The translations under genes were made by a program, and so were the position numbers. This document shows, piece by piece, positions 1 through 64,000 of a DNA stretch of 64,000 nt (within the stretch, counting starts at the first letter, position 1; every line of letters starts with the position of its first letter). The stretch spans positions 1 to 64,000 of the forward strand of contig MPNJ01000012.1 in assembly GCA_002238965.1 (NCBI GenBank), in the 5' to 3' direction. The notes under the pieces are model-generated. The model ran no database searches. It was not told where the DNA came from and saw only the letters and a program-made list of their open reading frames with translations. Source of the stretch: Nitrospinae bacterium bin107. GTDB lineage: Bacteria > UBA8248.

Positions 1-2
1 CC

Positions 3-605
3 GAAGCGCCTCTCATCCCGGCGCCCGAGACCCTCGACGAGGTCCGTCCCCTCGGGATGCGCATCGTCGTGCGTGGAACCCGCGAGGGCAGGCTCTGGAA
101 CGAGTTCGTCGCCCGCTACCACTACCTCGGCTACAAGACCCTCGTCGGCGCCCAGATGCGCTACGCCGTACATGACCGGGGCGGCAGGCCCCTCGCCATG
201 CTCGGCTTCTCCACTGCCGCGTGGAAGCTCGCCCCGCGCGATGCCTTCATCGGCTGGACGCCGCAGTTGCGCGAGAAGAACCTTCCCCTCGTGGTCGACA
301 ACCCGAGGTTCCTCATCCTGCCCTGGGTCAAAATCCCCAACCTCGGCTCGCATCTCCTCGCCATCATCCGCAGGCGACTGCCCGAGGACTGGACCGAGCG
401 CTATGGCACGACCCCCGTCCTCATCGAGACCTTCGTCGAGACGCCACGCTACACCGGCGCCGTCTACAGGGCTTCAGGATGGATTCACGTCGGAACCACA
501 CAGGGACGCGGACGCTACGACAGGCACAAACGCTTCGACAAGCCCAGGAAGGACGTCTGGCTGCGACCGCTACGCAACAACTGGAAGCAAGTCCTCAACC
601 GCTGA
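3..605 (+). CDS. DUF4338 / DruA-like protein, 5' end outside window
   Basis: The frame is open back to base 3, so the gene starts upstream of the window; the first internal ATG is at 57. The visible 182-plus residues carry the DUF4338 pattern: an LWNEFVARYHYLGY block near the start, the segment VVDNPRFLILPWV, then IETFVETPRYTGAVYRASGW and a GRGRYDR tail followed by a short basic end. DUF4338 is the domain of DruA from Druantia anti-phage systems, but many stand-alone copies occur in mobile, repeat-rich settings, and no other Druantia gene is visible downstream. The gene ends at a repeat-laden spacer. The family call is firm; a defence role here is not shown. Confidence 0.75.
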   Translation, partial: EAPLIPAPETLDEVRPLGMRIVVRGTREGRLWNEFVARYHYLGYKTLVGAQMRYAVHDRGGRPLAMLGFSTAAWKLAPRDAFIGWTPQLREKNLPLVVDNPRFLILPWVKIPNLGSHLLAIIRRRLPEDWTERYGTTPVLIETFVETPRYTGAVYRASGWIHVGTTQGRGRYDRHKRFDKPRKDVWLRPLRNNWKQVLNR

Positions 606-829
606 AACAACTCCCATCACCCTGTCGCCGAACGGTTACATACACTTAACCCGACCGGAAACTGCCTGCATGCGCTGAAGTTGAAATGAATCCGCTTTCG
701 GTATGATTACAGACTGCGAAAGACGGGTTTTCGGTGAGATTGAAAAAATAAATATAATTATATATATCAATAAGATACGAGGATTTCATGATTGTTGAGA
801 ATGCTCTGGCGTCTCTAAAAGGAGCGTTT

Positions 830-925
830 GTATCGAAGGGCGAGGGGAGTTGAACGCCTCGCGCCGAGGCGAGGAGGGCATCCTTCGATACGCGGCTTCG
901 CCGCAACTCAGGATGAGGCGGAAAG
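830..925. repeat. Composite palindromic intergenic repeat
   Basis: GTATCGAAGG (830-839) is the reverse complement of CCTTCGATAC (882-891). Between them lies the hairpin GCCTCG-CGC-CGAGGC. After the right arm comes GCGGC-TTC-GCCGC and then CTCAGGATGAGGCGG. The same CCTTCGATACGCGGCTTCGC core recurs at 18692-18805 in an inverted pair. It behaves like a REP/BIME-type dispersed element. Confidence 0.75.
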
Positions 926-972
926 GGCTTTTTCAACAGTTCCGGGGAGGGGCCGTTCTTGTGAGCGGCCCA

Positions 973-992
973 AGGTCGCGACCTGTCCCTAC
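973..992. repeat. Short palindrome AGGTCGCGACCT, copy 1
   Basis: AGGTCGCGACCTGTCCCTAC matches the right half of the perfect 24-base palindrome at 58121-58144. The left half is degenerate here. It is probably a dispersed intergenic palindrome. Confidence 0.65.
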
Positions 993-1075
993 AGGCATCG
1001 CCACTAACATAAAACTTGAACGAAGCCCCGAACGCAGTTAACCTGTTCGTGACTCAATGTGTAATGGAGGCTTGT

Positions 1076-2554
1076 ATGAACAAGGGGGCGGAGCCGCTCG
1101 CCTCGGCGCAGGACGAGGGGCCTTTTTCGGGATACGATCTCGATTCGCGCTTTTACGATGAGATGTTCGACTCAGAGGGCAGTCCGCGTGAGTCTTGCGG
1201 GCGGCTGAACACCGCGCTCGCCGAACTCACGCCCGAGGACCTGGACAAACTCCAGGAGGGCGTCTACCGCCGCTTTCTCTATGACGGCATCACCTTCACG
1301 GTGCTCGACGCCGAGGAAGCCACCGAGCGGATCATCCCCATCGACTGCGTGCCGCGCCTGCTCACGGCGGCGGAGTGGGACCACGTCGAACGCGGTCTCA
1401 AGCAGCGCCTGATGGCGCTCAACATGTTCTTGAAAGACGTCTATCACGAGGGCCGGTGCCTGCGCGAGGGGGTCGTTCCCATCGACGTCGTGCTCGGCTG
1501 TCCGCAATACCGCATGGAGATGCGCGGGCTGAATGTGCCTCACGACGTCTACGTCGCCGTGTGCGGGACCGACATCGTCCGCACCCACGATGGGTTCGCC
1601 GTCCTGGAGGACAACCTGCGCGTACCCTCGGGCGTCTCCTACATGCTTGCCTGCCGAAACGCCATCAAGGACGTGCTGCCCGGGCTCTACCGCGAGCACC
1701 GGGTGCGCGAGGTGGCCGATTACGCCGAACACCTCTATTCCACGCTCGTCTCCCTGGGCCACTCGCCGAGGGAGCCGAACGTGGCGGTGCTCACGCCCGG
1801 CATCTTCAACTCCGCCTACTACGAGCACGCCTTCCTCGCGGGCGAGATGGGCGTCGACCTCGTCGAGGGCCAGGACCTGCTCGTGCGCGACGCCGGGTTG
1901 TACGCGCGCACGACGGAGGGGCTTCGCCGCATCGACGTGCTCTACCGCCGCGTGGACGATGATTTCCTCGACCCGTTGACGTTCCGGGGCGATTCGTTCC
2001 TGGGCGCGGCGGGGCTTTTCCACGCCTACCGTGCGGGGAACCTCGTGCTCGCCAACGCGCCGGGGACCGGCGTGGCGGACGATAAGAGCATCTACGCCTA
2101 CGTGCCTCAAATCATCCGTTATTTCCTGGGCGAGGAGCCGATACTCGCCAACGTCGAGACCCACCTTTGCCGCGAACCCGAGGGGCTGGCCTATACGCTG
2201 GAGCATCTGGGCGACCTGGTGGTGAAGGAAGTCGGCGGTTCGGGCGGCTACGGGATGCTGGTCGGCCCCCACTCCACGGCGGCGGAGCGTGCGGAATTCG
2301 CCGAGCGGCTGCGCGCGGATCCTGCGAACTTCATCGCACAGCCCACGCTCGCGCTCTCGCGCTCGCCTTGCTTCGTCGATGGGGGAATCGAGCCGCGCCA
2401 CGTGGACCTGCGGCCCTTCGTATTGCAGGGGCGCGAGGAGCAGCACGTGGTTCCGGGCGGGTTGTGCCGCGTCGCGCTCAAGCGCGGCAGCCTCGTGGTG
2501 AATTCGAGCCAGGGCGGGGGGTGTAAGGACATCTGGGTGCTGGAGGATTCGTAA
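1076..2554 (+). CDS. Circularly permuted type 2 ATP-grasp protein
   Basis: A 492-residue protein of the circularly permuted ATP-grasp family (formerly DUF404/DUF407), predicted to form amide or peptide bonds with ATP. The ATG at 1076 is chosen because GGAGG lies five bases upstream; an in-frame ATG at 1016 lacks such a site. Family blocks include DGITFTVLDAEE near residue 75, the MALNMFLKDVYHEG stretch, VLEDNLRVPSGVSYM, and the glycine-rich VVKEVGGSGGYGMLVGP loop near residue 385. The alpha-E gene (2949) and transglutaminase-like gene (3920) follow in the same direction, the standard three-gene neighbourhood of this family. The product made by such modules is not known. A long opposite-strand open frame across the gene is a composition shadow. 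Confidence 0.9.
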   Translation: MNKGAEPLASAQDEGPFSGYDLDSRFYDEMFDSEGSPRESCGRLNTALAELTPEDLDKLQEGVYRRFLYDGITFTVLDAEEATERIIPIDCVPRLLTAAEWDHVERGLKQRLMALNMFLKDVYHEGRCLREGVVPIDVVLGCPQYRMEMRGLNVPHDVYVAVCGTDIVRTHDGFAVLEDNLRVPSGVSYMLACRNAIKDVLPGLYREHRVREVADYAEHLYSTLVSLGHSPREPNVAVLTPGIFNSAYYEHAFLAGEMGVDLVEGQDLLVRDAGLYARTTEGLRRIDVLYRRVDDDFLDPLTFRGDSFLGAAGLFHAYRAGNLVLANAPGTGVADDKSIYAYVPQIIRYFLGEEPILANVETHLCREPEGLAYTLEHLGDLVVKEVGGSGGYGMLVGPHSTAAERAEFAERLRADPANFIAQPTLALSRSPCFVDGGIEPRHVDLRPFVLQGREEQHVVPGGLCRVALKRGSLVVNSSQGGGCKDIWVLEDS

Positions 2555-2948
2555 GGGTCGTTTCTGATTGAAGAAGGAGAAATCGCCGACCGGGTAGGGG
2601 GGGTTGGTCCTAACCGCTCCGTAGGGGTAGATTTTGACCGAGGAGGGAAAAATCGCCCCGTGGCACCCATTACATCGATAGGGACGCGGGATTGGGCGGG
2701 CACAGGGACCCGCCCCTCTGTTGACCCGCGATGCCGTAATTCCGGCATACGCCGGATTGGCGTCCAAAATGGAAAACGGTAATCCACGGTTTAATCCCTG
2801 CCCATTCGGTCGGGATTGACCACTACGGAAAAAATCTGGTTTCGGCGAAGGGGGTTGTTATAAAATGAGGTTGAGGCCCCCGCGGCCTCGCGCCGCTTCT
2901 CATGTGTTCTCCCCTGCGGGAATCACTGGATGATGAAGGAGAGGAATC
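2555..2948. other. Non-coding spacer inside the ATP-grasp module
   Basis: About 390 bases without a gene separate the ATP-grasp and alpha-E genes, which is unusual because these genes are often adjacent. It contains two degenerate copies of a purine-rich GAGG(G)AAAAATCGCC-type segment (near 2575 and 2640), a hairpin-like GGCGGGCACAGGGACCCGCCCC stretch around 2696, and TTATAAAATG at 2858. No clear -35 partner for the latter was found. An alpha-E ribosome site (AAGGAGAGGAATC) ends it. Confidence 0.55.
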
Positions 2949-3923
2949 ATGCTGGCTCGGGTCGCCGCAGATTTCTACTGGATGGGCCGCTACGTCGAGC
3001 GTGTCGAACAGACGGCGCGTCTTCTGGAATACCAGCTCAACCGGCTCGTCGACCGGCCCGCCGATGAACTGGCCGTCGGTTGGGCGGCGATTTATCGGTC
3101 GCTGGGCCAGCCCCCGCCCGGCGCGGCGGCGGGCGCTGAGGAGGCCGAGGTGTATCTGATTCCCGACGCCTATACCCTTGCGGGCAGCCTCGTGGAGGAG
3201 GGCGCGCACCCCGATTCCATCCTCTCGTGCTGGCGTCAGGCGCGCGAGAACGGACAGCGCGTCCGTGCGCAGCTTCCGCTTGCGATTTGGACGCGGCTCA
3301 ACCAGGGCTATCTCTGGATGCGCGAGGTGAATTTCGCCCGGGAATGGGAGCAGGCGCCGGCTCGGCTCGCGCTCGATATCATCGACCGCATGCGGCTGTT
3401 CGCGGGCGTGGTGCACTCGACGATGCCGCGCGACGATGCCTGGCGCTTTCTGGAACTGGGCCGCTTCATCGAGCGGGCGCAGCACCAGGCCGCACTCCTT
3501 GAGGCATGGGTCGATTTCGCGCATCCGAGGGGAGGCGTCGCCGCGCTTTCGTGGGCGGATTTGCTTCATATATGCCGCGCGTATGAAATCTATTGCCGCC
3601 GCCACTCGATGAAGATTCTCGAAGAAGAAGTGCTCGGCTTCCTGACGCGCAATCCCGAGCTTCCCCGCTCGCTCCGTTTCTCGCTGCAGCGCATCGAGGA
3701 AATGCTGAACGGAATCGACCCGCTCGGCGCGCGTTTTCCCCTCGCGCCGCCGCACCGGATGGCGCTTCGACTCACGGCGGCCATCGAAATGGATGCGACG
3801 GATTCCGGCGAGGTGGATGCGGGCGCATTCTTCCGCGCGATAGGGGGCGACGTCCGCGAGCTCCACGACCTGGCGATGGCGGCCTACGTCCACCGCTCAC
3901 TGGCCGAGGAGATCCCGGCGTGA
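2949..3923 (+). CDS. Alpha-E domain protein (DUF403)
   Basis: A 324-residue all-helical protein matching the alpha-E family. It opens with LARVAADFYWMGRYVERVEQTARL, the typical family start in which ARxxYWxGRYxER is conserved. ATG 2949 has AAGGAGAGG upstream. A second family block, FLELGRFIERAQHQAALLE, lies near residue 160. Alpha-E proteins nearly always sit beside circularly permuted ATP-grasp and transglutaminase-like proteins and are thought to assist or be modified by them, but no biochemical role is proven. The stop overlaps the GTG start of the next gene, so translation is probably coupled. Confidence 0.88.
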   Translation: MLARVAADFYWMGRYVERVEQTARLLEYQLNRLVDRPADELAVGWAAIYRSLGQPPPGAAAGAEEAEVYLIPDAYTLAGSLVEEGAHPDSILSCWRQARENGQRVRAQLPLAIWTRLNQGYLWMREVNFAREWEQAPARLALDIIDRMRLFAGVVHSTMPRDDAWRFLELGRFIERAQHQAALLEAWVDFAHPRGGVAALSWADLLHICRAYEIYCRRHSMKILEEEVLGFLTRNPELPRSLRFSLQRIEEMLNGIDPLGARFPLAPPHRMALRLTAAIEMDATDSGEVDAGAFFRAIGGDVRELHDLAMAAYVHRSLAEEIPA

Positions 3924-4783
3924 TAGTGAGCTACACGGTCGAGCACGCCATACGCTTCGATTACGAGACGCCCATTCAGACATCGGTGATGACGCTGTAC
4001 TTGTGCCCGCTTCGCGACCGCGCCCAGACCGTGCATGAGTTCTCGCTGCGCACCGACCCCGAGGGCCGGTTCTTCGAGTTCACCGACCCGTTCGGCAACA
4101 CAGCGCATTTTCTGGATCGCGCCCGCCCGCACCCGCGCTTCGAGGTGCGGGCGCACTCGCGCGTGGAGGTGGGTCCCTTGGCCTCCGCCCCCGAGGGGCT
4201 CGAACCCGGCGCTTCGGAGGCGCTTCGCAGCGCCGTCCGCACGCCCGAGCTCTGGCCGCTGACGCACCCGAGCCACTTCGCTCGCCCGAGTCCCGCGCTC
4301 GATAGGTTCGTAGCGAAACACAACATCGCTCTGGGGGACGACCCCCTCGTGGGCGCGCGCGAGCTCTGCGCCAAACTCAACGACGTCTTCGAGTACATAC
4401 CGGGCCACACCCAGGTGGATTCGCCCATCGAGGACATCCTGGAGACCGGGCGGGGCGTCTGCCAGGACTACGCGCACGTGATGGCCTCGATCATGCGCGG
4501 CTGGGGGGTTCCGTGCCGTTACGTGTCGGGTTATCTGGGGCCCGAAGCCGCAGGCGAGGCCACGGGCGAGAGCCACGCCTGGGTGGAGTGCTGGTTTCCG
4601 GGCGTGGGGTGGGTCGGCTTCGACCCGACGAACAACACCGAGGGAGACGAGCGCCACGTCCGCGTGGCGGTGGGCCGGGATTACGCGGACGTCCCCCCGA
4701 GCCGGGGCGTGTTCCGGGGAAACGGCGACTCGGAGCTCACCACCGAGGTGAAGATAGAGCGGCTTTCGAAAAATCCGGCCTGA
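3920..4783 (+). CDS. Transglutaminase-like cysteine protease family protein
   Basis: A 287-residue protein. The start is taken as GTG 3920, which overlaps the upstream TGA and has CGAGGAG about eight bases before it. The N-terminal part (residues 1-85) is the bacterial transglutaminase-associated beta domain. The C-terminal part holds the papain-like core with Cys181 in GRGVCQDYAHVM, His219 in GESHAWVE and Asp235 in GFDPTNN, a complete catalytic triad. In this genomic setting such proteins are predicted to be peptidases or amide-forming enzymes acting on products of the ATP-grasp partner. No signal peptide is visible, so a cytoplasmic location is likely. Confidence 0.9.
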   Translation: MIVSYTVEHAIRFDYETPIQTSVMTLYLCPLRDRAQTVHEFSLRTDPEGRFFEFTDPFGNTAHFLDRARPHPRFEVRAHSRVEVGPLASAPEGLEPGASEALRSAVRTPELWPLTHPSHFARPSPALDRFVAKHNIALGDDPLVGARELCAKLNDVFEYIPGHTQVDSPIEDILETGRGVCQDYAHVMASIMRGWGVPCRYVSGYLGPEAAGEATGESHAWVECWFPGVGWVGFDPTNNTEGDERHVRVAVGRDYADVPPSRGVFRGNGDSELTTEVKIERLSKNPA

Positions 4784-4888
4784 TGGCGTTGTGTATCGAT
4801 TGCTCATGACGCGCTTAATCCCCCGGGCTATGGAATCGTTCACCACGAGGGTATCCGAATCATCCAACATCGAGCAGGAGAGGACGAA

Positions 4889-5767
4889 ATGAGAGCATCA
4901 CCCGGGAAATTCTGTGTCATCATAGCTGTGCTGGCGGTATGCGCGATTCTCGTCGCGGCGGGTGCGAGCGTCGCCCAGGAGGCGAAGCCCTCCGGCTGGT
5001 ACGTGGGAGCGAGCATCGGGATCAACAAGACCTCCGGGATCGAGCAGGCGGGCCATAACCGGGACAACATCTGCTACCCCGAAGACGACTGCAGCCACCT
5101 CGTCGGCGGCGCGCCCGAGGGCTACCGGTGGTTCTACGATCTGGATGCGGACGACGGCGCGGCGCTCGAGATTTCCGTCGGCCGCACCTTCGGCGATTTT
5201 CGCCTGGAACTGGGGCTGGCCCAGCGGAAAAACGACGTCGAGCAGAAATTCACCGACATCACCTATCTGGACGGCGCGCGCATCATGGCCCGCCCGGTGA
5301 GCAACTATCAAAGCGAGGCCAACGCCAGTATTGACGATCTGACGACGCGCACCCTCTCGCTGAACGCCTATTACGACTTTTCCATCGCGGGAAGCCGCTT
5401 CACGCCCTACGTGGGCGCGGGCGTGGGCGTTTCCTTCGTCGAGCTCTCGGGCGTGTATTTCGAGGCGCGCTACTCGTGCAAGAATCCGGCAATGGATTGC
5501 GATATGCCCGAGCAGTACGACGGCCGCCAGAACGAGGACCTGACCGACACCGTCTTGTCCGCGCATCTGCACGCAGGTCTTGATTACCGCGCGAGCGATA
5601 AGATGCTGCTCGGCCTCAAGCTCACCTACTCCATGGTGGGCGACATGGAGGAAGTCAAAGGCGACTACGACTTCCACCCGGTCCCCGGCATCTCCAACTT
5701 CACCACGATCAGCGGCATGAACCACTTCTCCGTGATGCTCGGCGTGAAATACTTCTTCGGCGAGTGA
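4889..5767 (+). CDS. Outer-membrane beta-barrel protein
   Basis: A 292-residue protein with a signal peptide: basic MRASPGK, a hydrophobic core, and likely cleavage after ASVA (residue 29). The mature part has alternating aromatic/hydrophobic strands (WYVGASIGINK, ALEISVGRTFGDFRLELGLAQRK, SLNAYYDFSIAGSRFTPYVGAGVGVSFVE) and ends HFSVMLGVKYFF plus GE, so the last strand is typical of an OmpA-like barrel but lacks a strictly terminal Phe. Four cysteines in loops (CYPEDDC, CKNPAMDC) could form disulfides. A GGAGAGGACGAA ribosome site precedes ATG 4889. The function is unknown; a structural or porin-like role is an inference. Confidence 0.82.
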   Translation: MRASPGKFCVIIAVLAVCAILVAAGASVAQEAKPSGWYVGASIGINKTSGIEQAGHNRDNICYPEDDCSHLVGGAPEGYRWFYDLDADDGAALEISVGRTFGDFRLELGLAQRKNDVEQKFTDITYLDGARIMARPVSNYQSEANASIDDLTTRTLSLNAYYDFSIAGSRFTPYVGAGVGVSFVELSGVYFEARYSCKNPAMDCDMPEQYDGRQNEDLTDTVLSAHLHAGLDYRASDKMLLGLKLTYSMVGDMEEVKGDYDFHPVPGISNFTTISGMNHFSVMLGVKYFFGE

Positions 5768-5828
5768 TGGGGGGTCTCCTGGAGCGCGATAATGGGAAAG
5801 CGGCGCACACGAACCGAGGGTATGACTT

Positions 5829-6902
5829 ATGACGGGAATCTGGACGAACAGCGGCGAAGGATGGGAATGGGGCAAGCCTCGGGCGTTCGAGGATGAAGCC
5901 AAACTGCATGAACTCATCAATGAGAACCCGCAATTCCTGCCGCTGAGCGGTTCTCCGCGCCTTGTGGTGCTGGGTTCTGAAATCCAGTTGGGAAATGGAT
6001 ACGCGGACATCCTTGCAGTCGAATCCTCCGGCCGTCCCGCGGTCATCGAGGTGAAGCTCCGCCAAAACCCCGAAGCGCGCAGGGCTATCGTGTCGCAGAT
6101 TATCGCGTATGCGGCCTTCCTCCAGGGATTCAGTATCGAGGACCTTGAGCGGGGGCCTCTTCACAGGTTTCTTACAGATTCGGGGCATGAATCCATAATT
6201 AATGCGGTGAAGGCCGAGGATCAGGAGGGGGCGGTGGATGCCGATTCGTTTACGGCCTCACTGCAGGATCACCTCAACTCAGGAAACTTCCGGTTGGTCC
6301 TCGTGCTGGATGACGTTCCGGCTGAACTGGAAAGGGTTGTCGCCTATCTGGATGCGATAACCGTCCAGACGCTGACGATCGACCTGATCACGCTCAAGGT
6401 CTATGAAGTAGGTGGCGCACAGGTCGCTCTGCCTCAGCGCGTTTCGCCCGATCTCGGCGCATTTCAACCCTCAGGCGGCTCCAGGTCCGCCGTACCCCGG
6501 GGAAGGCTCACCGACGGCACTGCCGCGTTTCGAGCATCATTCGAAGAGACTACAGGTGAGACCCGAGAAATGTTCGATGAATTGATTGCATGGGCGGAAA
6601 AATTGGCCTCGTTGCCGAATGTGCGCCTCTCCACTTTCATGGGAGTAGAGGGCAAGCGCTTCACCCTCCTGCCGCGAATCATGCCGGAAAACGCCGGCCT
6701 CGTAACCATCTGGAACGATAAGCAACGTCCATCCATCCAGGTCTGGCGATCGATGTTCGAGCGGCGGGCTCCGAAGACGCTCGAATCCGTGGAGCGAGCC
6801 GTCGAGCCGGACAGAATCGGGCAGGGGAATACTCTCAAGGAAATCACGCCGAAAATCCTCGAAGCGTTGACGCGGGCGTATCAGGAGGCGACTGGGGACT
6901 AA
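5829..6902 (+). CDS. PD-(D/E)XK nuclease-like protein
   Basis: A 357-residue protein of unknown function. Residues 20-100 look like a restriction-endonuclease-fold core: a helix with Glu27, then GYADILAV (Asp60), then AVIEVKL (Glu74, Lys76), followed by SQIIAYAAFL. This E-D-ExK layout and the trailing helix resemble NucS/DUF91-type and RecB-like nuclease domains. The C-terminal 230 residues include a stretch rich in Thr, Glu and Arg near residue 240 and a beta-rich end, with no domain I recognise. It lies alone between the barrel gene and the menaquinone cluster. A role in DNA repair or defence is possible but unproven. Confidence 0.6.
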   Translation: MTGIWTNSGEGWEWGKPRAFEDEAKLHELINENPQFLPLSGSPRLVVLGSEIQLGNGYADILAVESSGRPAVIEVKLRQNPEARRAIVSQIIAYAAFLQGFSIEDLERGPLHRFLTDSGHESIINAVKAEDQEGAVDADSFTASLQDHLNSGNFRLVLVLDDVPAELERVVAYLDAITVQTLTIDLITLKVYEVGGAQVALPQRVSPDLGAFQPSGGSRSAVPRGRLTDGTAAFRASFEETTGETREMFDELIAWAEKLASLPNVRLSTFMGVEGKRFTLLPRIMPENAGLVTIWNDKQRPSIQVWRSMFERRAPKTLESVERAVEPDRIGQGNTLKEITPKILEALTRAYQEATGD

Positions 6903-6924
6903 GCCCCCACACCCCCACCCCGCG

Positions 6925-6953
6925 TTGACATCCCCTTTATCAGCCTCCAGAAT
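6925..6953 (+). promoter_or_regulatory. Possible sigma70-type promoter of the mqn cluster
   Basis: TTGACA (6925-6930) and CAGAAT (6948-6953) are spaced by 17 bases, 61 bases before the mqnE start. The -35 is a perfect consensus and the -10 matches four of six positions. Confidence 0.45.
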
Positions 6954-7014
6954 GCGCCCGTGCGTCACCGGCTGAATCGATTCTCCGATGAGACGAAAAA
7001 GTAGAAGGTGAACC

Positions 7015-8154
7015 ATGAACCGCGACTTCATGCGCTCGCGCGTCCAGAGAGGCCCTCTGGGCGATATCCTCGAAAAGGTCGAAGCGGGGCTGCGCCTCTC
7101 CTTTGAAGAAGGCGTGCGCCTCTACGAAGCCGAGGACATCAACGCCGTCGGCTTCCTGGCGAACGTCGTGCGTGAGCGCCTGCACGGCGACCGCACCTAT
7201 TACAACGTGAACAGCCACATCAACTACTCGAACATCTGCGTGCTGTGGAAGGCGTGCAAGTTCTGCGCGTTCGGCAAGAAGGAAGGCCAGCAGGACGCCT
7301 ATGCCTATTCGCTGGAAGAAATCTTCAAGATGGCGGAGACGCTGGGCCGGGGCCGCACCGAGTTCCACATGGTGGGCGGCCTGCATCCCGATCTGCCCTT
7401 CGACTACTATCTGGAGATGATCCAGGGCATCAAGGAGATTCACCCGCAACTGCACCTCAAAGTCTTCACGGCCACGGAGATCCGATTTCTCGCCGATCAC
7501 ATTGCCAAGATGAGCGTGGAGGAGACGCTGGATCACCTGGTGCGCTCGGGGCTCGGTTCGCTCACGGGCGGCGGCGCGGAGATTTTCGCCGAACCCACGC
7601 GCTCCAGGATCTGCAAGGGCAAGCACTCGGGCGAGGACTGGCTCGAAATTCACCGCATCGCCCACAACAAGGGCATCCGCAGCACCTGCACCATGCTCTA
7701 CGGCCACGTGGAATCGAACGAGGATCGCGTGGACCACATGCTCAGGCTCCGCGACCTGCAGGACGAGACCGGCGGGTTCACCACCTTCATCCCGCTCGCG
7801 TTCCATCCCGAGAACACGCAGATGGACGACATCCCCTCCACGGGCGGGATGCTCGACATCAGGAACTACGCCGTCGGGCGCCTTTTGCTCGACAACATTC
7901 CCCACATCAAGGCCTACTGGATCATGGTGGGCCAGCCGGTCGCGCAAATCTCGCAGCGCTTCGGCGTGGACGATCTGGACGGCACCGTCGTCCAGGAGAA
8001 GATCTACCACATGGCGGGCGCCAAGACGCCGCACGAACTCACCGTGAACGACATCCGCCGCCTCATCCGCGAGGTGGGGCGCGAGCCCATCGAGCGCGAC
8101 ACGCTCTACCGGGAAGTCACGCGCCAGGGAGATCAATGGGCAGTTCACGCCTGA
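7015..8154 (+). CDS. mqnE: Aminofutalosine synthase MqnE (radical SAM)
   Basis: A 379-residue radical SAM enzyme of the futalosine menaquinone pathway. MqnE joins 3-enolpyruvylbenzoate to SAM-derived adenosine to give aminofutalosine. Family signatures are NSHINYSNIC, CKFCAFGKKEGQ, FHMVGGLHPDLPFDYY, LTGGGAEIFAE and STCTMLYGHVES. The cluster cysteines are Cys75, Cys81 and Cys84, which is CX5CX2C, not the usual radical SAM CX3CX2C seen in the MqnC of this same cluster (Cys69/73/76). The gene starts the cluster and its stop overlaps the mqnA start region. The identification is firm; the cysteine spacing is read directly from the codons at 7237, 7255 and 7264. Confidence 0.93.
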   Translation: MNRDFMRSRVQRGPLGDILEKVEAGLRLSFEEGVRLYEAEDINAVGFLANVVRERLHGDRTYYNVNSHINYSNICVLWKACKFCAFGKKEGQQDAYAYSLEEIFKMAETLGRGRTEFHMVGGLHPDLPFDYYLEMIQGIKEIHPQLHLKVFTATEIRFLADHIAKMSVEETLDHLVRSGLGSLTGGGAEIFAEPTRSRICKGKHSGEDWLEIHRIAHNKGIRSTCTMLYGHVESNEDRVDHMLRLRDLQDETGGFTTFIPLAFHPENTQMDDIPSTGGMLDIRNYAVGRLLLDNIPHIKAYWIMVGQPVAQISQRFGVDDLDGTVVQEKIYHMAGAKTPHELTVNDIRRLIREVGREPIERDTLYREVTRQGDQWAVHA

Positions 8155-8990
8155 GCACCACCATGAAACTCGGCACCGTTCCCTTCCTGAACGCCAGACC
8201 CCTCACGATTGCGCTGGAGGGAAACCCGGCGGTCGAACTCCTCGTCGAACCCCCCTCGAAACTGGCGGAAATGCTTGAGAGCGGAGAGCTCGACGGCGCG
8301 CTCGTCTCCTCGTTCGCCCTTTTCGGGATGCGCGGCGCGCGTTTCGCGCCCGGTGTGGGCATCGCGAGCAAAGGCCCGGTGGAGAGCATCCGCCTCTATT
8401 GCCGGAAACCGGCTGATTCGCTGCGCCGCGTGGGGCTGGATAGCTGGTCGCTCGCCGCGACGAACATGGCGCGCGTCTATCTGAAACACCGCTGGGGGGC
8501 GGAGCCCGAGTTCGTCCCAATCGACCCGATCAAACCACCGCGGGCGGACGAGTCGCTCGACGCCTTCTTGCTCATCGGCGACAACGCGCTGCGCGAACCG
8601 CCGGGCGATCACTACGTGCTCGACCTGGGCGAGGAGTGGCAGAATTTCACGGGACTCCCCTTCGTGTATGCGCTCTGGGTGTTCCGTCAGGGGGCGGGAA
8701 ACGCCGAGGCCGCAGCGCTGCTTCAGAACGCGAAAAAAGAGGGCGTCGGACGGATAGAGGAGATCGTGAACGGCGCGCTTCCGCCCGGCGTCGACAGGAA
8801 CACGGCGTGGTGTTATCTCACCGAGTGCATCCGCTACGACGTGGGCGACGAGGAACTGGAGGGCCTGGGGCGTTATTATCATCTTCTCGTCGAGGACGGC
8901 CTTGTGTCCGATGGCTGGGAGCCCCGCTTCGTCGATGAGGTGGTAGCACACGTGGAGGTAGTGGAAAACTCAGCCTCCAAGGAGGACGAC
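8136..8990 (+). CDS. mqnA: Chorismate dehydratase MqnA, no stop before the next gene
   Basis: MqnA dehydrates chorismate to 3-enolpyruvylbenzoate, the first futalosine step. The 285-residue segment shows the family start MKLGTVPFLNARPL (ATG 8163) and FALFGMRGARFAPGVGIASKGPV, IGDNALR and LGEEWQNFTGLPFVYALWVFR. ATG 8136 is proposed because AGGGAG lies just upstream and it overlaps mqnE; 8163 is the alternative and matches family starts better. The frame has no stop codon where MqnA should end (about 8960-8990). It runs without a break into the amidase, which nevertheless has its own ribosome site and ATG. Either a true fusion, a lost stop (for example TCA from TGA in GAAAACTCAGCC) or a sequence error could explain this. 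Confidence 0.88.
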
Positions 8991-10412
8991 ATGAGTGATG
9001 ACCTTTGCTTCACGAGCATTCACGATCTGGCGGGGATGATTCGCAAGAAGGAAATCTCCCCTGTCGAGGTGGCGGAAGCGCACCTTAGGCGCATCGAGGC
9101 GGTGAACCCCAGGCTGTTCGCCTACCAGACGGTGACGGCCGAACGCGCCATGGAAGCGGCGAAGTCCGCCGAGGCCGAGATAGCCGGTGGCCAGTGGCGC
9201 GGCCCCATGCACGGTGTTCCTTACGGGGCGAAGGACATTATCGAGACGGCGGGCGTGCTCACCACCCATGGTTCTTCCTTTCACCGTGACAACGTGCCCC
9301 GCGAGGATGCGGAGATTATCAGGCGCTTGAAGGACGCGGGCGCCGTCATGCTCGGCAAGACGGTCACGCACGAGTTCGCCGCGGCGGCGGTGAGCATCAA
9401 CCCGCACTACGGCACCGTGCGAAACCCCTGGGACACCGAGCGCATCGTCGGCGGTTCGAGCGGCGGCTCTGGGGCGGCGTGTGCGGCGGGGCTTGCGCCC
9501 GCGGCCATCGGTACGGATACGGGCGGCTCCATCAGAAACCCCGCTTCCCTGTGCGGGGGGGTGGGCTTCAAGGCGACCCACGGCCGGGTGAGCATTCGGG
9601 GCATCTGCCCCAACGCCCTGAGTCTCGACCATGCGGGGCCCATGACGCGCACGGCGCGCGACGCAGGAATAATGCTTCAGGCGGTGGCGGGCTATGACGC
9701 CCGGGATTCCAAGTGCCAAAATATCCCCGTTCCCGACTACACCGCGAGTATCGAGGACGGCGTGCGCGGGAGCCGCATCCTCGTCTGCCCTGATTTTCAC
9801 GGTCATGCCGAGGTGGATTCGGAGGTCACGGCGGCGTTCGAGGCGGCGGTGGAGGTGTTCCGCGCCTTGGGTGCTGTGGTGGAAGAGGTATCCTTCGCGC
9901 ACCACCAGAGGCTCATGGATTTCTTCCCCCTCATCTCGGGGCCTGAGTTCAGCGAGTTCCACAGGCCGTTTTTCGAAGAAAACCCGGATGGCTACGGGGA
10001 TGACGTGCGCGAGCGCATTGAGTGGTCGCTTCAGATCGCGCCGGATGATTACGTGCGCGCGATGAGAGAACGTGTTCTGGCCCAGCGCGAGGTCGCCGCG
10101 TTCTTTGAAGGCGCCGACGCCCTCATCCAGCCCGCCATGCCCTGCGTCGCCCCGCCGATAGAGACGCTCACCGTCCGGATGAACGGACGCGACGTATCTT
10201 ACAAGAACATCCACAGGCCGTTTCTCGCGCCGCACAACGCCACGGGCTTCCCGGCGCTCGTCACGCCGATGGGCCGGAATTCGGAGGGCATGCCGACCTC
10301 TCTCCAGATCGCGAGCGGCCCCTGGCGCGAGACAGACGTCCTGCGCGTGGCCCACGCCTATGAAGAAGCGACGCCCGAACTCAGGAACGAACGGCCCCCC
10401 GTGGGGGCGTGA
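8991..10412 (+). CDS. Amidase signature family enzyme
   Basis: A 473-residue amidase-signature hydrolase. The Ser-cisSer-Lys triad is complete: Lys81 in YGAKDI, Ser156 in GGSSGGS and Ser180 in TDTGGSIRNPA, with the 99- and 24-residue spacings of this family. ATG 8991 is favoured because AAGGAGG lies five bases before it. The reading frame continues upstream into mqnA without a stop, so a longer MqnA-amidase product cannot be excluded. Members cleave varied amides (for example glutamyl-tRNA, indoleacetamide, fatty amides); the substrate cannot be told from sequence. It has no known step in menaquinone synthesis. Confidence 0.9.
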   Translation: MSDDLCFTSIHDLAGMIRKKEISPVEVAEAHLRRIEAVNPRLFAYQTVTAERAMEAAKSAEAEIAGGQWRGPMHGVPYGAKDIIETAGVLTTHGSSFHRDNVPREDAEIIRRLKDAGAVMLGKTVTHEFAAAAVSINPHYGTVRNPWDTERIVGGSSGGSGAACAAGLAPAAIGTDTGGSIRNPASLCGGVGFKATHGRVSIRGICPNALSLDHAGPMTRTARDAGIMLQAVAGYDARDSKCQNIPVPDYTASIEDGVRGSRILVCPDFHGHAEVDSEVTAAFEAAVEVFRALGAVVEEVSFAHHQRLMDFFPLISGPEFSEFHRPFFEENPDGYGDDVRERIEWSLQIAPDDYVRAMRERVLAQREVAAFFEGADALIQPAMPCVAPPIETLTVRMNGRDVSYKNIHRPFLAPHNATGFPALVTPMGRNSEGMPTSLQIASGPWRETDVLRVAHAYEEATPELRNERPPVGA

Positions 10413-10483
10413 AACTTTTCATCGCCTAAAGGACAAAAGAGTCGGCCAAAGGGCCAAAGTGGCGAAACGAAAGGAGAAATACC

Positions 10484-11275
10484 TTGCCGAAAGCGCGCGT
10501 GAACGGAATCGACATCAACTACATCGAACGAGGCGAAGGAACGCCGCTTTTGCTGGTGCACGGGTTCCAGAACTCTCACTTCTCCTTCACGCCCCTCATC
10601 GACTGGCTGGCGGATCGCTTCCATGTGTACGCGCTCGATCTGCGCGGCCACGGCGATTCGGACAAGCCGCGCGGCCCCTACACCATCCAGACCTTCGCGG
10701 ATGACGTCGTGGGTTTTCTGGACGCCTTGGGCGTCGAGCGCACCGATTATCTCGGCCAGAGCATGGGCGGGCGCACGGGCACCATGGTGGGGATTCAGCA
10801 TCCAGATCGCCTGAGCCGCCTCATGCTCTCCGCCGCATCCGCAGGCCCGCCATCGGGCGCGTACCGGCAGATGTTCGAGGAGAACCTTCAGGTGGCCGAA
10901 ACCGAAGGGATGGAAGCGCTGCACGAATACAAGCTGCGCCGGGACGAAATCCCCGAGAGCCTGCGCGAGGGTCCCCTGGCCGAGGAGTACAGGGAGCGGT
11001 ACCTGAAGAACACGCCGCAGACGTTCGCCGATACCGCGAACGCGCTGTTCACAATGCCGGTATTAAAGGACGAGCTGCACAGAATCTCCGTACCCACCTG
11101 GGTGTGCCACGGGGAGAACGATGCGGGGCCCATCGATTTCAGCGAGGTGTATGCGAAGGGCGTGCCCGATTGCACGACTTCCATCATCCCCGATGCGGGC
11201 CACAGCGTCTTCTGGGATCAGCCGGGAGCCTTCATCGCGCAGATGGAAATATTCCTGGAGAAAAACCCCCTCTGA
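10484..11275 (+). CDS. Alpha/beta hydrolase
   Basis: A 263-residue alpha/beta-hydrolase-fold protein. It starts at TTG 10484, with AAAGGAG about nine bases upstream, and no ATG fits as well. The oxyanion block LLLVHGFQNSHFSF, LDLRGHGDSDKP, nucleophile elbow GQSMGG (Ser93), and C-terminal DAGHSVFWDQP (catalytic His) are all present, with an acidic residue in GENDAGP. The family includes esterases, haloperoxidase-like and C-C hydrolases. It sits 71 bases after the amidase and 24 bases before the cyclase gene, so probably in one transcript. The substrate is unknown. Confidence 0.88.
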   Translation: MPKARVNGIDINYIERGEGTPLLLVHGFQNSHFSFTPLIDWLADRFHVYALDLRGHGDSDKPRGPYTIQTFADDVVGFLDALGVERTDYLGQSMGGRTGTMVGIQHPDRLSRLMLSAASAGPPSGAYRQMFEENLQVAETEGMEALHEYKLRRDEIPESLREGPLAEEYRERYLKNTPQTFADTANALFTMPVLKDELHRISVPTWVCHGENDAGPIDFSEVYAKGVPDCTTSIIPDAGHSVFWDQPGAFIAQMEIFLEKNPL

Positions 11276-11299
11276 GCCGCCTGCCTGGAGATTGGTTTC

Positions 11300-13039
11300 A
11301 TGGCTTCTGATGCGTCTGCCCCGGCCTCATCCGTCGAACACTGGCGCAGGCGCATGAGCCTTGGCTCCGGCTGCGTTCTTTTCCTCTTTCTCATCACCCA
11401 TCTTTTGAATCACACCCTGGGTCTGGCCTCGCTCGCTGCGATGGACGCGGGCAGATTCTGGTTCCTGGGGTTCTGGCGAAGCGTCCCCGGCTCGGTGCTC
11501 TTTTATAGTTCGCTCATCCTGCATACGGCGCTTGCGATGTACGGCCTGTTTGGCCGCCGTAGCCTCAGGATGCCGCTCTGGGAGGGGGCCCAGATCGTTC
11601 TGGGCCTTTCCATCCCGCTGTTCATGATCTCACACGTCGTGGGCACGCGCCTGGCCCATGAGTGGTTCGGCACGCTGGATACCTACGAGCGCCTGATGTT
11701 CCTCTATTGGGAGCGCTCGCCCGACGTGGGCTTGAAACAGACGATTTTTCTGCTCATCGCCTGGACGCACGCCGGCGTGGGCCTCCACTACTGGCTGAGG
11801 CTCAAGCCCTGGTATTCGAAGTGGTTTCCGGCCTGTCTGTCCGTCATGGTGCTGGTCGCGGCCTTATCGCTGGCGGGCTTCAGCCAGGGCGGGCGCGAGG
11901 CGGCGCGGCTCTCGGCGGATGCGGAGTGGCGGCGCGGGATGCTCGCCCGAACCGGGATGCCCGACCGCGCGCAAAGAGAAGAACTCCACCTCGCGCGCGA
12001 CGCGCTCTGGTGGGGCTATCTGGGACTGGTCGCGCTGGTGTTCCTCGCGCGGGGAGCGCGCTGTGCGCGGGAGCGGATGCGCAAGACGTTTCGCGTCGCA
12101 TACGCGGGCGGACGGGAGGCCGTGGCGCCGGTGGGCTCCACCGTGCTGGAGGCGAGCCGCGCCGCAGGCGTCCCGCATGCTTCGGTTTGCGGGGGGCGCG
12201 GGCGGTGCTCCACTTGCCGGGTGAAACTGCTGGGCGGGGCGGATGCCATACCACCCGCGCAGGTTGAGGAGCAGCGCGTCCTGGAGCGCATCAAGGCCGC
12301 GCCCGACGTCCGCCTGGCGTGCCAGTTGCGGCCGGGGGCGGACCTCTCGGTCCTGCTCATGCTGCCCGCAGGTGCGGACGCGGCGCAGGGCTTTGCGCAA
12401 CGCGGCTACGCCACAGGACAGGAGCGCGGAGTGGCCGTCCTGTTCGCCGACTTGAGGGGCTTCACCCGCATCGCCGAGAAGAAACTCCCCTACGACGTCG
12501 TTTTCTTCCTCAACTGCTACTTCGAGGCGATGGGTGAGGCGATCACCAAAGAGGGGGGACTCATCAACCAGTTCGTGGGAGACGGCGTCATGGCGCTCTT
12601 TGGTGTGGAGGAGGGTCCTGAGGAGGGCTGCAGGCAGGCCTTGGCGGCGGCCTGCGCCATCGTGGACGCGCTCGACGGGATGAGCAAGACGCTTGCCGAT
12701 GAACTCGAAGAGCCTCTTCGCGTCGGCGTCGGAATACACACCGGCCCCACCGTGGTGGGCGAGATGGGCCGGGGCGTGGCGAAGTATCTCACGGCGGTGG
12801 GCGATACGGTGAACACGGCCAGCCGCCTTCAGGATTTGACGAAGGAATACGGCTGTCGGCTCGTCATCTCCTCTCTGGTCGCGGAGCGCGCAGGGGCGGA
12901 CGTCTCCGCCTTTCCCGCGCACCAGATCGAAGTGAGAAACCGCGCAGCACCTCTCACCATCCGCGCCATCGAGAATCCCCGCGATGTCGCTCTTGGGCGG
13001 GGGAACGACTCGCATCGCCGGTTCCATCTGTTGACCTGA
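11300..13039 (+). CDS. Cytochrome b-like / 2Fe-2S ferredoxin / class III cyclase fusion
   Basis: A 579-residue three-part signalling protein. Residues 20-250 have about six membrane helices with histidines suited to heme (34, 38, 75, 112, 120, 157, 163), resembling the SdhC-like membrane anchor. Residues 265-355 are a plant-type 2Fe-2S ferredoxin domain (Cys297, Cys303, Cys306, Cys341 in CGGRGRCSTC and LACQ). Residues 375-535 are a class III nucleotide cyclase domain with metal aspartates Asp384 (FADLRGFT) and Asp428 (VGDGVMALFG), and GDTVNTASRL. The usual adenine-binding Lys before GDG is Gln424. Cyclases with diheme SdhC-like anchors are known from rhizobia (CyaC). Its place inside the menaquinone cluster suggests redox or quinone sensing, which is inference. 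Confidence 0.88.
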   Translation: MASDASAPASSVEHWRRRMSLGSGCVLFLFLITHLLNHTLGLASLAAMDAGRFWFLGFWRSVPGSVLFYSSLILHTALAMYGLFGRRSLRMPLWEGAQIVLGLSIPLFMISHVVGTRLAHEWFGTLDTYERLMFLYWERSPDVGLKQTIFLLIAWTHAGVGLHYWLRLKPWYSKWFPACLSVMVLVAALSLAGFSQGGREAARLSADAEWRRGMLARTGMPDRAQREELHLARDALWWGYLGLVALVFLARGARCARERMRKTFRVAYAGGREAVAPVGSTVLEASRAAGVPHASVCGGRGRCSTCRVKLLGGADAIPPAQVEEQRVLERIKAAPDVRLACQLRPGADLSVLLMLPAGADAAQGFAQRGYATGQERGVAVLFADLRGFTRIAEKKLPYDVVFFLNCYFEAMGEAITKEGGLINQFVGDGVMALFGVEEGPEEGCRQALAAACAIVDALDGMSKTLADELEEPLRVGVGIHTGPTVVGEMGRGVAKYLTAVGDTVNTASRLQDLTKEYGCRLVISSLVAERAGADVSAFPAHQIEVRNRAAPLTIRAIENPRDVALGRGNDSHRRFHLLT

Positions 13040-13091
13040 TCGCGGCTCTCCCGCATTATTCCCAGGGCTTGAGATAACCTTGAGGAAACCC

Positions 13092-14171
13092 ATGACCACG
13101 GCGACGACGGCGTTCTACGAGGCGATTGAAAAGGCGGCGGCGGGCGAGCGCCTCTCTTATGAGGAAGGCCTCGCCCTGCTCGAAGGGGACGACCTCGTCG
13201 CCCTGGGCGCCGCGGCGGACGACTTGCGCGCGCGGCTGCACCCCGAGGGCTACGCCACCTATTGCGTGGACAGGAACATCAACTACACGAACGTGTGCGA
13301 CGTCTACTGCACCTTCTGCGCGTTCTACCGTCCGCCGGGCGATCACCCGGAAAGCTACATCCGCACGCGCGACGAGATAAGACAGAAACTCGATGAGCTC
13401 TACGCCGTGGGAGGCCGCCAGATCCTGCTCCAGGGGGGGCATCACCCCGACCTCCGGATCGAATGGTACGAGGAGCTCTTCTCCTGGATGAAGAGTGAGT
13501 TTCCGGACCTCCATCTCCACGCCTTGAGTCCGCCCGAGATTCACCACATCGCCCGGCTCGAGGACATGCCTTACGAGGTGGTGCTCACGCGCCTGAATGC
13601 TGCGGGCTTGGATTCCGTGCCGGGCGGCGGCGGCGAGATTCTGGTCGACCGCGTGCGCGACAAGATTTCGCGGCTCAAAGTCGACACGGAAGGCTGGCTC
13701 GGGGTCATGCGCGCCGCCCACAACCTGGGCATCCGCTCCAGCGCCACGATGATGTTCGGCCACGTGGAAACCGATGCCGAACGGGTCGAACACTTACACC
13801 GCCTGCGCAAACTCCAGGACGAGACGGGCGGCTTCACGGCCTATATCTGCTGGACGTTCCAGAACGACGGCGCGGCGCCGCTCAAGGCCCAGACGGTGGG
13901 CAGCAGCGAATATCTCAGGATGCTGGCCATCAGCCGCCTCTATCTGGACAACATCGCGAACTTCCAGTCCTCCTGGGTGACGCAGGGCATGAAGATAGGC
14001 GAGATATCGCTCCACTACGGCTGCAACGACATGGGTTCCACCATGCTGGAGGAAAACGTGGTGAGCGCTGCCGGCACCACCTACGCCCTGAACGAGGACG
14101 ACCTCCACCGCATGGCGCGAAACGCCGGCTTCACGCCCAGGCGGCGCAACTTCTTCTACGAACTGATCTAG
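13092..14171 (+). CDS. mqnC: Cyclic dehypoxanthinyl futalosine synthase MqnC
   Basis: A 359-residue radical SAM enzyme that cyclises dehypoxanthinyl futalosine. The signature NINYTNVC-DVYC-TFC-AFYRPP gives Cys69, Cys73 and Cys76 (CX3CX2C). Further family blocks are ILLQGGHHPDLRIEWYE, LDSVPGGGGEILVDRVR and SSATMMFGHVET. ATG 13092 is preferred over the TTG at 13080 because GAGGAA lies four bases before it. MqnC is a paralogue of MqnE and shares its fold. MqnB and MqnD, needed to complete the pathway, are not in the window. Confidence 0.94.
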   Translation: MTTATTAFYEAIEKAAAGERLSYEEGLALLEGDDLVALGAAADDLRARLHPEGYATYCVDRNINYTNVCDVYCTFCAFYRPPGDHPESYIRTRDEIRQKLDELYAVGGRQILLQGGHHPDLRIEWYEELFSWMKSEFPDLHLHALSPPEIHHIARLEDMPYEVVLTRLNAAGLDSVPGGGGEILVDRVRDKISRLKVDTEGWLGVMRAAHNLGIRSSATMMFGHVETDAERVEHLHRLRKLQDETGGFTAYICWTFQNDGAAPLKAQTVGSSEYLRMLAISRLYLDNIANFQSSWVTQGMKIGEISLHYGCNDMGSTMLEENVVSAAGTTYALNEDDLHRMARNAGFTPRRRNFFYELI

Positions 14172-14184
14172 TAACGCCTTTCCC

Positions 14185-15468
14185 GTGACGACGGAATCGC
14201 CCCGAACGCCCCAAAAGCAGAAGATGGAGCTTTGGGTGGCGGACCTGGTCTGTCCGGTGGCCGGGCCGCCCATCCGGCGCGGCGCTGTCCTGACCTCCTC
14301 CGGCCGCGTTTTGGCTGTTGGAGAAGAAGCATTCGTACGCCCTGCGGAACCCGTGGCCGAAGAGCGCGACTTCGGGCGCGCTATCCTGATTCCCGGCCTC
14401 GTCAACGCGCACACGCATCTCGAACTCTCGGGCCTCAAGCGAAAGCCCGGCCCGATGGAGGATTGGATAATCTCCCTCGTGCGCGAGATGAGGGGCTGGC
14501 CCGCGCATCTGTTTCTGGCTTCGGCGCAGATCGGCGCCGCAGCGAGCCTGGCGGCGGGCGTCACTTGTGTGGGCGACGTCTCGACTTCGGGAGAGAGCGC
14601 CACGGCGATAGCGGGCGCCGGGATGCGCGGCGTGGTGTTCCACGAGATGCTGGGGCTCGACCCTGCGCGGGCGGATGAGGTTCTGGCGGAAAAAATGAAG
14701 GCGTGTGACCTGTTTCCCGAATATAAGGGCCTCATACCGGACGCCGTGCGGCATGGGCTGAGTCCCCATGCGCCCTACAGCGCATCGCTCGCTCTTTACC
14801 GCGCCGTGCGCGATGAGGCGAGATCGAGAGGCTGGCCCGTGGCGACGCACCTGGGCGAGAGCATGCATGAGGTCGAATTCCTGCAAGACGGCGGCGGCGC
14901 GCTCGCGAGAGTCCACCATGAGTTGAACGGTCAGCTTCACGGCTTCAAGCCCTCGGGTCTTCGCCCCGCCGCCCATCTCGATCTCACGGGCGCGCTGGGT
15001 GGCTTAACCCTCGCCGTTCACGCGAACCAGACGAACCCCGAAGACTGGACGCTGCTCAGGAAGAACAGGGTGTGCGTCTGTCTTTGTCCGCGCTCGGCGC
15101 GTTTTTTCGAGCACCCCTTCGCCGATGCGGCGCGCATGCGCGAGGCGGGTCTGGAGCTTTGCCTGGGAACCGACAGCCTGGCGAGCAGCCCCTCCCTCTC
15201 GCTCCTGGACGAGGCCCGCGCCCTTCGCGAGGCGGACGTGGAGATAGGTGATAGCGAACTGCTCGATATGTGCACGCGCGCGGGCGCCGAGGCGCTCGGC
15301 TTCGATAACCTGGGCGTCCTGAAGCCCGGCGGCGCGGCCGATTTCTGCGTCGTCTGTCCGCCTCGCGGCACGGGCGGGTTTAACCTGGGCGATGTGTTCG
15401 ACCCGGGCGCGTTCGTCGTCTGCACCGTCACGAACGGGGAAGTCCGCTACGAGGTGCCGAGCGGTTGA
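14185..15468 (+). CDS. Aminodeoxyfutalosine deaminase-like amidohydrolase
   Basis: A 427-residue metal-dependent amidohydrolase of the ATZ/TRZ/SAH-deaminase branch. Metal ligands appear as NAHTHLEL (His76, His78), SPHAPYS, ATHLGES and LGTDSLASSPSLSL. It starts 13 bases after mqnC, and in several bacteria an enzyme of this group (MqnX) deaminates aminofutalosine to futalosine, which fits the neighbours mqnE, mqnA and mqnC. The start may be GTG 14185 or ATG 14224; neither has a strong ribosome site. The pathway assignment rests on context, since related enzymes deaminate other purines. Confidence 0.82.
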   Translation: MTTESPRTPQKQKMELWVADLVCPVAGPPIRRGAVLTSSGRVLAVGEEAFVRPAEPVAEERDFGRAILIPGLVNAHTHLELSGLKRKPGPMEDWIISLVREMRGWPAHLFLASAQIGAAASLAAGVTCVGDVSTSGESATAIAGAGMRGVVFHEMLGLDPARADEVLAEKMKACDLFPEYKGLIPDAVRHGLSPHAPYSASLALYRAVRDEARSRGWPVATHLGESMHEVEFLQDGGGALARVHHELNGQLHGFKPSGLRPAAHLDLTGALGGLTLAVHANQTNPEDWTLLRKNRVCVCLCPRSARFFEHPFADAARMREAGLELCLGTDSLASSPSLSLLDEARALREADVEIGDSELLDMCTRAGAEALGFDNLGVLKPGGAADFCVVCPPRGTGGFNLGDVFDPGAFVVCTVTNGEVRYEVPSG

Positions 15469-15601
15469 TGCTTTTTCGCAGCATTCGCACGGACGCGGAA
15501 TGCGCGCCGGTATCCTGTGTGGTATAAACCCGAAAAATTTTCGTGCTCAACGCATCTTTTCACATACGAGGCGAGAGGCCTCTCAGGGAGAATGAGTATC
15601 C

Positions 15602-16207
15602 ATGGCGAGAAAATTACCGAATTTCGATAATTCCAACTGGAAGACCCGCAAGGCCCGCTACGACGTGGCCGAGGCGAGCATCGGCCGCGTGCTGACTGTC
15701 CGCATGGCGCCGGGGGATGATCTGTTCGGCACGACGCTCAAGATATGCCAGGAGAAGAATGTGAAGGCGGGCGTCATCCTGAGCGTGGCGGCGAGCCTGC
15801 AGAAGGCGGTGCTCAGAAACGTCTGGCAGTTCCCCGACCCGTTCCCCATCAACGACGAGTGCCGCATCTTCACGCCCATAGGCGGCCCGCTCGAACTCCT
15901 GCAGATGAGCGGCAACATCACGCAGACTGAGGCGGGCGAGCCCTACCTCCACGCCCACGTCACCATCTCGATGGGCCGTCCCGAGGCGACGTGCTTCGGC
16001 GGACACCTGGTGGAGGGGTGCACCATCTTCAGCACGTGCGAGATGGTCATCGCCGAGTTGGCGGACATCTCCTTCATGCGCCTGATGGACAAGCACACCC
16101 GCGTGGGCGAGGTCTTCGGCATCGAGACGAACGGGAAATCCGACGCCGCGATCAAGAAAGAGATCACCAAGCGCAAGTCGCGTCCCAAGCCCAAGGGCGT
16201 GCGGTAG
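15602..16207 (+). CDS. PPC/PCC-domain protein (DUF296)
   Basis: A 201-residue protein with a PPC (plant and prokaryote conserved) domain. The blocks GRVLTVRMAPGDDLFGTTLKICQEK, AGVILSVAASLQKAVLR, ELLQMSGNI and PYLHAHVTISM with FGGHLVEGC are family hallmarks; the two His of LHAHV and the GGHL motif line a pocket in known structures. The last 25 residues are strongly basic (KKEITKRKSRPKPKGVR). Bacterial PPC proteins are trimers of unknown role, and in plants the domain accompanies AT-hooks. It is followed by a clear terminator. Confidence 0.82.
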   Translation: MARKLPNFDNSNWKTRKARYDVAEASIGRVLTVRMAPGDDLFGTTLKICQEKNVKAGVILSVAASLQKAVLRNVWQFPDPFPINDECRIFTPIGGPLELLQMSGNITQTEAGEPYLHAHVTISMGRPEATCFGGHLVEGCTIFSTCEMVIAELADISFMRLMDKHTRVGEVFGIETNGKSDAAIKKEITKRKSRPKPKGVR

Positions 16208-16236
16208 ATTGTAAGAGAATCATCCGAGTCGAGTTT

Positions 16237-16272
16237 CGAGGGGCCGCTCCGCCGGGGGCGGCCTCTTTTTTT
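16237..16272 (+). terminator. Intrinsic terminator after the PPC-domain gene
   Basis: GAGG(GG)CCGC pairs with GCGGCCTC across a short loop, with two bulged G, followed directly by TTTTTTT. Confidence 0.8.
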
Positions 16273-16454
16273 GAGCGAGCCACGCTAGAGGGGATTGTTG
16301 AAAAAGCTCTGATTTCGTGATTCGGCGTGTGTAGTCGACCGGGGAGTGCTTACGGATTTTGTTTTTGTCGGCATGCGCTGGAATGACGGCCCAAAACGAA
16401 TCACATGCGCCCACAGGTGGTCGCCCGATTGGCCGGAAAGAACGAAGCAGTGGT

Positions 16455-16587
16455 GTAGGGGTCGCATAAATGCGACCCGTGATTTGATATTCGCCATTTT
16501 GGGGTTATGGACGCGTTTTGGGTGGGGGAATTGCCGATGAGCGTTGTTTTGGTTCGTCCGCATGGGTCGCATATATGCGACCCCTAC
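16455..16587. repeat. Pair of inverted GTAGGGGTCGCATA palindromes
   Basis: At 16455-16478 GTAGGGGTCGCATAAATGCGACCC, itself a palindrome around its centre, and at 16564-16587 its reverse complement with one central mismatch. About 85 bases lie between. The GTAGGG ends resemble those of the palindrome at 58121. Confidence 0.75.
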
Positions 16588-16684
16588 AAGTCGACCCCTC
16601 TCCCCTCAAGTGGGGAGTCATTTGATAAGCGTATTTCGATAGAGAAATCAATCCTCTGTTATTGAGGGACCTTTCCAATTCCCC

Positions 16685-17236
16685 CTACAGCCAGCGGCGC
16701 ACGCTCTGGCAGTATACGCCGTATTCCTCGCCGAATTTCTCCGCGAGGTAGTCCTCCTCGCGCGCGATGATGGCCACCTGCACTGTGGCGAGGAGCGGCG
16801 CGCCCAGAACGAATATCCACAAGTTGTTGAGGAAAATTCCGAGTCCCAGAAAGAGGCACATGTAGCCGAGATAGATAGGATTCCGCGAGAAGCGGTAGGG
16901 CCCCTCCGTGATGAGGGCGTGCGTGGGCTTGTTCGTCTCATGGTTCGTGCGGGTGTCCCTGTAGCAGACGAGGGAGGTCGAATTCAGGACGGCGCCTGCA
17001 ATCACCAGCCCGACCCCGAGCGTGAAGCGCACGTTCTCCGGGAAGGCGTAGGTGGGGAACAGGGTGTCGAAGCCCACGCCCATGATGAAGTACATCACGA
17101 AATACCAGCCCGGCTTGATGGGTATCTCAGGGCGGTCCTCAGGCTCCTCCCCCTGGGGTTCGGGGCTTTTGTCCTTCCAGGGCATGAGCTTGTTCGGGTC
17201 GTCGAAATCCGTGAATCGCTTGAACCAGTCTTTCAT
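16685..17236 (-). CDS. Isoprenylcysteine carboxyl methyltransferase-family membrane protein
   Basis: A 183-residue membrane protein of the ICMT/phospholipid-methyltransferase fold. An acidic, soluble N-terminus (to about residue 38) is followed by four to five hydrophobic helices. The SAM-binding signature is HALITEGPYRFSRNPIYLGYM, and EEDYLAEKFGEEYGVYCQSVRRW closes the chain, both standard for the family. Such bacterial enzymes methylate small membrane-soluble molecules or metals; the substrate is unknown. It follows the AhpD-like selenoprotein gene by 11 bases on the same strand, so the two are probably cotranscribed. Confidence 0.85.
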   Translation of the reverse strand: MKDWFKRFTDFDDPNKLMPWKDKSPEPQGEEPEDRPEIPIKPGWYFVMYFIMGVGFDTLFPTYAFPENVRFTLGVGLVIAGAVLNSTSLVCYRDTRTNHETNKPTHALITEGPYRFSRNPIYLGYMCLFLGLGIFLNNLWIFVLGAPLLATVQVAIIAREEDYLAEKFGEEYGVYCQSVRRWL

Positions 17237-17247
17237 CCGCTAAGTCT

Positions 17248-17520
17248 CTAGGAGTCGCTTTGGTTGCGGGAAGCCTTGTAGCGCTGGTTCATGCTCTGGG
17301 CGACCCCCGCCATGACGGCGGCTGTCAGGTCGAATGCGGCGTCGAGCGTCTCTTCGGAGAGGCCCGCTTTCCCGGCGTCCGCCAGGCGGCGGTCCACTCA
17401 CGGCTGGCAGTTGCGCAAGATGGCGATGGCGAGGCCCATCAGGATTTTCTCGCGGTCGGTGAGCAGGTCCACTTTATGGGCGTCGCGGTAGAACTGGCGA
17501 AAATCGGCGCGCTCCGTCAT
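17248..17520 (-). CDS. AhpD-like protein with CxxU motif, candidate selenoprotein
   Basis: A 90-residue frame from ATG 17520 (with AGAGGAGAAAAA before it) to TAG 17248, interrupted only by TGA at codon 41. The frame reads RNCQP, then TGA, then VDRRLADAGKAGL, and MAGVAQSMNQRY near the end. AhpD / carboxymuconolactone-decarboxylase-type proteins carry a redox CxxC followed by a His/Arg-rich helix; here the TGA falls exactly on the second cysteine, giving Cys38-x-x-Sec41. Coding continues in frame with family-like sequence after the TGA. Selenocysteine-containing AhpD-like proteins are known. A stop mutation is the alternative. A thiol peroxidase or disulfide reductase role is inferred. Confidence 0.8.
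17379..17400 (-). promoter_or_regulatory. Sec UGA codon and possible SECIS hairpin
   Basis: TGA is at 17400-17398 on the minus strand. Five bases after it, CCGCC-GCCT-GGCGG (17392-17379) can form a small hairpin. Bacterial SECIS elements sit just downstream of the UGA; whether this one fits SelB needs folding. Confidence 0.45.
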
Positions 17521-17631
17521 TTTTTCTCCTCTCGGGTGGCGAACGGTGGAATCGCTGGATTATAAGGGGGCGTATGCGCATTCTCAATCATTCGTGGGCT
17601 TCTGGCGCCTTTCATAAAAAAGGATGAATAA

Positions 17632-18417
17632 ATGGATTTGGGACTTCACGGTAAAGCCGCCATCGTCACCGGTGGAAACTCTGGCCTCGGCCTCGCGGTC
17701 GCCAGGGAACTCGCGGGGGAGGGCTGCGACGTATGTATCTGCGCCCGGAACGAGGAGCGTCTGGCGGCGGCCAAGCAGGAAATCCAGTCGGTCTCGGAAG
17801 GCGTGGTGCGCGCGGTGCGCTGCGACGTGAGCAAGGCGGAAGAAATCGCCGCCGTGGTGGAGGAGACGGTTGCCCTTTTCGGCACGGTCCACATTCTCGT
17901 GAGCAACGCAGGGGTGAGCACGACAAAGGATTTTCTGGATGTCGAGCGCGCGGACTGGGATTACTCCATGAGCAGCATTCTCTTCGCGGCGTCGGAGTTC
18001 AGCCGTCTGGTGATCCCCTACATGCAGAAGCAGAAGTGGGGCCGCATCATCATGACGGGCTCCACGAGCAGCCGCCAGCCAAGGCCCCGCCGCGTGGTGT
18101 CGAACGCCTCCAAGGCGGCGCTGCTCAATTTCACGAAATCACTTGCGGGCGAGTTCGTGCGCGACGGCATACTGGTGAACATCGTGAACCCGGGGCGCTT
18201 CAACACCCACTGGCCCGAGCGCGTCGCGAATATGGCGGCGGAGAGCGGTCGCACCGAAGAGGAAGTCTACGCCGAGATAACGAAGGACATCGCCATCGGC
18301 CGCCTGGGCGAGGCGGAGGAATTCGCGGCGGCGGTGGCCTTTCTCGCAAGCGAGCGCGCGAGCTACATCACTGGCGCCGCTCTTCAGGTAGACGGAGGCG
18401 AGATGTATTCGATCTGA
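17632..18417 (+). CDS. SDR-family oxidoreductase lacking the catalytic Tyr
   Basis: A 261-residue short-chain dehydrogenase/reductase-like protein. The cofactor motif TGGNSGLG (13-20), SNAG (91-94) and C-terminal ITGAALQVDGG are typical. The active-site region reads SNASK, so the YxxxK tyrosine is replaced by Ser157 with Lys161 kept; the codon is TCG. A subset of SDR-like proteins has such SN-x-x-K/R patterns and their activity is uncertain. It stands divergent from the AhpD-like gene, 111 bases away. Function unknown. Confidence 0.88.
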   Translation: MDLGLHGKAAIVTGGNSGLGLAVARELAGEGCDVCICARNEERLAAAKQEIQSVSEGVVRAVRCDVSKAEEIAAVVEETVALFGTVHILVSNAGVSTTKDFLDVERADWDYSMSSILFAASEFSRLVIPYMQKQKWGRIIMTGSTSSRQPRPRRVVSNASKAALLNFTKSLAGEFVRDGILVNIVNPGRFNTHWPERVANMAAESGRTEEEVYAEITKDIAIGRLGEAEEFAAAVAFLASERASYITGAALQVDGGEMYSI

Positions 18418-18537
18418 TGGGCAGCATAGTGTGCATCCGCCTTCTTGCGGGCGCGTGGAATATCCGTGCATAAAATGTGGACAAGGTGTGGAATTGCTCA
18501 TAAATTTATCAAGCTACCCATCAGGCTCGCCTGGTGG

Positions 18538-18569
18538 TCCCCGTTGCCCTGCGGCGCGGGGATTTTTTT
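18538..18569 (+). terminator. Probable terminator downstream of the SDR gene
   Basis: CCCCG and CGGGG arms around a CCCTGCGG-type loop, followed by ATTTTTTT. The stem is imperfect. Confidence 0.5.
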
Positions 18570-18691
18570 GGGGGGTGGGGTATTACATACTTGGATTGGC
18601 CATGCCCTCCTGACAAGGGGGGTAGGGGGGTGCTTTCAAAAGGCTAGGGCGAAACCCGCCGCCGCCCTCATTCCGAGCAAGCATCTCGAAT

Positions 18692-18805
18692 CCTCATCCT
18701 GAGTAGGCGCGCAAGCGCCGTATCGAAGGATGGGGGCACATCTCTCCGGCGCGGCAGTAAACTTCGCCCTTCGATACGCGGCTTCGCCGCTACTCAGGGT
18801 GAGGC
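18692..18805. repeat. Inverted pair of the CCTTCGATACG repeat
   Basis: The left arm (about 18692-18730) and right arm (about 18768-18805) are inverted copies of one another over roughly 38 bases: CTTCGATACG, a small GCGGC..GCCGC-type hairpin, then CTACTCAGG(A/G)TGAGG. The right arm matches the element at 882-918. This is a BIME-like arrangement. Confidence 0.75.
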
Positions 18806-18864
18806 GGAGTGGCGGCCTACCGGACAAAGTGATGGGAAAGATCGCCAGGAAAGTTTGGGATTCG

Positions 18865-19239
18865 TTACGTCACCGCCGCCGCGAACTGAAACCCCGCCCA
18901 GACGGCGAGGAGACACCCGGCGACCGAGAGCGCCACGTAGAGCGCCGCCAGGAGCCAGTCGCCTTCCTGGAACATGAGGAGGGTTTCGAGGCTGAAGGCG
19001 GAAAACGTGGTGAACCCGCCCAGGAGTCCTATCATCGTGAACAGGCGGACCTCCTCGCTGAACAACTCCCTCGCGACGAGCAGTTCGTAGGTGCACCCGA
19101 TGATGAACGAGCCGATGATGTTGGCCGCCAGGGTGCCGAAGGGCCAGTCTGCGCCCAGCGATCGCTGCACGAAGAGCGCCAGTCCGTATCGAAGCGCGCT
19201 GCCGATTGCGCCGCCGCCCGCCACCAAAAGCCAGTTCAA
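18865..19239 (-). CDS. crcB: Fluoride ion exporter CrcB/Fluc
   Basis: A 124-residue, four-helix membrane protein. The family motifs are GGGAIGSALRYGL, LAANIIGSFIIG and the fluoride-pore GLLGGFTTFSAFSLE. It exports fluoride and works as an antiparallel dimer. TTG 19239 is chosen as start because AAAGGAG lies six bases upstream and it gives the usual length; an open frame continues upstream but is not family-like. I looked for the fluoride riboswitch pattern in the 130 bases before it and did not find it. Confidence 0.9.
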   Translation of the reverse strand: MNWLLVAGGGAIGSALRYGLALFVQRSLGADWPFGTLAANIIGSFIIGCTYELLVARELFSEEVRLFTMIGLLGGFTTFSAFSLETLLMFQEGDWLLAALYVALSVAGCLLAVWAGFQFAAAVT

Positions 19240-19371
19240 CAGAAGCTCCTTTCCACCGGGATGAATCCGCACCGCCTTGATCTCCCGAAAAATGACACCA
19301 TTGCGCATACGGCGCAAGAGTTTCACGGCCCCCCGCTTTTCGAGCGCGTCCACCTTCTCTAAAATGAGCGC

Positions 19372-20592
19372 ATGGACAAGACGAGCGTAGACACCACTCA
19401 AAAAGACTGGAAGGCGCAGCTGGAAGATGAACTGCGCGAACTCGCAGAAGCCAACCTGCGCCGGGGTCTGCGCACCGTCGAGGGGATGCAGGGCCCCACC
19501 ATGCGTTATGGCGGGAGGACCCTCATCAACCTCTCGAGCAACAACTACCTGGGTCTCGCCAACTTTCCTGCGATCATCGAGGCGTCCGTCGAGGCCGCGC
19601 GGGCCTCGGGCGCGAGCGGGGCCGCCTCCCCGCTCATCTCTGGCCACATGGCCGCCCACGAGGAATTGGCGCGCGCGCTGGCCGCCTTCAAGCGAAAGGA
19701 CGCCGCGCTCCTCTTCGGCTCGGGGTTTCTGGCGAACTTAAGTTTGATCACCGCCCTGGTCGGTGAGGGAGACGCCGTTTTCAGTGACGCGTTAAACCAC
19801 GCGAGCATCGTGGACGGCTGCCGGCTCTCCCGGGCGTGCGTCCACGTCTACCCCCACGCGAACCTAAACCGCCTGGAAGACGCTCTCAAGAATCCCCGGG
19901 CGCGCCGGAAGCTCATTGTGACGGACGGCGTCTTCAGCATGGACGGCGATCTGGCGCCGCTGCCCGGTATCTGCGACCTCGCGGATAAATATGGCGCGAT
20001 GCTCGTGGTGGACGACGCGCACGGCACGGGGGTCATCGGGAAGGGCGGCAGGGGGAGCGGCGCTTATTTCGGTGTGGAAGACGGCGTATCGGTGTCCATG
20101 GGCACGCTGGGCAAGGCGCTCGCCTCATACGGCGCGTTCGCGTGCGCCGATTCCGAGGTGATCGATTACCTCGTCAACAAGGCGCGGCCCTATATCTACT
20201 CGACCAGCCCGCCGCCCGCCGTGGCCGCTGCCTCCCGCGCTGCCCTTCGCGTCGTGGAAGGCGCCGAGGGGGAGCGCCGCCGGGAGAATCTGGCGGACTT
20301 GTGCGCGCGCTTCCGCGCGGGGCTTCGCTACATCGGGGTTCGCGTGAGCGAGCAGCCTCCCGGGGCGGAGATTCCGATTTTCCCCATCATCATCAAGGAC
20401 ACGGAAAAAACGCTGGCGCTCGCGGAATACCTGATGGAGGCGGGCGTTTACCTGCTCGCCATCCGCCCGCCCACCGTGCCCGAGGGAACGAGCAGGCTCA
20501 GGGCCACCCTCATGGCGACGCACACCGAGGCGCAGATTGACCGGACGCTCGACGCCCTGGAGTCGGGGTTGAAAAAGCTGAGTATCGCCTAG
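19372..20592 (+). CDS. BioF/KBL-type alpha-oxoamine synthase
   Basis: A 406-residue PLP enzyme of the alpha-oxoamine synthase family (8-amino-7-oxononanoate synthase, glycine C-acetyltransferase and relatives), which condenses an amino acid with an acyl-CoA. Family blocks include LINLSSNNYLGLA, GSGFLANLS, DALNHASIVDG, VDDAHGTGVIG and the PLP lysine in GTLGKALASYG. The C-terminus has IFPIIIKDTEKTLALAEYL. No bio genes are nearby, so biotin synthesis, threonine breakdown or a specialised condensation are all open. It is convergent with the next gene and overlaps it by four bases. Confidence 0.87.
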   Translation: MDKTSVDTTQKDWKAQLEDELRELAEANLRRGLRTVEGMQGPTMRYGGRTLINLSSNNYLGLANFPAIIEASVEAARASGASGAASPLISGHMAAHEELARALAAFKRKDAALLFGSGFLANLSLITALVGEGDAVFSDALNHASIVDGCRLSRACVHVYPHANLNRLEDALKNPRARRKLIVTDGVFSMDGDLAPLPGICDLADKYGAMLVVDDAHGTGVIGKGGRGSGAYFGVEDGVSVSMGTLGKALASYGAFACADSEVIDYLVNKARPYIYSTSPPPAVAAASRAALRVVEGAEGERRRENLADLCARFRAGLRYIGVRVSEQPPGAEIPIFPIIIKDTEKTLALAEYLMEAGVYLLAIRPPTVPEGTSRLRATLMATHTEAQIDRTLDALESGLKKLSIA

Positions 20593-21590
20593 TCGATTTC
20601 CACGATTACGTTGCCTACCGCTTCACTCGCTTCCACGGTCTCGTGCGCGCTTGCGAGTTCATCGAGCGGGAAACGCTCGGCGATGTGGTGTGTGAGCGCG
20701 CCTGCGTCCAGCGCGCGGGTGATGTCCGCCGCCGCGTGGAGCAGAGCCCCCGGCGGACAGCAGTGGACCATCACGAGTCTGATGGTGATGTTGTTCAGCA
20801 TGAGTTCGTAGTGGGGAAAGCGTGGGTTGCGGTCCCCCATCGAGGAATAAGATGTGATCACGCCGCCGACCTTCAGGATTTTGTAGTTCGTCTCCCAGTT
20901 CACCCCTAAATTCACGTCCACAACGCGGTCCACGCCCGCGCCGTCCGTGATCGCAAGCACCTTTTCAGCAACGTCTTCTTCGCGGTAGTTGATGATGTAC
21001 TCAGCGGAAGACGCACGCTCCGCCTTGGCGTCCGAACTCACCGTGGCGATCACGCGCGCTCCCGCCCATCTGGCGATTTGCACGGCGTAGACGCCCACGC
21101 GGCCCGCGCCGCCCGTCACCAGCACCGTCTTGCCCTCGATGGGGCCGTCCGCGAACAGGCATCGATGCGCCGTCATGGCGGGAATGCCGAGGCACGCCCC
21201 TTCTGCGAATGTGGTTCCCTCCGGCAGGCGGACCAGAAACCTCTCGGGCAGGCAGACGTACTGCGCCGAGGTGCCGAACGCGCGTTTGTAGCGCGCGTTG
21301 TAGACCCATACGCGATCGCCGACTTCATACCCGCTCGCGCCAGGTCCTGATTTGTCCACGACGCCCGCGCCGTCGTTGTGGGGGATGGTCCTCGGGAAAT
21401 CGGGAAAGTGCTCGAAATAGCCCCAGTCCTCGGTTCCCTGGCCGCCGCGGCGCTTGCAATCCGTGGGGTTCACGCCCGATGCGTGAAGCCGCACCCTGAT
21501 TTCGCCTGCGCCGGGTTCGGGCCTCGCCATCTCGCCGACTTCGATGACCTCGCGCGCCCCGCCCTTGCGTTCGTACCAGCCTGCCCGCAT
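20589..21590 (-). CDS. Zinc-independent quinone reductase-like MDR protein
   Basis: A 333-residue medium-chain dehydrogenase/reductase of the NADPH:quinone reductase branch. GEIRVRLHASGVNPTDCKRR and HNDGAGVV form the N-terminal GroES-like part; VLVTGGAGRVGVYAVQIARWAGARVI is the nucleotide-binding motif. The structural zinc cysteines of alcohol dehydrogenases are absent. The start may be ATG 21590 or the adjacent GTG 21593, with AAAGGAGA upstream. Quinone or enone reduction with NADPH is the likely activity. Confidence 0.85.
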   Translation of the reverse strand: MRAGWYERKGGAREVIEVGEMARPEPGAGEIRVRLHASGVNPTDCKRRGGQGTEDWGYFEHFPDFPRTIPHNDGAGVVDKSGPGASGYEVGDRVWVYNARYKRAFGTSAQYVCLPERFLVRLPEGTTFAEGACLGIPAMTAHRCLFADGPIEGKTVLVTGGAGRVGVYAVQIARWAGARVIATVSSDAKAERASSAEYIINYREEDVAEKVLAITDGAGVDRVVDVNLGVNWETNYKILKVGGVITSYSSMGDRNPRFPHYELMLNNITIRLVMVHCCPPGALLHAAADITRALDAGALTHHIAERFPLDELASAHETVEASEAVGNVIVEID

Positions 21591-21614
21591 CACTTACGCT
21601 CTCCTTTGCCTGCC

Positions 21615-22043
21615 TTACCCGTGGGTGACCGAAACGCCCAGGTAGACGACGATGAGGGCGAGGATCAGATTGATGAGGAGCCAGGTCTTGCGCTGCGCCT
21701 TCATGCCCCCGAAGCCCTTCGGGATGGTGAGCGCGACGCCTATGAAGATGATGACGAGCGCCAGGACGATCTTCACGATCAGCGACCCCGGAATGGCGAG
21801 GCCGCTCCGCACGAGGCGGGTGAGGTGGTGAAACCCCGTCAGTATCAGGATCAGGAACGAGCCGTGGAGTATCGGGATGAAGCGTTTCTGGATTTTCGCC
21901 ATGAACGGCCCTCGCTCCGCCTCGGGCAGATCCGCCGCAGTGGGGATGACCACGAAGCGAAGAAAGGCCACGCCGCCGACCGCCAGAATCGCGCTCAGCA
22001 CATGTAGGGTCGTGATGATGATGTTTCCCGTGCTGTATCCCAT
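21615..22043 (-). CDS. Small four-helix membrane protein
   Basis: A 142-residue integral membrane protein with about four hydrophobic helices (residues 8-30, 56-76, 84-105, 118-138). It resembles CopD/DUF2214-type small membrane proteins, with His17 (TLHVLSA), His63 and His70-71 (TGFHHLTR) that could bind heme or metal. ATG 22043 is preferred over GTG 22052 because GGGAG is eight bases before it. It follows the FIST gene on the same strand. Function unknown. Confidence 0.7.
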   Translation of the reverse strand: MGYSTGNIIITTLHVLSAILAVGGVAFLRFVVIPTAADLPEAERGPFMAKIQKRFIPILHGSFLILILTGFHHLTRLVRSGLAIPGSLIVKIVLALVIIFIGVALTIPKGFGGMKAQRKTWLLINLILALIVVYLGVSVTHG

Positions 22044-22080
22044 AAGACGCACTCCCGTAGATGATGAGTAATTTTTTTGC

Positions 22081-23301
22081 TTAGGCCGTGTCCTCTCCCA
22101 GCAGAACGAGGACGCCGGAATACTGGTGGAGGTGATCGATTTTCCCGATGGGCGCTATCTCGGAACCCGTAAAAAACCCCGCGACGGGCAGCCCGCGCAT
22201 CTTCTCCCGGATCGCCATGGCGTCCACCTCCTTCTCTCCGTAGAGGGAGCTGCCACGGCCCGCGCAGTTGAAATAAAGGCCGAACGCGCGCGCGTCCGCT
22301 TCTTCTGTGGCGCCGAAGCGCCGGGATCCTTTTTCCAGCATCGTGCGGAGGTCCTCACGCGCGCGCGAACCGTCCCGTTTGGCGAAGGTGATGGCCTGGC
22401 CTGTTTTCACCGGCGTCGGCAGCGCGATGATGCCCCGCTCTTCGTCCGCGCCCACGATGGGCCGCACGATATATTCGCCGTGGTCGAGCATCACCTTGTC
22501 CGGATCTCCCGGTATGCCGATGAACAGGTTCATGGCGGCGAACTGGATGTTCTCCATCCATTCGGGGCCCGCCGCCTCGGCGAAGGCGTCGTAGGCGCGC
22601 TCGCCGGAAATCTCCCAGACGACGTTATCCTCCGCCCGGGTGATGAGCCTGGGCTCGCCCACCGGTAGATAAGCCTGTGATATTCCAATAAACCGCCTGG
22701 GCGCACCCGCGAATACGACGCCCGAGACGGCGTTTGTCTGCATCTGACCGTCCAGGAACTGAAATGTTTTCCCCGCCGAGCCGTCCTCGGCGGCGCCGCC
22801 CCCCACGATGATGGCCTCCTCACCCAACTCCTCGTGAATTCCCTCGAAAAGCGCGTCGGCCTGGAGGTGATAGCTGTCGGGCATGATGACGACAAGGGGT
22901 GGATTCTCGTGAGAGAGTGCGTCTCCCAGCTCTTTTTTCGCCGCCCGGCCGATGGCGCGCCCGCATTCTGATGGCGCGTCGCCAAGGCCCTCGACCAGAA
23001 AAGGCGCTGCGGGCGGGGCGTCGCCGCCGACCGCCAGAACCGAGATGCCCGGCGTCCGCTCGATTTCGCCCTGCGCCGTCATGACGCCGAAGCCCGTGCA
23101 GCCGACGACCCTTGCGCCGCCTGTCCCCTCGGCGACTGCGGCGACCACCTCGGGCCATCTGCTCAGGTGTCCCGGTGTCGCGAACAGGAAAACGAGGGAG
23201 GCGGCGTCGATCTTCGCCTCCGCCATGGCTTCTTCTATCGCTTCGCGCGCGGCGGTGGCGGAATCGGGATTGGAGGAGAGGCCGCTCCCCGCGCGCGTCA
23301 T
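22081..23301 (-). CDS. FIST-domain sensory protein
   Basis: A 406-residue protein with FIST N and FIST C domains. The N-terminal part has LVFLFATPGHLSRWPEVVAAV and GCTGFGVMTAQGEIE; the C-terminal part has the GLYFNCAGRGSSLYG and FFTGSEIAPIG motifs that define the family. FIST proteins are predicted sensors of small molecules such as amino acids. Here the domain is not joined to any output domain. The ATG overlaps the stop of the CoA-transferase B gene (ATGA), so it is probably cotranslated with the CoA-transferase. Confidence 0.87.
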   Translation of the reverse strand: MTRAGSGLSSNPDSATAAREAIEEAMAEAKIDAASLVFLFATPGHLSRWPEVVAAVAEGTGGARVVGCTGFGVMTAQGEIERTPGISVLAVGGDAPPAAPFLVEGLGDAPSECGRAIGRAAKKELGDALSHENPPLVVIMPDSYHLQADALFEGIHEELGEEAIIVGGGAAEDGSAGKTFQFLDGQMQTNAVSGVVFAGAPRRFIGISQAYLPVGEPRLITRAEDNVVWEISGERAYDAFAEAAGPEWMENIQFAAMNLFIGIPGDPDKVMLDHGEYIVRPIVGADEERGIIALPTPVKTGQAITFAKRDGSRAREDLRTMLEKGSRRFGATEEADARAFGLYFNCAGRGSSLYGEKEVDAMAIREKMRGLPVAGFFTGSEIAPIGKIDHLHQYSGVLVLLGEDTA

Positions 23302-23993
23302 GGCGTTTCCTCACGCGTCAGGGCGCCCGGCGGCCCGTTCGTGTGGAGTCTGGGTTCGCTCACCGCCTGCACGTCATCGGCGGTGAGGCCTTCGGCCACT
23401 TCCCTTAAGATGGGTCCATCCGGCGTGAACTCGATGAACGCGATGTCGGTGAACAGCTTGGTGACGACCTGCCGCGCGGTGAGGGGATAGGTGCAATCTT
23501 CGAGGAGCTTCAGGCCGCCGTCTTTCATGGTGTGGGTCATGATGGCGTAGACCTCGCGCGCGCCCGCCGCCAGGTCCATCGCGCCGCCGATGCCGCCTTT
23601 GCCCAGTCCCGGCACCGTCCAGTTCGCCAGATCGCCCTGGGCCGAGACCTGCAGCGCGCCCATGATGGCGATGTCGATGTGACCGCCGCGTATCATGGCG
23701 AAGGCGTCGGCGTGTCCGAACACGGATGCGCCCGGTAGCGTGGTGATGGGTTCACGCGAGGCGTTGATGTAGTCCTTGTCCTCTTCGCCGGGCTCCGGCC
23801 TCGGGCCCGCGCCGATGATTCCGTTTTCGGCCATGAACATCACGCCGCGCCCGGCTTCCACGTAATTGCCCACCAGCGTAGGGATGCCGATGCCTAAGTT
23901 CACCACCGCGCCGTCGGGCAGTTCCGCCGCCACGCGCCGGGCGATGTCGGCCGGCTTGAGGGCGCAGTTCTCAAGTTTCGGATCGGAGGCCAA
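23298..23993 (-). CDS. 3-oxoacid CoA-transferase subunit B
   Basis: A 231-residue beta subunit of an SCOT-type CoA-transferase. GAVVNLGIGIPTLVGNYV, the catalytic glutamate in FMAENGIIG, SVFGHADAFAMIRGGHID and GLGKGGIGGAMDL are family signatures. TTG 23993 is the likely start, with GAGGAGAAG upstream, overlapping the end of subunit A by 23 bases. The enzyme moves CoA between acyl groups such as succinyl-CoA and acetoacetate. Confidence 0.92.
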   Translation of the reverse strand: MASDPKLENCALKPADIARRVAAELPDGAVVNLGIGIPTLVGNYVEAGRGVMFMAENGIIGAGPRPEPGEEDKDYINASREPITTLPGASVFGHADAFAMIRGGHIDIAIMGALQVSAQGDLANWTVPGLGKGGIGGAMDLAAGAREVYAIMTHTMKDGGLKLLEDCTYPLTARQVVTKLFTDIAFIEFTPDGPILREVAEGLTADDVQAVSEPRLHTNGPPGALTREETP

Positions 23994-24660
23994 GGTCTTC
24001 TCCTCTTACGACTCTTTGCACGTATATCGAAGGTGTATGCACGCTCTCTGGCGCGATGACGCCGGGGTCCACGATTTCCTCCACCTCGACGATGGTGAGC
24101 GGAGCCGCCGTCGCCATGACGGGGTTGAAGTTCGCCGCCGTGCCCCGGTAGGTGAGGTTTCCCGTGCTGTCGGCCCGGTGCGCCTTGATGATCGCGACGT
24201 CGCCCGCCAGGGGATGTTCGAGAACGGTCTCACGTCCGTTGATCGTGCGGGTCTCTTTGCCCTCGGCCGCCTGCGTGCCGACGCCGGTGGGCGTGTAGAA
24301 GGCGGCGATGCCCGCGCCCGCCGCCCGGATTCTCTCGGCCATGGTCCCCTGGGGTAGCTGTTCGAGTTCGATTTTTCCCTCGAGGAACAGTTCTCTGAAC
24401 ACGAACGCGCTCCTGTGGAAGGCGTAGCTGCAGATAATTTTCCGCACCTTCCTCTGCCGGAGCAAAACGGCGAGGCCGCGCTCGCCGAAACCCGCGTGGT
24501 TGGTGACGACGGTCAGGTCGCGCGCGGGATGATCGGCCATGGCGACCAGGAGATTTTCCGGGATGCCCGCGCCGCCGAACCCGCCCAGCAGAATGGTGGC
24601 GCCATCGGGTATATCGGCGATGGCGGCTTTGGAAGATGGATACACCTTATCGGAGGTCAA
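23971..24660 (-). CDS. 3-oxoacid CoA-transferase subunit A
   Basis: A 229-residue alpha subunit partner of the gene at 23298. GATILLGGFGGAGIPENLL, the GTMAERIRAAGAGIAAFYTPTGVGT segment, and NLTYRGTAANFNPVMATAA are characteristic. The start is probably TTG 24660; the ribosome site (AAAGAGAA) is modest and an internal GTG is possible. The set A-B-FIST-small membrane protein forms a minus-strand run. The acyl substrate is not defined by sequence. Confidence 0.92.
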   Translation of the reverse strand: MTSDKVYPSSKAAIADIPDGATILLGGFGGAGIPENLLVAMADHPARDLTVVTNHAGFGERGLAVLLRQRKVRKIICSYAFHRSAFVFRELFLEGKIELEQLPQGTMAERIRAAGAGIAAFYTPTGVGTQAAEGKETRTINGRETVLEHPLAGDVAIIKAHRADSTGNLTYRGTAANFNPVMATAAPLTIVEVEEIVDPGVIAPESVHTPSIYVQRVVRGEDLGLRSET

Positions 24661-24844
24661 ATCGTCGTTCTCTTTGTTGAGGGAAAATCCATACAGCTTG
24701 GTTCCGTGCGAATTTCAATCTATTTATGAGGCATCGACCCGAAAAAATCCAGGCGGACCCAAGGCTTGCCTCAGGCCTTTCTGTGCCATAGAGTGCGGAT
24801 TCATTTTTGCCGGGTGTGGGTTTCATTTTTTCGAGGAGTGCGTT

Positions 24845-26425
24845 GTGGCGAGGCAGCCCAGGCGAGCGCCGGAAACGGAAACGAAGAACATGGCGGGCCT
24901 GTATCTCTATTTCTCGGTCTTTCTCTCGGGCGGCTCGATTCTCGTCATGGAGATCGCGGCGGGACGCGTGCTCGCCCCTCACTTCGGCAACACGCTCTAC
25001 ACCTGGACCTCGATGATCGGCATCATCCTGGCCGCGCTGAGCCTCGGCTATTCCATCGGCGGGAGGCTCGCGGATCGCAAGCCGTCTACGAAGCTGTTCT
25101 TCCTGCTCATGCTGGGCGGCGCGGGCCTCGTGGCCCTGGTGCCGGCCCTGCGGGGGATTCTGCTGCCCGCGATGGAAGAGGGCCTGGGCCTGCGCTCGGG
25201 GCCGGTGTTCGCCGGTCTTTTGCTCTTCGCCGCTCCGGGTTGCGTGCTCGCCACGCTGACGCCCTTCGCGGTGAAGCTCGCAGCCAGAGGAGTGGGGAGC
25301 CTGGGGGCGGTGACGGGCAACCTCTTCACCTGGTCCACGGTCGGGAGCATCCTCGGCACGTTCGCGACGGGCTTCGTCTTCATTCCCTTCTTCGGGCTGA
25401 ACGGCATCTTCCTGACGACGGCGGGCGCGCTTGCGCTGACGGCGCTCTTCGGGCTCTACCTCAGCGGTGACCTCGCCAGTTTGTTCTCGAAGCGAAACGC
25501 GCGGGCGAACCTGCTTCTCGGAGCGTTCGTGCTCGCCTCGATGGGGACTGGCGCCGCGTGGCTGGGCGTCATCCCCGGCGTGGATAAAGATACGATTTGG
25601 GTGCGCGAGAACATGTACCACATGATTCGCGTGTTCGAGAGGGCCGAAGCGGACGGCGCGCGGGTTCGCGAGATGTACCTGGATCATCAGCCTGAGGGGG
25701 CGATGGTCCTGGACGACGACAGAAAGTTTTTCTACGAATACACCCGTTTTCTGGAGTTGGGGCCGCTGTTCGCGCCCCACATGAAGCGCGCGATCTTTAT
25801 CGGCGGCGGCGCCTTCACGATGCCCAAGGCCCTTCAACTCATGAAGCCGGAGATGTCCATCGCAGTGGCCGAACTCGACGAGGAAGTGGTCGATGCGGGA
25901 AAAAAATTTTTCAGGCTGGGGAAATTCCCGAAGCTGAAGGCCATGGTGGGAGACGGCAGGCGCATTCTCCGCTCATCCGGTGAAAAATACGATTTCATCG
26001 TCGGCGACGCCTACCGGGGCTTGAGGAACATACCGCCGCATCTGGTCACCCGGGAGTTTTTCGAGGAAGCGCGCGAGCGCCTGGCGTCCGGCGGCGTGTT
26101 CATGCTGAACCTGATCGGCTACCGCGCGGGCGCCGGTGGCGCGATTTACGCATCCGTCTATCGGACGATGAAGTCGGTATTCCCCGAGATATACATCTAC
26201 AGTACGGACCCGGCCAACGCCTATGTAGCGCAGAACATTCTCATCTTCGGGTTCCGGGACGAGGACGCAGGTCGCTTCCGCCGGGTAAGCGAGGCGATAC
26301 GCCGGGACCGGAAGTTCGAGTTCGCCGCGCGCTCTCGCGTGGCGCCGCCGGGCTCGCGCCTTTATGGCCCGGTTTTGACGGACGACTATAATCCGGTGGA
26401 ATATCTCATCGAAAAAGGACTTTAA
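24845..26425 (+). CDS. Spermidine synthase-like fused membrane protein
   Basis: A 526-residue two-part protein. The first 270 residues hold about eight hydrophobic helices (GSILVMEIAAGRVLAPHFGN is the family start). The last 230 form a spermidine-synthase-like Rossmann domain with FIGGGAFTMPKAL, VAELDEEVVDAGKKFF and VGDGRRILR, FIVGDAYRG. Such fusions are common in bacteria; a polyamine-forming activity is not established for them. GTG 24845 is chosen for its GAGGAG six bases upstream, and ATG 24890 is the alternative. Confidence 0.85.
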   Translation: MARQPRRAPETETKNMAGLYLYFSVFLSGGSILVMEIAAGRVLAPHFGNTLYTWTSMIGIILAALSLGYSIGGRLADRKPSTKLFFLLMLGGAGLVALVPALRGILLPAMEEGLGLRSGPVFAGLLLFAAPGCVLATLTPFAVKLAARGVGSLGAVTGNLFTWSTVGSILGTFATGFVFIPFFGLNGIFLTTAGALALTALFGLYLSGDLASLFSKRNARANLLLGAFVLASMGTGAAWLGVIPGVDKDTIWVRENMYHMIRVFERAEADGARVREMYLDHQPEGAMVLDDDRKFFYEYTRFLELGPLFAPHMKRAIFIGGGAFTMPKALQLMKPEMSIAVAELDEEVVDAGKKFFRLGKFPKLKAMVGDGRRILRSSGEKYDFIVGDAYRGLRNIPPHLVTREFFEEARERLASGGVFMLNLIGYRAGAGGAIYASVYRTMKSVFPEIYIYSTDPANAYVAQNILIFGFRDEDAGRFRRVSEAIRRDRKFEFAARSRVAPPGSRLYGPVLTDDYNPVEYLIEKGL

Positions 26426-26486
26426 TTCTAAGTGGCGGGGATGAGAACGACGTACCTGCCGCGCATGGAATCAATAGGGAGAAGCA

Positions 26487-27548
26487 ATGGCGAAGCACAG
26501 CATCTGTTTAATTCCCGCGGACGGCATCGGGCCCGAAGTCATCACACAGGCTGTGCGCGTTTTAAGGGCGCTGGCGAAGAGCGAGCGCGGCCTTGAGTTT
26601 TCTTTCACGAAATACCCCTGGGGGAGCGATTTCTATCACGAGACGGGCCGTATGTGCCCGGAGAATTTTCTGGACCGCGTGAGAAAGCACGACGCGATTC
26701 TGCTCGGCGCGGTGGGCCGGCCCGACATCCCCGATCACATCACCCTCAACCAGCTTCTGCTTCCGCTGCGCAGGGGGTTCGACCTTTACGTCAACATGCG
26801 GCCCATCGTCCTGTACGAGGGGCTGGAATCGCCGCTGCGCGGTTACGAGCCGGGCGACATCGACATGCTCTTCTTCCGCGAGAATACCGAGGGGGAATAC
26901 AGCCCCATCGGCGGCAGACACTACGAGGGACACCCGGGAGAGCTGGCCGCCCAGATCACGCTCTTCACGCGCATGGGCTGTGAGCGCATTATCGAGGCGG
27001 CGTTCGAGGCGGCGCTCAAGCGGAAAAAGCACGTGACCAACATCACGAAATCGAACGCGCAGGGCCATACGCTGGTGATGTGGGATGAGATTTTTGAGGA
27101 AGTCGCCGCAAGGCCCCGCTACAAGAAAATCGAGACGGCGAAATATCTCGTAGACGCCGCCGCCTTGGAGTTCGTGAGAAGGCCCGAGCATTTCGACGTT
27201 GTGGTGTCCACGAACCTCTTCGGCGACATCCTGACGGACCTGGGCGCCGCCATCGTCGGCGGGCTGGGAGTCGCCGCGAGCGCCAACACGAATCCCAAGG
27301 GAGATGCGCCCGGCCTGTTCGAGCCCGTGCACGGCTCGGCGCCCGACATCATGGGCAAGGGGATCGCCAACCCGGTGGCCGCGCTTATTTCCGCCGCCTT
27401 GATGGTCGATTATCTGGGCGAGGAGCGCGCGGCGAAGCGGCTCGACGGCGCGGTTCGCGCGCATCTGGCCGGTGGCAACCGCACGGCGGACTTAGGGGGC
27501 ACAGGGACGACGCGCTCCGTCGCCACCGACGTCATCAAGAGACTCTAG
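26487..27548 (+). CDS. Tartrate/isocitrate/isopropylmalate dehydrogenase-like enzyme
   Basis: A 353-residue beta-decarboxylating dehydrogenase. IPADGIGPEVI, GFDLYVNMRPIVLYEG, FFRENTEGEYSPIGG, ITKSNAQ, the metal-binding NLFGDILTDLGAAIVGGLG and PVHGSAPDIMGKGIANP are present. The early GAVGRPDIPDHITLNQLL and the phenylalanine-rich ENTEGEYS region resemble tartrate dehydrogenase / D-malate dehydrogenase more than LeuB, and no leu genes are near. It probably oxidises a 2-hydroxy acid such as D-malate or tartrate with NAD. Confidence 0.85.
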   Translation: MAKHSICLIPADGIGPEVITQAVRVLRALAKSERGLEFSFTKYPWGSDFYHETGRMCPENFLDRVRKHDAILLGAVGRPDIPDHITLNQLLLPLRRGFDLYVNMRPIVLYEGLESPLRGYEPGDIDMLFFRENTEGEYSPIGGRHYEGHPGELAAQITLFTRMGCERIIEAAFEAALKRKKHVTNITKSNAQGHTLVMWDEIFEEVAARPRYKKIETAKYLVDAAALEFVRRPEHFDVVVSTNLFGDILTDLGAAIVGGLGVAASANTNPKGDAPGLFEPVHGSAPDIMGKGIANPVAALISAALMVDYLGEERAAKRLDGAVRAHLAGGNRTADLGGTGTTRSVATDVIKRL

Positions 27549-27565
27549 CCTGAAGGAGTGAGCCG

Positions 27566-28090
27566 ATGTCCATCGTCACGAGAAGGGGAGACGATGGGAA
27601 CACCGATTTATGGTTCGCGGACAGGGTTCCCAAGTATCATCCCCAAGTGCAGGCCTACGGCGCGCTCGATGAGGCGAAAGCCGCGCTCGGCCTCGCCCGC
27701 TCGACGGCCCCCGAATGGCTGAAGCCCGAAATCCTCAAAATTCAGAAAGACCTCTACCTCGTGAGCAGCGACCTGGCGACGCTGCGGGGCAAACTCGGCA
27801 GGCTCAAAGAGCGCGTGGGCGCGGAGCAGGTCGCGTGGGCCGACGCGCAGGTGGCGCGCTACGAGAAAGAGATTCAAATCACCGACTGGGTGATCTCGGG
27901 CGATTCGCCCTGCGGCGCCGCGCTGGACATGGCGCTCACCATCATCCGCCGGGGCGAGAGATGGTCGGTCAAACTGCGGGATGAGGGCTACATCGACAAC
28001 CCCGACCTGCTCATCTACCTGAACCGCGTCTCGGACCTGCTCTTCCTCATGGCCCGCGCCGTGGACCGGGGGGTGGAAGTACCCGCCTGA
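27566..28090 (+). CDS. Cob(I)alamin adenosyltransferase, PduO type
   Basis: A 174-residue PduO-type ATP:corrinoid adenosyltransferase, making adenosylcobalamin. The N-terminal TRRGDDGNTDLWF replaces the usual TGDxGxT ATP loop with a related form; IQKDLYLVSSDLA and the C-terminal LIYLNRVSDLLFLMARAVDR (family RYLNRLSDxLF) are typical. It starts 17 bases after the dehydrogenase gene. The last 153 bases are repeated at 29554 after a two-gene insert. A cobalamin-dependent partner is not seen next to it. Confidence 0.88.
   Translation: MSIVTRRGDDGNTDLWFADRVPKYHPQVQAYGALDEAKAALGLARSTAPEWLKPEILKIQKDLYLVSSDLATLRGKLGRLKERVGAEQVAWADAQVARYEKEIQITDWVISGDSPCGAALDMALTIIRRGERWSVKLRDEGYIDNPDLLIYLNRVSDLLFLMARAVDRGVEVPA
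27933..28085 (+). repeat. Direct repeat, adenosyltransferase 3' end, copy 1
   Basis: The last 153 bases of the intact gene match 29554-29706 with three differences (A/G, A/G and G/T). The repeat ends about five bases before the stop, where copy 1 has CCTGA and copy 2 GAGTAG. The two copies bracket the 1.5-kb insert. Confidence 0.9.
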
Positions 28091-28160
28091 TTCAATTCGA
28101 AAAACGCGAAACGATCTACGCCGTGCTCCGGCGCTTCGAAATGTTTTCTTAGGATAATTC

Positions 28161-28883
28161 ATGCCGACAAACCAGCCTTTTTCATCATCACGCCTCGACG
28201 ATTTGAAGCGGTTTTATGATCTTCTAGCAATGCTTGAGGAGCGTCTCGGCGGAGCGCGCCGATTGTCCGATTGTTCGGGCAAAATGAGGTGGCCCAAGTG
28301 CGGAGTATATTTTTTCAAGGAGGAAGGCGAAGTCCGCGCCGATACCGGGAAAGGTTCGCGCATTGTGCGGGTGGGTACGCACGCCCTGAAAACCGGCTCC
28401 AAAACCAAACTCTGGACGCGTCTGAAACAACATAAAGGAATAACGCGCACAGGCGGCGGTAATCACCGGGGGTCGATTTTTCGAAAAATTGTGGGCGCGG
28501 CCCTGTTCGATAGAGACAACCTCAACTATCCTTGTTGGGGGAAGGGAGACACGGCGTCGCGTGAAGTCAGAATAAGTGAGTTGCCTCTTGAAAAAACCGT
28601 GAGTGCGCGCATCGGCGGGATGCCCTTTCTCTGGCTCGCTATCGAGGACGAAGCGGGTCCTGAAAGCCTGCGCGGATACATCGAGAGGAACGCGATTGCC
28701 CTCCTCAGCAACTGGGGCAAGCATCCCATCGATCCGCCTTCTTCATGGCTTGGTTGTAATAGTGACAGGGAAAAAGTGCGGAGCTCAGGACTCTGGAACT
28801 CGAACCACGTCAATGAAGACTACGACCCGGCCTTTCTCGACGAACTGGCGCGCTTGATCGATGAGATGGAAATTCCCGCTTGA
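28161..28883 (+). CDS. GIY-YIG-like nuclease-fold protein
   Basis: A 240-residue protein. The middle section resembles a GIY-YIG domain: KCGVYFFKEEGE, then IVRVGTHAL, then LWTRLKQHKG, and GNHRGSIFRKIVG, that is the GxY ... VGT ... R ... H order. An early helix rich in Asp, Leu and Glu and a C-terminal segment with a GLWNSNHVNEDYDP motif complete it. ATG 28161 has AGGA upstream. It is paired with the following gene by a one-codon overlap, and the pair sits between duplicated ends of the adenosyltransferase gene, suggesting mobile cargo. A nuclease or defence role is inferred. Confidence 0.6.
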   Translation: MPTNQPFSSSRLDDLKRFYDLLAMLEERLGGARRLSDCSGKMRWPKCGVYFFKEEGEVRADTGKGSRIVRVGTHALKTGSKTKLWTRLKQHKGITRTGGGNHRGSIFRKIVGAALFDRDNLNYPCWGKGDTASREVRISELPLEKTVSARIGGMPFLWLAIEDEAGPESLRGYIERNAIALLSNWGKHPIDPPSSWLGCNSDREKVRSSGLWNSNHVNEDYDPAFLDELARLIDEMEIPA

Positions 28884-29533
28884 TCCTCGTCATCCAATGC
28901 GCCGCAAGAAAGAACCCCGAAGCCGGTTACCTGCGCACGCGAGATGAACGAAAGGTATTGTTCGTCGCCGATCCCGACGCAGCGCCTGGTGGCGCTAGCC
29001 AAGTCTACGCGCGACCGGATGATGTTGCTGACGCAGGAGCGACTTGGCGAGCCATGCTTTCGGAATACAATTCCAATCCTCGTGATAACCCGTACGGACT
29101 TCTTCCCGCCTGGCGGCTCTACGAAAACCCGGTCTATAAGCTTTTGGCTGCGCATTGTGGGCAAGAGCGTTTCTATATCCTCTCCGCAGGCTGGGGCTTG
29201 ATCCGCTCTGATTTCCTGACGCCGGTTTATGACATTACCTTCAGCCCACGCGCTGACGGGTATAAACGCAGACGAAAGAAAAACCAGCATGAAGATTTCA
29301 ATAAGCTGCCCGAAGATACCGGGGATGACGTCGTTTTCTTCGGCGGTAAGGATTATGTGGGCTTGTTTTGCGCATTGACCGAAGGCGTCAATGGAACTCG
29401 GTATATCTGGTGCAACTCGAAAAGCGCGCCGAAAGCGCCCGGCTGCATGCTGCGGCGATTCCACACGAGAACCAGAATCAACTGGCATTACGAGTGCGCC
29501 AGAGCTTTCATCGAGGGAAAGATTCAGGTTTAG
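28880..29533 (+). CDS. DUF6884 / YaaA-like hypothetical protein
   Basis: A 217-residue protein. The start ILVIQCAARKNPEAG, the RLYENPVYKLL block and YILSAGWGLIRSDFLTPVYDITF resemble the DUF6884/YaaA-like group, in which a nucleotide- or metal-related function is suspected but not known. The TTG at 28880 overlaps the TGA of the GIY-YIG-like gene, so the two are probably cotranslated. A basic stretch KRRRKKNQHED lies near residue 130. I would call it an uncharacterised partner of the upstream nuclease-like gene. Confidence 0.55.
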   Translation: MILVIQCAARKNPEAGYLRTRDERKVLFVADPDAAPGGASQVYARPDDVADAGATWRAMLSEYNSNPRDNPYGLLPAWRLYENPVYKLLAAHCGQERFYILSAGWGLIRSDFLTPVYDITFSPRADGYKRRRKKNQHEDFNKLPEDTGDDVVFFGGKDYVGLFCALTEGVNGTRYIWCNSKSAPKAPGCMLRRFHTRTRINWHYECARAFIEGKIQV

Positions 29534-29553
29534 GCGTGGGTGGCTGACGATTT

Positions 29554-29711
29554 CGCTCACCATCATCCGCCGGGGCGAGAGATGGTCGGTCAAGCTGCGG
29601 GATGAGGGCTACATCGACAACCCCGACCTGCTCGTCTACCTGAACCGCGTCTCGGACCTGCTCTTCCTCATGGCCCGCTCCGTGGACCGGGGGGTGGAAG
29701 TACCCGAGTAG
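29554..29711 (+). pseudogene. Duplicated 3' fragment of the adenosyltransferase gene
   Basis: This fragment keeps the frame of the last 52 residues, TIIRRGERWSVKLRDEGY onward, ending EVPE-TAG. It is about 98 percent identical in DNA to 27933-28085, but has no 5' part or ribosome site of its own. The differences are mild (Ile to Val, Ala to Ser, one silent). It marks the right edge of the insert carrying the GIY-YIG-like pair. Confidence 0.85.
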
Positions 29712-29829
29712 GGGGGGTTGCCTTTATGGGGTTTCCCTTTTCAGGGGGTTTCCTTTTCCCACTCAAGGGCTTTTTCAACAACCCCCTGAGCGGTGGTTCA
29801 CGCCAACCGCGAGGAACATCCAGGAAAAC

Positions 29830-30876
29830 TTACATCAGGTAGTAGTCTGAAATGGCCTCGAGAGCCACCTTGATGGCCGCCGCGAGCGGGACGGCGAGGA
29901 GGATTCCCGCGAATCCCATCAACTCCCCCCCTATCATGATAGATGCGAGCACCACCACGGGGTGAAGTCCGATGCGATTGCCCAGGATGCGGGGAACGAG
30001 GGTCATGCCCGCTATGGGCGAGATGATCCCGAACACGGCCAGCGTCGCCAGCGGGTGGAGCCAGTCCTGATGGCCGAGTGCGGAGAGCAGCAGGGCGATC
30101 GGCAGGGCGATAATCCATTCCACGTAGGGAAACATGCAGGCGATACCCGTAAAAATGCCCATCACCAGCCACAGCGGCATGTCCACGATGAAGAAGCCCA
30201 GCACGTAAAAGGCGGAGAGGATGAGGGCGATCAGCAACTGCCCCTTGATGAACGAACCGAGCAGTTCGTCGAGCCGGAAGACCCTTTTCTCCACCTCAGA
30301 GCGGTAGTCGCGGTGCACGTAGGAGAAAAACCCCTTCCATAGCTCTTTCCAGTCCCTCAGGACATAGAAGGTCATCACGGGGATGAGGATGAGATAGATC
30401 ATGCCGATGGCGATGGAAAAAATGCCGCTGGTCGTTCTCAGCAGGAACCTGAGCGCGGTAACGGGAAACTGGCTCAGCAAGGAGAGGTTTTCGGTAAAGT
30501 ATTTCTGGAGTTCCGCCGTCTGGGGGAGGTCGAATTTATCGAGCGTGGCGATGAGCCAGGATTGCGTGAGCTTGATGTAGTCGGGAAGCTTCTTGGCGAA
30601 CGCCGTCACTTGCTCTCGCACCACGGGCGCGATGCTCGCCCACAAGATCAAAAGAACCAAGCCCAAACCCAGCAGGGGGATCAGGACGGCGAGGGGCCTC
30701 GGTATTTTCCATCTCTCCAGCTTATCGACCAGGGGTTGGAGCAGATAGGCGAGGATGAAGGAAGCCGCGAGGGGCACCAGCGCCGCGCGGGCGCTCACCA
30801 GAAGCCAGATGCCGGCGATGAATATGAGAATAAGCCAGATTCGCTTCCACGTGAGGATTTGGGGTTGATTGTCCAT
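29830..30876 (-). CDS. AI-2E family transporter
   Basis: A 348-residue membrane protein with about seven to eight helices. The family pattern is seen in AASFILAYLLQPLVDKLERWKIPRPLAVLI at the start and FIKGQLLIALILSAFYVLGF, MFPYVEWIIALPIALLL and LHPVVVLASIMIGGELMGFAGILLAVPLAA at the end. AI-2E (PerM) proteins export or exchange small molecules or sodium; the quorum-signal link is historical. It follows pgsA by 16 bases on the same strand. Confidence 0.88.
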   Translation of the reverse strand: MDNQPQILTWKRIWLILIFIAGIWLLVSARAALVPLAASFILAYLLQPLVDKLERWKIPRPLAVLIPLLGLGLVLLILWASIAPVVREQVTAFAKKLPDYIKLTQSWLIATLDKFDLPQTAELQKYFTENLSLLSQFPVTALRFLLRTTSGIFSIAIGMIYLILIPVMTFYVLRDWKELWKGFFSYVHRDYRSEVEKRVFRLDELLGSFIKGQLLIALILSAFYVLGFFIVDMPLWLVMGIFTGIACMFPYVEWIIALPIALLLSALGHQDWLHPLATLAVFGIISPIAGMTLVPRILGNRIGLHPVVVLASIMIGGELMGFAGILLAVPLAAAIKVALEAISDYYLM

Positions 30877-30892
30877 GTCGGTCAGCCTGGCC

Positions 30893-31498
30893 TCAGTTCC
30901 GGGCCGCAGGGGTGGATTTCTCCGTTTGGCTTTCGTCCGGTTTCTCGTAAACCATCCGGGTGCCCACGAAGAAGAGATAATGAACCCCCGAGGCGAGCGT
31001 CAGTCCGCAGGTGATCAAGTACATGGTCAACAGCACGATGTTTGTCTCCGCGCTCAGCGCCGCCGCCAGAAGAGCGGCACCTGCGGTGACCATCTGGGCG
31101 GTCGTCGTGGTTTTCCCCAGCATGGAAGGAGACGGCGTCTGGAAGCCCACGCTCATGAACAGCATCAGGCAGCCGATGGACAGCAGCAGATCTCGGCTCA
31201 CCACGGAGACGGCCAGCCAGATCGGGATTTGTCCTGAAATCCCCATCATCATGTATGCGGTGAACATGAGCAGTTTGTCCGCAATGGGGTCGAGCATGGC
31301 GCCCAACTCCGTCATCTCGCCGCGCCGTCTCGCGATATAGCCGTCGACCCCGTCCGCCACGCCCGCGATGATGAAGACGGCCAGGGCGATTCCCGGCTTC
31401 TTGTAGGCGAGGCACATCACGAAAACGGGGATCAGGAAAACCCGGACCAGCGTGATCTTGGTCGCCAGCGTTAATCTGTTTGAAGCAGGTGCGCTCAT
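30893..31498 (-). CDS. pgsA: CDP-alcohol phosphatidyltransferase, PgsA-like
   Basis: A 201-residue membrane enzyme. The CDP-alcohol phosphotransferase signature is DGVDGYIARRRGEMTELGAMLDPIADK (DG..AR..G...D...D, near residues 49-75). About six helices are predicted. PgsA makes phosphatidylglycerophosphate from CDP-diacylglycerol and glycerol-3-phosphate. The symbol rests on general resemblance; a cardiolipin- or inositol-type transferase of the same family cannot be ruled out. It lies between a pseudouridine synthase and an AI-2E gene. Confidence 0.82.
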   Translation of the reverse strand: MSAPASNRLTLATKITLVRVFLIPVFVMCLAYKKPGIALAVFIIAGVADGVDGYIARRRGEMTELGAMLDPIADKLLMFTAYMMMGISGQIPIWLAVSVVSRDLLLSIGCLMLFMSVGFQTPSPSMLGKTTTTAQMVTAGAALLAAALSAETNIVLLTMYLITCGLTLASGVHYLFFVGTRMVYEKPDESQTEKSTPAARN

Positions 31499-31597
31499 CG
31501 TTTAAGCGGCCTTTTTACTTTTCTCTCGCGTATTGACGCATCATAACACACGAACCCCGTGGTTTTCTTTGCCTGGAGCGTCCATCAAGCGCCTGCA

Positions 31598-32467
31598 TCA
31601 TGAGGAGCCGGTTTTACCGGGTGCTTTCGTTTTCTGTTTTGCTGATTGTCCGCGCGGTGTGCGCTTCGGTTTCGCCTTGGCCTTGGCCCAGCCCACTCTG
31701 GATGGCGGAAGCTTCGCCGCTTCGGTGCGGATATTCGTCATCAGCTTCAGTTTTTCGACCTCATCGTGGGTGAGGGTCCTCACTTTGGCGGCGGGAAGGC
31801 CCCTGGCCGTGATCCCCCCGTATGCGCGCCGGACGAGCTTGATGACAGGGTGCCCCACGGCCTCGCACATCCTCTTGACCTGGTGTTGTCTGCCCTCGTG
31901 GAGTTCGATTCTGAGCCATGTGTTCTTCTCCGTCTTTGCGCGGATGGTCCGCACGAGCGCTTCCTGGGGTTTCCTTCTCCGCCCGCGCATCCATGACCCG
32001 TCCGCCATCCGGGCGAGGGCGGCCTCGGTGGGCGCTCCCTTCACCTTCGCCTCATAGACGCGGGGTATCCCGTATCTCGGGTGGGCGAGGCGGTTCGCCA
32101 TCTCCCCGTCGTTGGTGAGGAGCAACACGCCCTCCACGTCGAAATCGAGCCTGCCGACGGGGAATACGCGTCTCAAGCCCTGGGGCAGCAAGTCCGCCAC
32201 CGTGGGCCTGTTCTTGCCCTCCTCGTCCTGCATGGTGGTGAGCACGTTCTTCGGTTTGTTCAGCACCAGGTAGAGGGGAGCCTCCTTTTTCGTAATGAGC
32301 TTTCCGTTCACCTTGATGGAATCGGTCAGCGGGTCCGCCTTGGCGCCTAAGGTGACCACGCGCGCTCCATTCACCCGAACGCAGCCCTCCTCGATCAGGC
32401 GTTCCGCTTCACGGCGCGAGGCGAGGCCCGCCTGGGCGATAATTTTCTGAAGCCGGATAGCGGTCAT
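31598..32467 (-). CDS. rluB: Pseudouridine synthase, RluB/RsuA family
   Basis: A 289-residue enzyme that isomerises uridine in rRNA. Residues 4-47 form an S4 RNA-binding domain (RLQKIIAQAGLASRREAERLIEEG), followed by the catalytic GRLDFDVEGVLLLTNDGE (the conserved Asp lies in GRLD) and the LHEGRQHQVKRMCEAVGHPV motif. The C-terminal tail is rich in Lys, Ala and Pro and likely unstructured. The RluB-type choice follows the KPKNVLTTMQDEEGKNRPTV insert; RsuA/RluE differ there. Confidence 0.88.
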   Translation of the reverse strand: MTAIRLQKIIAQAGLASRREAERLIEEGCVRVNGARVVTLGAKADPLTDSIKVNGKLITKKEAPLYLVLNKPKNVLTTMQDEEGKNRPTVADLLPQGLRRVFPVGRLDFDVEGVLLLTNDGEMANRLAHPRYGIPRVYEAKVKGAPTEAALARMADGSWMRGRRRKPQEALVRTIRAKTEKNTWLRIELHEGRQHQVKRMCEAVGHPVIKLVRRAYGGITARGLPAAKVRTLTHDEVEKLKLMTNIRTEAAKLPPSRVGWAKAKAKPKRTPRGQSAKQKTKAPGKTGSS

Positions 32468-32608
32468 CTTTGGTATTACTCCCTCGGGTTTCTCACAAAA
32501 TTGCGAGACACGCGATTATAGCCATTCGGGGCCTAACAGGGTAACCTGTCGCGCAAAGCTCATGAAGGACAGGGCGACATCCCACACTCTTTGCGAAGGA
32601 GGTACGTT

Positions 32609-33718
32609 TTGCCGTCTTCTCAAACCATTATCAGCATGACTCCGGCGCACGTTTGCGTGCCGCTGGCCCGGCCGCTCAAGGTGGCCACTTTCGAGGTGCA
32701 TGCCGTCGACACCTGCTGCGTCACCCTCCGGACGAAAGAGGGCTTGAAGGGCCACGGCTGGTGCTTCGCCTTCGGACCCGAGCGCACCCGCGCGATGATA
32801 GCGATGGTGCGCGATCTGTTCGCCAACCTGCTCGGCAAGGACCCCGCCGACGCCGAGGCGAACTGGGAGGCCATGCGCAAGGCGGTGAGCTTCGTAGGGC
32901 GCGACGGCATCAGCGCCCTGGCGATGTCCGCGCTCGATACCGCCTGCTGGGACCTGGCGGCCCAGGCGGCGGGCCAGCCGCTGTGGAAGTACCTGGGCGG
33001 CGAGAAGCGCGAGATTCCCTGCTACGCGAGCGAGGGCCTCTGGCTCAATCTGACGATAGACGAACTCATGGAGGAGGCTGCAGCGCTCAAGGCGCGCGGC
33101 TTCAAGGCCATGAAGCTCCGCGTGGGCGGCAGGGTGGATGACGACGTCGAGCGAATCCGCGCCGTGCGTGAGGCGATAGGCGGCGATGTTGCGCTCATGG
33201 TGGACGCCAACCAGGCCTGGGACGTGGAAACTGCGAAACAGGCGTGCAGGGCGTTCGAGCCGTTCGATCTCTACTGGGTGGAGGAGCCGGTCGATCACGA
33301 AGACATCAGGGGGTGCGCCGAGGTCGCCAAGGCCAGCAACATCCCCATCTGCACCGGGGAGACGAACTACAACCCGCGCGGGATGCGCCACCTGCTCGTC
33401 GCGGGCGCGGCCGATATCCTGATGCCCGATCTCGAGCGCTGCTCCGGCGTCACGGGCTGGCGCCGTGCGGCGGCGATCGCGAAAGAGTTCGGAAAGCCGG
33501 TGACACCGCACCTGTTCCACGAGGTTTCGGCGCATCTTCTGAGTGCGGAGGAGCACGGCATCTGGTGCGAGAACATGCCCTGGTGGGAGTGCATCATCGA
33601 GGAGCCGATGGAGTTCAGGGACGGGAACCTGGTTCTTACCGACAAACCAGGACTCGGACTGGAGTGGAAAGAAGAGGCGCTCCGGGAGTACGCGCCGCCC
33701 GCGGGAGGTTCTTTGTAA
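32609..33718 (+). CDS. Mandelate racemase / muconate-lactonizing enzyme family
   Basis: A 369-residue enolase-superfamily enzyme. The metal ligands are Asp199 (MVDANQAW), Glu225 (WVEEPV) and Glu251 (CTGETNY), preceded by Lys166 and Lys169 in FKAMKLRVGG, and a C-terminal HEVSAHLL region. TTG 32609 is chosen because AAGGAGG lies six bases before it. These enzymes abstract a proton next to a carboxylate; racemase, dehydratase or lactonase activity cannot be separated here. The stop overlaps the start of the amidohydrolase gene, so they probably share a pathway for a sugar or hydroxy acid. Confidence 0.87.
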   Translation: MPSSQTIISMTPAHVCVPLARPLKVATFEVHAVDTCCVTLRTKEGLKGHGWCFAFGPERTRAMIAMVRDLFANLLGKDPADAEANWEAMRKAVSFVGRDGISALAMSALDTACWDLAAQAAGQPLWKYLGGEKREIPCYASEGLWLNLTIDELMEEAAALKARGFKAMKLRVGGRVDDDVERIRAVREAIGGDVALMVDANQAWDVETAKQACRAFEPFDLYWVEEPVDHEDIRGCAEVAKASNIPICTGETNYNPRGMRHLLVAGAADILMPDLERCSGVTGWRRAAAIAKEFGKPVTPHLFHEVSAHLLSAEEHGIWCENMPWWECIIEEPMEFRDGNLVLTDKPGLGLEWKEEALREYAPPAGGSL

Positions 33719-35052
33719 TGGGGAGGACGCTCCTGCGCGGTGGCAGCATTCTCACGCTCGACCCCGTACTCGGCGAGGTCGAAGGCGGGGACCTGCTCAT
33801 CGAGGACGATGAGATAAGGGATGTCGGCCGGAACATTCATGCCCCCGAGGCCGAAAGCGTCGATGCGAGCGATTTCATCGTCATGCCCGGTTTCGTGAAC
33901 GCGCACCAGCATACCTGGCAGACGGGCATACGCGGTGTCGCGGGCGACTGGACGCTGGTGGAGTATATCCGGCAGATGCACGAGGGCTTCGGCCCCGGGT
34001 TTCAGCCCGAAGATGTTTATCTCGCGAATCTCGTCGGCGCGCTGAACCAGCTCAACGGCGGCGTCACGACGCTCTTCGACTGGTGCCACAACAACCCCAC
34101 GCCCGAGCACACCGACGCTGGCCTCGATGGCCTGGAGGAGGCGGGCATCCGCGCGGTCTTCGGTCACGGGACGCCCAAGCCCAGGATTGCGGAGGGCGAG
34201 ACGCCGCTCAGCCACAGGCCGCATCCCCCCGATGAGGTGAGGCGCCTGCGGGCGGGGCGGCTGGCTTCGGACGGCGGCCTCATCAAACTGGCCCTGGCCA
34301 CGAGAGGGCCGGATCTCTCCACGCTCGAAATGTGCGTGCACGATATCTGCCTGGCCCGAGAATACGACTTGCTCTGGAGCGCGCACATCGGCGGCGGGTT
34401 CTACCGGGTGACGCCCGACGGCGTACGGGAACTGGCGCGCAAGGGGCTTCTGGGGCCCGATTTCAACGCCGTGCACGCGAACCAGTTAAGCGAGGAGGAG
34501 TTGCGGATACTCGTCGACTCGGGCTGCTCGGTCACCTCCTGCCCCGAGGTGGAGATGCAGATGGGCCACGGCGAGCCCGTCATCGGTCGCGTTCTGGCGC
34601 TGGGTGGCAGGCCGACGCTCGGGATCGACGTGGAATCGAACATCAGCGGCGACATGTTCACCATGATGCGGATGGGACTTCAGTTCGCGCGCGCGCAGGA
34701 GAATCAGAAGATACTCGACGGGCGAACCTCGCCGGCGCAGGTCGCGGTTCCCGCGAAGCGCGCTCTGGAATGGGCGACGATAGACGGCGCCAACGCACTG
34801 GGGCTGGGATACAAGGCGGGCACGCTCAAGCCCGGCAAGCAGGCGGACCTCATCCTGATCAGAAAGACCGACCTGAACCTCTATCCCGTGAACGACCCGC
34901 TGGAGACGGCCGTTTTCCAGGCGTCTTTCGCCAACGTGGACACGGTGTTCGTGGCCGGAAGAATTGTGAAGAAGAACGGGAAGCTGCTCTACCCCCGCCT
35001 CGGGGAGAAGATGGAGGCGTTGGCGGAATCCGGCAGGAGATTGCTAGACTAG
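33718..35052 (+). CDS. Metal-dependent amidohydrolase, ATZ/TRZ-SAH deaminase type
   Basis: A 444-residue amidohydrolase. NAHQHTWQ (His63, His65), SAHIGGGF, AVHANQL and a C-terminal TLGIDVESN are positioned as the zinc ligands of the ATZ/TRZ group, though the usual LGTD is LGID. The C-terminal blocks ANALGLGYKAGTLKPGKQADLILI are the family's beta-sandwich. ATG 33718 overlaps the TAA of the mandelate-racemase-like gene. It probably hydrolyses a ring or amide related to that partner's substrate. Confidence 0.88.
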   Translation: MGRTLLRGGSILTLDPVLGEVEGGDLLIEDDEIRDVGRNIHAPEAESVDASDFIVMPGFVNAHQHTWQTGIRGVAGDWTLVEYIRQMHEGFGPGFQPEDVYLANLVGALNQLNGGVTTLFDWCHNNPTPEHTDAGLDGLEEAGIRAVFGHGTPKPRIAEGETPLSHRPHPPDEVRRLRAGRLASDGGLIKLALATRGPDLSTLEMCVHDICLAREYDLLWSAHIGGGFYRVTPDGVRELARKGLLGPDFNAVHANQLSEEELRILVDSGCSVTSCPEVEMQMGHGEPVIGRVLALGGRPTLGIDVESNISGDMFTMMRMGLQFARAQENQKILDGRTSPAQVAVPAKRALEWATIDGANALGLGYKAGTLKPGKQADLILIRKTDLNLYPVNDPLETAVFQASFANVDTVFVAGRIVKKNGKLLYPRLGEKMEALAESGRRLLD

Positions 35053-35107
35053 CGGGCTCATCAGCATGTACTGATATTCATACATTATCAATTATGGAGA
35101 ATAAAAA

Positions 35108-35848
35108 ATGAGACTCGCGCTTTATTCCGACATTCATGCCCAACTCGCGCCGCTGGACGCCGTTCTGGCGGAAGTCGACAAGCACGATGTGCACTGGGAG
35201 ATAGTGCCCGGCGATCACGTCATGGGCGGGCCGGAGCCGGGCGAGGTGGTCGATCGCCTGCGTTCCAGGAAAAACTGCCTGCCCATACTGGGGAATTTCG
35301 ATCGCTGGGTCATCGACCACGTCGACGAGGGGGAGAACGATTTTCCCGCGCGAAACGATAGTTCCCGCCTGACGCGCGAGCACCTGAGCGAAGATCAGCT
35401 CGACTGGCTCCGTGGGCTGCCCCGCGAAATGACGCTTACGCCCGAACCCGGCCACGATCTCCGCATCTTCCATGGTTCGCCGGGAAACGACGAAGGCGCG
35501 CTCCCGCTCAGGCTTACTGACGACGAGATACTCGAACGCCTTGCGGGCGAGAAATCAGAAGTCGTGGCCTTCGGGCAGTGTCACGGCCCTTATATCCGCC
35601 AGGTCGGGGAGCAGACCCTCGTGTGCGCCGCCTCCGCCGCGGTGAACTGGGACGGGGACAACCGCCCCTCCTACGTCCTGCTCGAATACCAGGGAGCCGG
35701 GAAGTGGGCAGGGGAAATCCACCGCGTCGAGTATGATTTCGAGGAACAGGCGCGCAAGAACGAGGAGAGCTGGGACCCCGGCGGGGATAAGCAGGCCCAC
35801 ACAATTCGCACGGGCGAGTTCTGGAACCCCGCCCACATGCCCCACTAG
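35108..35848 (+). CDS. Metallophosphoesterase
   Basis: A 246-residue calcineurin-like phosphoesterase. LYSDIHAQL (Asp8, His10), PGDHVMGG (Asp36), GNFD (Asn63, Asp65; the usual GNHD His is Phe64), FHGSPG and FGQCHGPY form the two-metal site. The His to Phe change removes the residue that normally acts as general acid, as in other GNxD variants. Short C-terminal extension with PGGDKQAHTIRTGEF. Substrate unknown. Confidence 0.87.
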   Translation: MRLALYSDIHAQLAPLDAVLAEVDKHDVHWEIVPGDHVMGGPEPGEVVDRLRSRKNCLPILGNFDRWVIDHVDEGENDFPARNDSSRLTREHLSEDQLDWLRGLPREMTLTPEPGHDLRIFHGSPGNDEGALPLRLTDDEILERLAGEKSEVVAFGQCHGPYIRQVGEQTLVCAASAAVNWDGDNRPSYVLLEYQGAGKWAGEIHRVEYDFEEQARKNEESWDPGGDKQAHTIRTGEFWNPAHMPH

Positions 35849-35861
35849 ATAAGCGGAAAGT

Positions 35862-35902
35862 CCCCGCCCAGGCGATGAATGTCGCCTGGGCGGGGATTTT
35901 TT
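35862..35902 (+). terminator. Strong intrinsic terminator
   Basis: CCCCGCCCAGGCGA pairs perfectly with TCGCCTGGGCGGGG over a six-base loop, followed by ATTTTTT. It ends the enolase-superfamily / phosphoesterase run. Confidence 0.92.
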
Positions 35903-36144
35903 CTCTCCTTTTTATCGAGTACTTTTATTTTTTTCAGAAAACACCGGTTTTCCCAAGAGAAGACGGAGCCTATTTTGTGGCATGTTTTCAAGGATGGGGA
36001 TATCATCTATTATAGAGAAAGATGAATCCGATGGATTGAACAGGATATGACATCGGGAGATGGCGATTCGGTGAGATAAACTACACAGAGGTATTTTCGA
36101 ATTCTGATTCAAGTCCCGTTGGACACTGCCTGGAGGGCCAGAAA

Positions 36145-37563
36145 ATGAACATGTCTTCTTCAGAGAATCCCGGTCAGACTGAGGCGGGGACGGCAAAAAC
36201 CCAAAACGGCGGTCCGAACGGCCAGAATCTGCTGTCCATCGACCCGCCGCGCTACAAACCGATTGTGGTCCAGCAAATAGACAAAGTTCCCGAGTTGCAG
36301 AGTCTGCCCGATGACATTCGCTTCAGCATGAAGGTGGTGGGGCATGTGCTGCCCTTCCGCACGAATCGCTACATGGTGGAGAATCTCATCGATTGGGACA
36401 ATATCCCCGAGGACCCCTTGTTCCAGCTCTCTTTTCCCCAGGAGGGTATGATCTCGAAAGAGGATTTCGATTCCGTGGCGGATCTCCTGAGGCGGGACGC
36501 ACCCAAGGAGCAGCTCAATGCCGCCATCCACGAGATCAGGGCCGGTCTGAACCCCCACCCCGCCGGGCAGCAGACGCTGAACGTTCCCACCATCGACGAT
36601 GAGCACGTGGAAGGTATGCAGCACAAATACCACGAGACGGTGCTTTTCTTCCCCGGCCAGGGGCAGACGTGCCACGCCTACTGCACCTTCTGTTTCCGCT
36701 GGGCGCAGTTCGTGGGGGACAAGGAGCTTCGCTTCATCTCCACGGACGCGGACATCCTGCACAGGTATCTCGCCGAGCATAAAGAGGTGACGGACGTCCT
36801 CTTCACCGGCGGCGATCCCCTGATCATGAAGACCAAGGCGCTCGAGGGCTACATGGAGCCCTTGCTGGATGATTCGCGCTTCGCGCACATCCGCGACATC
36901 CGCATCGGCTCGAAGGCGCTGACCTTCTGGCCGTATCGCTTCACCTCGGACGCCGATGCGGACGATCTGATGCGTCTATTCGAGAAGATGGTGAAAGGCG
37001 GCAAGCACATCGCCATCATGGCGCACTTCAACCACGAACGTGAGGTCCAGACCCCGACGGCGCGCGAGGCCATCAGAAGGGTGCGGGATACGGGCGCCAT
37101 CATCAGGACGCAGGCGCCGCTCCTGAAGCATATCAACGACGACGCGGACATGTGGGCGCGTATGTGGAAAGAGCAGGTGCGGCTCGGGTTGATACCCTAT
37201 TACATGTTCGTGGAGAGGGACACGGGCGCCAAGCGCTACTTCGAACTGCCCCTGGTGGAGGCGCACGCTATCTACCGGAAGGCGTACTCCCAGGTGTCCG
37301 GTCTGGCGCGAACCGCGCGAGGCCCCTCGATGAGCGCGGCGCCCGGCAAGGTGCAGGTCTTGGGCATCGAGGAAGTCCGCGGCGAGCGCATCATCGCGCT
37401 TCAGTTCCTCCAGGCGAGAAACCCCGAGTGGCTGGGCCGCGTCTTCTTCGCCGAATACGACGAGAACGCTACCTGGCTCACCGGCCTTAAGCCGGCCTTC
37501 GGAGAGAAGGAGTTCTTCTACGAGGCTGATTTCGAGGCGATGAAACAGCGCCTGGCTAGCTAG
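36145..37563 (+). CDS. Lysine 2,3-aminomutase-like radical SAM protein
   Basis: A 472-residue radical SAM enzyme of the KamA family. An 80-residue N-terminal part precedes the cluster motif CHAYCTFCFRW (Cys176, Cys180, Cys183), followed by TGGDPLIMKTKALEGYMEPLL. Lys402 in AAPGKVQVLGIEEV is in the place of the PLP-binding lysine. GGAGGG lies upstream of ATG 36145. Lysine 2,3-aminomutase makes beta-lysine, but related KamA-like and glutamate 2,3-aminomutases exist and the substrate residues are not clear to me. It stands alone with a weak promoter-like TTTTCA-17-TATTAT (35985-36013) upstream. Confidence 0.85.
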   Translation: MNMSSSENPGQTEAGTAKTQNGGPNGQNLLSIDPPRYKPIVVQQIDKVPELQSLPDDIRFSMKVVGHVLPFRTNRYMVENLIDWDNIPEDPLFQLSFPQEGMISKEDFDSVADLLRRDAPKEQLNAAIHEIRAGLNPHPAGQQTLNVPTIDDEHVEGMQHKYHETVLFFPGQGQTCHAYCTFCFRWAQFVGDKELRFISTDADILHRYLAEHKEVTDVLFTGGDPLIMKTKALEGYMEPLLDDSRFAHIRDIRIGSKALTFWPYRFTSDADADDLMRLFEKMVKGGKHIAIMAHFNHEREVQTPTAREAIRRVRDTGAIIRTQAPLLKHINDDADMWARMWKEQVRLGLIPYYMFVERDTGAKRYFELPLVEAHAIYRKAYSQVSGLARTARGPSMSAAPGKVQVLGIEEVRGERIIALQFLQARNPEWLGRVFFAEYDENATWLTGLKPAFGEKEFFYEADFEAMKQRLAS

Positions 37564-37580
37564 AGGCGCCGATTCTCCAA

Positions 37581-37613
37581 GCTGCGAATGGCTACTTCTT
37601 CGCCATTCGCAGC
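37581..37613. terminator. Perfect hairpin at a convergent gene junction, no T-run
   Basis: GCTGCGAATGGC (37581-37592) and GCCATTCGCAGC (37602-37613) are perfect inverted repeats with a nine-base loop. The hairpin lies after the aminomutase-like gene and includes the stop of the EVE gene. It has no T-run on either side, so termination is only possible. Confidence 0.45.
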
Positions 37614-38059
37614 ACTTCGTCGAATTCCTTTCTGGTCACGGGCTGAACGCTCAGGCGCTGTCCCTTTTGGGTGACGCGCATCTCGGCCAGCTTGGGATTT
37701 TCCTTGAGTTCGCTCAGCGTGACGGGCCGGGGGAGCTTTTCCGTCGCCTGCAAATCCACCATCTGCCAGCGCGGAGCGTCAGTGGGAGCCTTCGGGTCGT
37801 AGTATTTGGATTTTTTGTCGTATTGGGTGTGATCGGGGTAGTATTCCCGCGCCACCCGCGCGGTGCCCGCCACGTGGGGCGGTTTCGCGTTCGAATGGTA
37901 GAAGAGAACGAGGTCGCCCACCTTCATCTCCATCATGAAGTTTCTGGCCTGGTAGTTTCGGATGCCGTCCCAGCAGGCGGTCTGCTCGGGTTCGGCCATC
38001 AGGTCATCGAACGAGTATGCGTCCGGTTCACTCTTCATGAGCCAATATTTTCGGGCCAT
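37592..38059 (-). CDS. EVE domain protein
   Basis: A 155-residue protein spanning a complete EVE domain (MARKYWLMKSEPDAYSFDDL at the start, WDGIRNYQARNFMMEMKVGDLVLFYHSN and AREYYPDHTQYDKKSKYYDPKAPTD). EVE domains resemble PUA and YTH domains and are proposed to bind modified bases in RNA or DNA. The short length and lack of other domains are normal for the bacterial family. It stands alone, convergent with the aminomutase-like gene. Confidence 0.92.
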   Translation of the reverse strand: MARKYWLMKSEPDAYSFDDLMAEPEQTACWDGIRNYQARNFMMEMKVGDLVLFYHSNAKPPHVAGTARVAREYYPDHTQYDKKSKYYDPKAPTDAPRWQMVDLQATEKLPRPVTLSELKENPKLAEMRVTQKGQRLSVQPVTRKEFDEVLRMAKK

Positions 38060-38155
38060 CGAAAGCGCATCTCCATGTGTCGGTGTGGGTGATATCCAGG
38101 TTCCGTGAAGACTATCACGTCGCGGCTGATGGTGAAATATGAGAGAGCGATGCGC

Positions 38156-39100
38156 TTATCTTGGAGGCTTCACTTCGCCCGCGATTTGAAGGTCGGCGAG
38201 TTTCAGGGTGTGCGAGATGAAATCGTTGCACGGCGTCTCGACGCCTACCTCCGCCCCGATGCGAGAGACGGTTCCGCACAAAGCGTCGATCTCGAGACGC
38301 CTGCCGGCTTCCAGGTCATGGCACAGGCTGCCCTTGCTGGCCGGGTTCTGCTCGTCGATGAAACGGTAGCGCCCCTCGTCCGCGCCCTCGGGAAGGTTCA
38401 CGCCCATCGCCCGGCCCACGAGAAAGACCTCGCGCATCGTCTCTCGCATCATGTTTCTCGTGCCCTCATAGGCCATAATCTCGCTGATGGATGAGCGCGT
38501 GAGCGCTGTCACCCCGCCGACCGCGCAGATGAAGATGAACTTCGTCCAAAGCTCCGCCTCGATGTCTTCCGAGTATTCCGCGTTGATTTCCGCGTCTTTG
38601 AGATCGGCCAGTATCGCATCGCCGCGTCCGCTCGAGCCGCCGCCCAGTTCGCCGAAAACCATTCGCCTCGGTCCCCCGATTTGGCGGATGAGGCCCGGCC
38701 CCGCGATGGAGGTGAATATGTAGGCGGCGCCTCCCATCACCCGTTCCGCGCCGTAGACGGCAGCCAGTTTTTCCTCATTATCCACGCCGTTTTGCAGGTT
38801 CACGATCATGGAGTCTGCGCCGACCATGGGCGCGATGGCGGGAATGGCGAAGTCGTTGGCAGTCGTTTTCACGCAGTAGAGGATGACGTCGCAAACACCG
38901 GCCTCCGCTGGAGAATCCGTAAAAATTCCTTCACGTACGCTGAATGCCCCGGGCGCGACGCTCTCCACGCGAAGCCCGTCTGTTCGCATGGCTTCCAGGT
39001 GCGCGCCGCGCGCGATGAAGGCGACGTCCTTGCCACTCCTCGCCAGCATGGCGCCGAAGTATCCGCCCACGCCTCCCGTCGCCATGATTCCGAAACGCAT
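38156..39100 (-). CDS. panE: 2-dehydropantoate 2-reductase (ketopantoate reductase)
   Basis: A 314-residue NADPH-dependent enzyme of the ApbA/PanE family. The nucleotide loop is MATGGVGGYFGAMLA near the start; CVKTTANDF, VNLQNGVDNEE and the C-terminal SLCHDLEAGRRLEIDALCG are typical. PanE reduces ketopantoate in coenzyme A synthesis, but the family includes many enzymes of unknown substrate. ATG 39100 has AGGGA six bases before it; an ATG three bases upstream is also possible. It lies downstream of scpB, separated by a strong terminator. Confidence 0.82.
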   Translation of the reverse strand: MRFGIMATGGVGGYFGAMLARSGKDVAFIARGAHLEAMRTDGLRVESVAPGAFSVREGIFTDSPAEAGVCDVILYCVKTTANDFAIPAIAPMVGADSMIVNLQNGVDNEEKLAAVYGAERVMGGAAYIFTSIAGPGLIRQIGGPRRMVFGELGGGSSGRGDAILADLKDAEINAEYSEDIEAELWTKFIFICAVGGVTALTRSSISEIMAYEGTRNMMRETMREVFLVGRAMGVNLPEGADEGRYRFIDEQNPASKGSLCHDLEAGRRLEIDALCGTVSRIGAEVGVETPCNDFISHTLKLADLQIAGEVKPPR

Positions 39101-39142
39101 CATAAATCCCTGTCAAAGAGGCTCAGCTTGCGCCGCGCACGG

Positions 39143-39180
39143 AAAAAAAGGAGGAAAGCCTGGGCCTTCCTCCTTTTGGT
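39143..39180 (-). terminator. Intrinsic terminator after scpB
   Basis: On the minus strand AAAAGGAGGAAGGCC and the matching CTTTCCTCCTTTT arm form a long stem followed by TTTTTTT. It separates scpB from panE. Confidence 0.85.
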
Positions 39181-39204
39181 TGTATCAGAATGCCGTGGTT
39201 TTCG

Positions 39205-40251
39205 TCAGGAGGTGGTCTCCGAATTCTTTTCGAGGTCTTTATCCGCCTGGCCGTTAGCTTGGCCGTTTGACGGCAATGCCTCCGCTTGCGCCGGAGCGTC
39301 ATCCTGCTTAGTGTCCTCGTCCGCCTGGCCGTTTGCGTGGCCATTGGTGTGACCATTCGTATGTCCGTTCGAATGGCCGTTTGCATGACCGTTCGATGGC
39401 GGCGTCTCGGCCCCGGCTTCGAGCGCGACAATCTCTTCCTGGCCTTCCGCCGGCTCCCAGTCGATCCTCTCGGTCATCTCGAATTCCTCGGGCTTCGGCA
39501 TATCCGAAAGGTTCTTGAAGCCGAAGTGCTCCAGGAACAGGGGCGTGGTGCCGTAGACAATGGGCCGGCCCACGACGTCCCGGCGCCCGATGATGCGGAT
39601 GAGGCCGCGTTCGAGCAAGGTATGCAGCACGCCGCCGCAATCCACCCGCCTGATCTCCTCGATCTCCGCTTTCGTGATGGGCTGCTTGTAGGCCAGGATG
39701 GCCAGGGTTTCGAGCGCCGCCTGGGACAGCTTGGTTTTTTTCGCCGTTTTCAGGAATCGCTTTACCCAAGGAGAGAACTCCGCTCTCGTGCACAGGCGGA
39801 AGCCCTCGGCCACTTCGATGATTTGCAGGGTTTTGTCGCCGTATTCCTCGACCAGTTCGCCCAGGAGTTTTCGGACGACCTTGACGTTCACGTTGGAGAC
39901 GCCCTTGAACAGAAAAGAAATGTCCCGGGGTCTGAGCGGCTCGCTCGCGACGAACAGAATGGATTCGACAATCTTTTTCGCTTCGCCCAGGTCCATGACG
40001 AGGGGCGCATCCTTGTCGAATTCTCCTGCTTCCTCCTCATCGGGCGCATCTTCGGCCATCTCGACGGATTCGTGCGCCTCGTCGATCTCGAAGAGCGTCT
40101 CCTGGCGAGGTTCCTCCATGGCCTCCAACTGATGTTCCGCCAGAGCTTTGGCCGCGGCGTCCGGGGACGATATTTCATCTTCTGCGAGTTCGTAGGGAGT
40201 TTCCGGTTCCATGCGTTCAATATTCTCTTTTTCTGGTTGGGGGTTATTCAT
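39205..40251 (-). CDS. scpB: Segregation and condensation protein B
   Basis: A 348-residue ScpB, partner of ScpA and SMC in chromosome condensation. The conserved winged-helix part is residues 90-250 (KKIVESILFVASEPLRPRDI, LAILAYKQPITKAEIEEIRRVDCGGVLHTLLERGLI, VGRPIVYGTT). It has an acidic N-terminal extension of about 80 residues and a C-terminal tail of NGHANG-type repeats, so it is longer than the usual 180-250 residues. ATG 40251 overlaps the end of scpA by eight bases, so the two are cotranslated. The extended ends are probably disordered. Confidence 0.92.
   Translation of the reverse strand: MNNPQPEKENIERMEPETPYELAEDEISSPDAAAKALAEHQLEAMEEPRQETLFEIDEAHESVEMAEDAPDEEEAGEFDKDAPLVMDLGEAKKIVESILFVASEPLRPRDISFLFKGVSNVNVKVVRKLLGELVEEYGDKTLQIIEVAEGFRLCTRAEFSPWVKRFLKTAKKTKLSQAALETLAILAYKQPITKAEIEEIRRVDCGGVLHTLLERGLIRIIGRRDVVGRPIVYGTTPLFLEHFGFKNLSDMPKPEEFEMTERIDWEPAEGQEEIVALEAGAETPPSNGHANGHSNGHTNGHTNGHANGQADEDTKQDDAPAQAEALPSNGQANGQADKDLEKNSETTS
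39325..39396 (-). repeat. Tandem NGH(A/S/T) coding repeats in scpB
   Basis: Five to six units of nine to twelve bases encode Asn-Gly-His plus Ala, Ser or Thr in the C-terminal tail of ScpB (residues about 300-320). Units differ in third positions, so it is an old or selected repeat. It is protein-coding, not a CRISPR. Confidence 0.85.
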
Positions 40252-41173
40252 CACGCACCGCCTTTGAAATTCGGATTTCACCGAAATTGGACGCCTGTTG
40301 CGCCACGACGAGATTTCCCTTGATGAGTTCCAGGAGCGCCAGGAATATCGCCACTACTTCCAGAGCGCGCCTCGTCTGGAACAATGAATGGAATAAGACG
40401 CCCTCCTTACCTGCGTCTTCGAGAGTGTCCAGCAGCCTGGTTCTCATGTCGGCGACTTCGAGCTCATCGATGTCCACCAGGTGAATACCCTCTTCCCCGA
40501 TGGATTCGATGAGGTGTTGCATGGCGCTGATGAGGTCGAACACCGTCACTTGTAGTTTGGGCGCTTCTTCTTCCTCGTCTTCTTCCAGCAGGAGAGGGTC
40601 GGCGCCCCGCGTATAGAGCCAGGATTGCTCCTCTTCGGCATGGCGGAACACCTGGCTGATTTTCTTGAATTTCTGGTATTCGATGAGTTGGCGCTGGAGT
40701 TCCTGGCGCAGGACTTCGGGGTCTTCCTCTTCCGCGTCCTCCTCGGTCCGGGGCAGCAGGGTCCTGCTCTTGATATAGACCAGATAAGAAGCCATGACGA
40801 GATATTCCGACGCCAGGTTGATGTTCAGCTTTTTGAGCAGTTCCACGTATTTCAGGTATTGATCCGTAATGAAGGCGACCGGAATGTCATGGATGTCCAG
40901 TTTGTGCTCGCGCACCAGGTGGAGGAGGAGTTCGAGCGGGCCTTCGAAGACGTCGATTTTGATGTTGAATCGCTCGGAATCATCCGAAGCCCCGGAGGCG
41001 GTCTCTTGGCCGTCGGGGTGGTCCGCATCGGGCGCGCCCGCAGTCTCCAGGATTTCCCAGTTCTCGGGGTTTCCCGCAGACTTATCGCTGCCCCAGGGCA
41101 GATCGGCGAAGTCGGTCGCCTCTGAAGGCGCAGGTGAGCCTTCTGGTGGTGACGTATTTTCTTGGGGATTCAT
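40244..41173 (-). CDS. scpA: Segregation and condensation protein A
   Basis: A 309-residue kleisin-type ScpA. The N-terminal SMC-binding region is FNIKIDVFEGPLELLLHLVREHKLDIHDIPVAFITDQYLKYVE; YLVMASYLVYIKSRTLLPR follows, then an acidic linker and a C-terminal winged helix with LFQTRRALEVVAIFLALLELIK. A 65-residue acidic N-terminal extension is not usual. The start is ATG 41173, six bases after a GTG that could also serve. It overlaps scpB by eight bases and is divergent from the CoA-transferase genes. Confidence 0.92.
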   Translation of the reverse strand: MNPQENTSPPEGSPAPSEATDFADLPWGSDKSAGNPENWEILETAGAPDADHPDGQETASGASDDSERFNIKIDVFEGPLELLLHLVREHKLDIHDIPVAFITDQYLKYVELLKKLNINLASEYLVMASYLVYIKSRTLLPRTEEDAEEEDPEVLRQELQRQLIEYQKFKKISQVFRHAEEEQSWLYTRGADPLLLEEDEEEEAPKLQVTVFDLISAMQHLIESIGEEGIHLVDIDELEVADMRTRLLDTLEDAGKEGVLFHSLFQTRRALEVVAIFLALLELIKGNLVVAQQASNFGEIRISKAVRDE

Positions 41174-41431
41174 GCTCACCCCGGATGGGCGGACTGAGCG
41201 GTCTTTACCGGGCTATTTCACGAGCCCACGGGCGGGGAGGCTCTCCTACGCCCTGGAATTACCCTAAAGCCTAGAAAAGATGGGTGTTCTTGTCAAACGG
41301 GGAAAATCGGGTTTTTCGAGAATTTCAATCCCTTATACTGGAACTTCGCGGTGCGTCGGCACGACCGCCTTGAGGGGCGCGCGTCTCTGGGGGATAATCA
41401 CGGGAGCGTTCATCTCGATGAGGAGGAATCG

Positions 41432-42274
41432 ATGTCAGGCAAAATCATGTCCCTCACGCAGGCGGCGGCCCTCGTGCAGGACGGGGATATGCTCGCCCTG
41501 GGCGGGAACGCGCTCACGAGAATTCCCGCCGCTTTCGTCCGCGAACTCGCGCGACAGGGGCGGAAGGATATGCGCCTCGTGAAGACGGCCGGCGCCTACG
41601 ACGTCGACTTGCTATGCGCGGCGGGCGCCGTAGCGCAGACGCAGACGGGCTACGTGGGCTTCGAGAACCTCTTCGGCCTGGCGCCCTCCTACCGTCTCAG
41701 CGTGGAGGAAGGCCGCGTGCAGGCGGTCGAACACGCCTGCTCCACGGTCATCGCGGGTCTCAGGGCCTCCGCATACGGTCTTCCGAGCCAGCCCGTGGCG
41801 GGTCTGGAGGGGAGCGACGTGGCGGCGCTTACGGGTTTCCGTCAGGTGAAAGACCCGTACACGGGCGAGTCGACCTATATGGTTCCCCGGATCAGGCCCC
41901 GGTTCGCCGTACTCCATGTGACGTATGCCGATGCGGAGGGAAACGCGCGGATAGATGGCGGCGCGTTCGAGGACGTGCTGATGTCCCGGGCGGCCGAGTC
42001 GGTGATCCTGACGGCGGAGCGCATCGAGGAGACAGCGTTCTTCGTCGAGAAACCCGACAGAACGGCGGTTCCCGCCTTCATGGTACAGGCGGTCGTACAC
42101 GCGCCGGGAGGCGCGCGGCCCGGGGGGTGCCATCCGTTCTACGACATCGACGAGGACGCCGTGGGCGCATACCTCGATTCGGCATCTGGTGCGGAATCCC
42201 TGCGCGCTCATCTGGATGCCTGGGAGGAGCGCGACCATGCGGGCAGCGCGGCGGCCTCGGGGAGCGTTGTATGA
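41432..42274 (+). CDS. CoA-transferase subunit A, glutaconate/IpdA-like
   Basis: A 280-residue subunit of a class I CoA-transferase. KIMSLTQAAALVQDGDMLALGGNALTRIPAAF, the KTAGAYDVDLLCAAGAVAQTQTGYVGFEN block and PRFAVLHVTYADAEGNARIDG are typical of GctA/IpdA-type subunits. ATG 41432 has AGGAGGA upstream; an upstream in-frame extension is not family-like. The stop overlaps the start of subunit B (ATGA). The pair may activate a dicarboxylic or ring-derived acid. Confidence 0.88.
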   Translation: MSGKIMSLTQAAALVQDGDMLALGGNALTRIPAAFVRELARQGRKDMRLVKTAGAYDVDLLCAAGAVAQTQTGYVGFENLFGLAPSYRLSVEEGRVQAVEHACSTVIAGLRASAYGLPSQPVAGLEGSDVAALTGFRQVKDPYTGESTYMVPRIRPRFAVLHVTYADAEGNARIDGGAFEDVLMSRAAESVILTAERIEETAFFVEKPDRTAVPAFMVQAVVHAPGGARPGGCHPFYDIDEDAVGAYLDSASGAESLRAHLDAWEERDHAGSAAASGSVV

Positions 42275-43023
42275 GCGTCGCCTTGCGCGAAGGCGCGGCC
42301 GAGGATGTGCGCGCCGCCGCAGACAGGATGGCGGTTTTTCTCTCGAGATTCATCCGTGACGGGGAACTCGTGTTCCACGGGGTGGCCTCGCCGCTGCCGA
42401 TGGCGGCGGTCGTCATGGCGCGGAACACCCATGCGCCGAACCTGACCTATCTGAACATACCGGGCGGCGTGGACCCCAAGCCCTCTCATCTTCCCGGCTC
42501 CACGGTCGCAAGGCAGCTCATGGAGGGGGCGCTTTCGTATTTCACCCTCACGGAAATTTTCGATCTCTCCGCACGCGGCAAACTCGACCTGGCGTTTCTC
42601 GGAGGTGCGCAAATCGACGCGCGCGGCGACATGAACCTCTCCTTCATCGGGGACCCGGCGTCGCCCAAGGTGCGCCTTCCGGGCGGTGCGGGCAGCGCGC
42701 ACATTCTGCCCACGGCGGGGCGCACCGTGCTCTGGCGGACGGTTCACGACGCGAGGAGCTTTCCCGAGCGCTGCGATTTCGTGACGGCTTCGGGCAACGT
42801 GGAAGCGGTGGTGACACCTTTGTGTATTTTTAAAAAGGCGGAGGGTCGACTTAGAGTCAAGTCGATTCACCAGGGGGTGACGGCGGATGCCTTGCGCGCC
42901 GCCACGGGATTCGACTTGGGCGATCTGGAGCAGACTCCCACCACGCCCGAACCCACGGATGCCGAGCGCGTCGCGCTCCACGCCGCAGACCCCGAAGGTG
43001 TCCGCCAGCGCGAATTCATCTGA
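42271..43023 (+). CDS. CoA-transferase subunit B, glutaconate/IpdB-like
   Basis: A 250-residue partner of the gene at 41432. GELVFHGVASPLPMAAVVMARNTHAPNL, FDLSARGKLDLAFLGGAQIDARGDMNLSFIG and LPGGAGSAHILPTAGRTV match the beta subunits of the GctB/IpdB group. The catalytic Glu of this group is not confidently placed by me. Together they form a heterotetrameric CoA-transferase distinct from the SCOT-type enzyme at 23298-24660. Overlap and direction show an operon with the sugar kinase downstream. Confidence 0.87.
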   Translation: MSVALREGAAEDVRAAADRMAVFLSRFIRDGELVFHGVASPLPMAAVVMARNTHAPNLTYLNIPGGVDPKPSHLPGSTVARQLMEGALSYFTLTEIFDLSARGKLDLAFLGGAQIDARGDMNLSFIGDPASPKVRLPGGAGSAHILPTAGRTVLWRTVHDARSFPERCDFVTASGNVEAVVTPLCIFKKAEGRLRVKSIHQGVTADALRAATGFDLGDLEQTPTTPEPTDAERVALHAADPEGVRQREFI

Positions 43024-43040
43024 AGCGGAAACTTCCTTTC

Positions 43041-43976
43041 ATGACGCAGAAAAGATTCGACGCCGTGGGAATCGGCCTGAACTCCGCCGATCAGTTCTGT
43101 GTGGTGCGTGAATATCCAACAGCGAACACTAAGAGCGGGGTTCTGGAGATGGTGCGCGCGGGCGGCGGGCAGGCGGCGACGGCCATGGCGGCGCTGGCGC
43201 GCCTAGGGTTGCGCGCGGCCTACATCGGCGCGGTGGGCGACGACGAGGCGGGCGCGTTTTCTCTTGCGAGTTTGGAAGCCGAGGGGGTGAACGTAGAAGG
43301 TGTCGTCACGCAGAAAGGACGCGCGAGCCAGTTCGCCCTCATCATCGTTCAGCGGGAAGGAGACGTGGAGGAGAAGGGTTCGCGGACGATTCTCTGGCGG
43401 CGCGAGGTCTCCCTGGCTCCCGAAGACGTGCGTGAGGAGGTTGTGCGAGCAGGCCGCGCCCTGCATCTGGACGGCCACCATGTCGAGGCGGAAATCGCCG
43501 CCGCCCGGTGGGCGCGAGAGGAGGGCGCGCCCGTGTTTCTGGATGCGGAGCGTGCGCCCGAGGGAATCGAAGGCCTCATCGGCTTAACGGATTACCTGAT
43601 CGCGGTGGAAGATTTTCCTGCGCTGTTCACCGGCGTTTCCGATCACCATGAGGCTTTGCGCCTGTTACACGCGATGGGGCCCAGGGTGGTGGGCGTCACC
43701 CTGGGAGCGCGCGGCGCGCTCGCATACGACGGGACGCGGTTTTACGAATCGCCGGGTTTTCATGTGGACGTTCTCGACACCACGGGCGCAGGCGATGCGT
43801 TTCATGGCGCGTTCCTCTACGGCGTATTGCGCAAGATGGGTCTTGAGGATACGTTGCGCTTCGCAAACGCGGTCGCCGCGATGAACTGCACCGCCCTCGG
43901 GGGAAGGGCCGCGCTCCCCCGCCTGAGTGAGGTGGGAGCCTTTCTGCAAGCGAATTCACCACGGGAATGCCCATGA
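43041..43976 (+). CDS. PfkB/ribokinase-family sugar kinase
   Basis: A 311-residue kinase of the PfkB family. The first signature is GGGQAATAMAALARLGLRAAYIGAVGDDEAG and the second, with the catalytic Asp, is DTTGAGDAFHGAFLYG. The N-terminal GIGLNSADQFCVVREYP resembles ketohexokinase- or adenosine-kinase-type starts. It is 17 bases after the CoA-transferase genes and overlaps the next gene by four bases. The substrate is not assigned. Confidence 0.87.
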   Translation: MTQKRFDAVGIGLNSADQFCVVREYPTANTKSGVLEMVRAGGGQAATAMAALARLGLRAAYIGAVGDDEAGAFSLASLEAEGVNVEGVVTQKGRASQFALIIVQREGDVEEKGSRTILWRREVSLAPEDVREEVVRAGRALHLDGHHVEAEIAAARWAREEGAPVFLDAERAPEGIEGLIGLTDYLIAVEDFPALFTGVSDHHEALRLLHAMGPRVVGVTLGARGALAYDGTRFYESPGFHVDVLDTTGAGDAFHGAFLYGVLRKMGLEDTLRFANAVAAMNCTALGGRAALPRLSEVGAFLQANSPRECP

Positions 43977-45202
43977 AGCGCATATTCAAAAATTTTTGCG
44001 TCGCTCTCACGGCGATTTGTCTCTCCGTGATGCTGAGCGGTTGCGATCTCCTTCCCGAACTCGGTCCGCCGGAAGAATCCGTTTCGGGCACCATTCGGAT
44101 GAGCGCGAAGCTGCCCGTAAAGGCATGGCGCACGCGCACGCTCTTTATCATCCTGGAACGCGAGGGAGGCGGCCCGCCGCTGGCGGTGCAGCGCCTCGTG
44201 GAGACGCGGTTTCCCTACCGATACGTGATCACGAAAGACGACATGATGATTCGCGGGCAGAAGTTCGCCGGCCGCGTCCGCGTGCGCGCCCGACTCGATG
44301 CGGACGGCGTTCCGGGGCCGCTGGTCCAGGGCGATTTCGAGGGGCGGGCCGCAGGCCCGGTTGCCGTGGGCGCGAAAGACGTGGACGTGGTGATCGATCA
44401 GATCGGCACCGCTCCTCCTCCGAAGGTCGCGAAAAAATCTCCACCCAAACCTGCCCCGTCACCTGAAGCGGCGCCATCGACCGGGAGCGGAAAGACGATT
44501 CGCGGTGTGGTCCGCGTCGCCCCCGCCCTCGCGGATAAGGCGAAGGGCAAGGCGGCGATTTTCATCATCGCGCGCGGGAAGCAACCCGGCCCGCCCCTGG
44601 CGGTCATGCGGATTCTGAATCCCCGCTTTCCCCTGGAGTTCACCATGAGCGAGCAAAACGTGATGCTCCAGGGGGTGGCGTTCGCCGGCGAGGTCCGCCT
44701 CGTCGCCAAGCTCGATGGGGACGGAAAAGTCGGGACGCAGCCGGGCGATATTTTCGGCGGCGCGCGCGGGCCGGTCCAGGTGGGTGCGCGTGACGTGGAG
44801 ATCGTTCTTTCACAAGAAGCAAAAGGAGAAGCAGCGCCCAGACCCGCGCAGCCGCAAGGGGCGGGAGAGGTGATTTCGGGCACAATAGAGATTGCCCCCG
44901 CCTTGCAGGCCAAGGTCCAGGGCAAGCCCGTCTTGTTCCTGATCGCGCGCAAGGGAGGCGGAGGCCCGCCGCTCGCGGTCGTGCGGGTGGCGAACCCCCG
45001 ATTCCCGCTTAAGTTCGAGATATCGAAACGAAACGTGATGATCCCCGGCGTGCCGTTCGAGGGAATGGTTACGCTCTCGGCGCGTCTCGACGCGGACGGC
45101 TCGGCGGGTCCCGCGGGCGCAGGCGATCTCGAGGGCCGAACGGCGCGCCCCGTGCGGGTGGGGGAGAAGAACGTGCGCATCGTGATCGACAAGGCGTTTT
45201 GA
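43973..45202 (+). CDS. Lipoprotein with three CcmI/CycH-like C-terminal domains
   Basis: A 409-residue protein starting MKRIFKNFC with a lipobox LSGC at Cys24, so it is a predicted lipoprotein. It consists of three tandem domains (about 37-144, 176-281, 300-409). Each has a pattern of SGTI..AP.L..K, then LFIIAR..GGPPLAV.R, then NPRFPL.F..S..NVM and LDADG..G..GDLEG..PV.VG..DV.IVID. This pattern matches the C-terminal periplasmic domain of the cytochrome c maturation protein CcmI/CycH. Linkers are Pro, Lys and Ala rich. It overlaps the kinase gene by four bases. A role in cytochrome c assembly is a possibility only. Confidence 0.8.
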   Translation: MKRIFKNFCVALTAICLSVMLSGCDLLPELGPPEESVSGTIRMSAKLPVKAWRTRTLFIILEREGGGPPLAVQRLVETRFPYRYVITKDDMMIRGQKFAGRVRVRARLDADGVPGPLVQGDFEGRAAGPVAVGAKDVDVVIDQIGTAPPPKVAKKSPPKPAPSPEAAPSTGSGKTIRGVVRVAPALADKAKGKAAIFIIARGKQPGPPLAVMRILNPRFPLEFTMSEQNVMLQGVAFAGEVRLVAKLDGDGKVGTQPGDIFGGARGPVQVGARDVEIVLSQEAKGEAAPRPAQPQGAGEVISGTIEIAPALQAKVQGKPVLFLIARKGGGGPPLAVVRVANPRFPLKFEISKRNVMIPGVPFEGMVTLSARLDADGSAGPAGAGDLEGRTARPVRVGEKNVRIVIDKAF

Positions 45203-45398
45203 TAGGGCTGGACTAAAGCACCTGTGCTGACCGGTAGGCAGGTCGTCTCGCTTGCGCTGCACAACAATCGGGATCATGGCCCGCGCTCTGGCGCGGCGGC
45301 GGCAAAGTGTGCATAATCGGCCATCGAAAATTCCAAGAATCTATTTCTGAGCGAAATTAGGTTTATCCTCATTCACGTACCGATAAGGAGAAGTCCAG

Positions 45399-46415
45399 GT
45401 GATCATCGACCCCCATGCCCACATCGCTCCCGAGAGTTTCATCGAAGACGTACGCCAGGGCCGTTTCGGCGACGCCGTCACCATCGAAGCGGGCGACCCG
45501 TGGGAACTGCTCGTCACGAAAAACACCGTTCTCGGCGAGGAGCGGATTCACAAGAACCCGCTGCCGAAGGAAACCTATGACGTCGAGATGCGCCTGAGCG
45601 ACATGGACAACAACCAGAACGTCGACATTCAGATTCTCTCCGTCGTTCCGCCGATGACGCACTATGCGCTCGACGCAGGCCTGAACAGGGAACTATCCGC
45701 ATCGCTGAACGATGCGCTCACCGCGCTTACGAAAGAACACCCCGAGCGCTTTCTGTGCATGGCGCAGATTCCGCTCCAGGACCCCGAAGCCGCGGCGGCC
45801 GAACTCGACCGCGCCGTGAAAAACGGCCATCTGGGCTGTCAGATCGGCTCGAACATCGCGGGAAATAATCTCGATGACCCCGCGCTCGACGTCGTCTGGG
45901 CCAAGGCGTGTGAGCACGACGTGCCGATTTTCATTCACCCGGTGGACGTCATCGGCGTCAATGACAGGCTCAAGGACTATTACCTGAGGAACTTCATCGG
46001 CAACCCGCTCGACACGACGATATCCATCGCCTGCCTCATCTTCGGCGGCGTGTTCGATCGCTTCCCGAACATCAAGTTCCTGGTCTCGCACGTGGGCGGT
46101 TTCGTTCCCTGGATCAGGGGCCGCTGGCAGCACGGCTACGGCGAGCGCAGGGAACCCAAGGTGCACGGCGCAAAAGACCCCGAACAGTATTTCGGAAAAA
46201 TTTATTACGACACCATCATCCACAACGCGGATTCCTTCGAGTTCGCCGTGAAAACGCTCGGCGTGGACAAGATTCTCTACGGTACGGACTATCCCTTCGA
46301 CATGGGCTATCTGGCCGGGGCGAAGGAGATTCCGGGGCTTTCGCGCTTCTCGGCGGATGAGCAGGAACAGATGCTCTACGGAAACGTGAAGAAGCTCTAC
46401 AAGCTGGACGTGTAA
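45399..46415 (+). CDS. ACMSD-family amidohydrolase/decarboxylase, copy 1
   Basis: A 338-residue metal-dependent hydrolase of the amidohydrolase-2 (ACMSD) group. MIIDPHAHIAPESF gives the HxH pair; PIFIHPVDV, LVSHVGGF and LYGTDYPFDMG give the remaining metal ligands. Family members decarboxylate or hydrate aromatic or muconate-type acids. GTG 45399 has AAGGAG eight bases upstream. It is followed by a close paralogue (46501) sharing long identical stretches, so this is a tandem duplication, and by a nitrile-hydratase-like pair. Confidence 0.87.
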   Translation: MIIDPHAHIAPESFIEDVRQGRFGDAVTIEAGDPWELLVTKNTVLGEERIHKNPLPKETYDVEMRLSDMDNNQNVDIQILSVVPPMTHYALDAGLNRELSASLNDALTALTKEHPERFLCMAQIPLQDPEAAAAELDRAVKNGHLGCQIGSNIAGNNLDDPALDVVWAKACEHDVPIFIHPVDVIGVNDRLKDYYLRNFIGNPLDTTISIACLIFGGVFDRFPNIKFLVSHVGGFVPWIRGRWQHGYGERREPKVHGAKDPEQYFGKIYYDTIIHNADSFEFAVKTLGVDKILYGTDYPFDMGYLAGAKEIPGLSRFSADEQEQMLYGNVKKLYKLDV

Positions 46416-46500
46416 AAGTCAGCGGCGGCGAATACGACTCGATTCACGTGCGGTGAGGGGGCCCGGGAGGGCCTCCCCCCGGCAGAAGATAGAGAAAAAG

Positions 46501-47517
46501 ATGACGGCGATCGACCCCCATACCCATATCTATCCCGGGCAGTTCATCGCGGACGTGCGCGCGGGGCGCTTCGGCCGCACGGCGTCGATAGAAACTGACG
46601 AACACGGCGAGTGGCTCATCACGCGCGGAAAGGTTCTGGGGCGCGATTCGGAACTCAGGAACAAGCTCACGCCCCTTTATTATGAGCTTGAGCCGCGCTT
46701 CGCCGACATGGAGCGGATGGGCGTCGCGCATCAGGTGCTCTCCATCGGCCCGGCCATGACGCTCTATACATTGGAGGCGGAAGCGAACAAAGAGTTGGCC
46801 GCCTCGCTGAACGACGGCCTGAGCGCGCTGGCGGGGGAGTATCCCGATAAATTCTCCTGCATGGCCACGGTGCCCCTCCAGGACCCGGATGCTGCGGCGG
46901 CGGAACTCGAGCGCGCAACCGCGAACGGCCACCTCGGCGTGATGATCGCCTCGAACGTGGCGGGGAAAAACCTCGACGATCCGGGTCTGGACGTATTCTG
47001 GGCCAAGGCGGAGGTGCTCGACATGCCGGTATTCTTGCACCCCACGAACGTGCTGGGCGGTGGAGATCGCCTCCAGGATTTCTACTTGAGGAATTTTATC
47101 GGAAACCCGCTCGACACCACGGTTGCGGTGGCGTGCCTCATCTTCGGCGGCGTAATGGACAGGTTCCCGGAACTGAAATTCTATCTCTCCCACGTGGGTG
47201 GGTTCGTGCCCTGGATCCGGGGCCGCTGGCAGCACGGCTACGGCGAGCGCAGGGAACCCAAGGTCCACGGAGCGAAGGACCCCGAGCAGTATTTCGGTCG
47301 TTTCTATTACGACACAATCATCCACAACGCGGATTGCTTCGAGTTCGCGGCGAAGACGCTCGGGGCGGAGCGGATTCTCTATGGCACGGACTATCCGGCG
47401 GACATGGGCTATCACCAGCCCGCGCGGGATATTCCGGGCCTGAACCGCCTCTCGGAAGCGGAGCAGGAGATGATTCTCACGACCAATGCGAAGCGTGTGT
47501 ACCGCCTTGCGGTATAG
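46501..47517 (+). CDS. ACMSD-family amidohydrolase/decarboxylase, copy 2
   Basis: A 338-residue paralogue of the gene at 45399. ATG 46501 gives TAIDPHTHIYPGQF and a length equal to copy 1. The same ligands are present (DPHTHI, VFLHPTNV, LSHVGGF, LYGTDYPADMG). The region SHVGGFVPWIRGRWQHGYGE and what follows is identical in both proteins over about 30 residues. The copies differ more at the ends, so specificity may have diverged. Confidence 0.86.
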   Translation: MTAIDPHTHIYPGQFIADVRAGRFGRTASIETDEHGEWLITRGKVLGRDSELRNKLTPLYYELEPRFADMERMGVAHQVLSIGPAMTLYTLEAEANKELAASLNDGLSALAGEYPDKFSCMATVPLQDPDAAAAELERATANGHLGVMIASNVAGKNLDDPGLDVFWAKAEVLDMPVFLHPTNVLGGGDRLQDFYLRNFIGNPLDTTVAVACLIFGGVMDRFPELKFYLSHVGGFVPWIRGRWQHGYGERREPKVHGAKDPEQYFGRFYYDTIIHNADCFEFAAKTLGAERILYGTDYPADMGYHQPARDIPGLNRLSEAEQEMILTTNAKRVYRLAV

Positions 47518-47600
47518 GGGCTGGACAAAGAGCCTTCGCGGTGTAAAATTCAGATAAGTATTTCAGATCAAGTCGATTCAACTGCAAAGGGGATGTTCCG

Positions 47601-47888
47601 ATGGAGGAAACCCGCTACCGCGTGGGCGACAGGGTTCGCATCAAGGAGATGTACCCCGACGGCCACCACCGGACGACATATTTCGTGAAGGGAAAGACGG
47701 GCGTCGTCAACCGTTATTTCGGCAAATACAAAAACCCCGAGAATCTCGCCTACGGCGGCGACGGCCTGCCGCTCAGGGAACTCTACTGGGTGGAGTTCGA
47801 AATCAACGATCTCTGGGATCACGAGGCGGGGAAAAAACAGGACAAACTCTATATCGAAATATATGAACATTGGCTGGAGCCGGTCTAG
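47601..47888 (+). CDS. Nitrile hydratase beta-subunit C-terminal-domain protein
   Basis: A 95-residue protein matching only the SH3-like C-terminal half of nitrile hydratase beta subunits: RYRVGDRVRIKEMYPDGHHRTTYFVKGKTGVVNRYFG, then a YWVEFEINDLW strand and YIEIYEHWLEPV end. The helical N-terminal half found in ordinary beta subunits is absent, as in the alpha subunit of thiocyanate hydrolase and the small subunit of toyocamycin nitrile hydratase. It lies 38 bases before the alpha-like gene, so the two probably assemble. Whether a third subunit exists elsewhere is open. Confidence 0.75.
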   Translation: MEETRYRVGDRVRIKEMYPDGHHRTTYFVKGKTGVVNRYFGKYKNPENLAYGGDGLPLRELYWVEFEINDLWDHEAGKKQDKLYIEIYEHWLEPV

Positions 47889-47926
47889 GCGAATCCACCG
47901 GTTCCCCCGTGAGCGAGGAGCACACC

Positions 47927-48691
47927 ATGGCGCACTCACACGATCACCACAACGGCGGACATGTTCACCATCACGGCGACCATCCCCACACCTACAGCCA
48001 GGACCCTGGGGCGCACAACGCGCGGATGCAGTCCGACGACGCCTACCGCGAAGGAGCCGTGACCCAGGTCGAGCACGATCTGGACTACTACCAGGTGCGC
48101 ATGATGGCCCTGATGAACGTCCTTAGAGAGAAGGGCCTTCTCACGACCGACGAGATGAGACGCGCGGTGGAGGAGATTTATGGCCAGAGCCCCGCCATCG
48201 GTTCGCGCATCATCGCGCGCGCATGGGTGGATGAGGGCTTCAAGGAGAGGCTCCTTGCGGACGCGGACGCCGCTTGCGGCGAGATGGGGGTCGACACCAC
48301 GGGCATCAACCGCGTGGTGGCTCTCGAGAATACCGACACGACCCGCTACATGGTGGTGTGCACGCTGTGTTCGTGCTACCCGAGGCAAATTCTCGGTCAG
48401 CCCCCCACCTGGTACAAGAGTTTCCCCTATCGCTCGAAGGCCGTGACGGACCCGAGGGGAACCTTGAAGGACATGGGCTTCGATGCGCCCGATGACGTGG
48501 AGCTCATCGTCATCGACTCGAACGCGGATTGCCGCTATCTCATCATCCCCCAGCGTCCGGCGGGAACCGAGGACTGGAACGAAGCGCAACTCTTCCAGCT
48601 TGTGACGCGCGATTCGATGATCGGCGTGGGTGATCCCCTGACGCCGGAACAACTCGAAGAAGCGATGCAGGCGTCGGAGCAGGCCACCTGA
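47927..48691 (+). CDS. Nitrile hydratase/thiocyanate hydrolase alpha-like subunit, His-rich N-terminus
   Basis: A 254-residue protein with the metal site VCTLCSC (Cys145, Cys148, Ser149, Cys150). The Thr of CTLCSC is typical of cobalt-type enzymes. RYMVVCTLCSC, WYKSFPYRSKAV and VTRDSMIGVGDPLTPEQLEEA match alpha subunits. The first 30 residues hold 11 histidines (HSHDHHNGGHVHHH), possibly for metal loading. ATG 47927 has GAGGAG six bases upstream. The sulfinic-modified cysteines of this family need an activator protein, not seen here. Substrate (nitrile, thiocyanate or another) is unclear. Confidence 0.83.
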   Translation: MAHSHDHHNGGHVHHHGDHPHTYSQDPGAHNARMQSDDAYREGAVTQVEHDLDYYQVRMMALMNVLREKGLLTTDEMRRAVEEIYGQSPAIGSRIIARAWVDEGFKERLLADADAACGEMGVDTTGINRVVALENTDTTRYMVVCTLCSCYPRQILGQPPTWYKSFPYRSKAVTDPRGTLKDMGFDAPDDVELIVIDSNADCRYLIIPQRPAGTEDWNEAQLFQLVTRDSMIGVGDPLTPEQLEEAMQASEQAT

Positions 48692-48712
48692 TCCAAGGCT
48701 CGACTTTTCCAT

Positions 48713-48747
48713 GCGGCGGGGGCGGAATCCCCCGCCGCTTTTTTTCG
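48713..48747 (+). terminator. Intrinsic terminator after the nitrile-hydratase-like genes
   Basis: GCGGCGGGGG and CCCCCGCCGC pair perfectly around CGGAAT, followed by TTTTTTT. It ends just before the phosphatase gene. Confidence 0.9.
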
Positions 48748-48759
48748 GGATGAGCAACC

Positions 48760-50169
48760 ATGCCGACGCCCCGCGTAATAGCGATTCAGTTCGATGGTCT
48801 GCGCGCGGACGCCCTGAGTGCGGAGAGAACGCCGAATCTCATCGCCGCGGCGGAGCGCGGCGCATGGTTCCAGAATCACCGCAGCACGTTTCCCACCTCG
48901 ACCAGGGTTTGCGTCTCGAGCCTCGCCACCGGCGTTTATCCCCGAACGCACGGCCTGCCGGGCAATTCCCTCTTTTCACCCGAGTTGGGCGAATCCATCA
49001 CCACGGGCCGCTACGAGCACCTCCTCGCCTGGGAGCGCGCCATGGGCGGGCGTCTGCTCTTGAGGGACACTTTTTTCGAGCGGGCGGGAGGCGGCGTCAT
49101 CGTCAGCGCCGCGTCGAGCGGTTCCGCCTGGCTCTGGAACGCGGGCCGGCCTGCGTGTCTGATCCATCCTGAGGCGACGCATCCCGCTGAAGAAATTGGA
49201 AGAATCGAGGAGGCGGGGGAAATCCCCGCCGCAGGCGAACCCGATTTGGAACGCTGCGCGTGGGCGCTCGACGTGGCGCTCGATTACGCCATCCCCGAAC
49301 TCGAACCCGCCGTGCTCGTGGTTCACCTGAGCGAGCCGGACAGCACGCAGCACCACCAGGGCGCCGCAGGTGCAGTTCATCGCGAGGCTTTGGAAGGGGT
49401 GGACAGGCTGTTCGGCGCGTTCTGGGAGAGGTTTCAAGCGGAGCGCGATGATTGGGCGCAGACGAACCTTCTCCTGTTCTCGGACCACGGGGTGGTGACG
49501 ACGGCGGGCATGATCGACCTGGAAGCGGAACTCGCGGACCTCCCCGGCCGCGGGGAGAGTTGGCAGGTCGCGCACAGTGAGGGGGCCGCTCTTTTTTACG
49601 CGAGATCGAAAAAAACACTACTGGAGCTTGTAGAGCATTTGCGGACGAAGGACTGGGCGGGACCGCTGTTCTCCAAAGACGGGGATGGAGTCGAAGGAAG
49701 CTTACCGGGCACGATGTCCTTGAGCCTGGCGGGCTGCGGCGGACCACGCGCGCCTGATTTGCTGATGGGCTTTCAGTGGGGCGATGGATTCTTGCAGGGC
49801 GCACAAAGCGCGGGCGCGCTCCCCGGCTGGGGGTATTCGTCGGTCAACAACAAGGGAAGCGGCGGAACGCACGGCTCGTGCAGCCCGTATGAGTTAGGCA
49901 ATTTCCTGATTGCGCAAGGCCCCGCTTTTCCGGCGGGTGTGCGGGTGGATGCGCCGACGGGTAACATCGACCTGGCCCCCACCATCCTCTCCTTGACGGG
50001 ACAGGAGATACCCGGCGGTCTCGATGGGGAGACGCTTTTGAGCGTTTCCAGAGCGAGAGGAGAAGAGCGGGTCTACAGGGTGGAATCGAAGGGTTTCGCG
50101 CAGACGCTCTCGCTGGCGGAAGTGAACGGGCGGTTTTATCTCAATTTCGCCAGGCTGGAAAAAGCATAA
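48760..50169 (+). CDS. Alkaline phosphatase-superfamily phosphodiesterase/pyrophosphatase
   Basis: A 469-residue enzyme of the type I phosphodiesterase/nucleotide pyrophosphatase branch. AIQFDGLRADAL has the first Asp (Asp12), FPTSTRVCVSSLATGVYPRTHGL holds the Thr nucleophile (Thr46 or Thr48), and HLSEPDSTQHH and LLFSDHGV hold the remaining metal ligands. The C-terminal LAPTILSLTGQEIPGGLDGETL is the sulfatase-like end. It has no signal peptide. Its last 47 bases recur at 52067, after the next two genes. Confidence 0.87.
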   Translation: MPTPRVIAIQFDGLRADALSAERTPNLIAAAERGAWFQNHRSTFPTSTRVCVSSLATGVYPRTHGLPGNSLFSPELGESITTGRYEHLLAWERAMGGRLLLRDTFFERAGGGVIVSAASSGSAWLWNAGRPACLIHPEATHPAEEIGRIEEAGEIPAAGEPDLERCAWALDVALDYAIPELEPAVLVVHLSEPDSTQHHQGAAGAVHREALEGVDRLFGAFWERFQAERDDWAQTNLLLFSDHGVVTTAGMIDLEAELADLPGRGESWQVAHSEGAALFYARSKKTLLELVEHLRTKDWAGPLFSKDGDGVEGSLPGTMSLSLAGCGGPRAPDLLMGFQWGDGFLQGAQSAGALPGWGYSSVNNKGSGGTHGSCSPYELGNFLIAQGPAFPAGVRVDAPTGNIDLAPTILSLTGQEIPGGLDGETLLSVSRARGEERVYRVESKGFAQTLSLAEVNGRFYLNFARLEKA

Positions 50170-50170
50170 A
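50124..50170 (+). repeat. Direct repeat, phosphatase 3' end, copy 1
   Basis: GAACGGGCGGTTTTATCTCA and the following bases to the TAA are repeated at 52067-52113. The first 27 bases are identical. Later differences are all third-position or silent except one (Ala to Val before the stop). The copies bracket the ImmA/DUF4411 insert. Confidence 0.88.
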
Positions 50171-50390
50171 TTATTGGGGATGATATCAACTAGGACACAG
50201 AAGGCTTGACATGAATCGTAGGCGTGGCACCATTTGACAACCAACCTTAAAGGTATGCTGGTCATGCATATTCATCGAGACCTTGGCGTCAGCCTAAAAT
50301 ATACTTGGCGAAAATTTCAAAAGAAAATAAAACTTGCTTGTATGGGCGACCAAGTGTTGTGTTCCACTGTTTTCATGTTTGGGAGTACTT

Positions 50391-51533
50391 ATGATGCGCG
50401 TTGCTATTAAGCCGGAACTTTTCCGCTGGGCGCGCATTCGTGCTGATATGCAACCAGATTCTTTGGCACAGCGGTTTCCAAAGTATCGTGAATGGGAAAG
50501 CGGTGACGTACAACCGACATTGAAGCAACTTGAGGCATTCGCTAAAAAAACCCATGCGCCAATCGGGTATTTTTTCCTTTCAGAACCACCCAATGAACCT
50601 TTTCCAATTCCTGACTTCCGTACTATTGGAAGTTCGCCTATCGGACGGCCGAACCCGGATTTGCTTGACACCATTTATCTCTGTCAACAACGCCAGGAGT
50701 GGTACAGAGACTTCTCGCGCATAGAGGGCGAGGAGCCGCTCCCATTTGTTGGATCCGCGAGATTGGCAGAGGATGTGGAGGTAGCGGCAGCACGCATTCG
50801 AAATGCGCTTGAGTTCGACTTAAAAGAACGTGCCACGCTTGGGAACTGGGTGGATGCATTGCGTCGCTTCATTTCGCTGGCTGATGCGCTAGGAGTGCTG
50901 GTGATGGTGAACGGCGTCGTTGGTAACAACACACATCGAAAGCTCGATCCTCACGAATTCCGGGGTTTCGCTCTTGTTGATGATCTTGCTCCGCTCGTCT
51001 TTATTAACGGTGCAGATACGAAAGCTGCTCAGATGTTCACCTTGGCTCATGAACTGGTACATATTTGGTTGGGTCAAACTGCTCTTTCTGACAGCCACCC
51101 GACCTCGGTTCCGTCTCATGAAACTGAGTCCTGGTGTAACCGCGTGGCTGCTGAACTTCTGGTGCCACTTGGAGTACTGCGTGAAGAATATCGCAGGGGT
51201 GAGGAAATTTCTGCGGCACTTGCTCGCCTAGCGCGTCAGTTCAAGGTGAGCACACTGGTTATCTTGCGCCGAATTTATGATATTGGCGGGTTATCGCGAG
51301 ATCAACTAAATCAAGCCTATGCCGACGAACTTAAGCGATTGAAGAACATTCCCAGAGGTAGCGGCGGAAACTTTTATGCAACACAAGGCGTTAGAGTTGG
51401 CGATCGCTTCGCTCGCGCTGTGGTAACTAGCACTCTTGAAGGACAGACACTGTATCGCGATGCCTTCCGCTTACTTGGTTTTTCTAAATTGGAGACTTTC
51501 CATAAGTTTGCGGATGGGTTGGATGTGAATTGA
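50391..51533 (+). CDS. XRE/ImmA-IrrE family metallopeptidase (toxin-antitoxin type)
   Basis: A 380-residue protein. The N-terminal part (residues 1-55) resembles an XRE-type helix-turn-helix (FRWARIRADM, YREWESGDVQPTLKQLEAFA). The zinc-protease part has HELVHIW (His220, Glu221, His224) and RVAAELLVP with Glu255, as in ImmA/IrrE. The start is ATG 50391, with GGGAG upstream. The gene is richer in A and T than its neighbours, a sign of transfer. The following DUF4411 gene overlaps it, which is the known antitoxin-toxin pair arrangement. Confidence 0.87.
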   Translation: MMRVAIKPELFRWARIRADMQPDSLAQRFPKYREWESGDVQPTLKQLEAFAKKTHAPIGYFFLSEPPNEPFPIPDFRTIGSSPIGRPNPDLLDTIYLCQQRQEWYRDFSRIEGEEPLPFVGSARLAEDVEVAAARIRNALEFDLKERATLGNWVDALRRFISLADALGVLVMVNGVVGNNTHRKLDPHEFRGFALVDDLAPLVFINGADTKAAQMFTLAHELVHIWLGQTALSDSHPTSVPSHETESWCNRVAAELLVPLGVLREEYRRGEEISAALARLARQFKVSTLVILRRIYDIGGLSRDQLNQAYADELKRLKNIPRGSGGNFYATQGVRVGDRFARAVVTSTLEGQTLYRDAFRLLGFSKLETFHKFADGLDVN

Positions 51534-52027
51534 TGGCGTATCTTCTTGATACCAACGTATTTATAGAGGCGAAGAACCGATATTATGGGTTTGATTTTTG
51601 CCCCGCGTTCTGGAACTGGCTAATTGCTGCAAACAATGAGAGTAAAGTATTCAGTATTGAGAAGGTCGGCGACGAAATCAAGGCAGGTGATGATGAACTT
51701 GCGACATGGGCCATGGAGCGTGGCACCGAATTTTTTCTCGGGCTTCCGCCTGATGTATTCCCGGCTCTTGGGACGGTGAGCAACTGGGTATCGGACCAGA
51801 CCTATGAGCCAGCTGCTATCAATACATTTCTTCAAGACGCTGATTATTATCTAGTTGCACAAGCTCTTGTCGGTGAACACGAAGTAGTAACACATGAAAC
51901 ACCAGCAAATTCACGTAAGAGGGTCAAGATTCCCAACGTTTGCATAGGTCTCGGCATCAAATACGTGACGCCGTTTGAAATGTTGCGGCGCGAACGGGCG
52001 CGGTTTGTTTTGGGCATGGCATCATGA
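51533..52027 (+). CDS. DUF4411 PIN-like putative toxin
   Basis: A 164-residue protein with the DUF4411 / PIN-like start YLLDTNVFIEAKN (Asp6) and AWD-type central acidic residues (KVGDEIKAGDDEL), ending in KIPNVCIGLGIKYVTPFEMLRRE. PIN-domain ribonucleases use such Asp residues. ATG 51533 overlaps the TGA of the ImmA-like gene by one base. Low GC matches its partner. It is probably the nuclease toxin of a type II-like module with the upstream metallopeptidase regulator. Confidence 0.83.
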   Translation: MAYLLDTNVFIEAKNRYYGFDFCPAFWNWLIAANNESKVFSIEKVGDEIKAGDDELATWAMERGTEFFLGLPPDVFPALGTVSNWVSDQTYEPAAINTFLQDADYYLVAQALVGEHEVVTHETPANSRKRVKIPNVCIGLGIKYVTPFEMLRRERARFVLGMAS

Positions 52028-52066
52028 TTCGTGGGTGCAATTTCATCGACGTTCAAGACAATGCTT

Positions 52067-52113
52067 GAACGGGCGGTTTTATCTCAATTTCGCAAGGTTG
52101 GAGAAAGTATAAT
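52067..52113 (+). repeat. Direct repeat, phosphatase 3' end, copy 2
   Basis: This fragment reads NGRFYLNFARLEKV plus stop in frame and mirrors the true C-terminus at 50124-50170, NGRFYLNFARLEKA. It has no coding context of its own. It is a remnant at the right edge of the insert. Confidence 0.85.
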
Positions 52114-52172
52114 TTTCCGGCGTTGAGGTGCGATAGCACCGGGAAGATATTCGGCGTATCCCGTGCGCTCGC

Positions 52173-53078
52173 CTAACGCTCGGCATCGGTATACGCGGCG
52201 CGCTCTTCGTCCTTGAAGTCATCCAGAAGATTGTGACCGCCCTCTTTGGCCTGCCGGACGGTGAAGATGGGCGGCGGCACGTCCGGACGCCATTTGGTGG
52301 TCTCGGGCGGTTCGGGCCATTCATAGGGCAGGTGCCGATAGGCGTTAGGCGCTTTTGCTTCTTCGAGCAGCGCGGTCATGTCCTCGCAAATCCTGCGCTG
52401 GCCTACGTAATCCCCCACGATGCCCAGTTGCCGCCCGAAGGGGTACTGGACGAACACCGCTCTGGGCACGCAGACGCGCTCGGTGGTCTCGGGTACGTTG
52501 GAGATGATGACGGTGGCGATGCCCGCCTTTTCGATTTCGCGCTGAAGCAGTCCGCCGGACCGGTTGCAGAGCGGTCAGACCGGATAGAGAAAGGCCGCGT
52601 CCACGCCCTCTGCCTTCATCTTCTCGATCATCAGGGGCGCCGTGCGCTTCACCAGCGGGTTGAAGTTCGGGATGTAGCCCATGATGGAATAGAGCGTATC
52701 GGCCAGCGCGCCGATTTTCCCCTCTCTTTCGAATTCCAGGAAAATATCGACTGGCCAGGACACGTTCCTGTCCTCGGCCAGGAACGAGGTGTCGACGTGC
52801 AGATGGGAATATTCCACGTCGTGCTGGCCCGCCGTCTTGGGAATCTCCCGGTGGGTGGGGTCGCCCCACGTGCCCTCGCGGTGCTCTCTTTCGTAATCGA
52901 AAGAAACGTCGTCCTTCATGAAGATGCCGGCCGTGGAGACGAGCGTGACCTTGCACTGCGCAAGCGGTTTTTCCAACGGCGTCCAGGGCGTTTTGGCCGG
53001 GTCCGCGTGGCGCTGCGCCAGTACGCGATCGCGCGAGGTGGGGTGAAAATAGAACCCATCTACTTTTTCTATCGGCAT
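52173..53078 (-). CDS. Selenoprotein B-family reductase with UxxC motif, candidate selenoprotein
   Basis: Reads as one 301-residue protein from ATG 53078 to TAG 52173 with a single in-frame TGA at codon 168. The half before ends EGVDAAFLYPV, and the half after begins PLCNRSGGLLQREIEKAGIATV, so the site is Sec168-Pro-Leu-Cys171. The downstream half has VPETTERVCVPRAVFVQYPFGRQLG, matching the glycine/sarcosine/betaine reductase selenoprotein B-like family, whose members carry a Sec at this place. It is the last gene of a five-gene minus-strand operon. The substrate is unknown; family relatives reductively cleave C-N bonds. A plain stop codon would leave half a protein and is unlikely. Confidence 0.87.
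52548..52577 (-). promoter_or_regulatory. Sec UGA codon and possible SECIS hairpin
   Basis: The TGA is at 52577-52575 on the minus strand. About 15-29 bases downstream CGGTCC-GGC-GGACTG can form a six-pair stem with a GGC loop (one G-T pair), in the distance range of bacterial SECIS elements. Confidence 0.5.
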
Positions 53079-53107
53079 GCGTATCCTCGAATTCGGGGTT
53101 CCATGAT

Positions 53108-54376
53108 TCAGGCTGGAGACGCCCCTCTCTTATCTCTTTTCACCCAGCCGAGCAACACGACAAAGAAGCCGCAGAGGAAAAACATGAGCGCGAAGGTCGA
53201 AAGTCCCCAAAGGTAGGAGCCGTGCAGGTCGAAGAGGAAACCCGTGGTCCATGGCCCTGCCGAACCCCAGAGGGCGAAGCCCATCATCGCTACGCCGTTC
53301 ACGCGCCCGAAGCCCGGGCCTTCGAAATAATCCGCCAGGATGGCCGAGCCGGTGGGCCGCATGAGCCCCAGGGCGAGACCATTGGCGATCGTGCCCAGGT
53401 AGAAGCGGATTTGGGGGTCGCCCTGCTCGAAGTTGGCTAGAACCAGGACGGAGGCGATCCCGAGAACCACGCCGATGAGGAACGTCGGCACTCGGCCAAG
53501 GCGGTCCGAGACCGGGCTGATGAGGTTCGCTCCCACCTGGCATAAGCCCCAGATGGCGAACAGAACGCTCGCGGTTTCGAGCGAGAAGCCCTGATCCGTG
53601 GCGTGTGGCACCAGATGGACGAGCATCCCCGCAAAGGTGTACGCCATGGGCAGAAACGAACCCATGAAGAAGAAAAACGGCAGGTTGTACATGGAGACCG
53701 GCGGCTCATCGGCGGATGGAGGCGTTGGTTGCGGCGCTTCTTCATCCAGCAGGTTCTGAACGAAAGGAGCGTCGGCGATGGTGCCTTTGTCCGATGGGTG
53801 GTCCCTGTGAAAAATGATGCAGACGGGGAGCACGATGAGCAGGGTTACACCCGCCAGCGCTAAATAGCTCATCCGCCAGCCCAGGGCCGTGATGAGGTAG
53901 GGAGTCGCGATGTTCAGGCAGAAGGCCCCTCCCTGGCAGGTGTTGGAAATGCCCAGGGCAAGTCCTCTTTTTTTCACGAACCAGTTCGAGAGCGTGGGCA
54001 CCTGGGCAATCCACGTGCTCGCGGCGAAGCCCGCGCACAGGCCGATGTACATCAGATAAAAATGCCAGAGCGAGGAGATTTGGCTCCCGATGAGAAGCGA
54101 GAGGCCGAATACCACGACCCCCGCCGACATCGACGCCCGTATGCTCCAGCGGTCGGAAAAGATGCCCGCCAGCGGCGAGATGATCGCCTGGGCCAGCATG
54201 CCGATGGAAAAAGCAGCCGCCGTCGCCCCCCGGCTCCAGCCCAGCTCACCCGAGATTTCCTTGAAGAAGGGCCCGATGGTGGCGCGAATGGCGATGAGCG
54301 AAATCATGACGAGAAAGACCACGGCCAGAACCACCCAGCCGTACCAGAGGCGCGATTCGTCCCGCATGACGTTCAT
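53108..54376 (-). CDS. MFS transporter, monocarboxylate/oxalate-formate-like, copy A
   Basis: A 422-residue, twelve-helix major facilitator transporter. The N-terminal LWYGWVVLAVVFLVMISLIAIRATIGPFFKEI and GWSRGATAAAFSIGMLAQAI pattern is seen in MFS carriers related to the oxalate-formate antiporter and monocarboxylate transporter group. A central loop (residues about 205-235) is rich in Pro and Glu. It follows the second MFS gene by four bases and precedes the selenoprotein gene by 29. The two carriers are clear paralogues. A small carboxylate or zwitterion is a plausible substrate. Confidence 0.88.
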   Translation of the reverse strand: MNVMRDESRLWYGWVVLAVVFLVMISLIAIRATIGPFFKEISGELGWSRGATAAAFSIGMLAQAIISPLAGIFSDRWSIRASMSAGVVVFGLSLLIGSQISSLWHFYLMYIGLCAGFAASTWIAQVPTLSNWFVKKRGLALGISNTCQGGAFCLNIATPYLITALGWRMSYLALAGVTLLIVLPVCIIFHRDHPSDKGTIADAPFVQNLLDEEAPQPTPPSADEPPVSMYNLPFFFFMGSFLPMAYTFAGMLVHLVPHATDQGFSLETASVLFAIWGLCQVGANLISPVSDRLGRVPTFLIGVVLGIASVLVLANFEQGDPQIRFYLGTIANGLALGLMRPTGSAILADYFEGPGFGRVNGVAMMGFALWGSAGPWTTGFLFDLHGSYLWGLSTFALMFFLCGFFVVLLGWVKRDKRGASPA

Positions 54377-54380
54377 GGTC

Positions 54381-55670
54381 CTAAGCGCGCTCTTCGCGCG
54401 GCATACGCGAGAGGCTCACGACGAAAATCGCGCCAACGATGAACATGCCGCCCACGAGGAGAAAACCCGAATAATAGTTTCCGCTGGCGTCGAAAAGCAT
54501 CCCCGTCACGAGGGGGCCGAGTGCGCCAATGAGCGAGAAGACCATCATTGCGCACCCGTTCACGAGACCGAATCCCGGCCCCGCGAAATGATCCGCCAAC
54601 AGAGAGGACGCCGTGGGGCGGACGAAACCCAGGGCGAAACCCACCCCCATCGCGCCCGCGTATATCAGCCATTCGTGCGATGCGCGCGTGAAGGCGGCCA
54701 GGAGATAACTCGCGGCCACGCCGCACACCACGCCCACCATGTAGGTGGGGAGCCTCCCGATGCGATCCGAAACCGCGCTCAGCCCGTTTCCCACGACGAG
54801 GGCCGCCCCGTAAAGGGCGAAGAGCGCGGCGCCCCCCGAGGGAGAGAAGCCCTGGTCCGTCGCGTGGGGGATCAAATGCACCAGAACGGCGGTGAAGACA
54901 TACGCGATGCTGCCGTATATTCCTCCGATCAGCATGAACCTGCGGGTGAAGAAAAAAGTAAAGGATACAGTTTCCGTTTCTTTATCCGCAGGAATGATAA
55001 CGGCGGCCCTGGCGCGGGCGCGGGAGAACTCCTCAGACGTGAGAAAAGGCGCGTCGGGAGCGGTTCGCTTCTCTCTGGGGTGGTCGCGCAGCGTCGTCAC
55101 GGCGAAGGGCAGCACGAGGAGGAGCACGATTCCCGCAAGCGCCAGGTAGCTCCCCCGCCAGCCGAGTGCCGCGATGAGCAGGGGAGTGAAGATGTTCACG
55201 ATGGGCGCGAAGCCCTGGGCTGCGTGCGAAAACCCCATGGCGAGGCCGCGCTTCAAGACGAACCAGTTCGAGAGCAGTTGCACCTGCGGCAGGTTGGCCG
55301 TGAAGGCGAAGCCGACCGATAGCAGGAAATACATGGCGTAGAATTGCCAGAGGGCGCCGATATAGGCTCCGATGATGAGCGCCGCTCCGTTCACGAGGAT
55401 GCCTGCGCCGATCACCCAGCGCATGTTGAAACGCTCGAGCACCCAGCCCGCGAAGGGGGCGACCATCGCCTGGCCGAGCATGCCCATGGTGAAGGCGGCG
55501 GCTGTCTCCGCGCGGTTCCAGCCGAACTCGCCAGAGATGTCCTTGAAGAAAACGCCGATGGAGTTTCTGATGCCGATGGTCACCGTCAGGATCATGAAGA
55601 CACTGAGGAGGATCACCCACCCGTACCACAGGCGCAGTTCTTTGCTCATCTGGTAGCGCGATGCGATCAA
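54381..55670 (-). CDS. MFS transporter, monocarboxylate/oxalate-formate-like, copy B
   Basis: A 429-residue paralogue of the transporter at 53108. It starts with LWYGWVILLSVFMILTVTIGIRNSIGVFFKDISGEFGWNRAETAAAFTMGMLGQAM. The probable start is TTG 55670, overlapping the NifU-like stop; ATG 55649 (MSKELRLWYGW) is the alternative. Both copies conserve the DRxGRxP loop (SDRIGRLPTYMVG here, SDRLGRVPTFLIG in copy A). Two carriers side by side could import a substrate and export a product, or serve two related substrates. Confidence 0.86.
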   Translation of the reverse strand: MIASRYQMSKELRLWYGWVILLSVFMILTVTIGIRNSIGVFFKDISGEFGWNRAETAAAFTMGMLGQAMVAPFAGWVLERFNMRWVIGAGILVNGAALIIGAYIGALWQFYAMYFLLSVGFAFTANLPQVQLLSNWFVLKRGLAMGFSHAAQGFAPIVNIFTPLLIAALGWRGSYLALAGIVLLLVLPFAVTTLRDHPREKRTAPDAPFLTSEEFSRARARAAVIIPADKETETVSFTFFFTRRFMLIGGIYGSIAYVFTAVLVHLIPHATDQGFSPSGGAALFALYGAALVVGNGLSAVSDRIGRLPTYMVGVVCGVAASYLLAAFTRASHEWLIYAGAMGVGFALGFVRPTASSLLADHFAGPGFGLVNGCAMMVFSLIGALGPLVTGMLFDASGNYYSGFLLVGGMFIVGAIFVVSLSRMPREERA

Positions 55671-56005
55671 GACGATGATTGGTCTTTAAGCGGTTGCCCC
55701 ACCCAAAACGAATAGCCGGAGTAGAATTTCTCGACACGTCTGATGGCGTGATCCGAAATGCGGACACCCTCGACCGCGACGTCCGTGACGCCGGGGTGCT
55801 GCATGAGCTTCTGGCGCACGCCCAGGGCGTAGGTGACGCTCTTGAGCATGCAGCCGCGGCACGCGCCCTCGAACCGCAGCGATACTTCGCCTTTTTCGCT
55901 CACTTTATCGAGCGTGATTCCGCCGCCGTGAATCTTGAGAAGCGGGCGAATCTGCGTCTCGATGATGTCCTGGACGTCGGTGACGAGGGCTTCGTGGTCG
56001 CTCAT
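55667..56005 (-). CDS. NifU C-terminal-domain iron-sulfur protein
   Basis: A 112-residue protein with the NifU-like domain: IRPLLKIHGGGITLDKVSE, the FEGACRGCMLKSVTYALGV block (Cys49, Cys52) and HPGVTDVAVEGVRI. The CxxC binds a transient Fe-S cluster that is passed to other proteins. It overlaps both neighbours by four bases (ATGA, TTGA), showing tight translational coupling. In this operon it may supply a cluster to a redox enzyme; that is inference. Confidence 0.88.
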   Translation of the reverse strand: MSDHEALVTDVQDIIETQIRPLLKIHGGGITLDKVSEKGEVSLRFEGACRGCMLKSVTYALGVRQKLMQHPGVTDVAVEGVRISDHAIRRVEKFYSGYSFWVGQPLKDQSSS

Positions 56006-57030
56006 CGGGCTGCTCCGCTCCAGAGTTCCTGTTTCTTGGCCTCCACGTCCACGCCGAAGATGCGCGCCTGGTTCAGGCCCAGAATGTTGCGCTTGTCCTC
56101 TTCGGTGATCTGCGGATAGCCGTAGTCATCCTGCATGGATTCTGGGATTTCCATCTCCCATATCCACTCGATAACGGGCTTCGCGTTTCCGAGAAGCGCC
56201 ATCTCGGAACCCCAGAGCACTCTCTCGGAGCCCACGTCGCGCAACAATCTGCCCATCCACTCGGTGAAGGTTCGGGGCGCGACCATGGGCGTATGGCCGA
56301 TGCCCGAGAGCACGAGGAAGACGTTCTCGTAGCGGTTCGCCATCCAGACGACTTCCTCGAAGTAGGGCACCGCCAGGTGGTGGATGCCGAAGAGAAGATC
56401 CGGAAAATCAAGGGCCGCGCCCTCGATGTCGAGTGGTGAGAGGTCGCGCAGCTTCGCCCGCGTGATGGGGTTTCCCTTGTGGAACTGGAATACCTCGATG
56501 CCCAGTTCGCGCCCTTTCTCATAGAGGGGGTAGGCGATTTCGGGGTCGTCGCACGCCCAGGATTTTCCGTCCACGTGGGCGTTGTAGATTTTCATGGATT
56601 TCGCCCCCCACTCCTTCACCTGGCGTTCCATCTCCTCGCACGCTGCGGCGACGCTCGGGTACATCGGGTCCACGGCCCCGCAGAACAGGCAGCGCTCGGG
56701 AAACGCCTGCGCGAAGGCGTACTGCGCCTTCACGGGCGCGAAGCCGTCCTTGTAGAGGTCGAACAGGGGTACGGCCTGGGCCATCGCCATGTCGGTGCCC
56801 GAATCCTCGAAAACGAGGCGGCCCATGTCCTCCACGCTCCAGCGGCGCTTGAAGCCCTCCACCGGGTGCCAGTTCGCGTAGACGTCCGTGGGCGCGGTTC
56901 GCCTACGGCGCAGCACCTTGCTCACGTGATAGTGGCGGTCGTATTCGCTTTGCTCCGAGACGAGGTTCTCATCCGAGTAGTCGTACATGTGCACCACGTT
57001 GTCGAATACGAATACGTCGTCGCGGATCAT
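56002..57030 (-). CDS. Amidohydrolase-2 family protein
   Basis: A 342-residue protein of the amidohydrolase-2 (ACMSD-like) group. The usual N-terminal HxH is replaced by FDNVVHMYDY. Further metal-site blocks are IEVFQFHKGN, LLFGIHHLAVPYFEE and RVLWGSEMALLG. Thus only part of the canonical metal site is recognisable. It starts the operon with AAAGGAG upstream of ATG 57030 and overlaps the NifU-like gene. Decarboxylase or hydrolase activity is probable; the substrate is not known. Confidence 0.78.
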   Translation of the reverse strand: MIRDDVFVFDNVVHMYDYSDENLVSEQSEYDRHYHVSKVLRRRRTAPTDVYANWHPVEGFKRRWSVEDMGRLVFEDSGTDMAMAQAVPLFDLYKDGFAPVKAQYAFAQAFPERCLFCGAVDPMYPSVAAACEEMERQVKEWGAKSMKIYNAHVDGKSWACDDPEIAYPLYEKGRELGIEVFQFHKGNPITRAKLRDLSPLDIEGAALDFPDLLFGIHHLAVPYFEEVVWMANRYENVFLVLSGIGHTPMVAPRTFTEWMGRLLRDVGSERVLWGSEMALLGNAKPVIEWIWEMEIPESMQDDYGYPQITEEDKRNILGLNQARIFGVDVEAKKQELWSGAAR

Positions 57031-57236
57031 GAGAAAAAACTCCTTTCCGGGGATAGAATCAGCATCGCCAGATTAGCACACCGCGCGAGGCCGTGTCAGA
57101 CGGGAGAGGGATTTCACTTCGCATTGGGACGGCGTCTTTCGTAAGAGCCTGGAAACCCCTCGTTGTTGGACTTAAGCCTAAAGTGCGCGTAGAAATGGCG
57201 CTGGTTTCACGTGGCAAGGGAGTATAGGAGAATGAC

Positions 57237-58106
57237 ATGGACTGGGTGACGCTCGCCGTCATTGCGGCTCTCGCGCAGGTGCTCAGAAACGCGGCGATGA
57301 AATCCATCGGCCACAAGCTCGATGAGTACATCAACGTGCTGGGGCGGTTCGCGTTCCTGCTCCCCTTCGCGGCCGTGGCGGTGTGGATGCGGGGCGTGCC
57401 CGAGTTACAGCCCGGCTTCTGGTGGTTTTGCGTCCTCTTCGGCTTCCTGCAGACCTCGGCCACGCTCGCGCTCTCGAAGGCGCTCCTTTACGGCTCGATG
57501 GGCGTGGTGACCTCGCTGTGGAAGCTCGCAACCATCTGGCTGGTGGTGCTCGCTTTCATCACGCTGGGCGAGACGCCCTCGGCCTGGGGGCTCGTGGGTA
57601 TTTTAGTCACCCTCGCAGGCGTCTACGGGCTGAACGTCTCGCGCGCGCGAATCGGTTGGTTCGAGCCCGTCCGCGCTATATTTACCGACAAGGGGATGCG
57701 CTACACCGTGCTCGCCTCGCTGCTGTACGCGCCCTCGGTGATCACCTTCAAGCAGGCGGCGGTGCTCTCAGACGCCACCTTCGGCACGTTCGCCACCTAT
57801 GCGGCGGCATCGCTCGTCGTGCTGCCGCTGACCTTGTGGAAATCCGCCGAGCACTTTAAGCACGCGCCCAGGCTCTGGAAGGGCTTCGTATCCCTGGGGC
57901 TGTTCGCCTTCATCACGAGCCTCGCCCAGGCGGAGGCCTACCGCCTCACGCTCACCTCCTACGTGGAATCGGTGAAACAGATCGAGATACTCCTGGCCAT
58001 CGGTATCGGCTACGTCTTCTTCAAGGAGCGTGACCGCGTCCGCGAAACGATGCTGGGAGGCGTGGTGATCCTGGCGGGAATCGTTCTTCTGATCCTGGCG
58101 GGGTGA
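57237..58106 (+). CDS. EamA-type drug/metabolite transporter
   Basis: A 289-residue membrane protein with ten hydrophobic helices in two EamA-like repeats. FAFLLPFAAVAVWMRG, ATLALSKALLYGSMGVVTSLWKLATIWLVVL, and AEAYRLTLTSYVESVKQIEILLAIGIGYVFFKERDRVRETMLGGVVILAG fit the DMT superfamily. AGGAG lies seven bases before ATG 57237. It is divergent from the selenoprotein operon (207-base gap). Substrate unknown. Confidence 0.87.
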   Translation: MDWVTLAVIAALAQVLRNAAMKSIGHKLDEYINVLGRFAFLLPFAAVAVWMRGVPELQPGFWWFCVLFGFLQTSATLALSKALLYGSMGVVTSLWKLATIWLVVLAFITLGETPSAWGLVGILVTLAGVYGLNVSRARIGWFEPVRAIFTDKGMRYTVLASLLYAPSVITFKQAAVLSDATFGTFATYAAASLVVLPLTLWKSAEHFKHAPRLWKGFVSLGLFAFITSLAQAEAYRLTLTSYVESVKQIEILLAIGIGYVFFKERDRVRETMLGGVVILAGIVLLILAG

Positions 58107-58120
58107 TGGAGATTCAGGGT

Positions 58121-58144
58121 AGGGACAGGTCGCGACCTGTCCCT
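58121..58144. repeat. Perfect 24-base palindrome, copy 2
   Basis: AGGGACAGGTCG and CGACCTGTCCCT form a perfect 24-base inverted repeat just after the EamA gene. The right half recurs at 978-992. It could serve as a weak terminator hairpin, but no T-run follows. Confidence 0.8.
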
Positions 58145-58241
58145 TCAGAACCATCGCAAATTCCTCTCATCGGGGAAGATCGGCCTTCATTGGGGAGGGA
58201 TTCCGGGTCCTCGTTACGGGTATTCCCCTTTGCGGAAATTT

Positions 58242-58634
58242 TCAGAGAACGTCCTCGCTTTCGAGCAGCACCTTGGCCTTCGCGTCGTCATCCGCTGTGA
58301 GGGCGACGTTCGCGTAACCGGCGTGGCGGTTCAGGATGTGCATGCTCTGGATGTTCACGCCGGCGACCTTGAATTTCTCCGCCACCTTGGCGAGAGCGCC
58401 CGGCTCGTCGCGCAGCCTGATGACCGTCGCCTCGTCCGAGATCGCGCGGAAGCCCGCGTTCATGAGCACGCGCAGGGCGCGATCGGGCTCGTTCGTGGTG
58501 AGGATGACGACGCCTTTCTCGCCGGCAACCTCGGTGTTGATCGCCTCGATGTTGATGGATTCATCAGCCAGCGCCTTGCTGATATCCGCGATGACGCCGA
58601 CCTCGTCGCGCACCGTGATGATGATTCGATTCAT
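58242..58634 (-). CDS. Double ACT-domain protein
   Basis: A 130-residue protein made of two ACT domains: IITVRDEVGVIADISKALADESINIEAINTEV and RDEPGALAKVAEKFKVAGVNIQSMHIL. Such stand-alone ACT proteins bind amino acids and regulate nearby enzymes. AGGAGG precedes ATG 58634. It follows histidine decarboxylase by 12 bases on the same strand. The natural partner is probably histidine or another amino acid. Confidence 0.88.
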   Translation of the reverse strand: MNRIIITVRDEVGVIADISKALADESINIEAINTEVAGEKGVVILTTNEPDRALRVLMNAGFRAISDEATVIRLRDEPGALAKVAEKFKVAGVNIQSMHILNRHAGYANVALTADDDAKAKVLLESEDVL

Positions 58635-58646
58635 CCAGAATCCTCC

Positions 58647-59777
58647 TCAGGCCGTTTGCCTGTGTTTATGCTTCACGCAGTCGTCGACGAACTCGTTCAC
58701 CATCTCGCGCGTGACGTGCGGCATGGTGATGATGTGGGCGATGTCTCCCAGCGGCGCGATCTGCCACTTGCGCATCACCTCGGCCGGGGGTCTCGGAAAA
58801 ACGACCGTCACCGAGTTCTTGTGACGCCAGGCAGGGATGCCGAACTCGCCAAAGCGCTCGACTGCGTACGCGGCGACAGCCAGCATCTCCTTCACGAGTT
58901 CCCGGAACCCGTCCATCCCCAGGCGCTCGAAGGCGTACCACAGCATGAGCGGCGTAAGCCCGCTGCGCGAGCCGGGTAGCGTCGTGTCGAGCACGCCGAC
59001 GTATTCTATCGAGCGCGCGATGCGCGCCACGTAATCGCGCTTCGTCAGCACGACGCCGCAGGGCAGCGGACAGCCGATGAGCTTGTGGCCGCTGATGGAG
59101 ACGCTGTCGAAACCGGCGTCGAAGCCGTAGGGCTGCGGGTCGTCGACGAAGGGCAGGATCATGCCGCTCAGGGCGGCGTCGGCGTGGATGTAGGCGTTCG
59201 TGACCGCCAGGTCGTCCAGGATGCCGCGCACCCTGCTCACGTCGTCCACGGCGCCTTTCATCGTGGAGCCGATGTTCGCCATGAAGATGACGGGAGAATC
59301 GCGGTGGATGCGGATGGTCTCGCGGAGGTCCTCGTAGTCGATTTCTCCGTTTTCCTGACTTTTGATCATGATGTTGCGCACGTTCAGCACGCGCAGAATC
59401 TTGAGGACGCTGTAGTGCGTGTCCTGGGAGAAATAGACCACCCCGTCCGGGAACAGTTCGCGCCCCATGTAGATGCCGTACATGTTGCCCTCGGTTCCGC
59501 CGGAGGTGACGTAGCCCCAGGCGTGTTCCTGCTCCAGGCGCATCAACGAGGCGAACCGGGCGATGACCTCGCGCTCGATCTCATGGGTATTGCTGCGGAA
59601 ATTGCTGTCGTGAAAGGGGTCGCCCACGTTGTTGAGGCTGTATTCCATGAAGGGCAGTAAATCCGAGTAATCGAAATTCTGGTTGCAGGGATAACCCACC
59701 TGGAGCCTGCTCAGTTCCTCGAATTCGCTTCTCAAGGCGTCGAGATGCGCCCTGGTGAGTGGATTCGGTTCGTTCAT
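58647..59777 (-). CDS. hdc: Pyridoxal-phosphate histidine decarboxylase
   Basis: A 376-residue PLP group II decarboxylase. PLP-site blocks are TSGGTEGNMYGIYMGRE, YFSQDTHYSVLKILR (His121), YIHADAALSGMILPF (Asp200) and SISGHKLIGCPLPCGV (Lys232). The early GYPCNQNFDYSDLLPF matches histidine decarboxylases of Gram-negative bacteria, which form histamine and CO2; other amino acids cannot be fully excluded. It is paired with an ACT-domain protein. Confidence 0.83.
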   Translation of the reverse strand: MNEPNPLTRAHLDALRSEFEELSRLQVGYPCNQNFDYSDLLPFMEYSLNNVGDPFHDSNFRSNTHEIEREVIARFASLMRLEQEHAWGYVTSGGTEGNMYGIYMGRELFPDGVVYFSQDTHYSVLKILRVLNVRNIMIKSQENGEIDYEDLRETIRIHRDSPVIFMANIGSTMKGAVDDVSRVRGILDDLAVTNAYIHADAALSGMILPFVDDPQPYGFDAGFDSVSISGHKLIGCPLPCGVVLTKRDYVARIARSIEYVGVLDTTLPGSRSGLTPLMLWYAFERLGMDGFRELVKEMLAVAAYAVERFGEFGIPAWRHKNSVTVVFPRPPAEVMRKWQIAPLGDIAHIITMPHVTREMVNEFVDDCVKHKHRQTA

Positions 59778-60084
59778 GGCTCAAACCCTCATGCCCGCGC
59801 GCGGAAGGACGCCCCGGGATTTCGTTCAGTTGCGCCATTCTCCCGGGCGATAGATGGCGGCAAGAACAAAATACCTTATTTTCAGGGGCAAGAAAACGAC
59901 AAATTCCCGCGATTGAGACATGATGTGGAATGAGAGACCTGTGGAGCCGGGACGGTTTTCCGTTTGTGGCGTATGGAGCGGCGAATTGTTGACACCACGG
60001 GATGCCAGCCGTAAGATGCGCTCGATTTGATATCCCAAGTGGCATAAGTAAAAAGTGCGTGTTAGAGCGCCGTGGGGGCGGGAA
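59778..60084. other. Non-coding spacer before the nuo operon
   Basis: No gene is supported in these 307 bases between the divergent histidine decarboxylase and nuoA. Apart from the promoter at 59989-60017, nothing else is recognised. Confidence 0.6.
59989..60017 (+). promoter_or_regulatory. Sigma70-type promoter of the nuo operon
   Basis: TTGACA (59989-59994) and TAAGAT (60012-60017) with a 17-base spacer, 68 bases before the nuoA ATG. The -35 is perfect and the -10 matches four of six. Confidence 0.7.
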
Positions 60085-60441
60085 ATGCCGGAAGAATATA
60101 TACCCATATTGATTCTGATAGCGCTGGCGGTCGGGTTCGCCGTCGTGAACCTGGGCGTGACGTTCCTGCTGGGCAGGCGCAAGTCCACGGTGGAGAAGGA
60201 TTCCGCCTACGAGTGCGGCATCGTGCCCGAATCGAACGCGCGGGGACGTTTCAGCGTGAAATTCTTTCTGGTGGCGATATTGTTCATCGTTTTCGACGTG
60301 GAGACCATCTTCCTGTTTCCATGGGCGGTGAACCTGAAAAGCCTGGGCGTATACGGGTTTATCGCGATTCTGCCTTTCATGGCTTTGCTGGTGGCCAGTC
60401 TGATATACGAGTGGCGCCGGGGAGCGCTCGAATGGGACTAG
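60085..60441 (+). CDS. nuoA: NADH-quinone oxidoreductase subunit A
   Basis: A 118-residue, three-helix membrane subunit of complex [47 protein letters not shown] is the conserved core with the loop Cys (CGIV). ATG 60085 gives the normal length; GGGGCGGGAA precedes it. nuoB overlaps it by ten bases. It starts the nuoABCDEF operon. Confidence 0.95.
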
Positions 60442-60929
60442 AACAGCAACTCGAAGGCCAGGTGGTGCTGGGCCGCGCGACCGACGTCATCAAATGGGCG
60501 CGTAAGAACAGCCTGTGGCCGGCGCTTTTCGGGCTGGCTTGCTGCGCCATCGAGATGATGTCGACTTCGGCTGCGAAATACGACATCTCGCGCTTCGGCG
60601 CCGAGGTGTTCCGCGCCTCGCCTCGACAGGCGGATTTGATGATCGTGGCGGGCCGGGTATCGCGGAAGATGGCGCCCGTGCTCCGGCAGATATACGATCA
60701 GATGCCCGAGCCGAAATGGGTGATCTCCATGGGCGCGTGCGCGTCCACGGGCGGGATATTCAACAACTACGCGCTCGTGCAGGGCGTGGACGAGGTCGTG
60801 CCCGTCGATATCTACGTGCCGGGCTGTCCGCCGCGCCCCGAAACGCTCATCGACGGGATCATGAAGCTGCAGGCGAAAATTGCGGACGAAACGCTCTACC
60901 GAGAGGATTCCGGCGTCACCTCGCTTTAG
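60432..60929 (+). CDS. nuoB: NADH-quinone oxidoreductase subunit B
   Basis: A 165-residue subunit carrying cluster N2. [10 protein letters not shown] gives the unusual tandem cysteines; [10 protein letters not shown] and [10 protein letters not shown] provide the other ligands. [24 protein letters not shown] is conserved. It passes electrons to quinone at the interface with NuoD. ATG 60432 lies within the end of nuoA. Confidence 0.96.
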
Positions 60930-61041
60930 ATGATGTGAGAAGGCTCCCCACGCCATGTGAGTTGTGATAGTCGACTCAGGGGCGGGGTGAGCGCTTTTTC
61001 GTGAAGTAAAACAAACCTTTGTGGAATGAGGGGTTGAGCCG

Positions 61042-61614
61042 TTGAGTGAAGAGGAACGGGAGCAGGAGGAGGTCGAAGAACCGGCCGAGGAGCCGATCGA
61101 GAAGAAAGACCCCGACCTCGTTTTGCTTCAGGCGAAAATCGGGGCCGGCTTCCTTGGAGCGACGGACCATCGCGGGCAGATATCCGCACAGGTCGCGCCG
61201 GACGCCCTGCTCGACGCGGCGCGTTTTCTGCGCGGTGAAAGAGGCTACAAGCTGCTGAGCTTCGTCTGCGGGGTGGATTGTCTGGAGTTGCCGGTTTCTT
61301 ACCGGTTCAAAGTGACGTATTCGCTCCTGAATCCCGAGAAATCGCGGCGGCTGCGCCTCGAAGCGCCCTGCGCGGATGATCTCGAACCGGCGATGCCCAG
61401 CGTCTGCGGGATTTGGCCGGGCGCGAGGCTCCATGAGAGTGAGGCGTACGACCTGTTGGGAATCACCTTCGAGGGGCACCCCGACCTCGAGCGCATTCTC
61501 ACGCCCGAGGGATTCGAGGGGCACCCCCACCGCAAGGATTTCGACATCTCCGCCGAGCCGGTGGCGTTCACGTTCAGGGATACGCCCGCCGGCAAGCCCA
61601 GGGCGGCGGAATAA
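61042..61614 (+). CDS. nuoC: NADH-quinone oxidoreductase subunit C
   Basis: A 190-residue subunit of the hydrophilic arm. It starts at TTG 61042 (weak ribosome site) with a 25-residue acidic leader rich in Glu. The 30-kDa signature near residues 130-170 is WPGARLHESEAYDLLGITFEGHPDLERILTPEGFEGHPHRKDF. NuoC and NuoD are separate genes, unlike the fused NuoCD of enterobacteria. 112 bases separate it from nuoB. Confidence 0.93.
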   Translation: MSEEEREQEEVEEPAEEPIEKKDPDLVLLQAKIGAGFLGATDHRGQISAQVAPDALLDAARFLRGERGYKLLSFVCGVDCLELPVSYRFKVTYSLLNPEKSRRLRLEAPCADDLEPAMPSVCGIWPGARLHESEAYDLLGITFEGHPDLERILTPEGFEGHPHRKDFDISAEPVAFTFRDTPAGKPRAAE

Positions 61615-61632
61615 GTATCACGGGAGCCATTG

Positions 61633-62856
61633 ATGGCCACGCAAGCGCAAAGCACGGACCCACTCGACAGCGACATGCTCGGTCCCATCCAGACCGAGAC
61701 CATGACGCTCAACATGGGGCCGCAGCACCCGAGCACCCACGGTGTTCTGCGCGTGGTGCTCGAACTCGACGGCGAGACGGTGCTCACGTGCAAGCCCATC
61801 ATCGGCTACCTGCATACCGGCATCGAGAAGAACATGGAGGAGCGAACCTACAACAAGGCCCTCCCCATGACCGACCGCATGGATTACCTGGCGCCCATGT
61901 CGAACAACCTCGGCTTCGTGCTGGCCGTGGAGAAGCTCCTGGATATGGAGGTTCCCCGCCGCTGCAAGTATCTGCGCGTTCTGCTCGCCGAGATGACGCG
62001 CCTGAACAGCCACCTCGTCTGGCTGGGCACCCACGCGCTCGATCTGGGCGCGATGACGGTCTTTCTCTATTGCTTCCGGGAGCGCGAACAACTCCTGAAG
62101 ATTTTCGAGAAAGTCGCCGGCGTCCGCATGATGACGAGCTATTTCCGCGTGGGCGGCGTCGCGCGCGAGCCCTACCCGACGTTTTACGAGGATTGCCGGG
62201 CGTTTCTGGAACCCTTCTCTGACCGCGTGGACGAGTATGAAGAACTTCTCACGAACAACCCCATCTACAGACGCCGCGCGGAGGGCGTTTGCGCCATGAC
62301 GGCCGATGAGGCCTATGCGCTCGGCATCACGGGGCCGTTGCTCAGAGCCTGCGGCGTTGCGTATGACATCCGGAAGAACGAGCCCTACTCGGGCTATGAG
62401 GAATTCGACTTCGAGGTACCCGTGGGCGAGCGGGGCGATATTCTGGACAGGTATCTGGTGCGGATCGCGGAGATGCGCGAGTCCCGGCGCATCGCCATGC
62501 AGGCGGTCGAAGGAATGCCCGAGGGTCCCCTCATGGCGGACAACCCCAAGGTGGTGCCACCACCCAAGGAGCAGCTGGCCCACGACATGGAAGCGCTGAT
62601 CCACCACTTCAAGATATTCACCGAAGGCTACAGCGTGCCCGAGGGCGAGGTGTATCAGGCCATCGAATCCCCCCGGGGAGAGCTTGGCTATTACATGATC
62701 AGCGATGGCAGTCCCGGTCCTTATAAGGTAAAAGTGCGCGCGCCTAGTTTCGCGAATCTTCACGCGCTCTCTGAGATCACCCGGGGCGGGCTGATGGGCG
62801 ACGTCGTGGCCGCCATCGGCAGCATCGACATCGTTTTGGGCGAGATAGATCGCTAG
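61633..62856 (+). CDS. nuoD: NADH-quinone oxidoreductase subunit D
   Basis: A 407-residue subunit related to the large subunit of NiFe hydrogenases and lining the quinone pocket. NMGPQHPSTHGVLRVVLELDGE, IGYLHTGIEKNMEERTY, YLAPMSNNLGFVLAVEKLL and ISDGSPGPYKVKVRAPSFANL are conserved; the His pair and Tyr of the quinone site lie in GPQHPSTH and the DYLAPM block. ATG 61633 has GGGAG six bases upstream. Confidence 0.96.
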   Translation: MATQAQSTDPLDSDMLGPIQTETMTLNMGPQHPSTHGVLRVVLELDGETVLTCKPIIGYLHTGIEKNMEERTYNKALPMTDRMDYLAPMSNNLGFVLAVEKLLDMEVPRRCKYLRVLLAEMTRLNSHLVWLGTHALDLGAMTVFLYCFREREQLLKIFEKVAGVRMMTSYFRVGGVAREPYPTFYEDCRAFLEPFSDRVDEYEELLTNNPIYRRRAEGVCAMTADEAYALGITGPLLRACGVAYDIRKNEPYSGYEEFDFEVPVGERGDILDRYLVRIAEMRESRRIAMQAVEGMPEGPLMADNPKVVPPPKEQLAHDMEALIHHFKIFTEGYSVPEGEVYQAIESPRGELGYYMISDGSPGPYKVKVRAPSFANLHALSEITRGGLMGDVVAAIGSIDIVLGEIDR

Positions 62857-62880
62857 AGTAAAATAGAGGATGGCCTCGTT

Positions 62881-63489
62881 TTGGCGTTGATACGGTTTCC
62901 CCATTCCGGGCAGGAAGAACGCTTCGAGTTCTCGCCCGAGAACCGCGCGGAATTAGAGCGGATTATCGCCAAGTATCCGGTGAAGCGCTCGGCCCTCATC
63001 CCCGCGCTCCAGTTGGCCCAGGAGCAGGAGGGCTTCATCACCAGCGCGGTGATGCAGCACGTGGCCGAGATTTTCGAGGTCTCCCCCATGGAGGTGTGGG
63101 GCGTAGTGAGCTTCTACACCATGCTCAAGACCCAGCCTATCGGCGAGTACCACGTACAGGTGTGCAACAACCTCTCGTGCGCCCTCATGGGAGCGGGTAG
63201 ATTGCTGCGCGAGATAGAAAACCGCCTGGATTGCCGCACCGGCCACACGCGCGAGGACGGGAAGTTCTCGATCGAGGCGGTCGAGTGTCTGGGCGCCTGC
63301 GGCGGCGCTCCCTGCGTACAGGTTAACGAAGACTACTTCGAGCGCGTAACACCCGAGATTATGAACGATATCCTGAGCGCGCTGGAAAATGGCGAGTCCG
63401 TCTCGCCCATCGGGGCGGACGAAGTCGCGTCGCCCGCCCTGGCAGGCGCCGAAGAAACAAACGGCGAAGGCCAGGGCCGAGGAGTCTGA
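62881..63489 (+). CDS. nuoE: NADH-quinone oxidoreductase subunit E
   Basis: A 202-residue subunit with a 2Fe-2S cluster. The four ligands are in [13 protein letters not shown] and [25 protein letters not shown] and [24 protein letters not shown] are typical. It starts at TTG 62881, and a 40-residue extra C-terminal tail rich in Gly, Glu and Ala follows the core. It pairs with NuoF. Confidence 0.94.
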
Positions 63490-63491
63490 AG

Positions 63492-64000
63492 ATGGCGTTG
63501 GTGCTAGAGAAAATCGTGACGGGCCGGTTCGACAACCCCGACGCGCCCCATATCGCTGGCTATGAAGCCACGGGCGGTTATGAGGCGATTCGCAAGCTCC
63601 TGGGCGGCGTCGAACCCGCCGACGCCATCGAACTCGTGAAGTCCTCGGGCCTGCGTGGGCGCGGCGGCGCGGGGTTCCCGTGCGGCCTCAAGTGGAGCTT
63701 CGTGCCCCAGGTGGACGGGCCGAAATATCTGGCCGTCAACGCGGACGAGGGAGAACCCGGCACGTTCAAGGACCGCGAACTCATGCTGCGCGACCCGCAC
63801 CAGCTTATCGAGGGCATCCTCATCGCTTGTTACGCCGTGGGCATCGAGAAGGCCTACATCTACATTCGCGGCGAGTTCGTCGCTCCCTGGCGCGCGGTGG
63901 AGAAGGCCCTGGCAGAGGCATACGAGAAGGGATACGTGGGCCGGAACATCATGGGCAGCGGTTTTTCGTGCGATATCTACACCCACCGCGGCGCGGGCGC
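63492..64000 (+). CDS. nuoF: NADH-quinone oxidoreductase subunit F, 3' end outside window
   Basis: The first 169 residues of the flavin subunit. [18 protein letters not shown] is the NADH-binding glycine-rich loop and [26 protein letters not shown] belongs to the FMN site. ATG 63492 is two bases after the nuoE stop, with AGGAG upstream. The rest, including the 4Fe-4S cysteines, lies beyond the window, so the gene is partial only by the edge. Confidence 0.95.

Follow-up and report, generated by a model that had tools for sequence, protein, structure and literature searches.

A PrdB-like selenoprotein without a GrdA or PrdA neighbour in a five-gene operon conserved within a Nitrospinae genus

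What does a selenoprotein of the glycine/proline reductase superfamily do at the end of a row of transporter and hydrolase-type genes, with neither GrdA nor PrdA encoded beside it? This question is raised by five minus-strand genes on contig MPNJ01000012.1 of Nitrospinae bacterium bin107 (GCA_002238965.1), within the window, the 64,000-nucleotide stretch of DNA that was analysed (Table 1). An initial annotation had described the genes as joined by two 4-base overlaps and by gaps of 4 and 29 bases, and these coordinates and junctions proved right: the amidohydrolase and NifU-like genes overlap by 4 bases, as do the NifU-like and MFS1 genes, while 4 bases separate MFS1 from MFS2 and 29 bases separate MFS2 from the selenocysteine (Sec) gene. 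All five proteins score above the gathering thresholds of their Pfam families (Amidohydro_2, NifU, MFS_1 twice and GRDB). The TTG start of MFS1 is backed by a comparison of six operons, as an in-frame ATG at codon 8 is absent from four of them and the overlap is kept in all six. Neither an Rfam match nor a tRNA (ARAGORN) was found in the whole window.

Table 1. Features of the five-gene operon, in window positions
Feature	Position	Strand	Description	Family match
Amidohydrolase-2 family gene, first of operon	56002..57030	minus	342 aa	Pfam PF04909 97 bits
NifU-like (NFU-domain) gene	55667..56005	minus	112 aa, CxxC	Pfam PF01106 58.4 bits
MFS carrier 1 (MFS1) gene	54381..55670	minus	429 aa, TTG start	PF07690 136 bits
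MFS carrier 2 (MFS2) gene	53108..54376	minus	422 aa	PF07690 144 bits
Sec gene, GrdB/PrdB superfamily, last of operon	52173..53078	minus	301 aa, Sec168	GRDB 37.7 bits
In-frame TGA of Sec gene	52575..52577	minus	read as selenocysteine	
SECIS-like apical stem-loop	52548..52562	minus	loop GGC, 12 bases 3' of TGA	

The proposal that these genes form one transcription-unit-like block is borne out by their layout and by conservation across the genus, and is well supported. The identical five genes were present in identical order in five of the six other genomes of the genus that were examined, and the remaining genome is 79% complete. The 29-base gap before the Sec gene is constant in all six operons and the overlaps are kept as well. 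Mean dN/dS values per gene (0.04-0.14 over 15 genome pairs) indicate purifying selection on all five genes. Considering the kept gene order together with these values, the block is not a chance arrangement, and its genes are presumably co-transcribed. The initial annotation had tied its case to co-occurrence in other genomes. This was seen within one genus, whereas the full five-gene set was not found beyond it among the 386 genomes searched, 368 of them from outside the phylum. Our literature searches found no description of this gene set, in line with the earlier remark that no characterised pathway contains it.

The last gene of the block contains an in-frame TGA, which could be a real stop in a decaying pseudogene. 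Single-sequence folds past the TGA would fit such decay, as they are no stabler than shuffled sequences (z -0.46 to -0.01). Conversely, TGA occupies the same codon in all 47 homologous rows read, and homologues with an in-frame TGA occur in 18/18 genomes of the phylum, where every match that spans the site has it. The reading frame is conserved beyond this codon, the gene evolves under purifying selection (dN/dS 0.08-0.13), and the genome encodes both SelB (386 bits) and tRNA-Sec (75.9 bits). The pseudogene reading was therefore rejected as next to impossible; judged by its conservation, the TGA encodes selenocysteine. Among the 18 genomes of the phylum, tRNA-Sec was above the cut-off in 16 and SelB in 14. 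Since control genomes also matched tRNA-Sec (14/14, five above the cut-off) and SelB (14/14, two above the cut-off), only the top scores are counted here.

Bacterial SECIS elements are stem-loops that lie shortly after the UGA and whose apical loop begins with G. Both features are found in the hairpin 3' of the TGA, where a six-pair apical stem is paired in 90.5% of cells across 37 distinct sequences and the loop G is present in all 37, a conservation that may in part reflect coding constraint. Shifting the hairpin by one column gave more double changes than the hairpin itself (11 versus 7).

We then asked which member of the superfamily this protein resembles. It passes the GrdB/PrdB superfamily profile PF07355 with 37.7 bits (gathering 22) and carries the motif U168-P-L-C171, in which Sec168 and Cys171 are invariant in 12/12 rows of the family alignment. 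UxxC is the motif given for PrdB in the available text of PMC13188914. The initial annotation had named the protein a GrdB-type Sec reductase. A Sec protein of this superfamily without a local partner it is, but the label is imprecise: the protein is PrdB-sized, its best NCBIfam model is PrdB (TIGR04483), and it matches only positions 218-344 of the 347 in the GRDB profile, leaving the N-terminal half unmatched, whereas the genome's own GrdB on contig C4 covers positions 1-347.

A true PrdB, or a remnant of D-proline reductase, would explain the similar size, the Sec-containing UxxC and the best family model. The score is 128.1 bits, however, against an equivalog cut-off of 300, and the match spans residues 30-254 of 301, with about 50 residues beyond it. 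D-proline reductase requires a second, pyruvoyl-bearing subunit, PrdA, and this PF09338-type protein is encoded beside PrdB. The sole PF09338 (GrdE/PrdA-type) match in the genome adjoins GrdA on contig C4, and thus none of the three PrdB-like genes of the genome has such a neighbour. D-proline reductase identity is very improbable, and we rejected it on the score far below the PrdB cut-off and on the missing PrdA/GrdE-type neighbour. Comparison of folds gave no function: searching PDB sequences with the profile of the Sec family returned nothing credible (best E 0.38), Foldseek no match at E <= 0.001, and VIA-align middling Z scores of up to 7.8 to folds taken as unrelated.

GrdA had been noted as absent, which holds for the operon but not for the genome. 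By the Pfam families of its five genes, the operon contains no GrdA, GrdE/PrdA-type or radical SAM gene; GrdA (with TGA), one GrdE-type protein and full-length GrdB are all encoded on contig C4. The closest precedent, by analogy, is farACEB, described in the accessible portion of PMC10838667 as the fluoroacetate reductase operon of Synergistota. As far as that portion goes, it is a four-gene operon without grdA and grdC, in which an MFS carrier of the oxalate/formate kind adjoins a Sec protein from the GrdB superfamily; the operon studied here combines such a Sec protein with MFS carriers that may be of the same kind. A GrdE-like subunit is part of farACEB, as is a radical SAM protein, whereas the amidohydrolase and NifU are missing from it. 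Going by its description there, FarB is a GrdB homologue predicted to feed the common GrdA/GrdC, whereas the protein studied here is PrdB-like and stands alone.

The Sec protein might nonetheless act in the far manner, as a substrate-specific protein B whose selenoether passes to a GrdA/GrdC system from another part of the genome, yielding acetyl phosphate. The genes on contig C4 and the prediction for far protein B (PMC10838667, in part) speak for this possibility. The partial coverage of the GRDB profile and the lack of a GrdE-like neighbour speak against it, as do the Sec homologues of two genomes that are 96% and 95% complete (G003 and G011), in which neither PF09338 nor GrdA was found. 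We consider it improbable.

The Sec gene does not always accompany the other genes. In a sister genus (G012), amidohydrolase, NifU-like and MFS genes occupy the same genomic place, with no Sec gene among them. A scan of genome contigs for the Sec family gave 27 loci. Neighbouring genes were called with a simple ORF finder, and a minority of them were checked against family libraries. Hydrolase-plus-Sec gene pairs recur: a PF04199 cyclase lies immediately upstream of a Sec homologue in four genomes, two belonging to genus g6 and two to a single genus of a distant family. In 11 loci the homologue directly follows an MDMPI_N/SCP2 protein, and in others it lies near CDO-like and hydrolase genes. 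Amidohydrolase, NifU and MFS were found by tblastn in none of 20 Sec-family loci outside the phylum. Seven loci with homologues of 40-47% identity (L094-L100) had no neighbour common to all when read by eye; a nitronate monooxygenase-like gene lies near two of the seven and was family-tested in one. These changing neighbours farther off, together with the sister-genus block, suggest that the Sec gene may be a late addition.

The same two observations would fit a different role, in which the selenoprotein, with its UxxC motif, acts in general selenol-thiol redox exchange: added behind an older amidohydrolase-NifU-MFS block, it would protect or re-reduce the enzymes of a pathway without reductive cleavage. 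However, the Sec gene keeps its place and its 29-base gap in all six operons under purifying selection, and the characterised superfamily members GrdB and PrdB are substrate reductases in the portions seen of PMC13188914 and PMC10838667. We regard this role as possible, and as only a little less likely than the preferred reading given below.

The amidohydrolase scores 97 bits against PF04909 (gathering 26.4). Its AF2 model (mean pLDDT 84) is a predicted TIM barrel closest to the non-oxidative dihydroxybenzoate decarboxylases (2dvt, 4qro). Foldseek placed 2dvt, 3irs and 3s4t within the first six rows, and the predicted fold resembles those of the decarboxylases and other amidohydrolase-2 enzymes (E 4e-11, TM about 0.6) at about 15% identity. 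We take the metal ligands of this family to be HxH or ExH after strand 1 and an Asp in the last strand, the sites compared here. This usual motif is not found in the operon protein, which has Val at position 12 (V12-V-H14) and Glu at position 276 in 7/7 close rows, whereas five distant homologues have H, H, Q, H and E at position 12 and Asp at 276. The model thus points to a decarboxylase-like enzyme with an altered metal site. Homologues at 30-35% identity occur in four other families (L126-L133), where tblastn found none of the other four operon proteins.

The NifU-like protein (PF01106, 58.4 bits, gathering 27; CxxC as C-R-G-C) matches NifU-like/NFU1 structures by phmmer. It had been suggested to supply a cluster. 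Amidohydrolase and NifU are both found at high identity in the same seven of 386 genomes and are adjacent in all seven, and the sister-genus block has NifU without the Sec gene; NifU follows the amidohydrolase and is therefore unlikely to serve the reductase. No Fe-S motif that would explain its presence was seen by eye in the other four operon proteins.

The two carriers are paralogous (47-49% identity in cross matches), and the earlier remark that they resemble monocarboxylate-type MFS proteins is supported. The nearest solved structures of MFS1 are monocarboxylate transporters, and the single solved relative of MFS2 at E <= 1e-5 is a bacterial L-lactate transporter (6g9x). Their best NCBIfam matches are SfMCT, MCT and oxalate/formate antiporter, all far below the cut-offs (32-58 bits against 335-375 for the antiporter models TIGR00890 and TIGR04259). 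At the column of the TM8 Arg (chain position 280 of 6g9x), presumably a substrate-binding residue, both carriers have Asn and the sister-genus carrier, aligned to MFS2, has Tyr.

The operon probably serves to take up and break down a small organic acid. Our preferred reading, with a probability of roughly 0.35, is a genus-specific catabolic operon through which a small organic anion is taken up, undergoes a decarboxylase/hydrolase-type step and is reductively cleaved by an orphan, Sec-dependent enzyme of the PrdB type. PrdB, GrdB and farACEB are the analogues from which we infer the order of steps, the substrate class and the cleavage. The two carriers would import the anion or exchange it for a product, and the amidohydrolase-fold enzyme, aided by its constant companion NifU, would decarboxylate or hydrolyse it. 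The Sec168 selenolate would attack the carbon adjoining a carboxyl or carbonyl group and displace a leaving group such as an amine, thiol or halide. Cys171 would then resolve the intermediate as a selenenylsulfide, to be reduced by general cell thiols, so that the selenoprotein would act alone, without a GrdA or PrdA/GrdE-type partner.

This reading is favoured by conservation in five of six genus genomes, the decoding machinery, the conserved hairpin, the invariant UxxC, the single PF09338 match far from the PrdB-like genes on contig C4, the partnerless homologues in G003 and G011, the recurring hydrolase-Sec pairs and the farACEB precedent. Against it stand the variable Sec-family neighbours, the sister-genus block, the missing TM8 Arg and Fe-S motif, the NCBIfam scores below cut-off, the shuffle-like SECIS folds and the one-column shift. 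Judging by this operon, selenol chemistry of the kind known from glycine and proline reductases may also be carried out by an enzyme acting on its own. More speculatively, and as a long shot, an orphan single-subunit PrdB-type selenoenzyme could strip a halide or other alpha-leaving group from small organic acids delivered by the paired carriers. If true, it would be a partner-free class of selenium-dependent dehalogenase, and might also account for the many selenoproteins recorded as 'PrdB' in marine surveys.

Those marine proteins were classed as proline reductase, yet D-proline reductase depends on PrdA. In the operon, a PrdB-like protein has a constant metabolic setting of transport and a decarboxylase/hydrolase-type enzyme, with neither PrdA nor GrdA beside it, and the five genes make the function of a widespread, uncharacterised selenoprotein group testable. 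In the available text of the two surveys, from the Sargasso Sea (PMC1088965) and GOS (PMC2398784), PrdB-type selenoproteins are among the commonest, and they are named only as a proline reductase subunit, without an operon or other function. Like the operon protein they carry Sec in a UxxC motif, and they were placed in PrdB (pfam07355); the operon protein may belong to the same subgroup; the parts of the surveys seen give 42 such genes in the Sargasso set (PMC1088965) and 235 in GOS (PMC2398784).

The coordinates, junctions and Pfam matches of the five operon genes bear out the overlapping or closely spaced minus-strand layout described in the initial annotation. The junctions, in gene order, are -4, -4, +4 and +29 bases; the third was given as 7 in three operons because the BLAST match that set the coordinates ended one residue early. 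One overlap depends on the TTG start of MFS1. This start is supported by the absence of the in-frame ATG at codon 8 from four of the six operons compared and by the retention of the NifU-like/MFS1 overlap in all six.

Genes of the operon in the window
Gene	Position	Strand	Remarks
Amidohydrolase-2	56002-57030	minus	Pfam above gathering
NifU-like	55667-56005	minus	Pfam above gathering
MFS1	54381-55670	minus	TTG start; Pfam above gathering
MFS2	53108-54376	minus	Pfam above gathering
Sec gene	52173-53078	minus	Pfam above gathering

The window corresponds to contig C24 of its genome, which measures 4.37 Mb and is 96% complete. All five genes, with their order kept, were present in five of the six other same-genus genomes compared; the sixth (G009, 79% complete) yielded no match to the amidohydrolase or to NifU. 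Over 15 pairs, at a mean dS of 0.26-0.38, the amidohydrolase had a mean dN/dS of 0.04 and the remaining four genes had values of 0.10-0.14. Outside the phylum, Sec homologues occurred in 35 of 368 sampled genomes, with TGA in 37 of 41 matches. Single-protein tblastn, which has limited reach, placed no amidohydrolase, NifU, carrier or GrdE-like protein near the 20 of these 41 matches that were fetched. Among the genomes searched, the full five-gene set was seen in the one genus only.

In the five relatives, the Sec gene is followed at a distance of 48-344 bases by a phosphodiesterase gene. In the window's genome it is separated from the operon by a plus-strand Peptidase_M78 (IrrE-like)/DUF4411 pair (50334-52027). 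Neither gene had a match in the five relatives' loci, so the pair looks like a recent insertion. The two genes overlap and read as toxin-antitoxin-like. Upstream of the operon (58242-59777, minus strand) lie a histidine decarboxylase-type gene (PRK02769 at 475 bits, cut-off 305) and a gene whose product reads as ACT-domain-like. This region was matched at the same place in four of the five same-genus loci, and the fifth ends with its contig.

Sec homologues were found in all 18 phylum genomes examined. Among the phylum matches, all that span the site carry an in-frame TGA, and the two pieces that lack it stop short of that position. The TGA occupies the identical codon in 47/47 rows read. The window's genome encodes SelB (386 bits) and a tRNA-Sec (75.9 bits, in a search where control genomes also score, lower, so that only top scores count). 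A six-pair apical stem after the TGA is common to the 37 distinct sequences (47 rows), and its loop begins with G in all 37. In this region, whose being coding counts against reading the stem statistics as SECIS alone, 90.5% of cells pair versus 85.7% in shuffles, and seven cells have changes on both sides versus a shuffle mean of 1.0 (0/1000 shuffles reach either value). Two further observations speak against the element: with the 3' strand of the stem shifted one column, double changes rose to 11, though pairing fell far lower, to 60%, and single-sequence folds were not unusually stable.

The match of the Sec protein to the GRDB profile is confined to the profile's second half, and the protein scores 128 bits against the PrdB model (cut-off 300); Sec168 and Cys171 are invariant in 12/12 diverse rows. 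The family is known as 'PrdB' from marine surveys and reviews (PMC1088965, PMC2398784, PMC9312934, PMC13188914). In the literature searched, we found no report of the operon or of any PrdB-like protein encoded in comparable surroundings.

GrdA and GrdC had been considered absent, which for GrdA does not hold genome-wide: contig C4 encodes a full-length GrdB, a GrdA (with TGA) and a protein matching PF09338. As this was the genome's only PF09338 match, its three PrdB-like genes all lack a neighbour of PrdA/GrdE type. In two other genomes with Sec homologues, G003 (96% complete) and G011 (95%), searches for GrdA and PF09338 turned up neither. Together, these gene contents suggest that the Sec family can function without GrdA or a PrdA/GrdE-type protein. 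In four genomes, second PF09338 genes lie directly upstream of weak, long-frame Sec matches (G010:C105, G013:C202, G014:C250 and G017:C216); these pairs are probably extra substrate-specific protein B complexes.

In a tree of 45 Sec homologues, the six operon copies formed one clade (support 100/100). Its sister (99/93) comprised two genes of genus g6 located behind a cyclase, for which PF04199 was tested in one of the two. A PF04199 cyclase also lies directly upstream of the Sec homologue in two genomes of one genus in another family (L187, L188). In 11 further loci from four genera, which do not form a single clade, the Sec gene directly follows an MDMPI_N and SCP2 protein (domains tested in one locus, L056). 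This protein, of mycothiol-dependent isomerase type (L056:9583-11378 and the ten other loci), is the family's most constant partner seen in the phylum. A more distant homologue group has a cysteine-dioxygenase-like gene and an alpha/beta hydrolase nearby.

The closest precedent for the operon is farACEB of Synergistota, in which an oxalate/formate-type carrier adjoins GrdB- and GrdE-like proteins (PMC10838667). It is induced by fluoroacetate, and its authors propose Sec nucleophilic attack on the C-F bond (PMC10838667). By analogy, a small organic anion would be taken up, undergo one amidohydrolase-type step and be reductively cleaved by a Sec enzyme acting alone, in which Cys171 would be the resolving residue. 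Unlike far, however, the operon has no GrdE-like or radical SAM parts, so the resemblance lies in working principle and not in membership.

MFS1 and MFS2 have relatives among the lactate and monocarboxylate transporters. Both have Asn in the column of the lactate transporter's Arg (position 280), which we take to be its substrate-binding Arg; an Arg in the presumed tenth helix is common to all three aligned carriers. The amidohydrolase model (mean pLDDT 84) best matched 2,6-dihydroxybenzoate decarboxylase (E 4e-11, TM 0.6), followed by other amidohydrolase-2 enzymes. Position 12 is Val in 7/7 close rows, where the five distant relatives have His, Gln or Glu; position 276 is Glu in place of Asp, and Cys117 and Cys160 are conserved in close rows only. 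Four genomes of the window's genus carry a second amidohydrolase copy (66-69%). In the two loci read, its neighbours are a VOC-type gene and a pair of M24/creatinase-like genes (families tested in one), as at L122:6288-10821 (G000 contig C34). This locus is possibly a sister pathway.

The amidohydrolase (at least 66% identity) and the NifU-like protein occurred in the same seven of 386 sampled genomes, six further genomes having amidohydrolase matches at 30-35%. This shared distribution argues that NifU belongs with the amidohydrolase. In G012, from the sister genus, an amidohydrolase-NifU-MFS block (74%, 63% and 49% identity) lies at the same place, adjoining EamA-type and NuoA-like genes, with one carrier only and without the Sec gene. 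The simplest reading of these comparisons is that the Sec gene was added to the unit in the window's genus. Nearly as likely as reductive cleavage by the Sec enzyme is a redox-helper role for the Sec protein, which would then have joined an amidohydrolase pathway that is older. The gene after the G012 block, on the opposite strand, encodes a nitrile hydratase alpha-like protein and is followed by two further proteins that read as amidohydrolases (L121:12211-15384).
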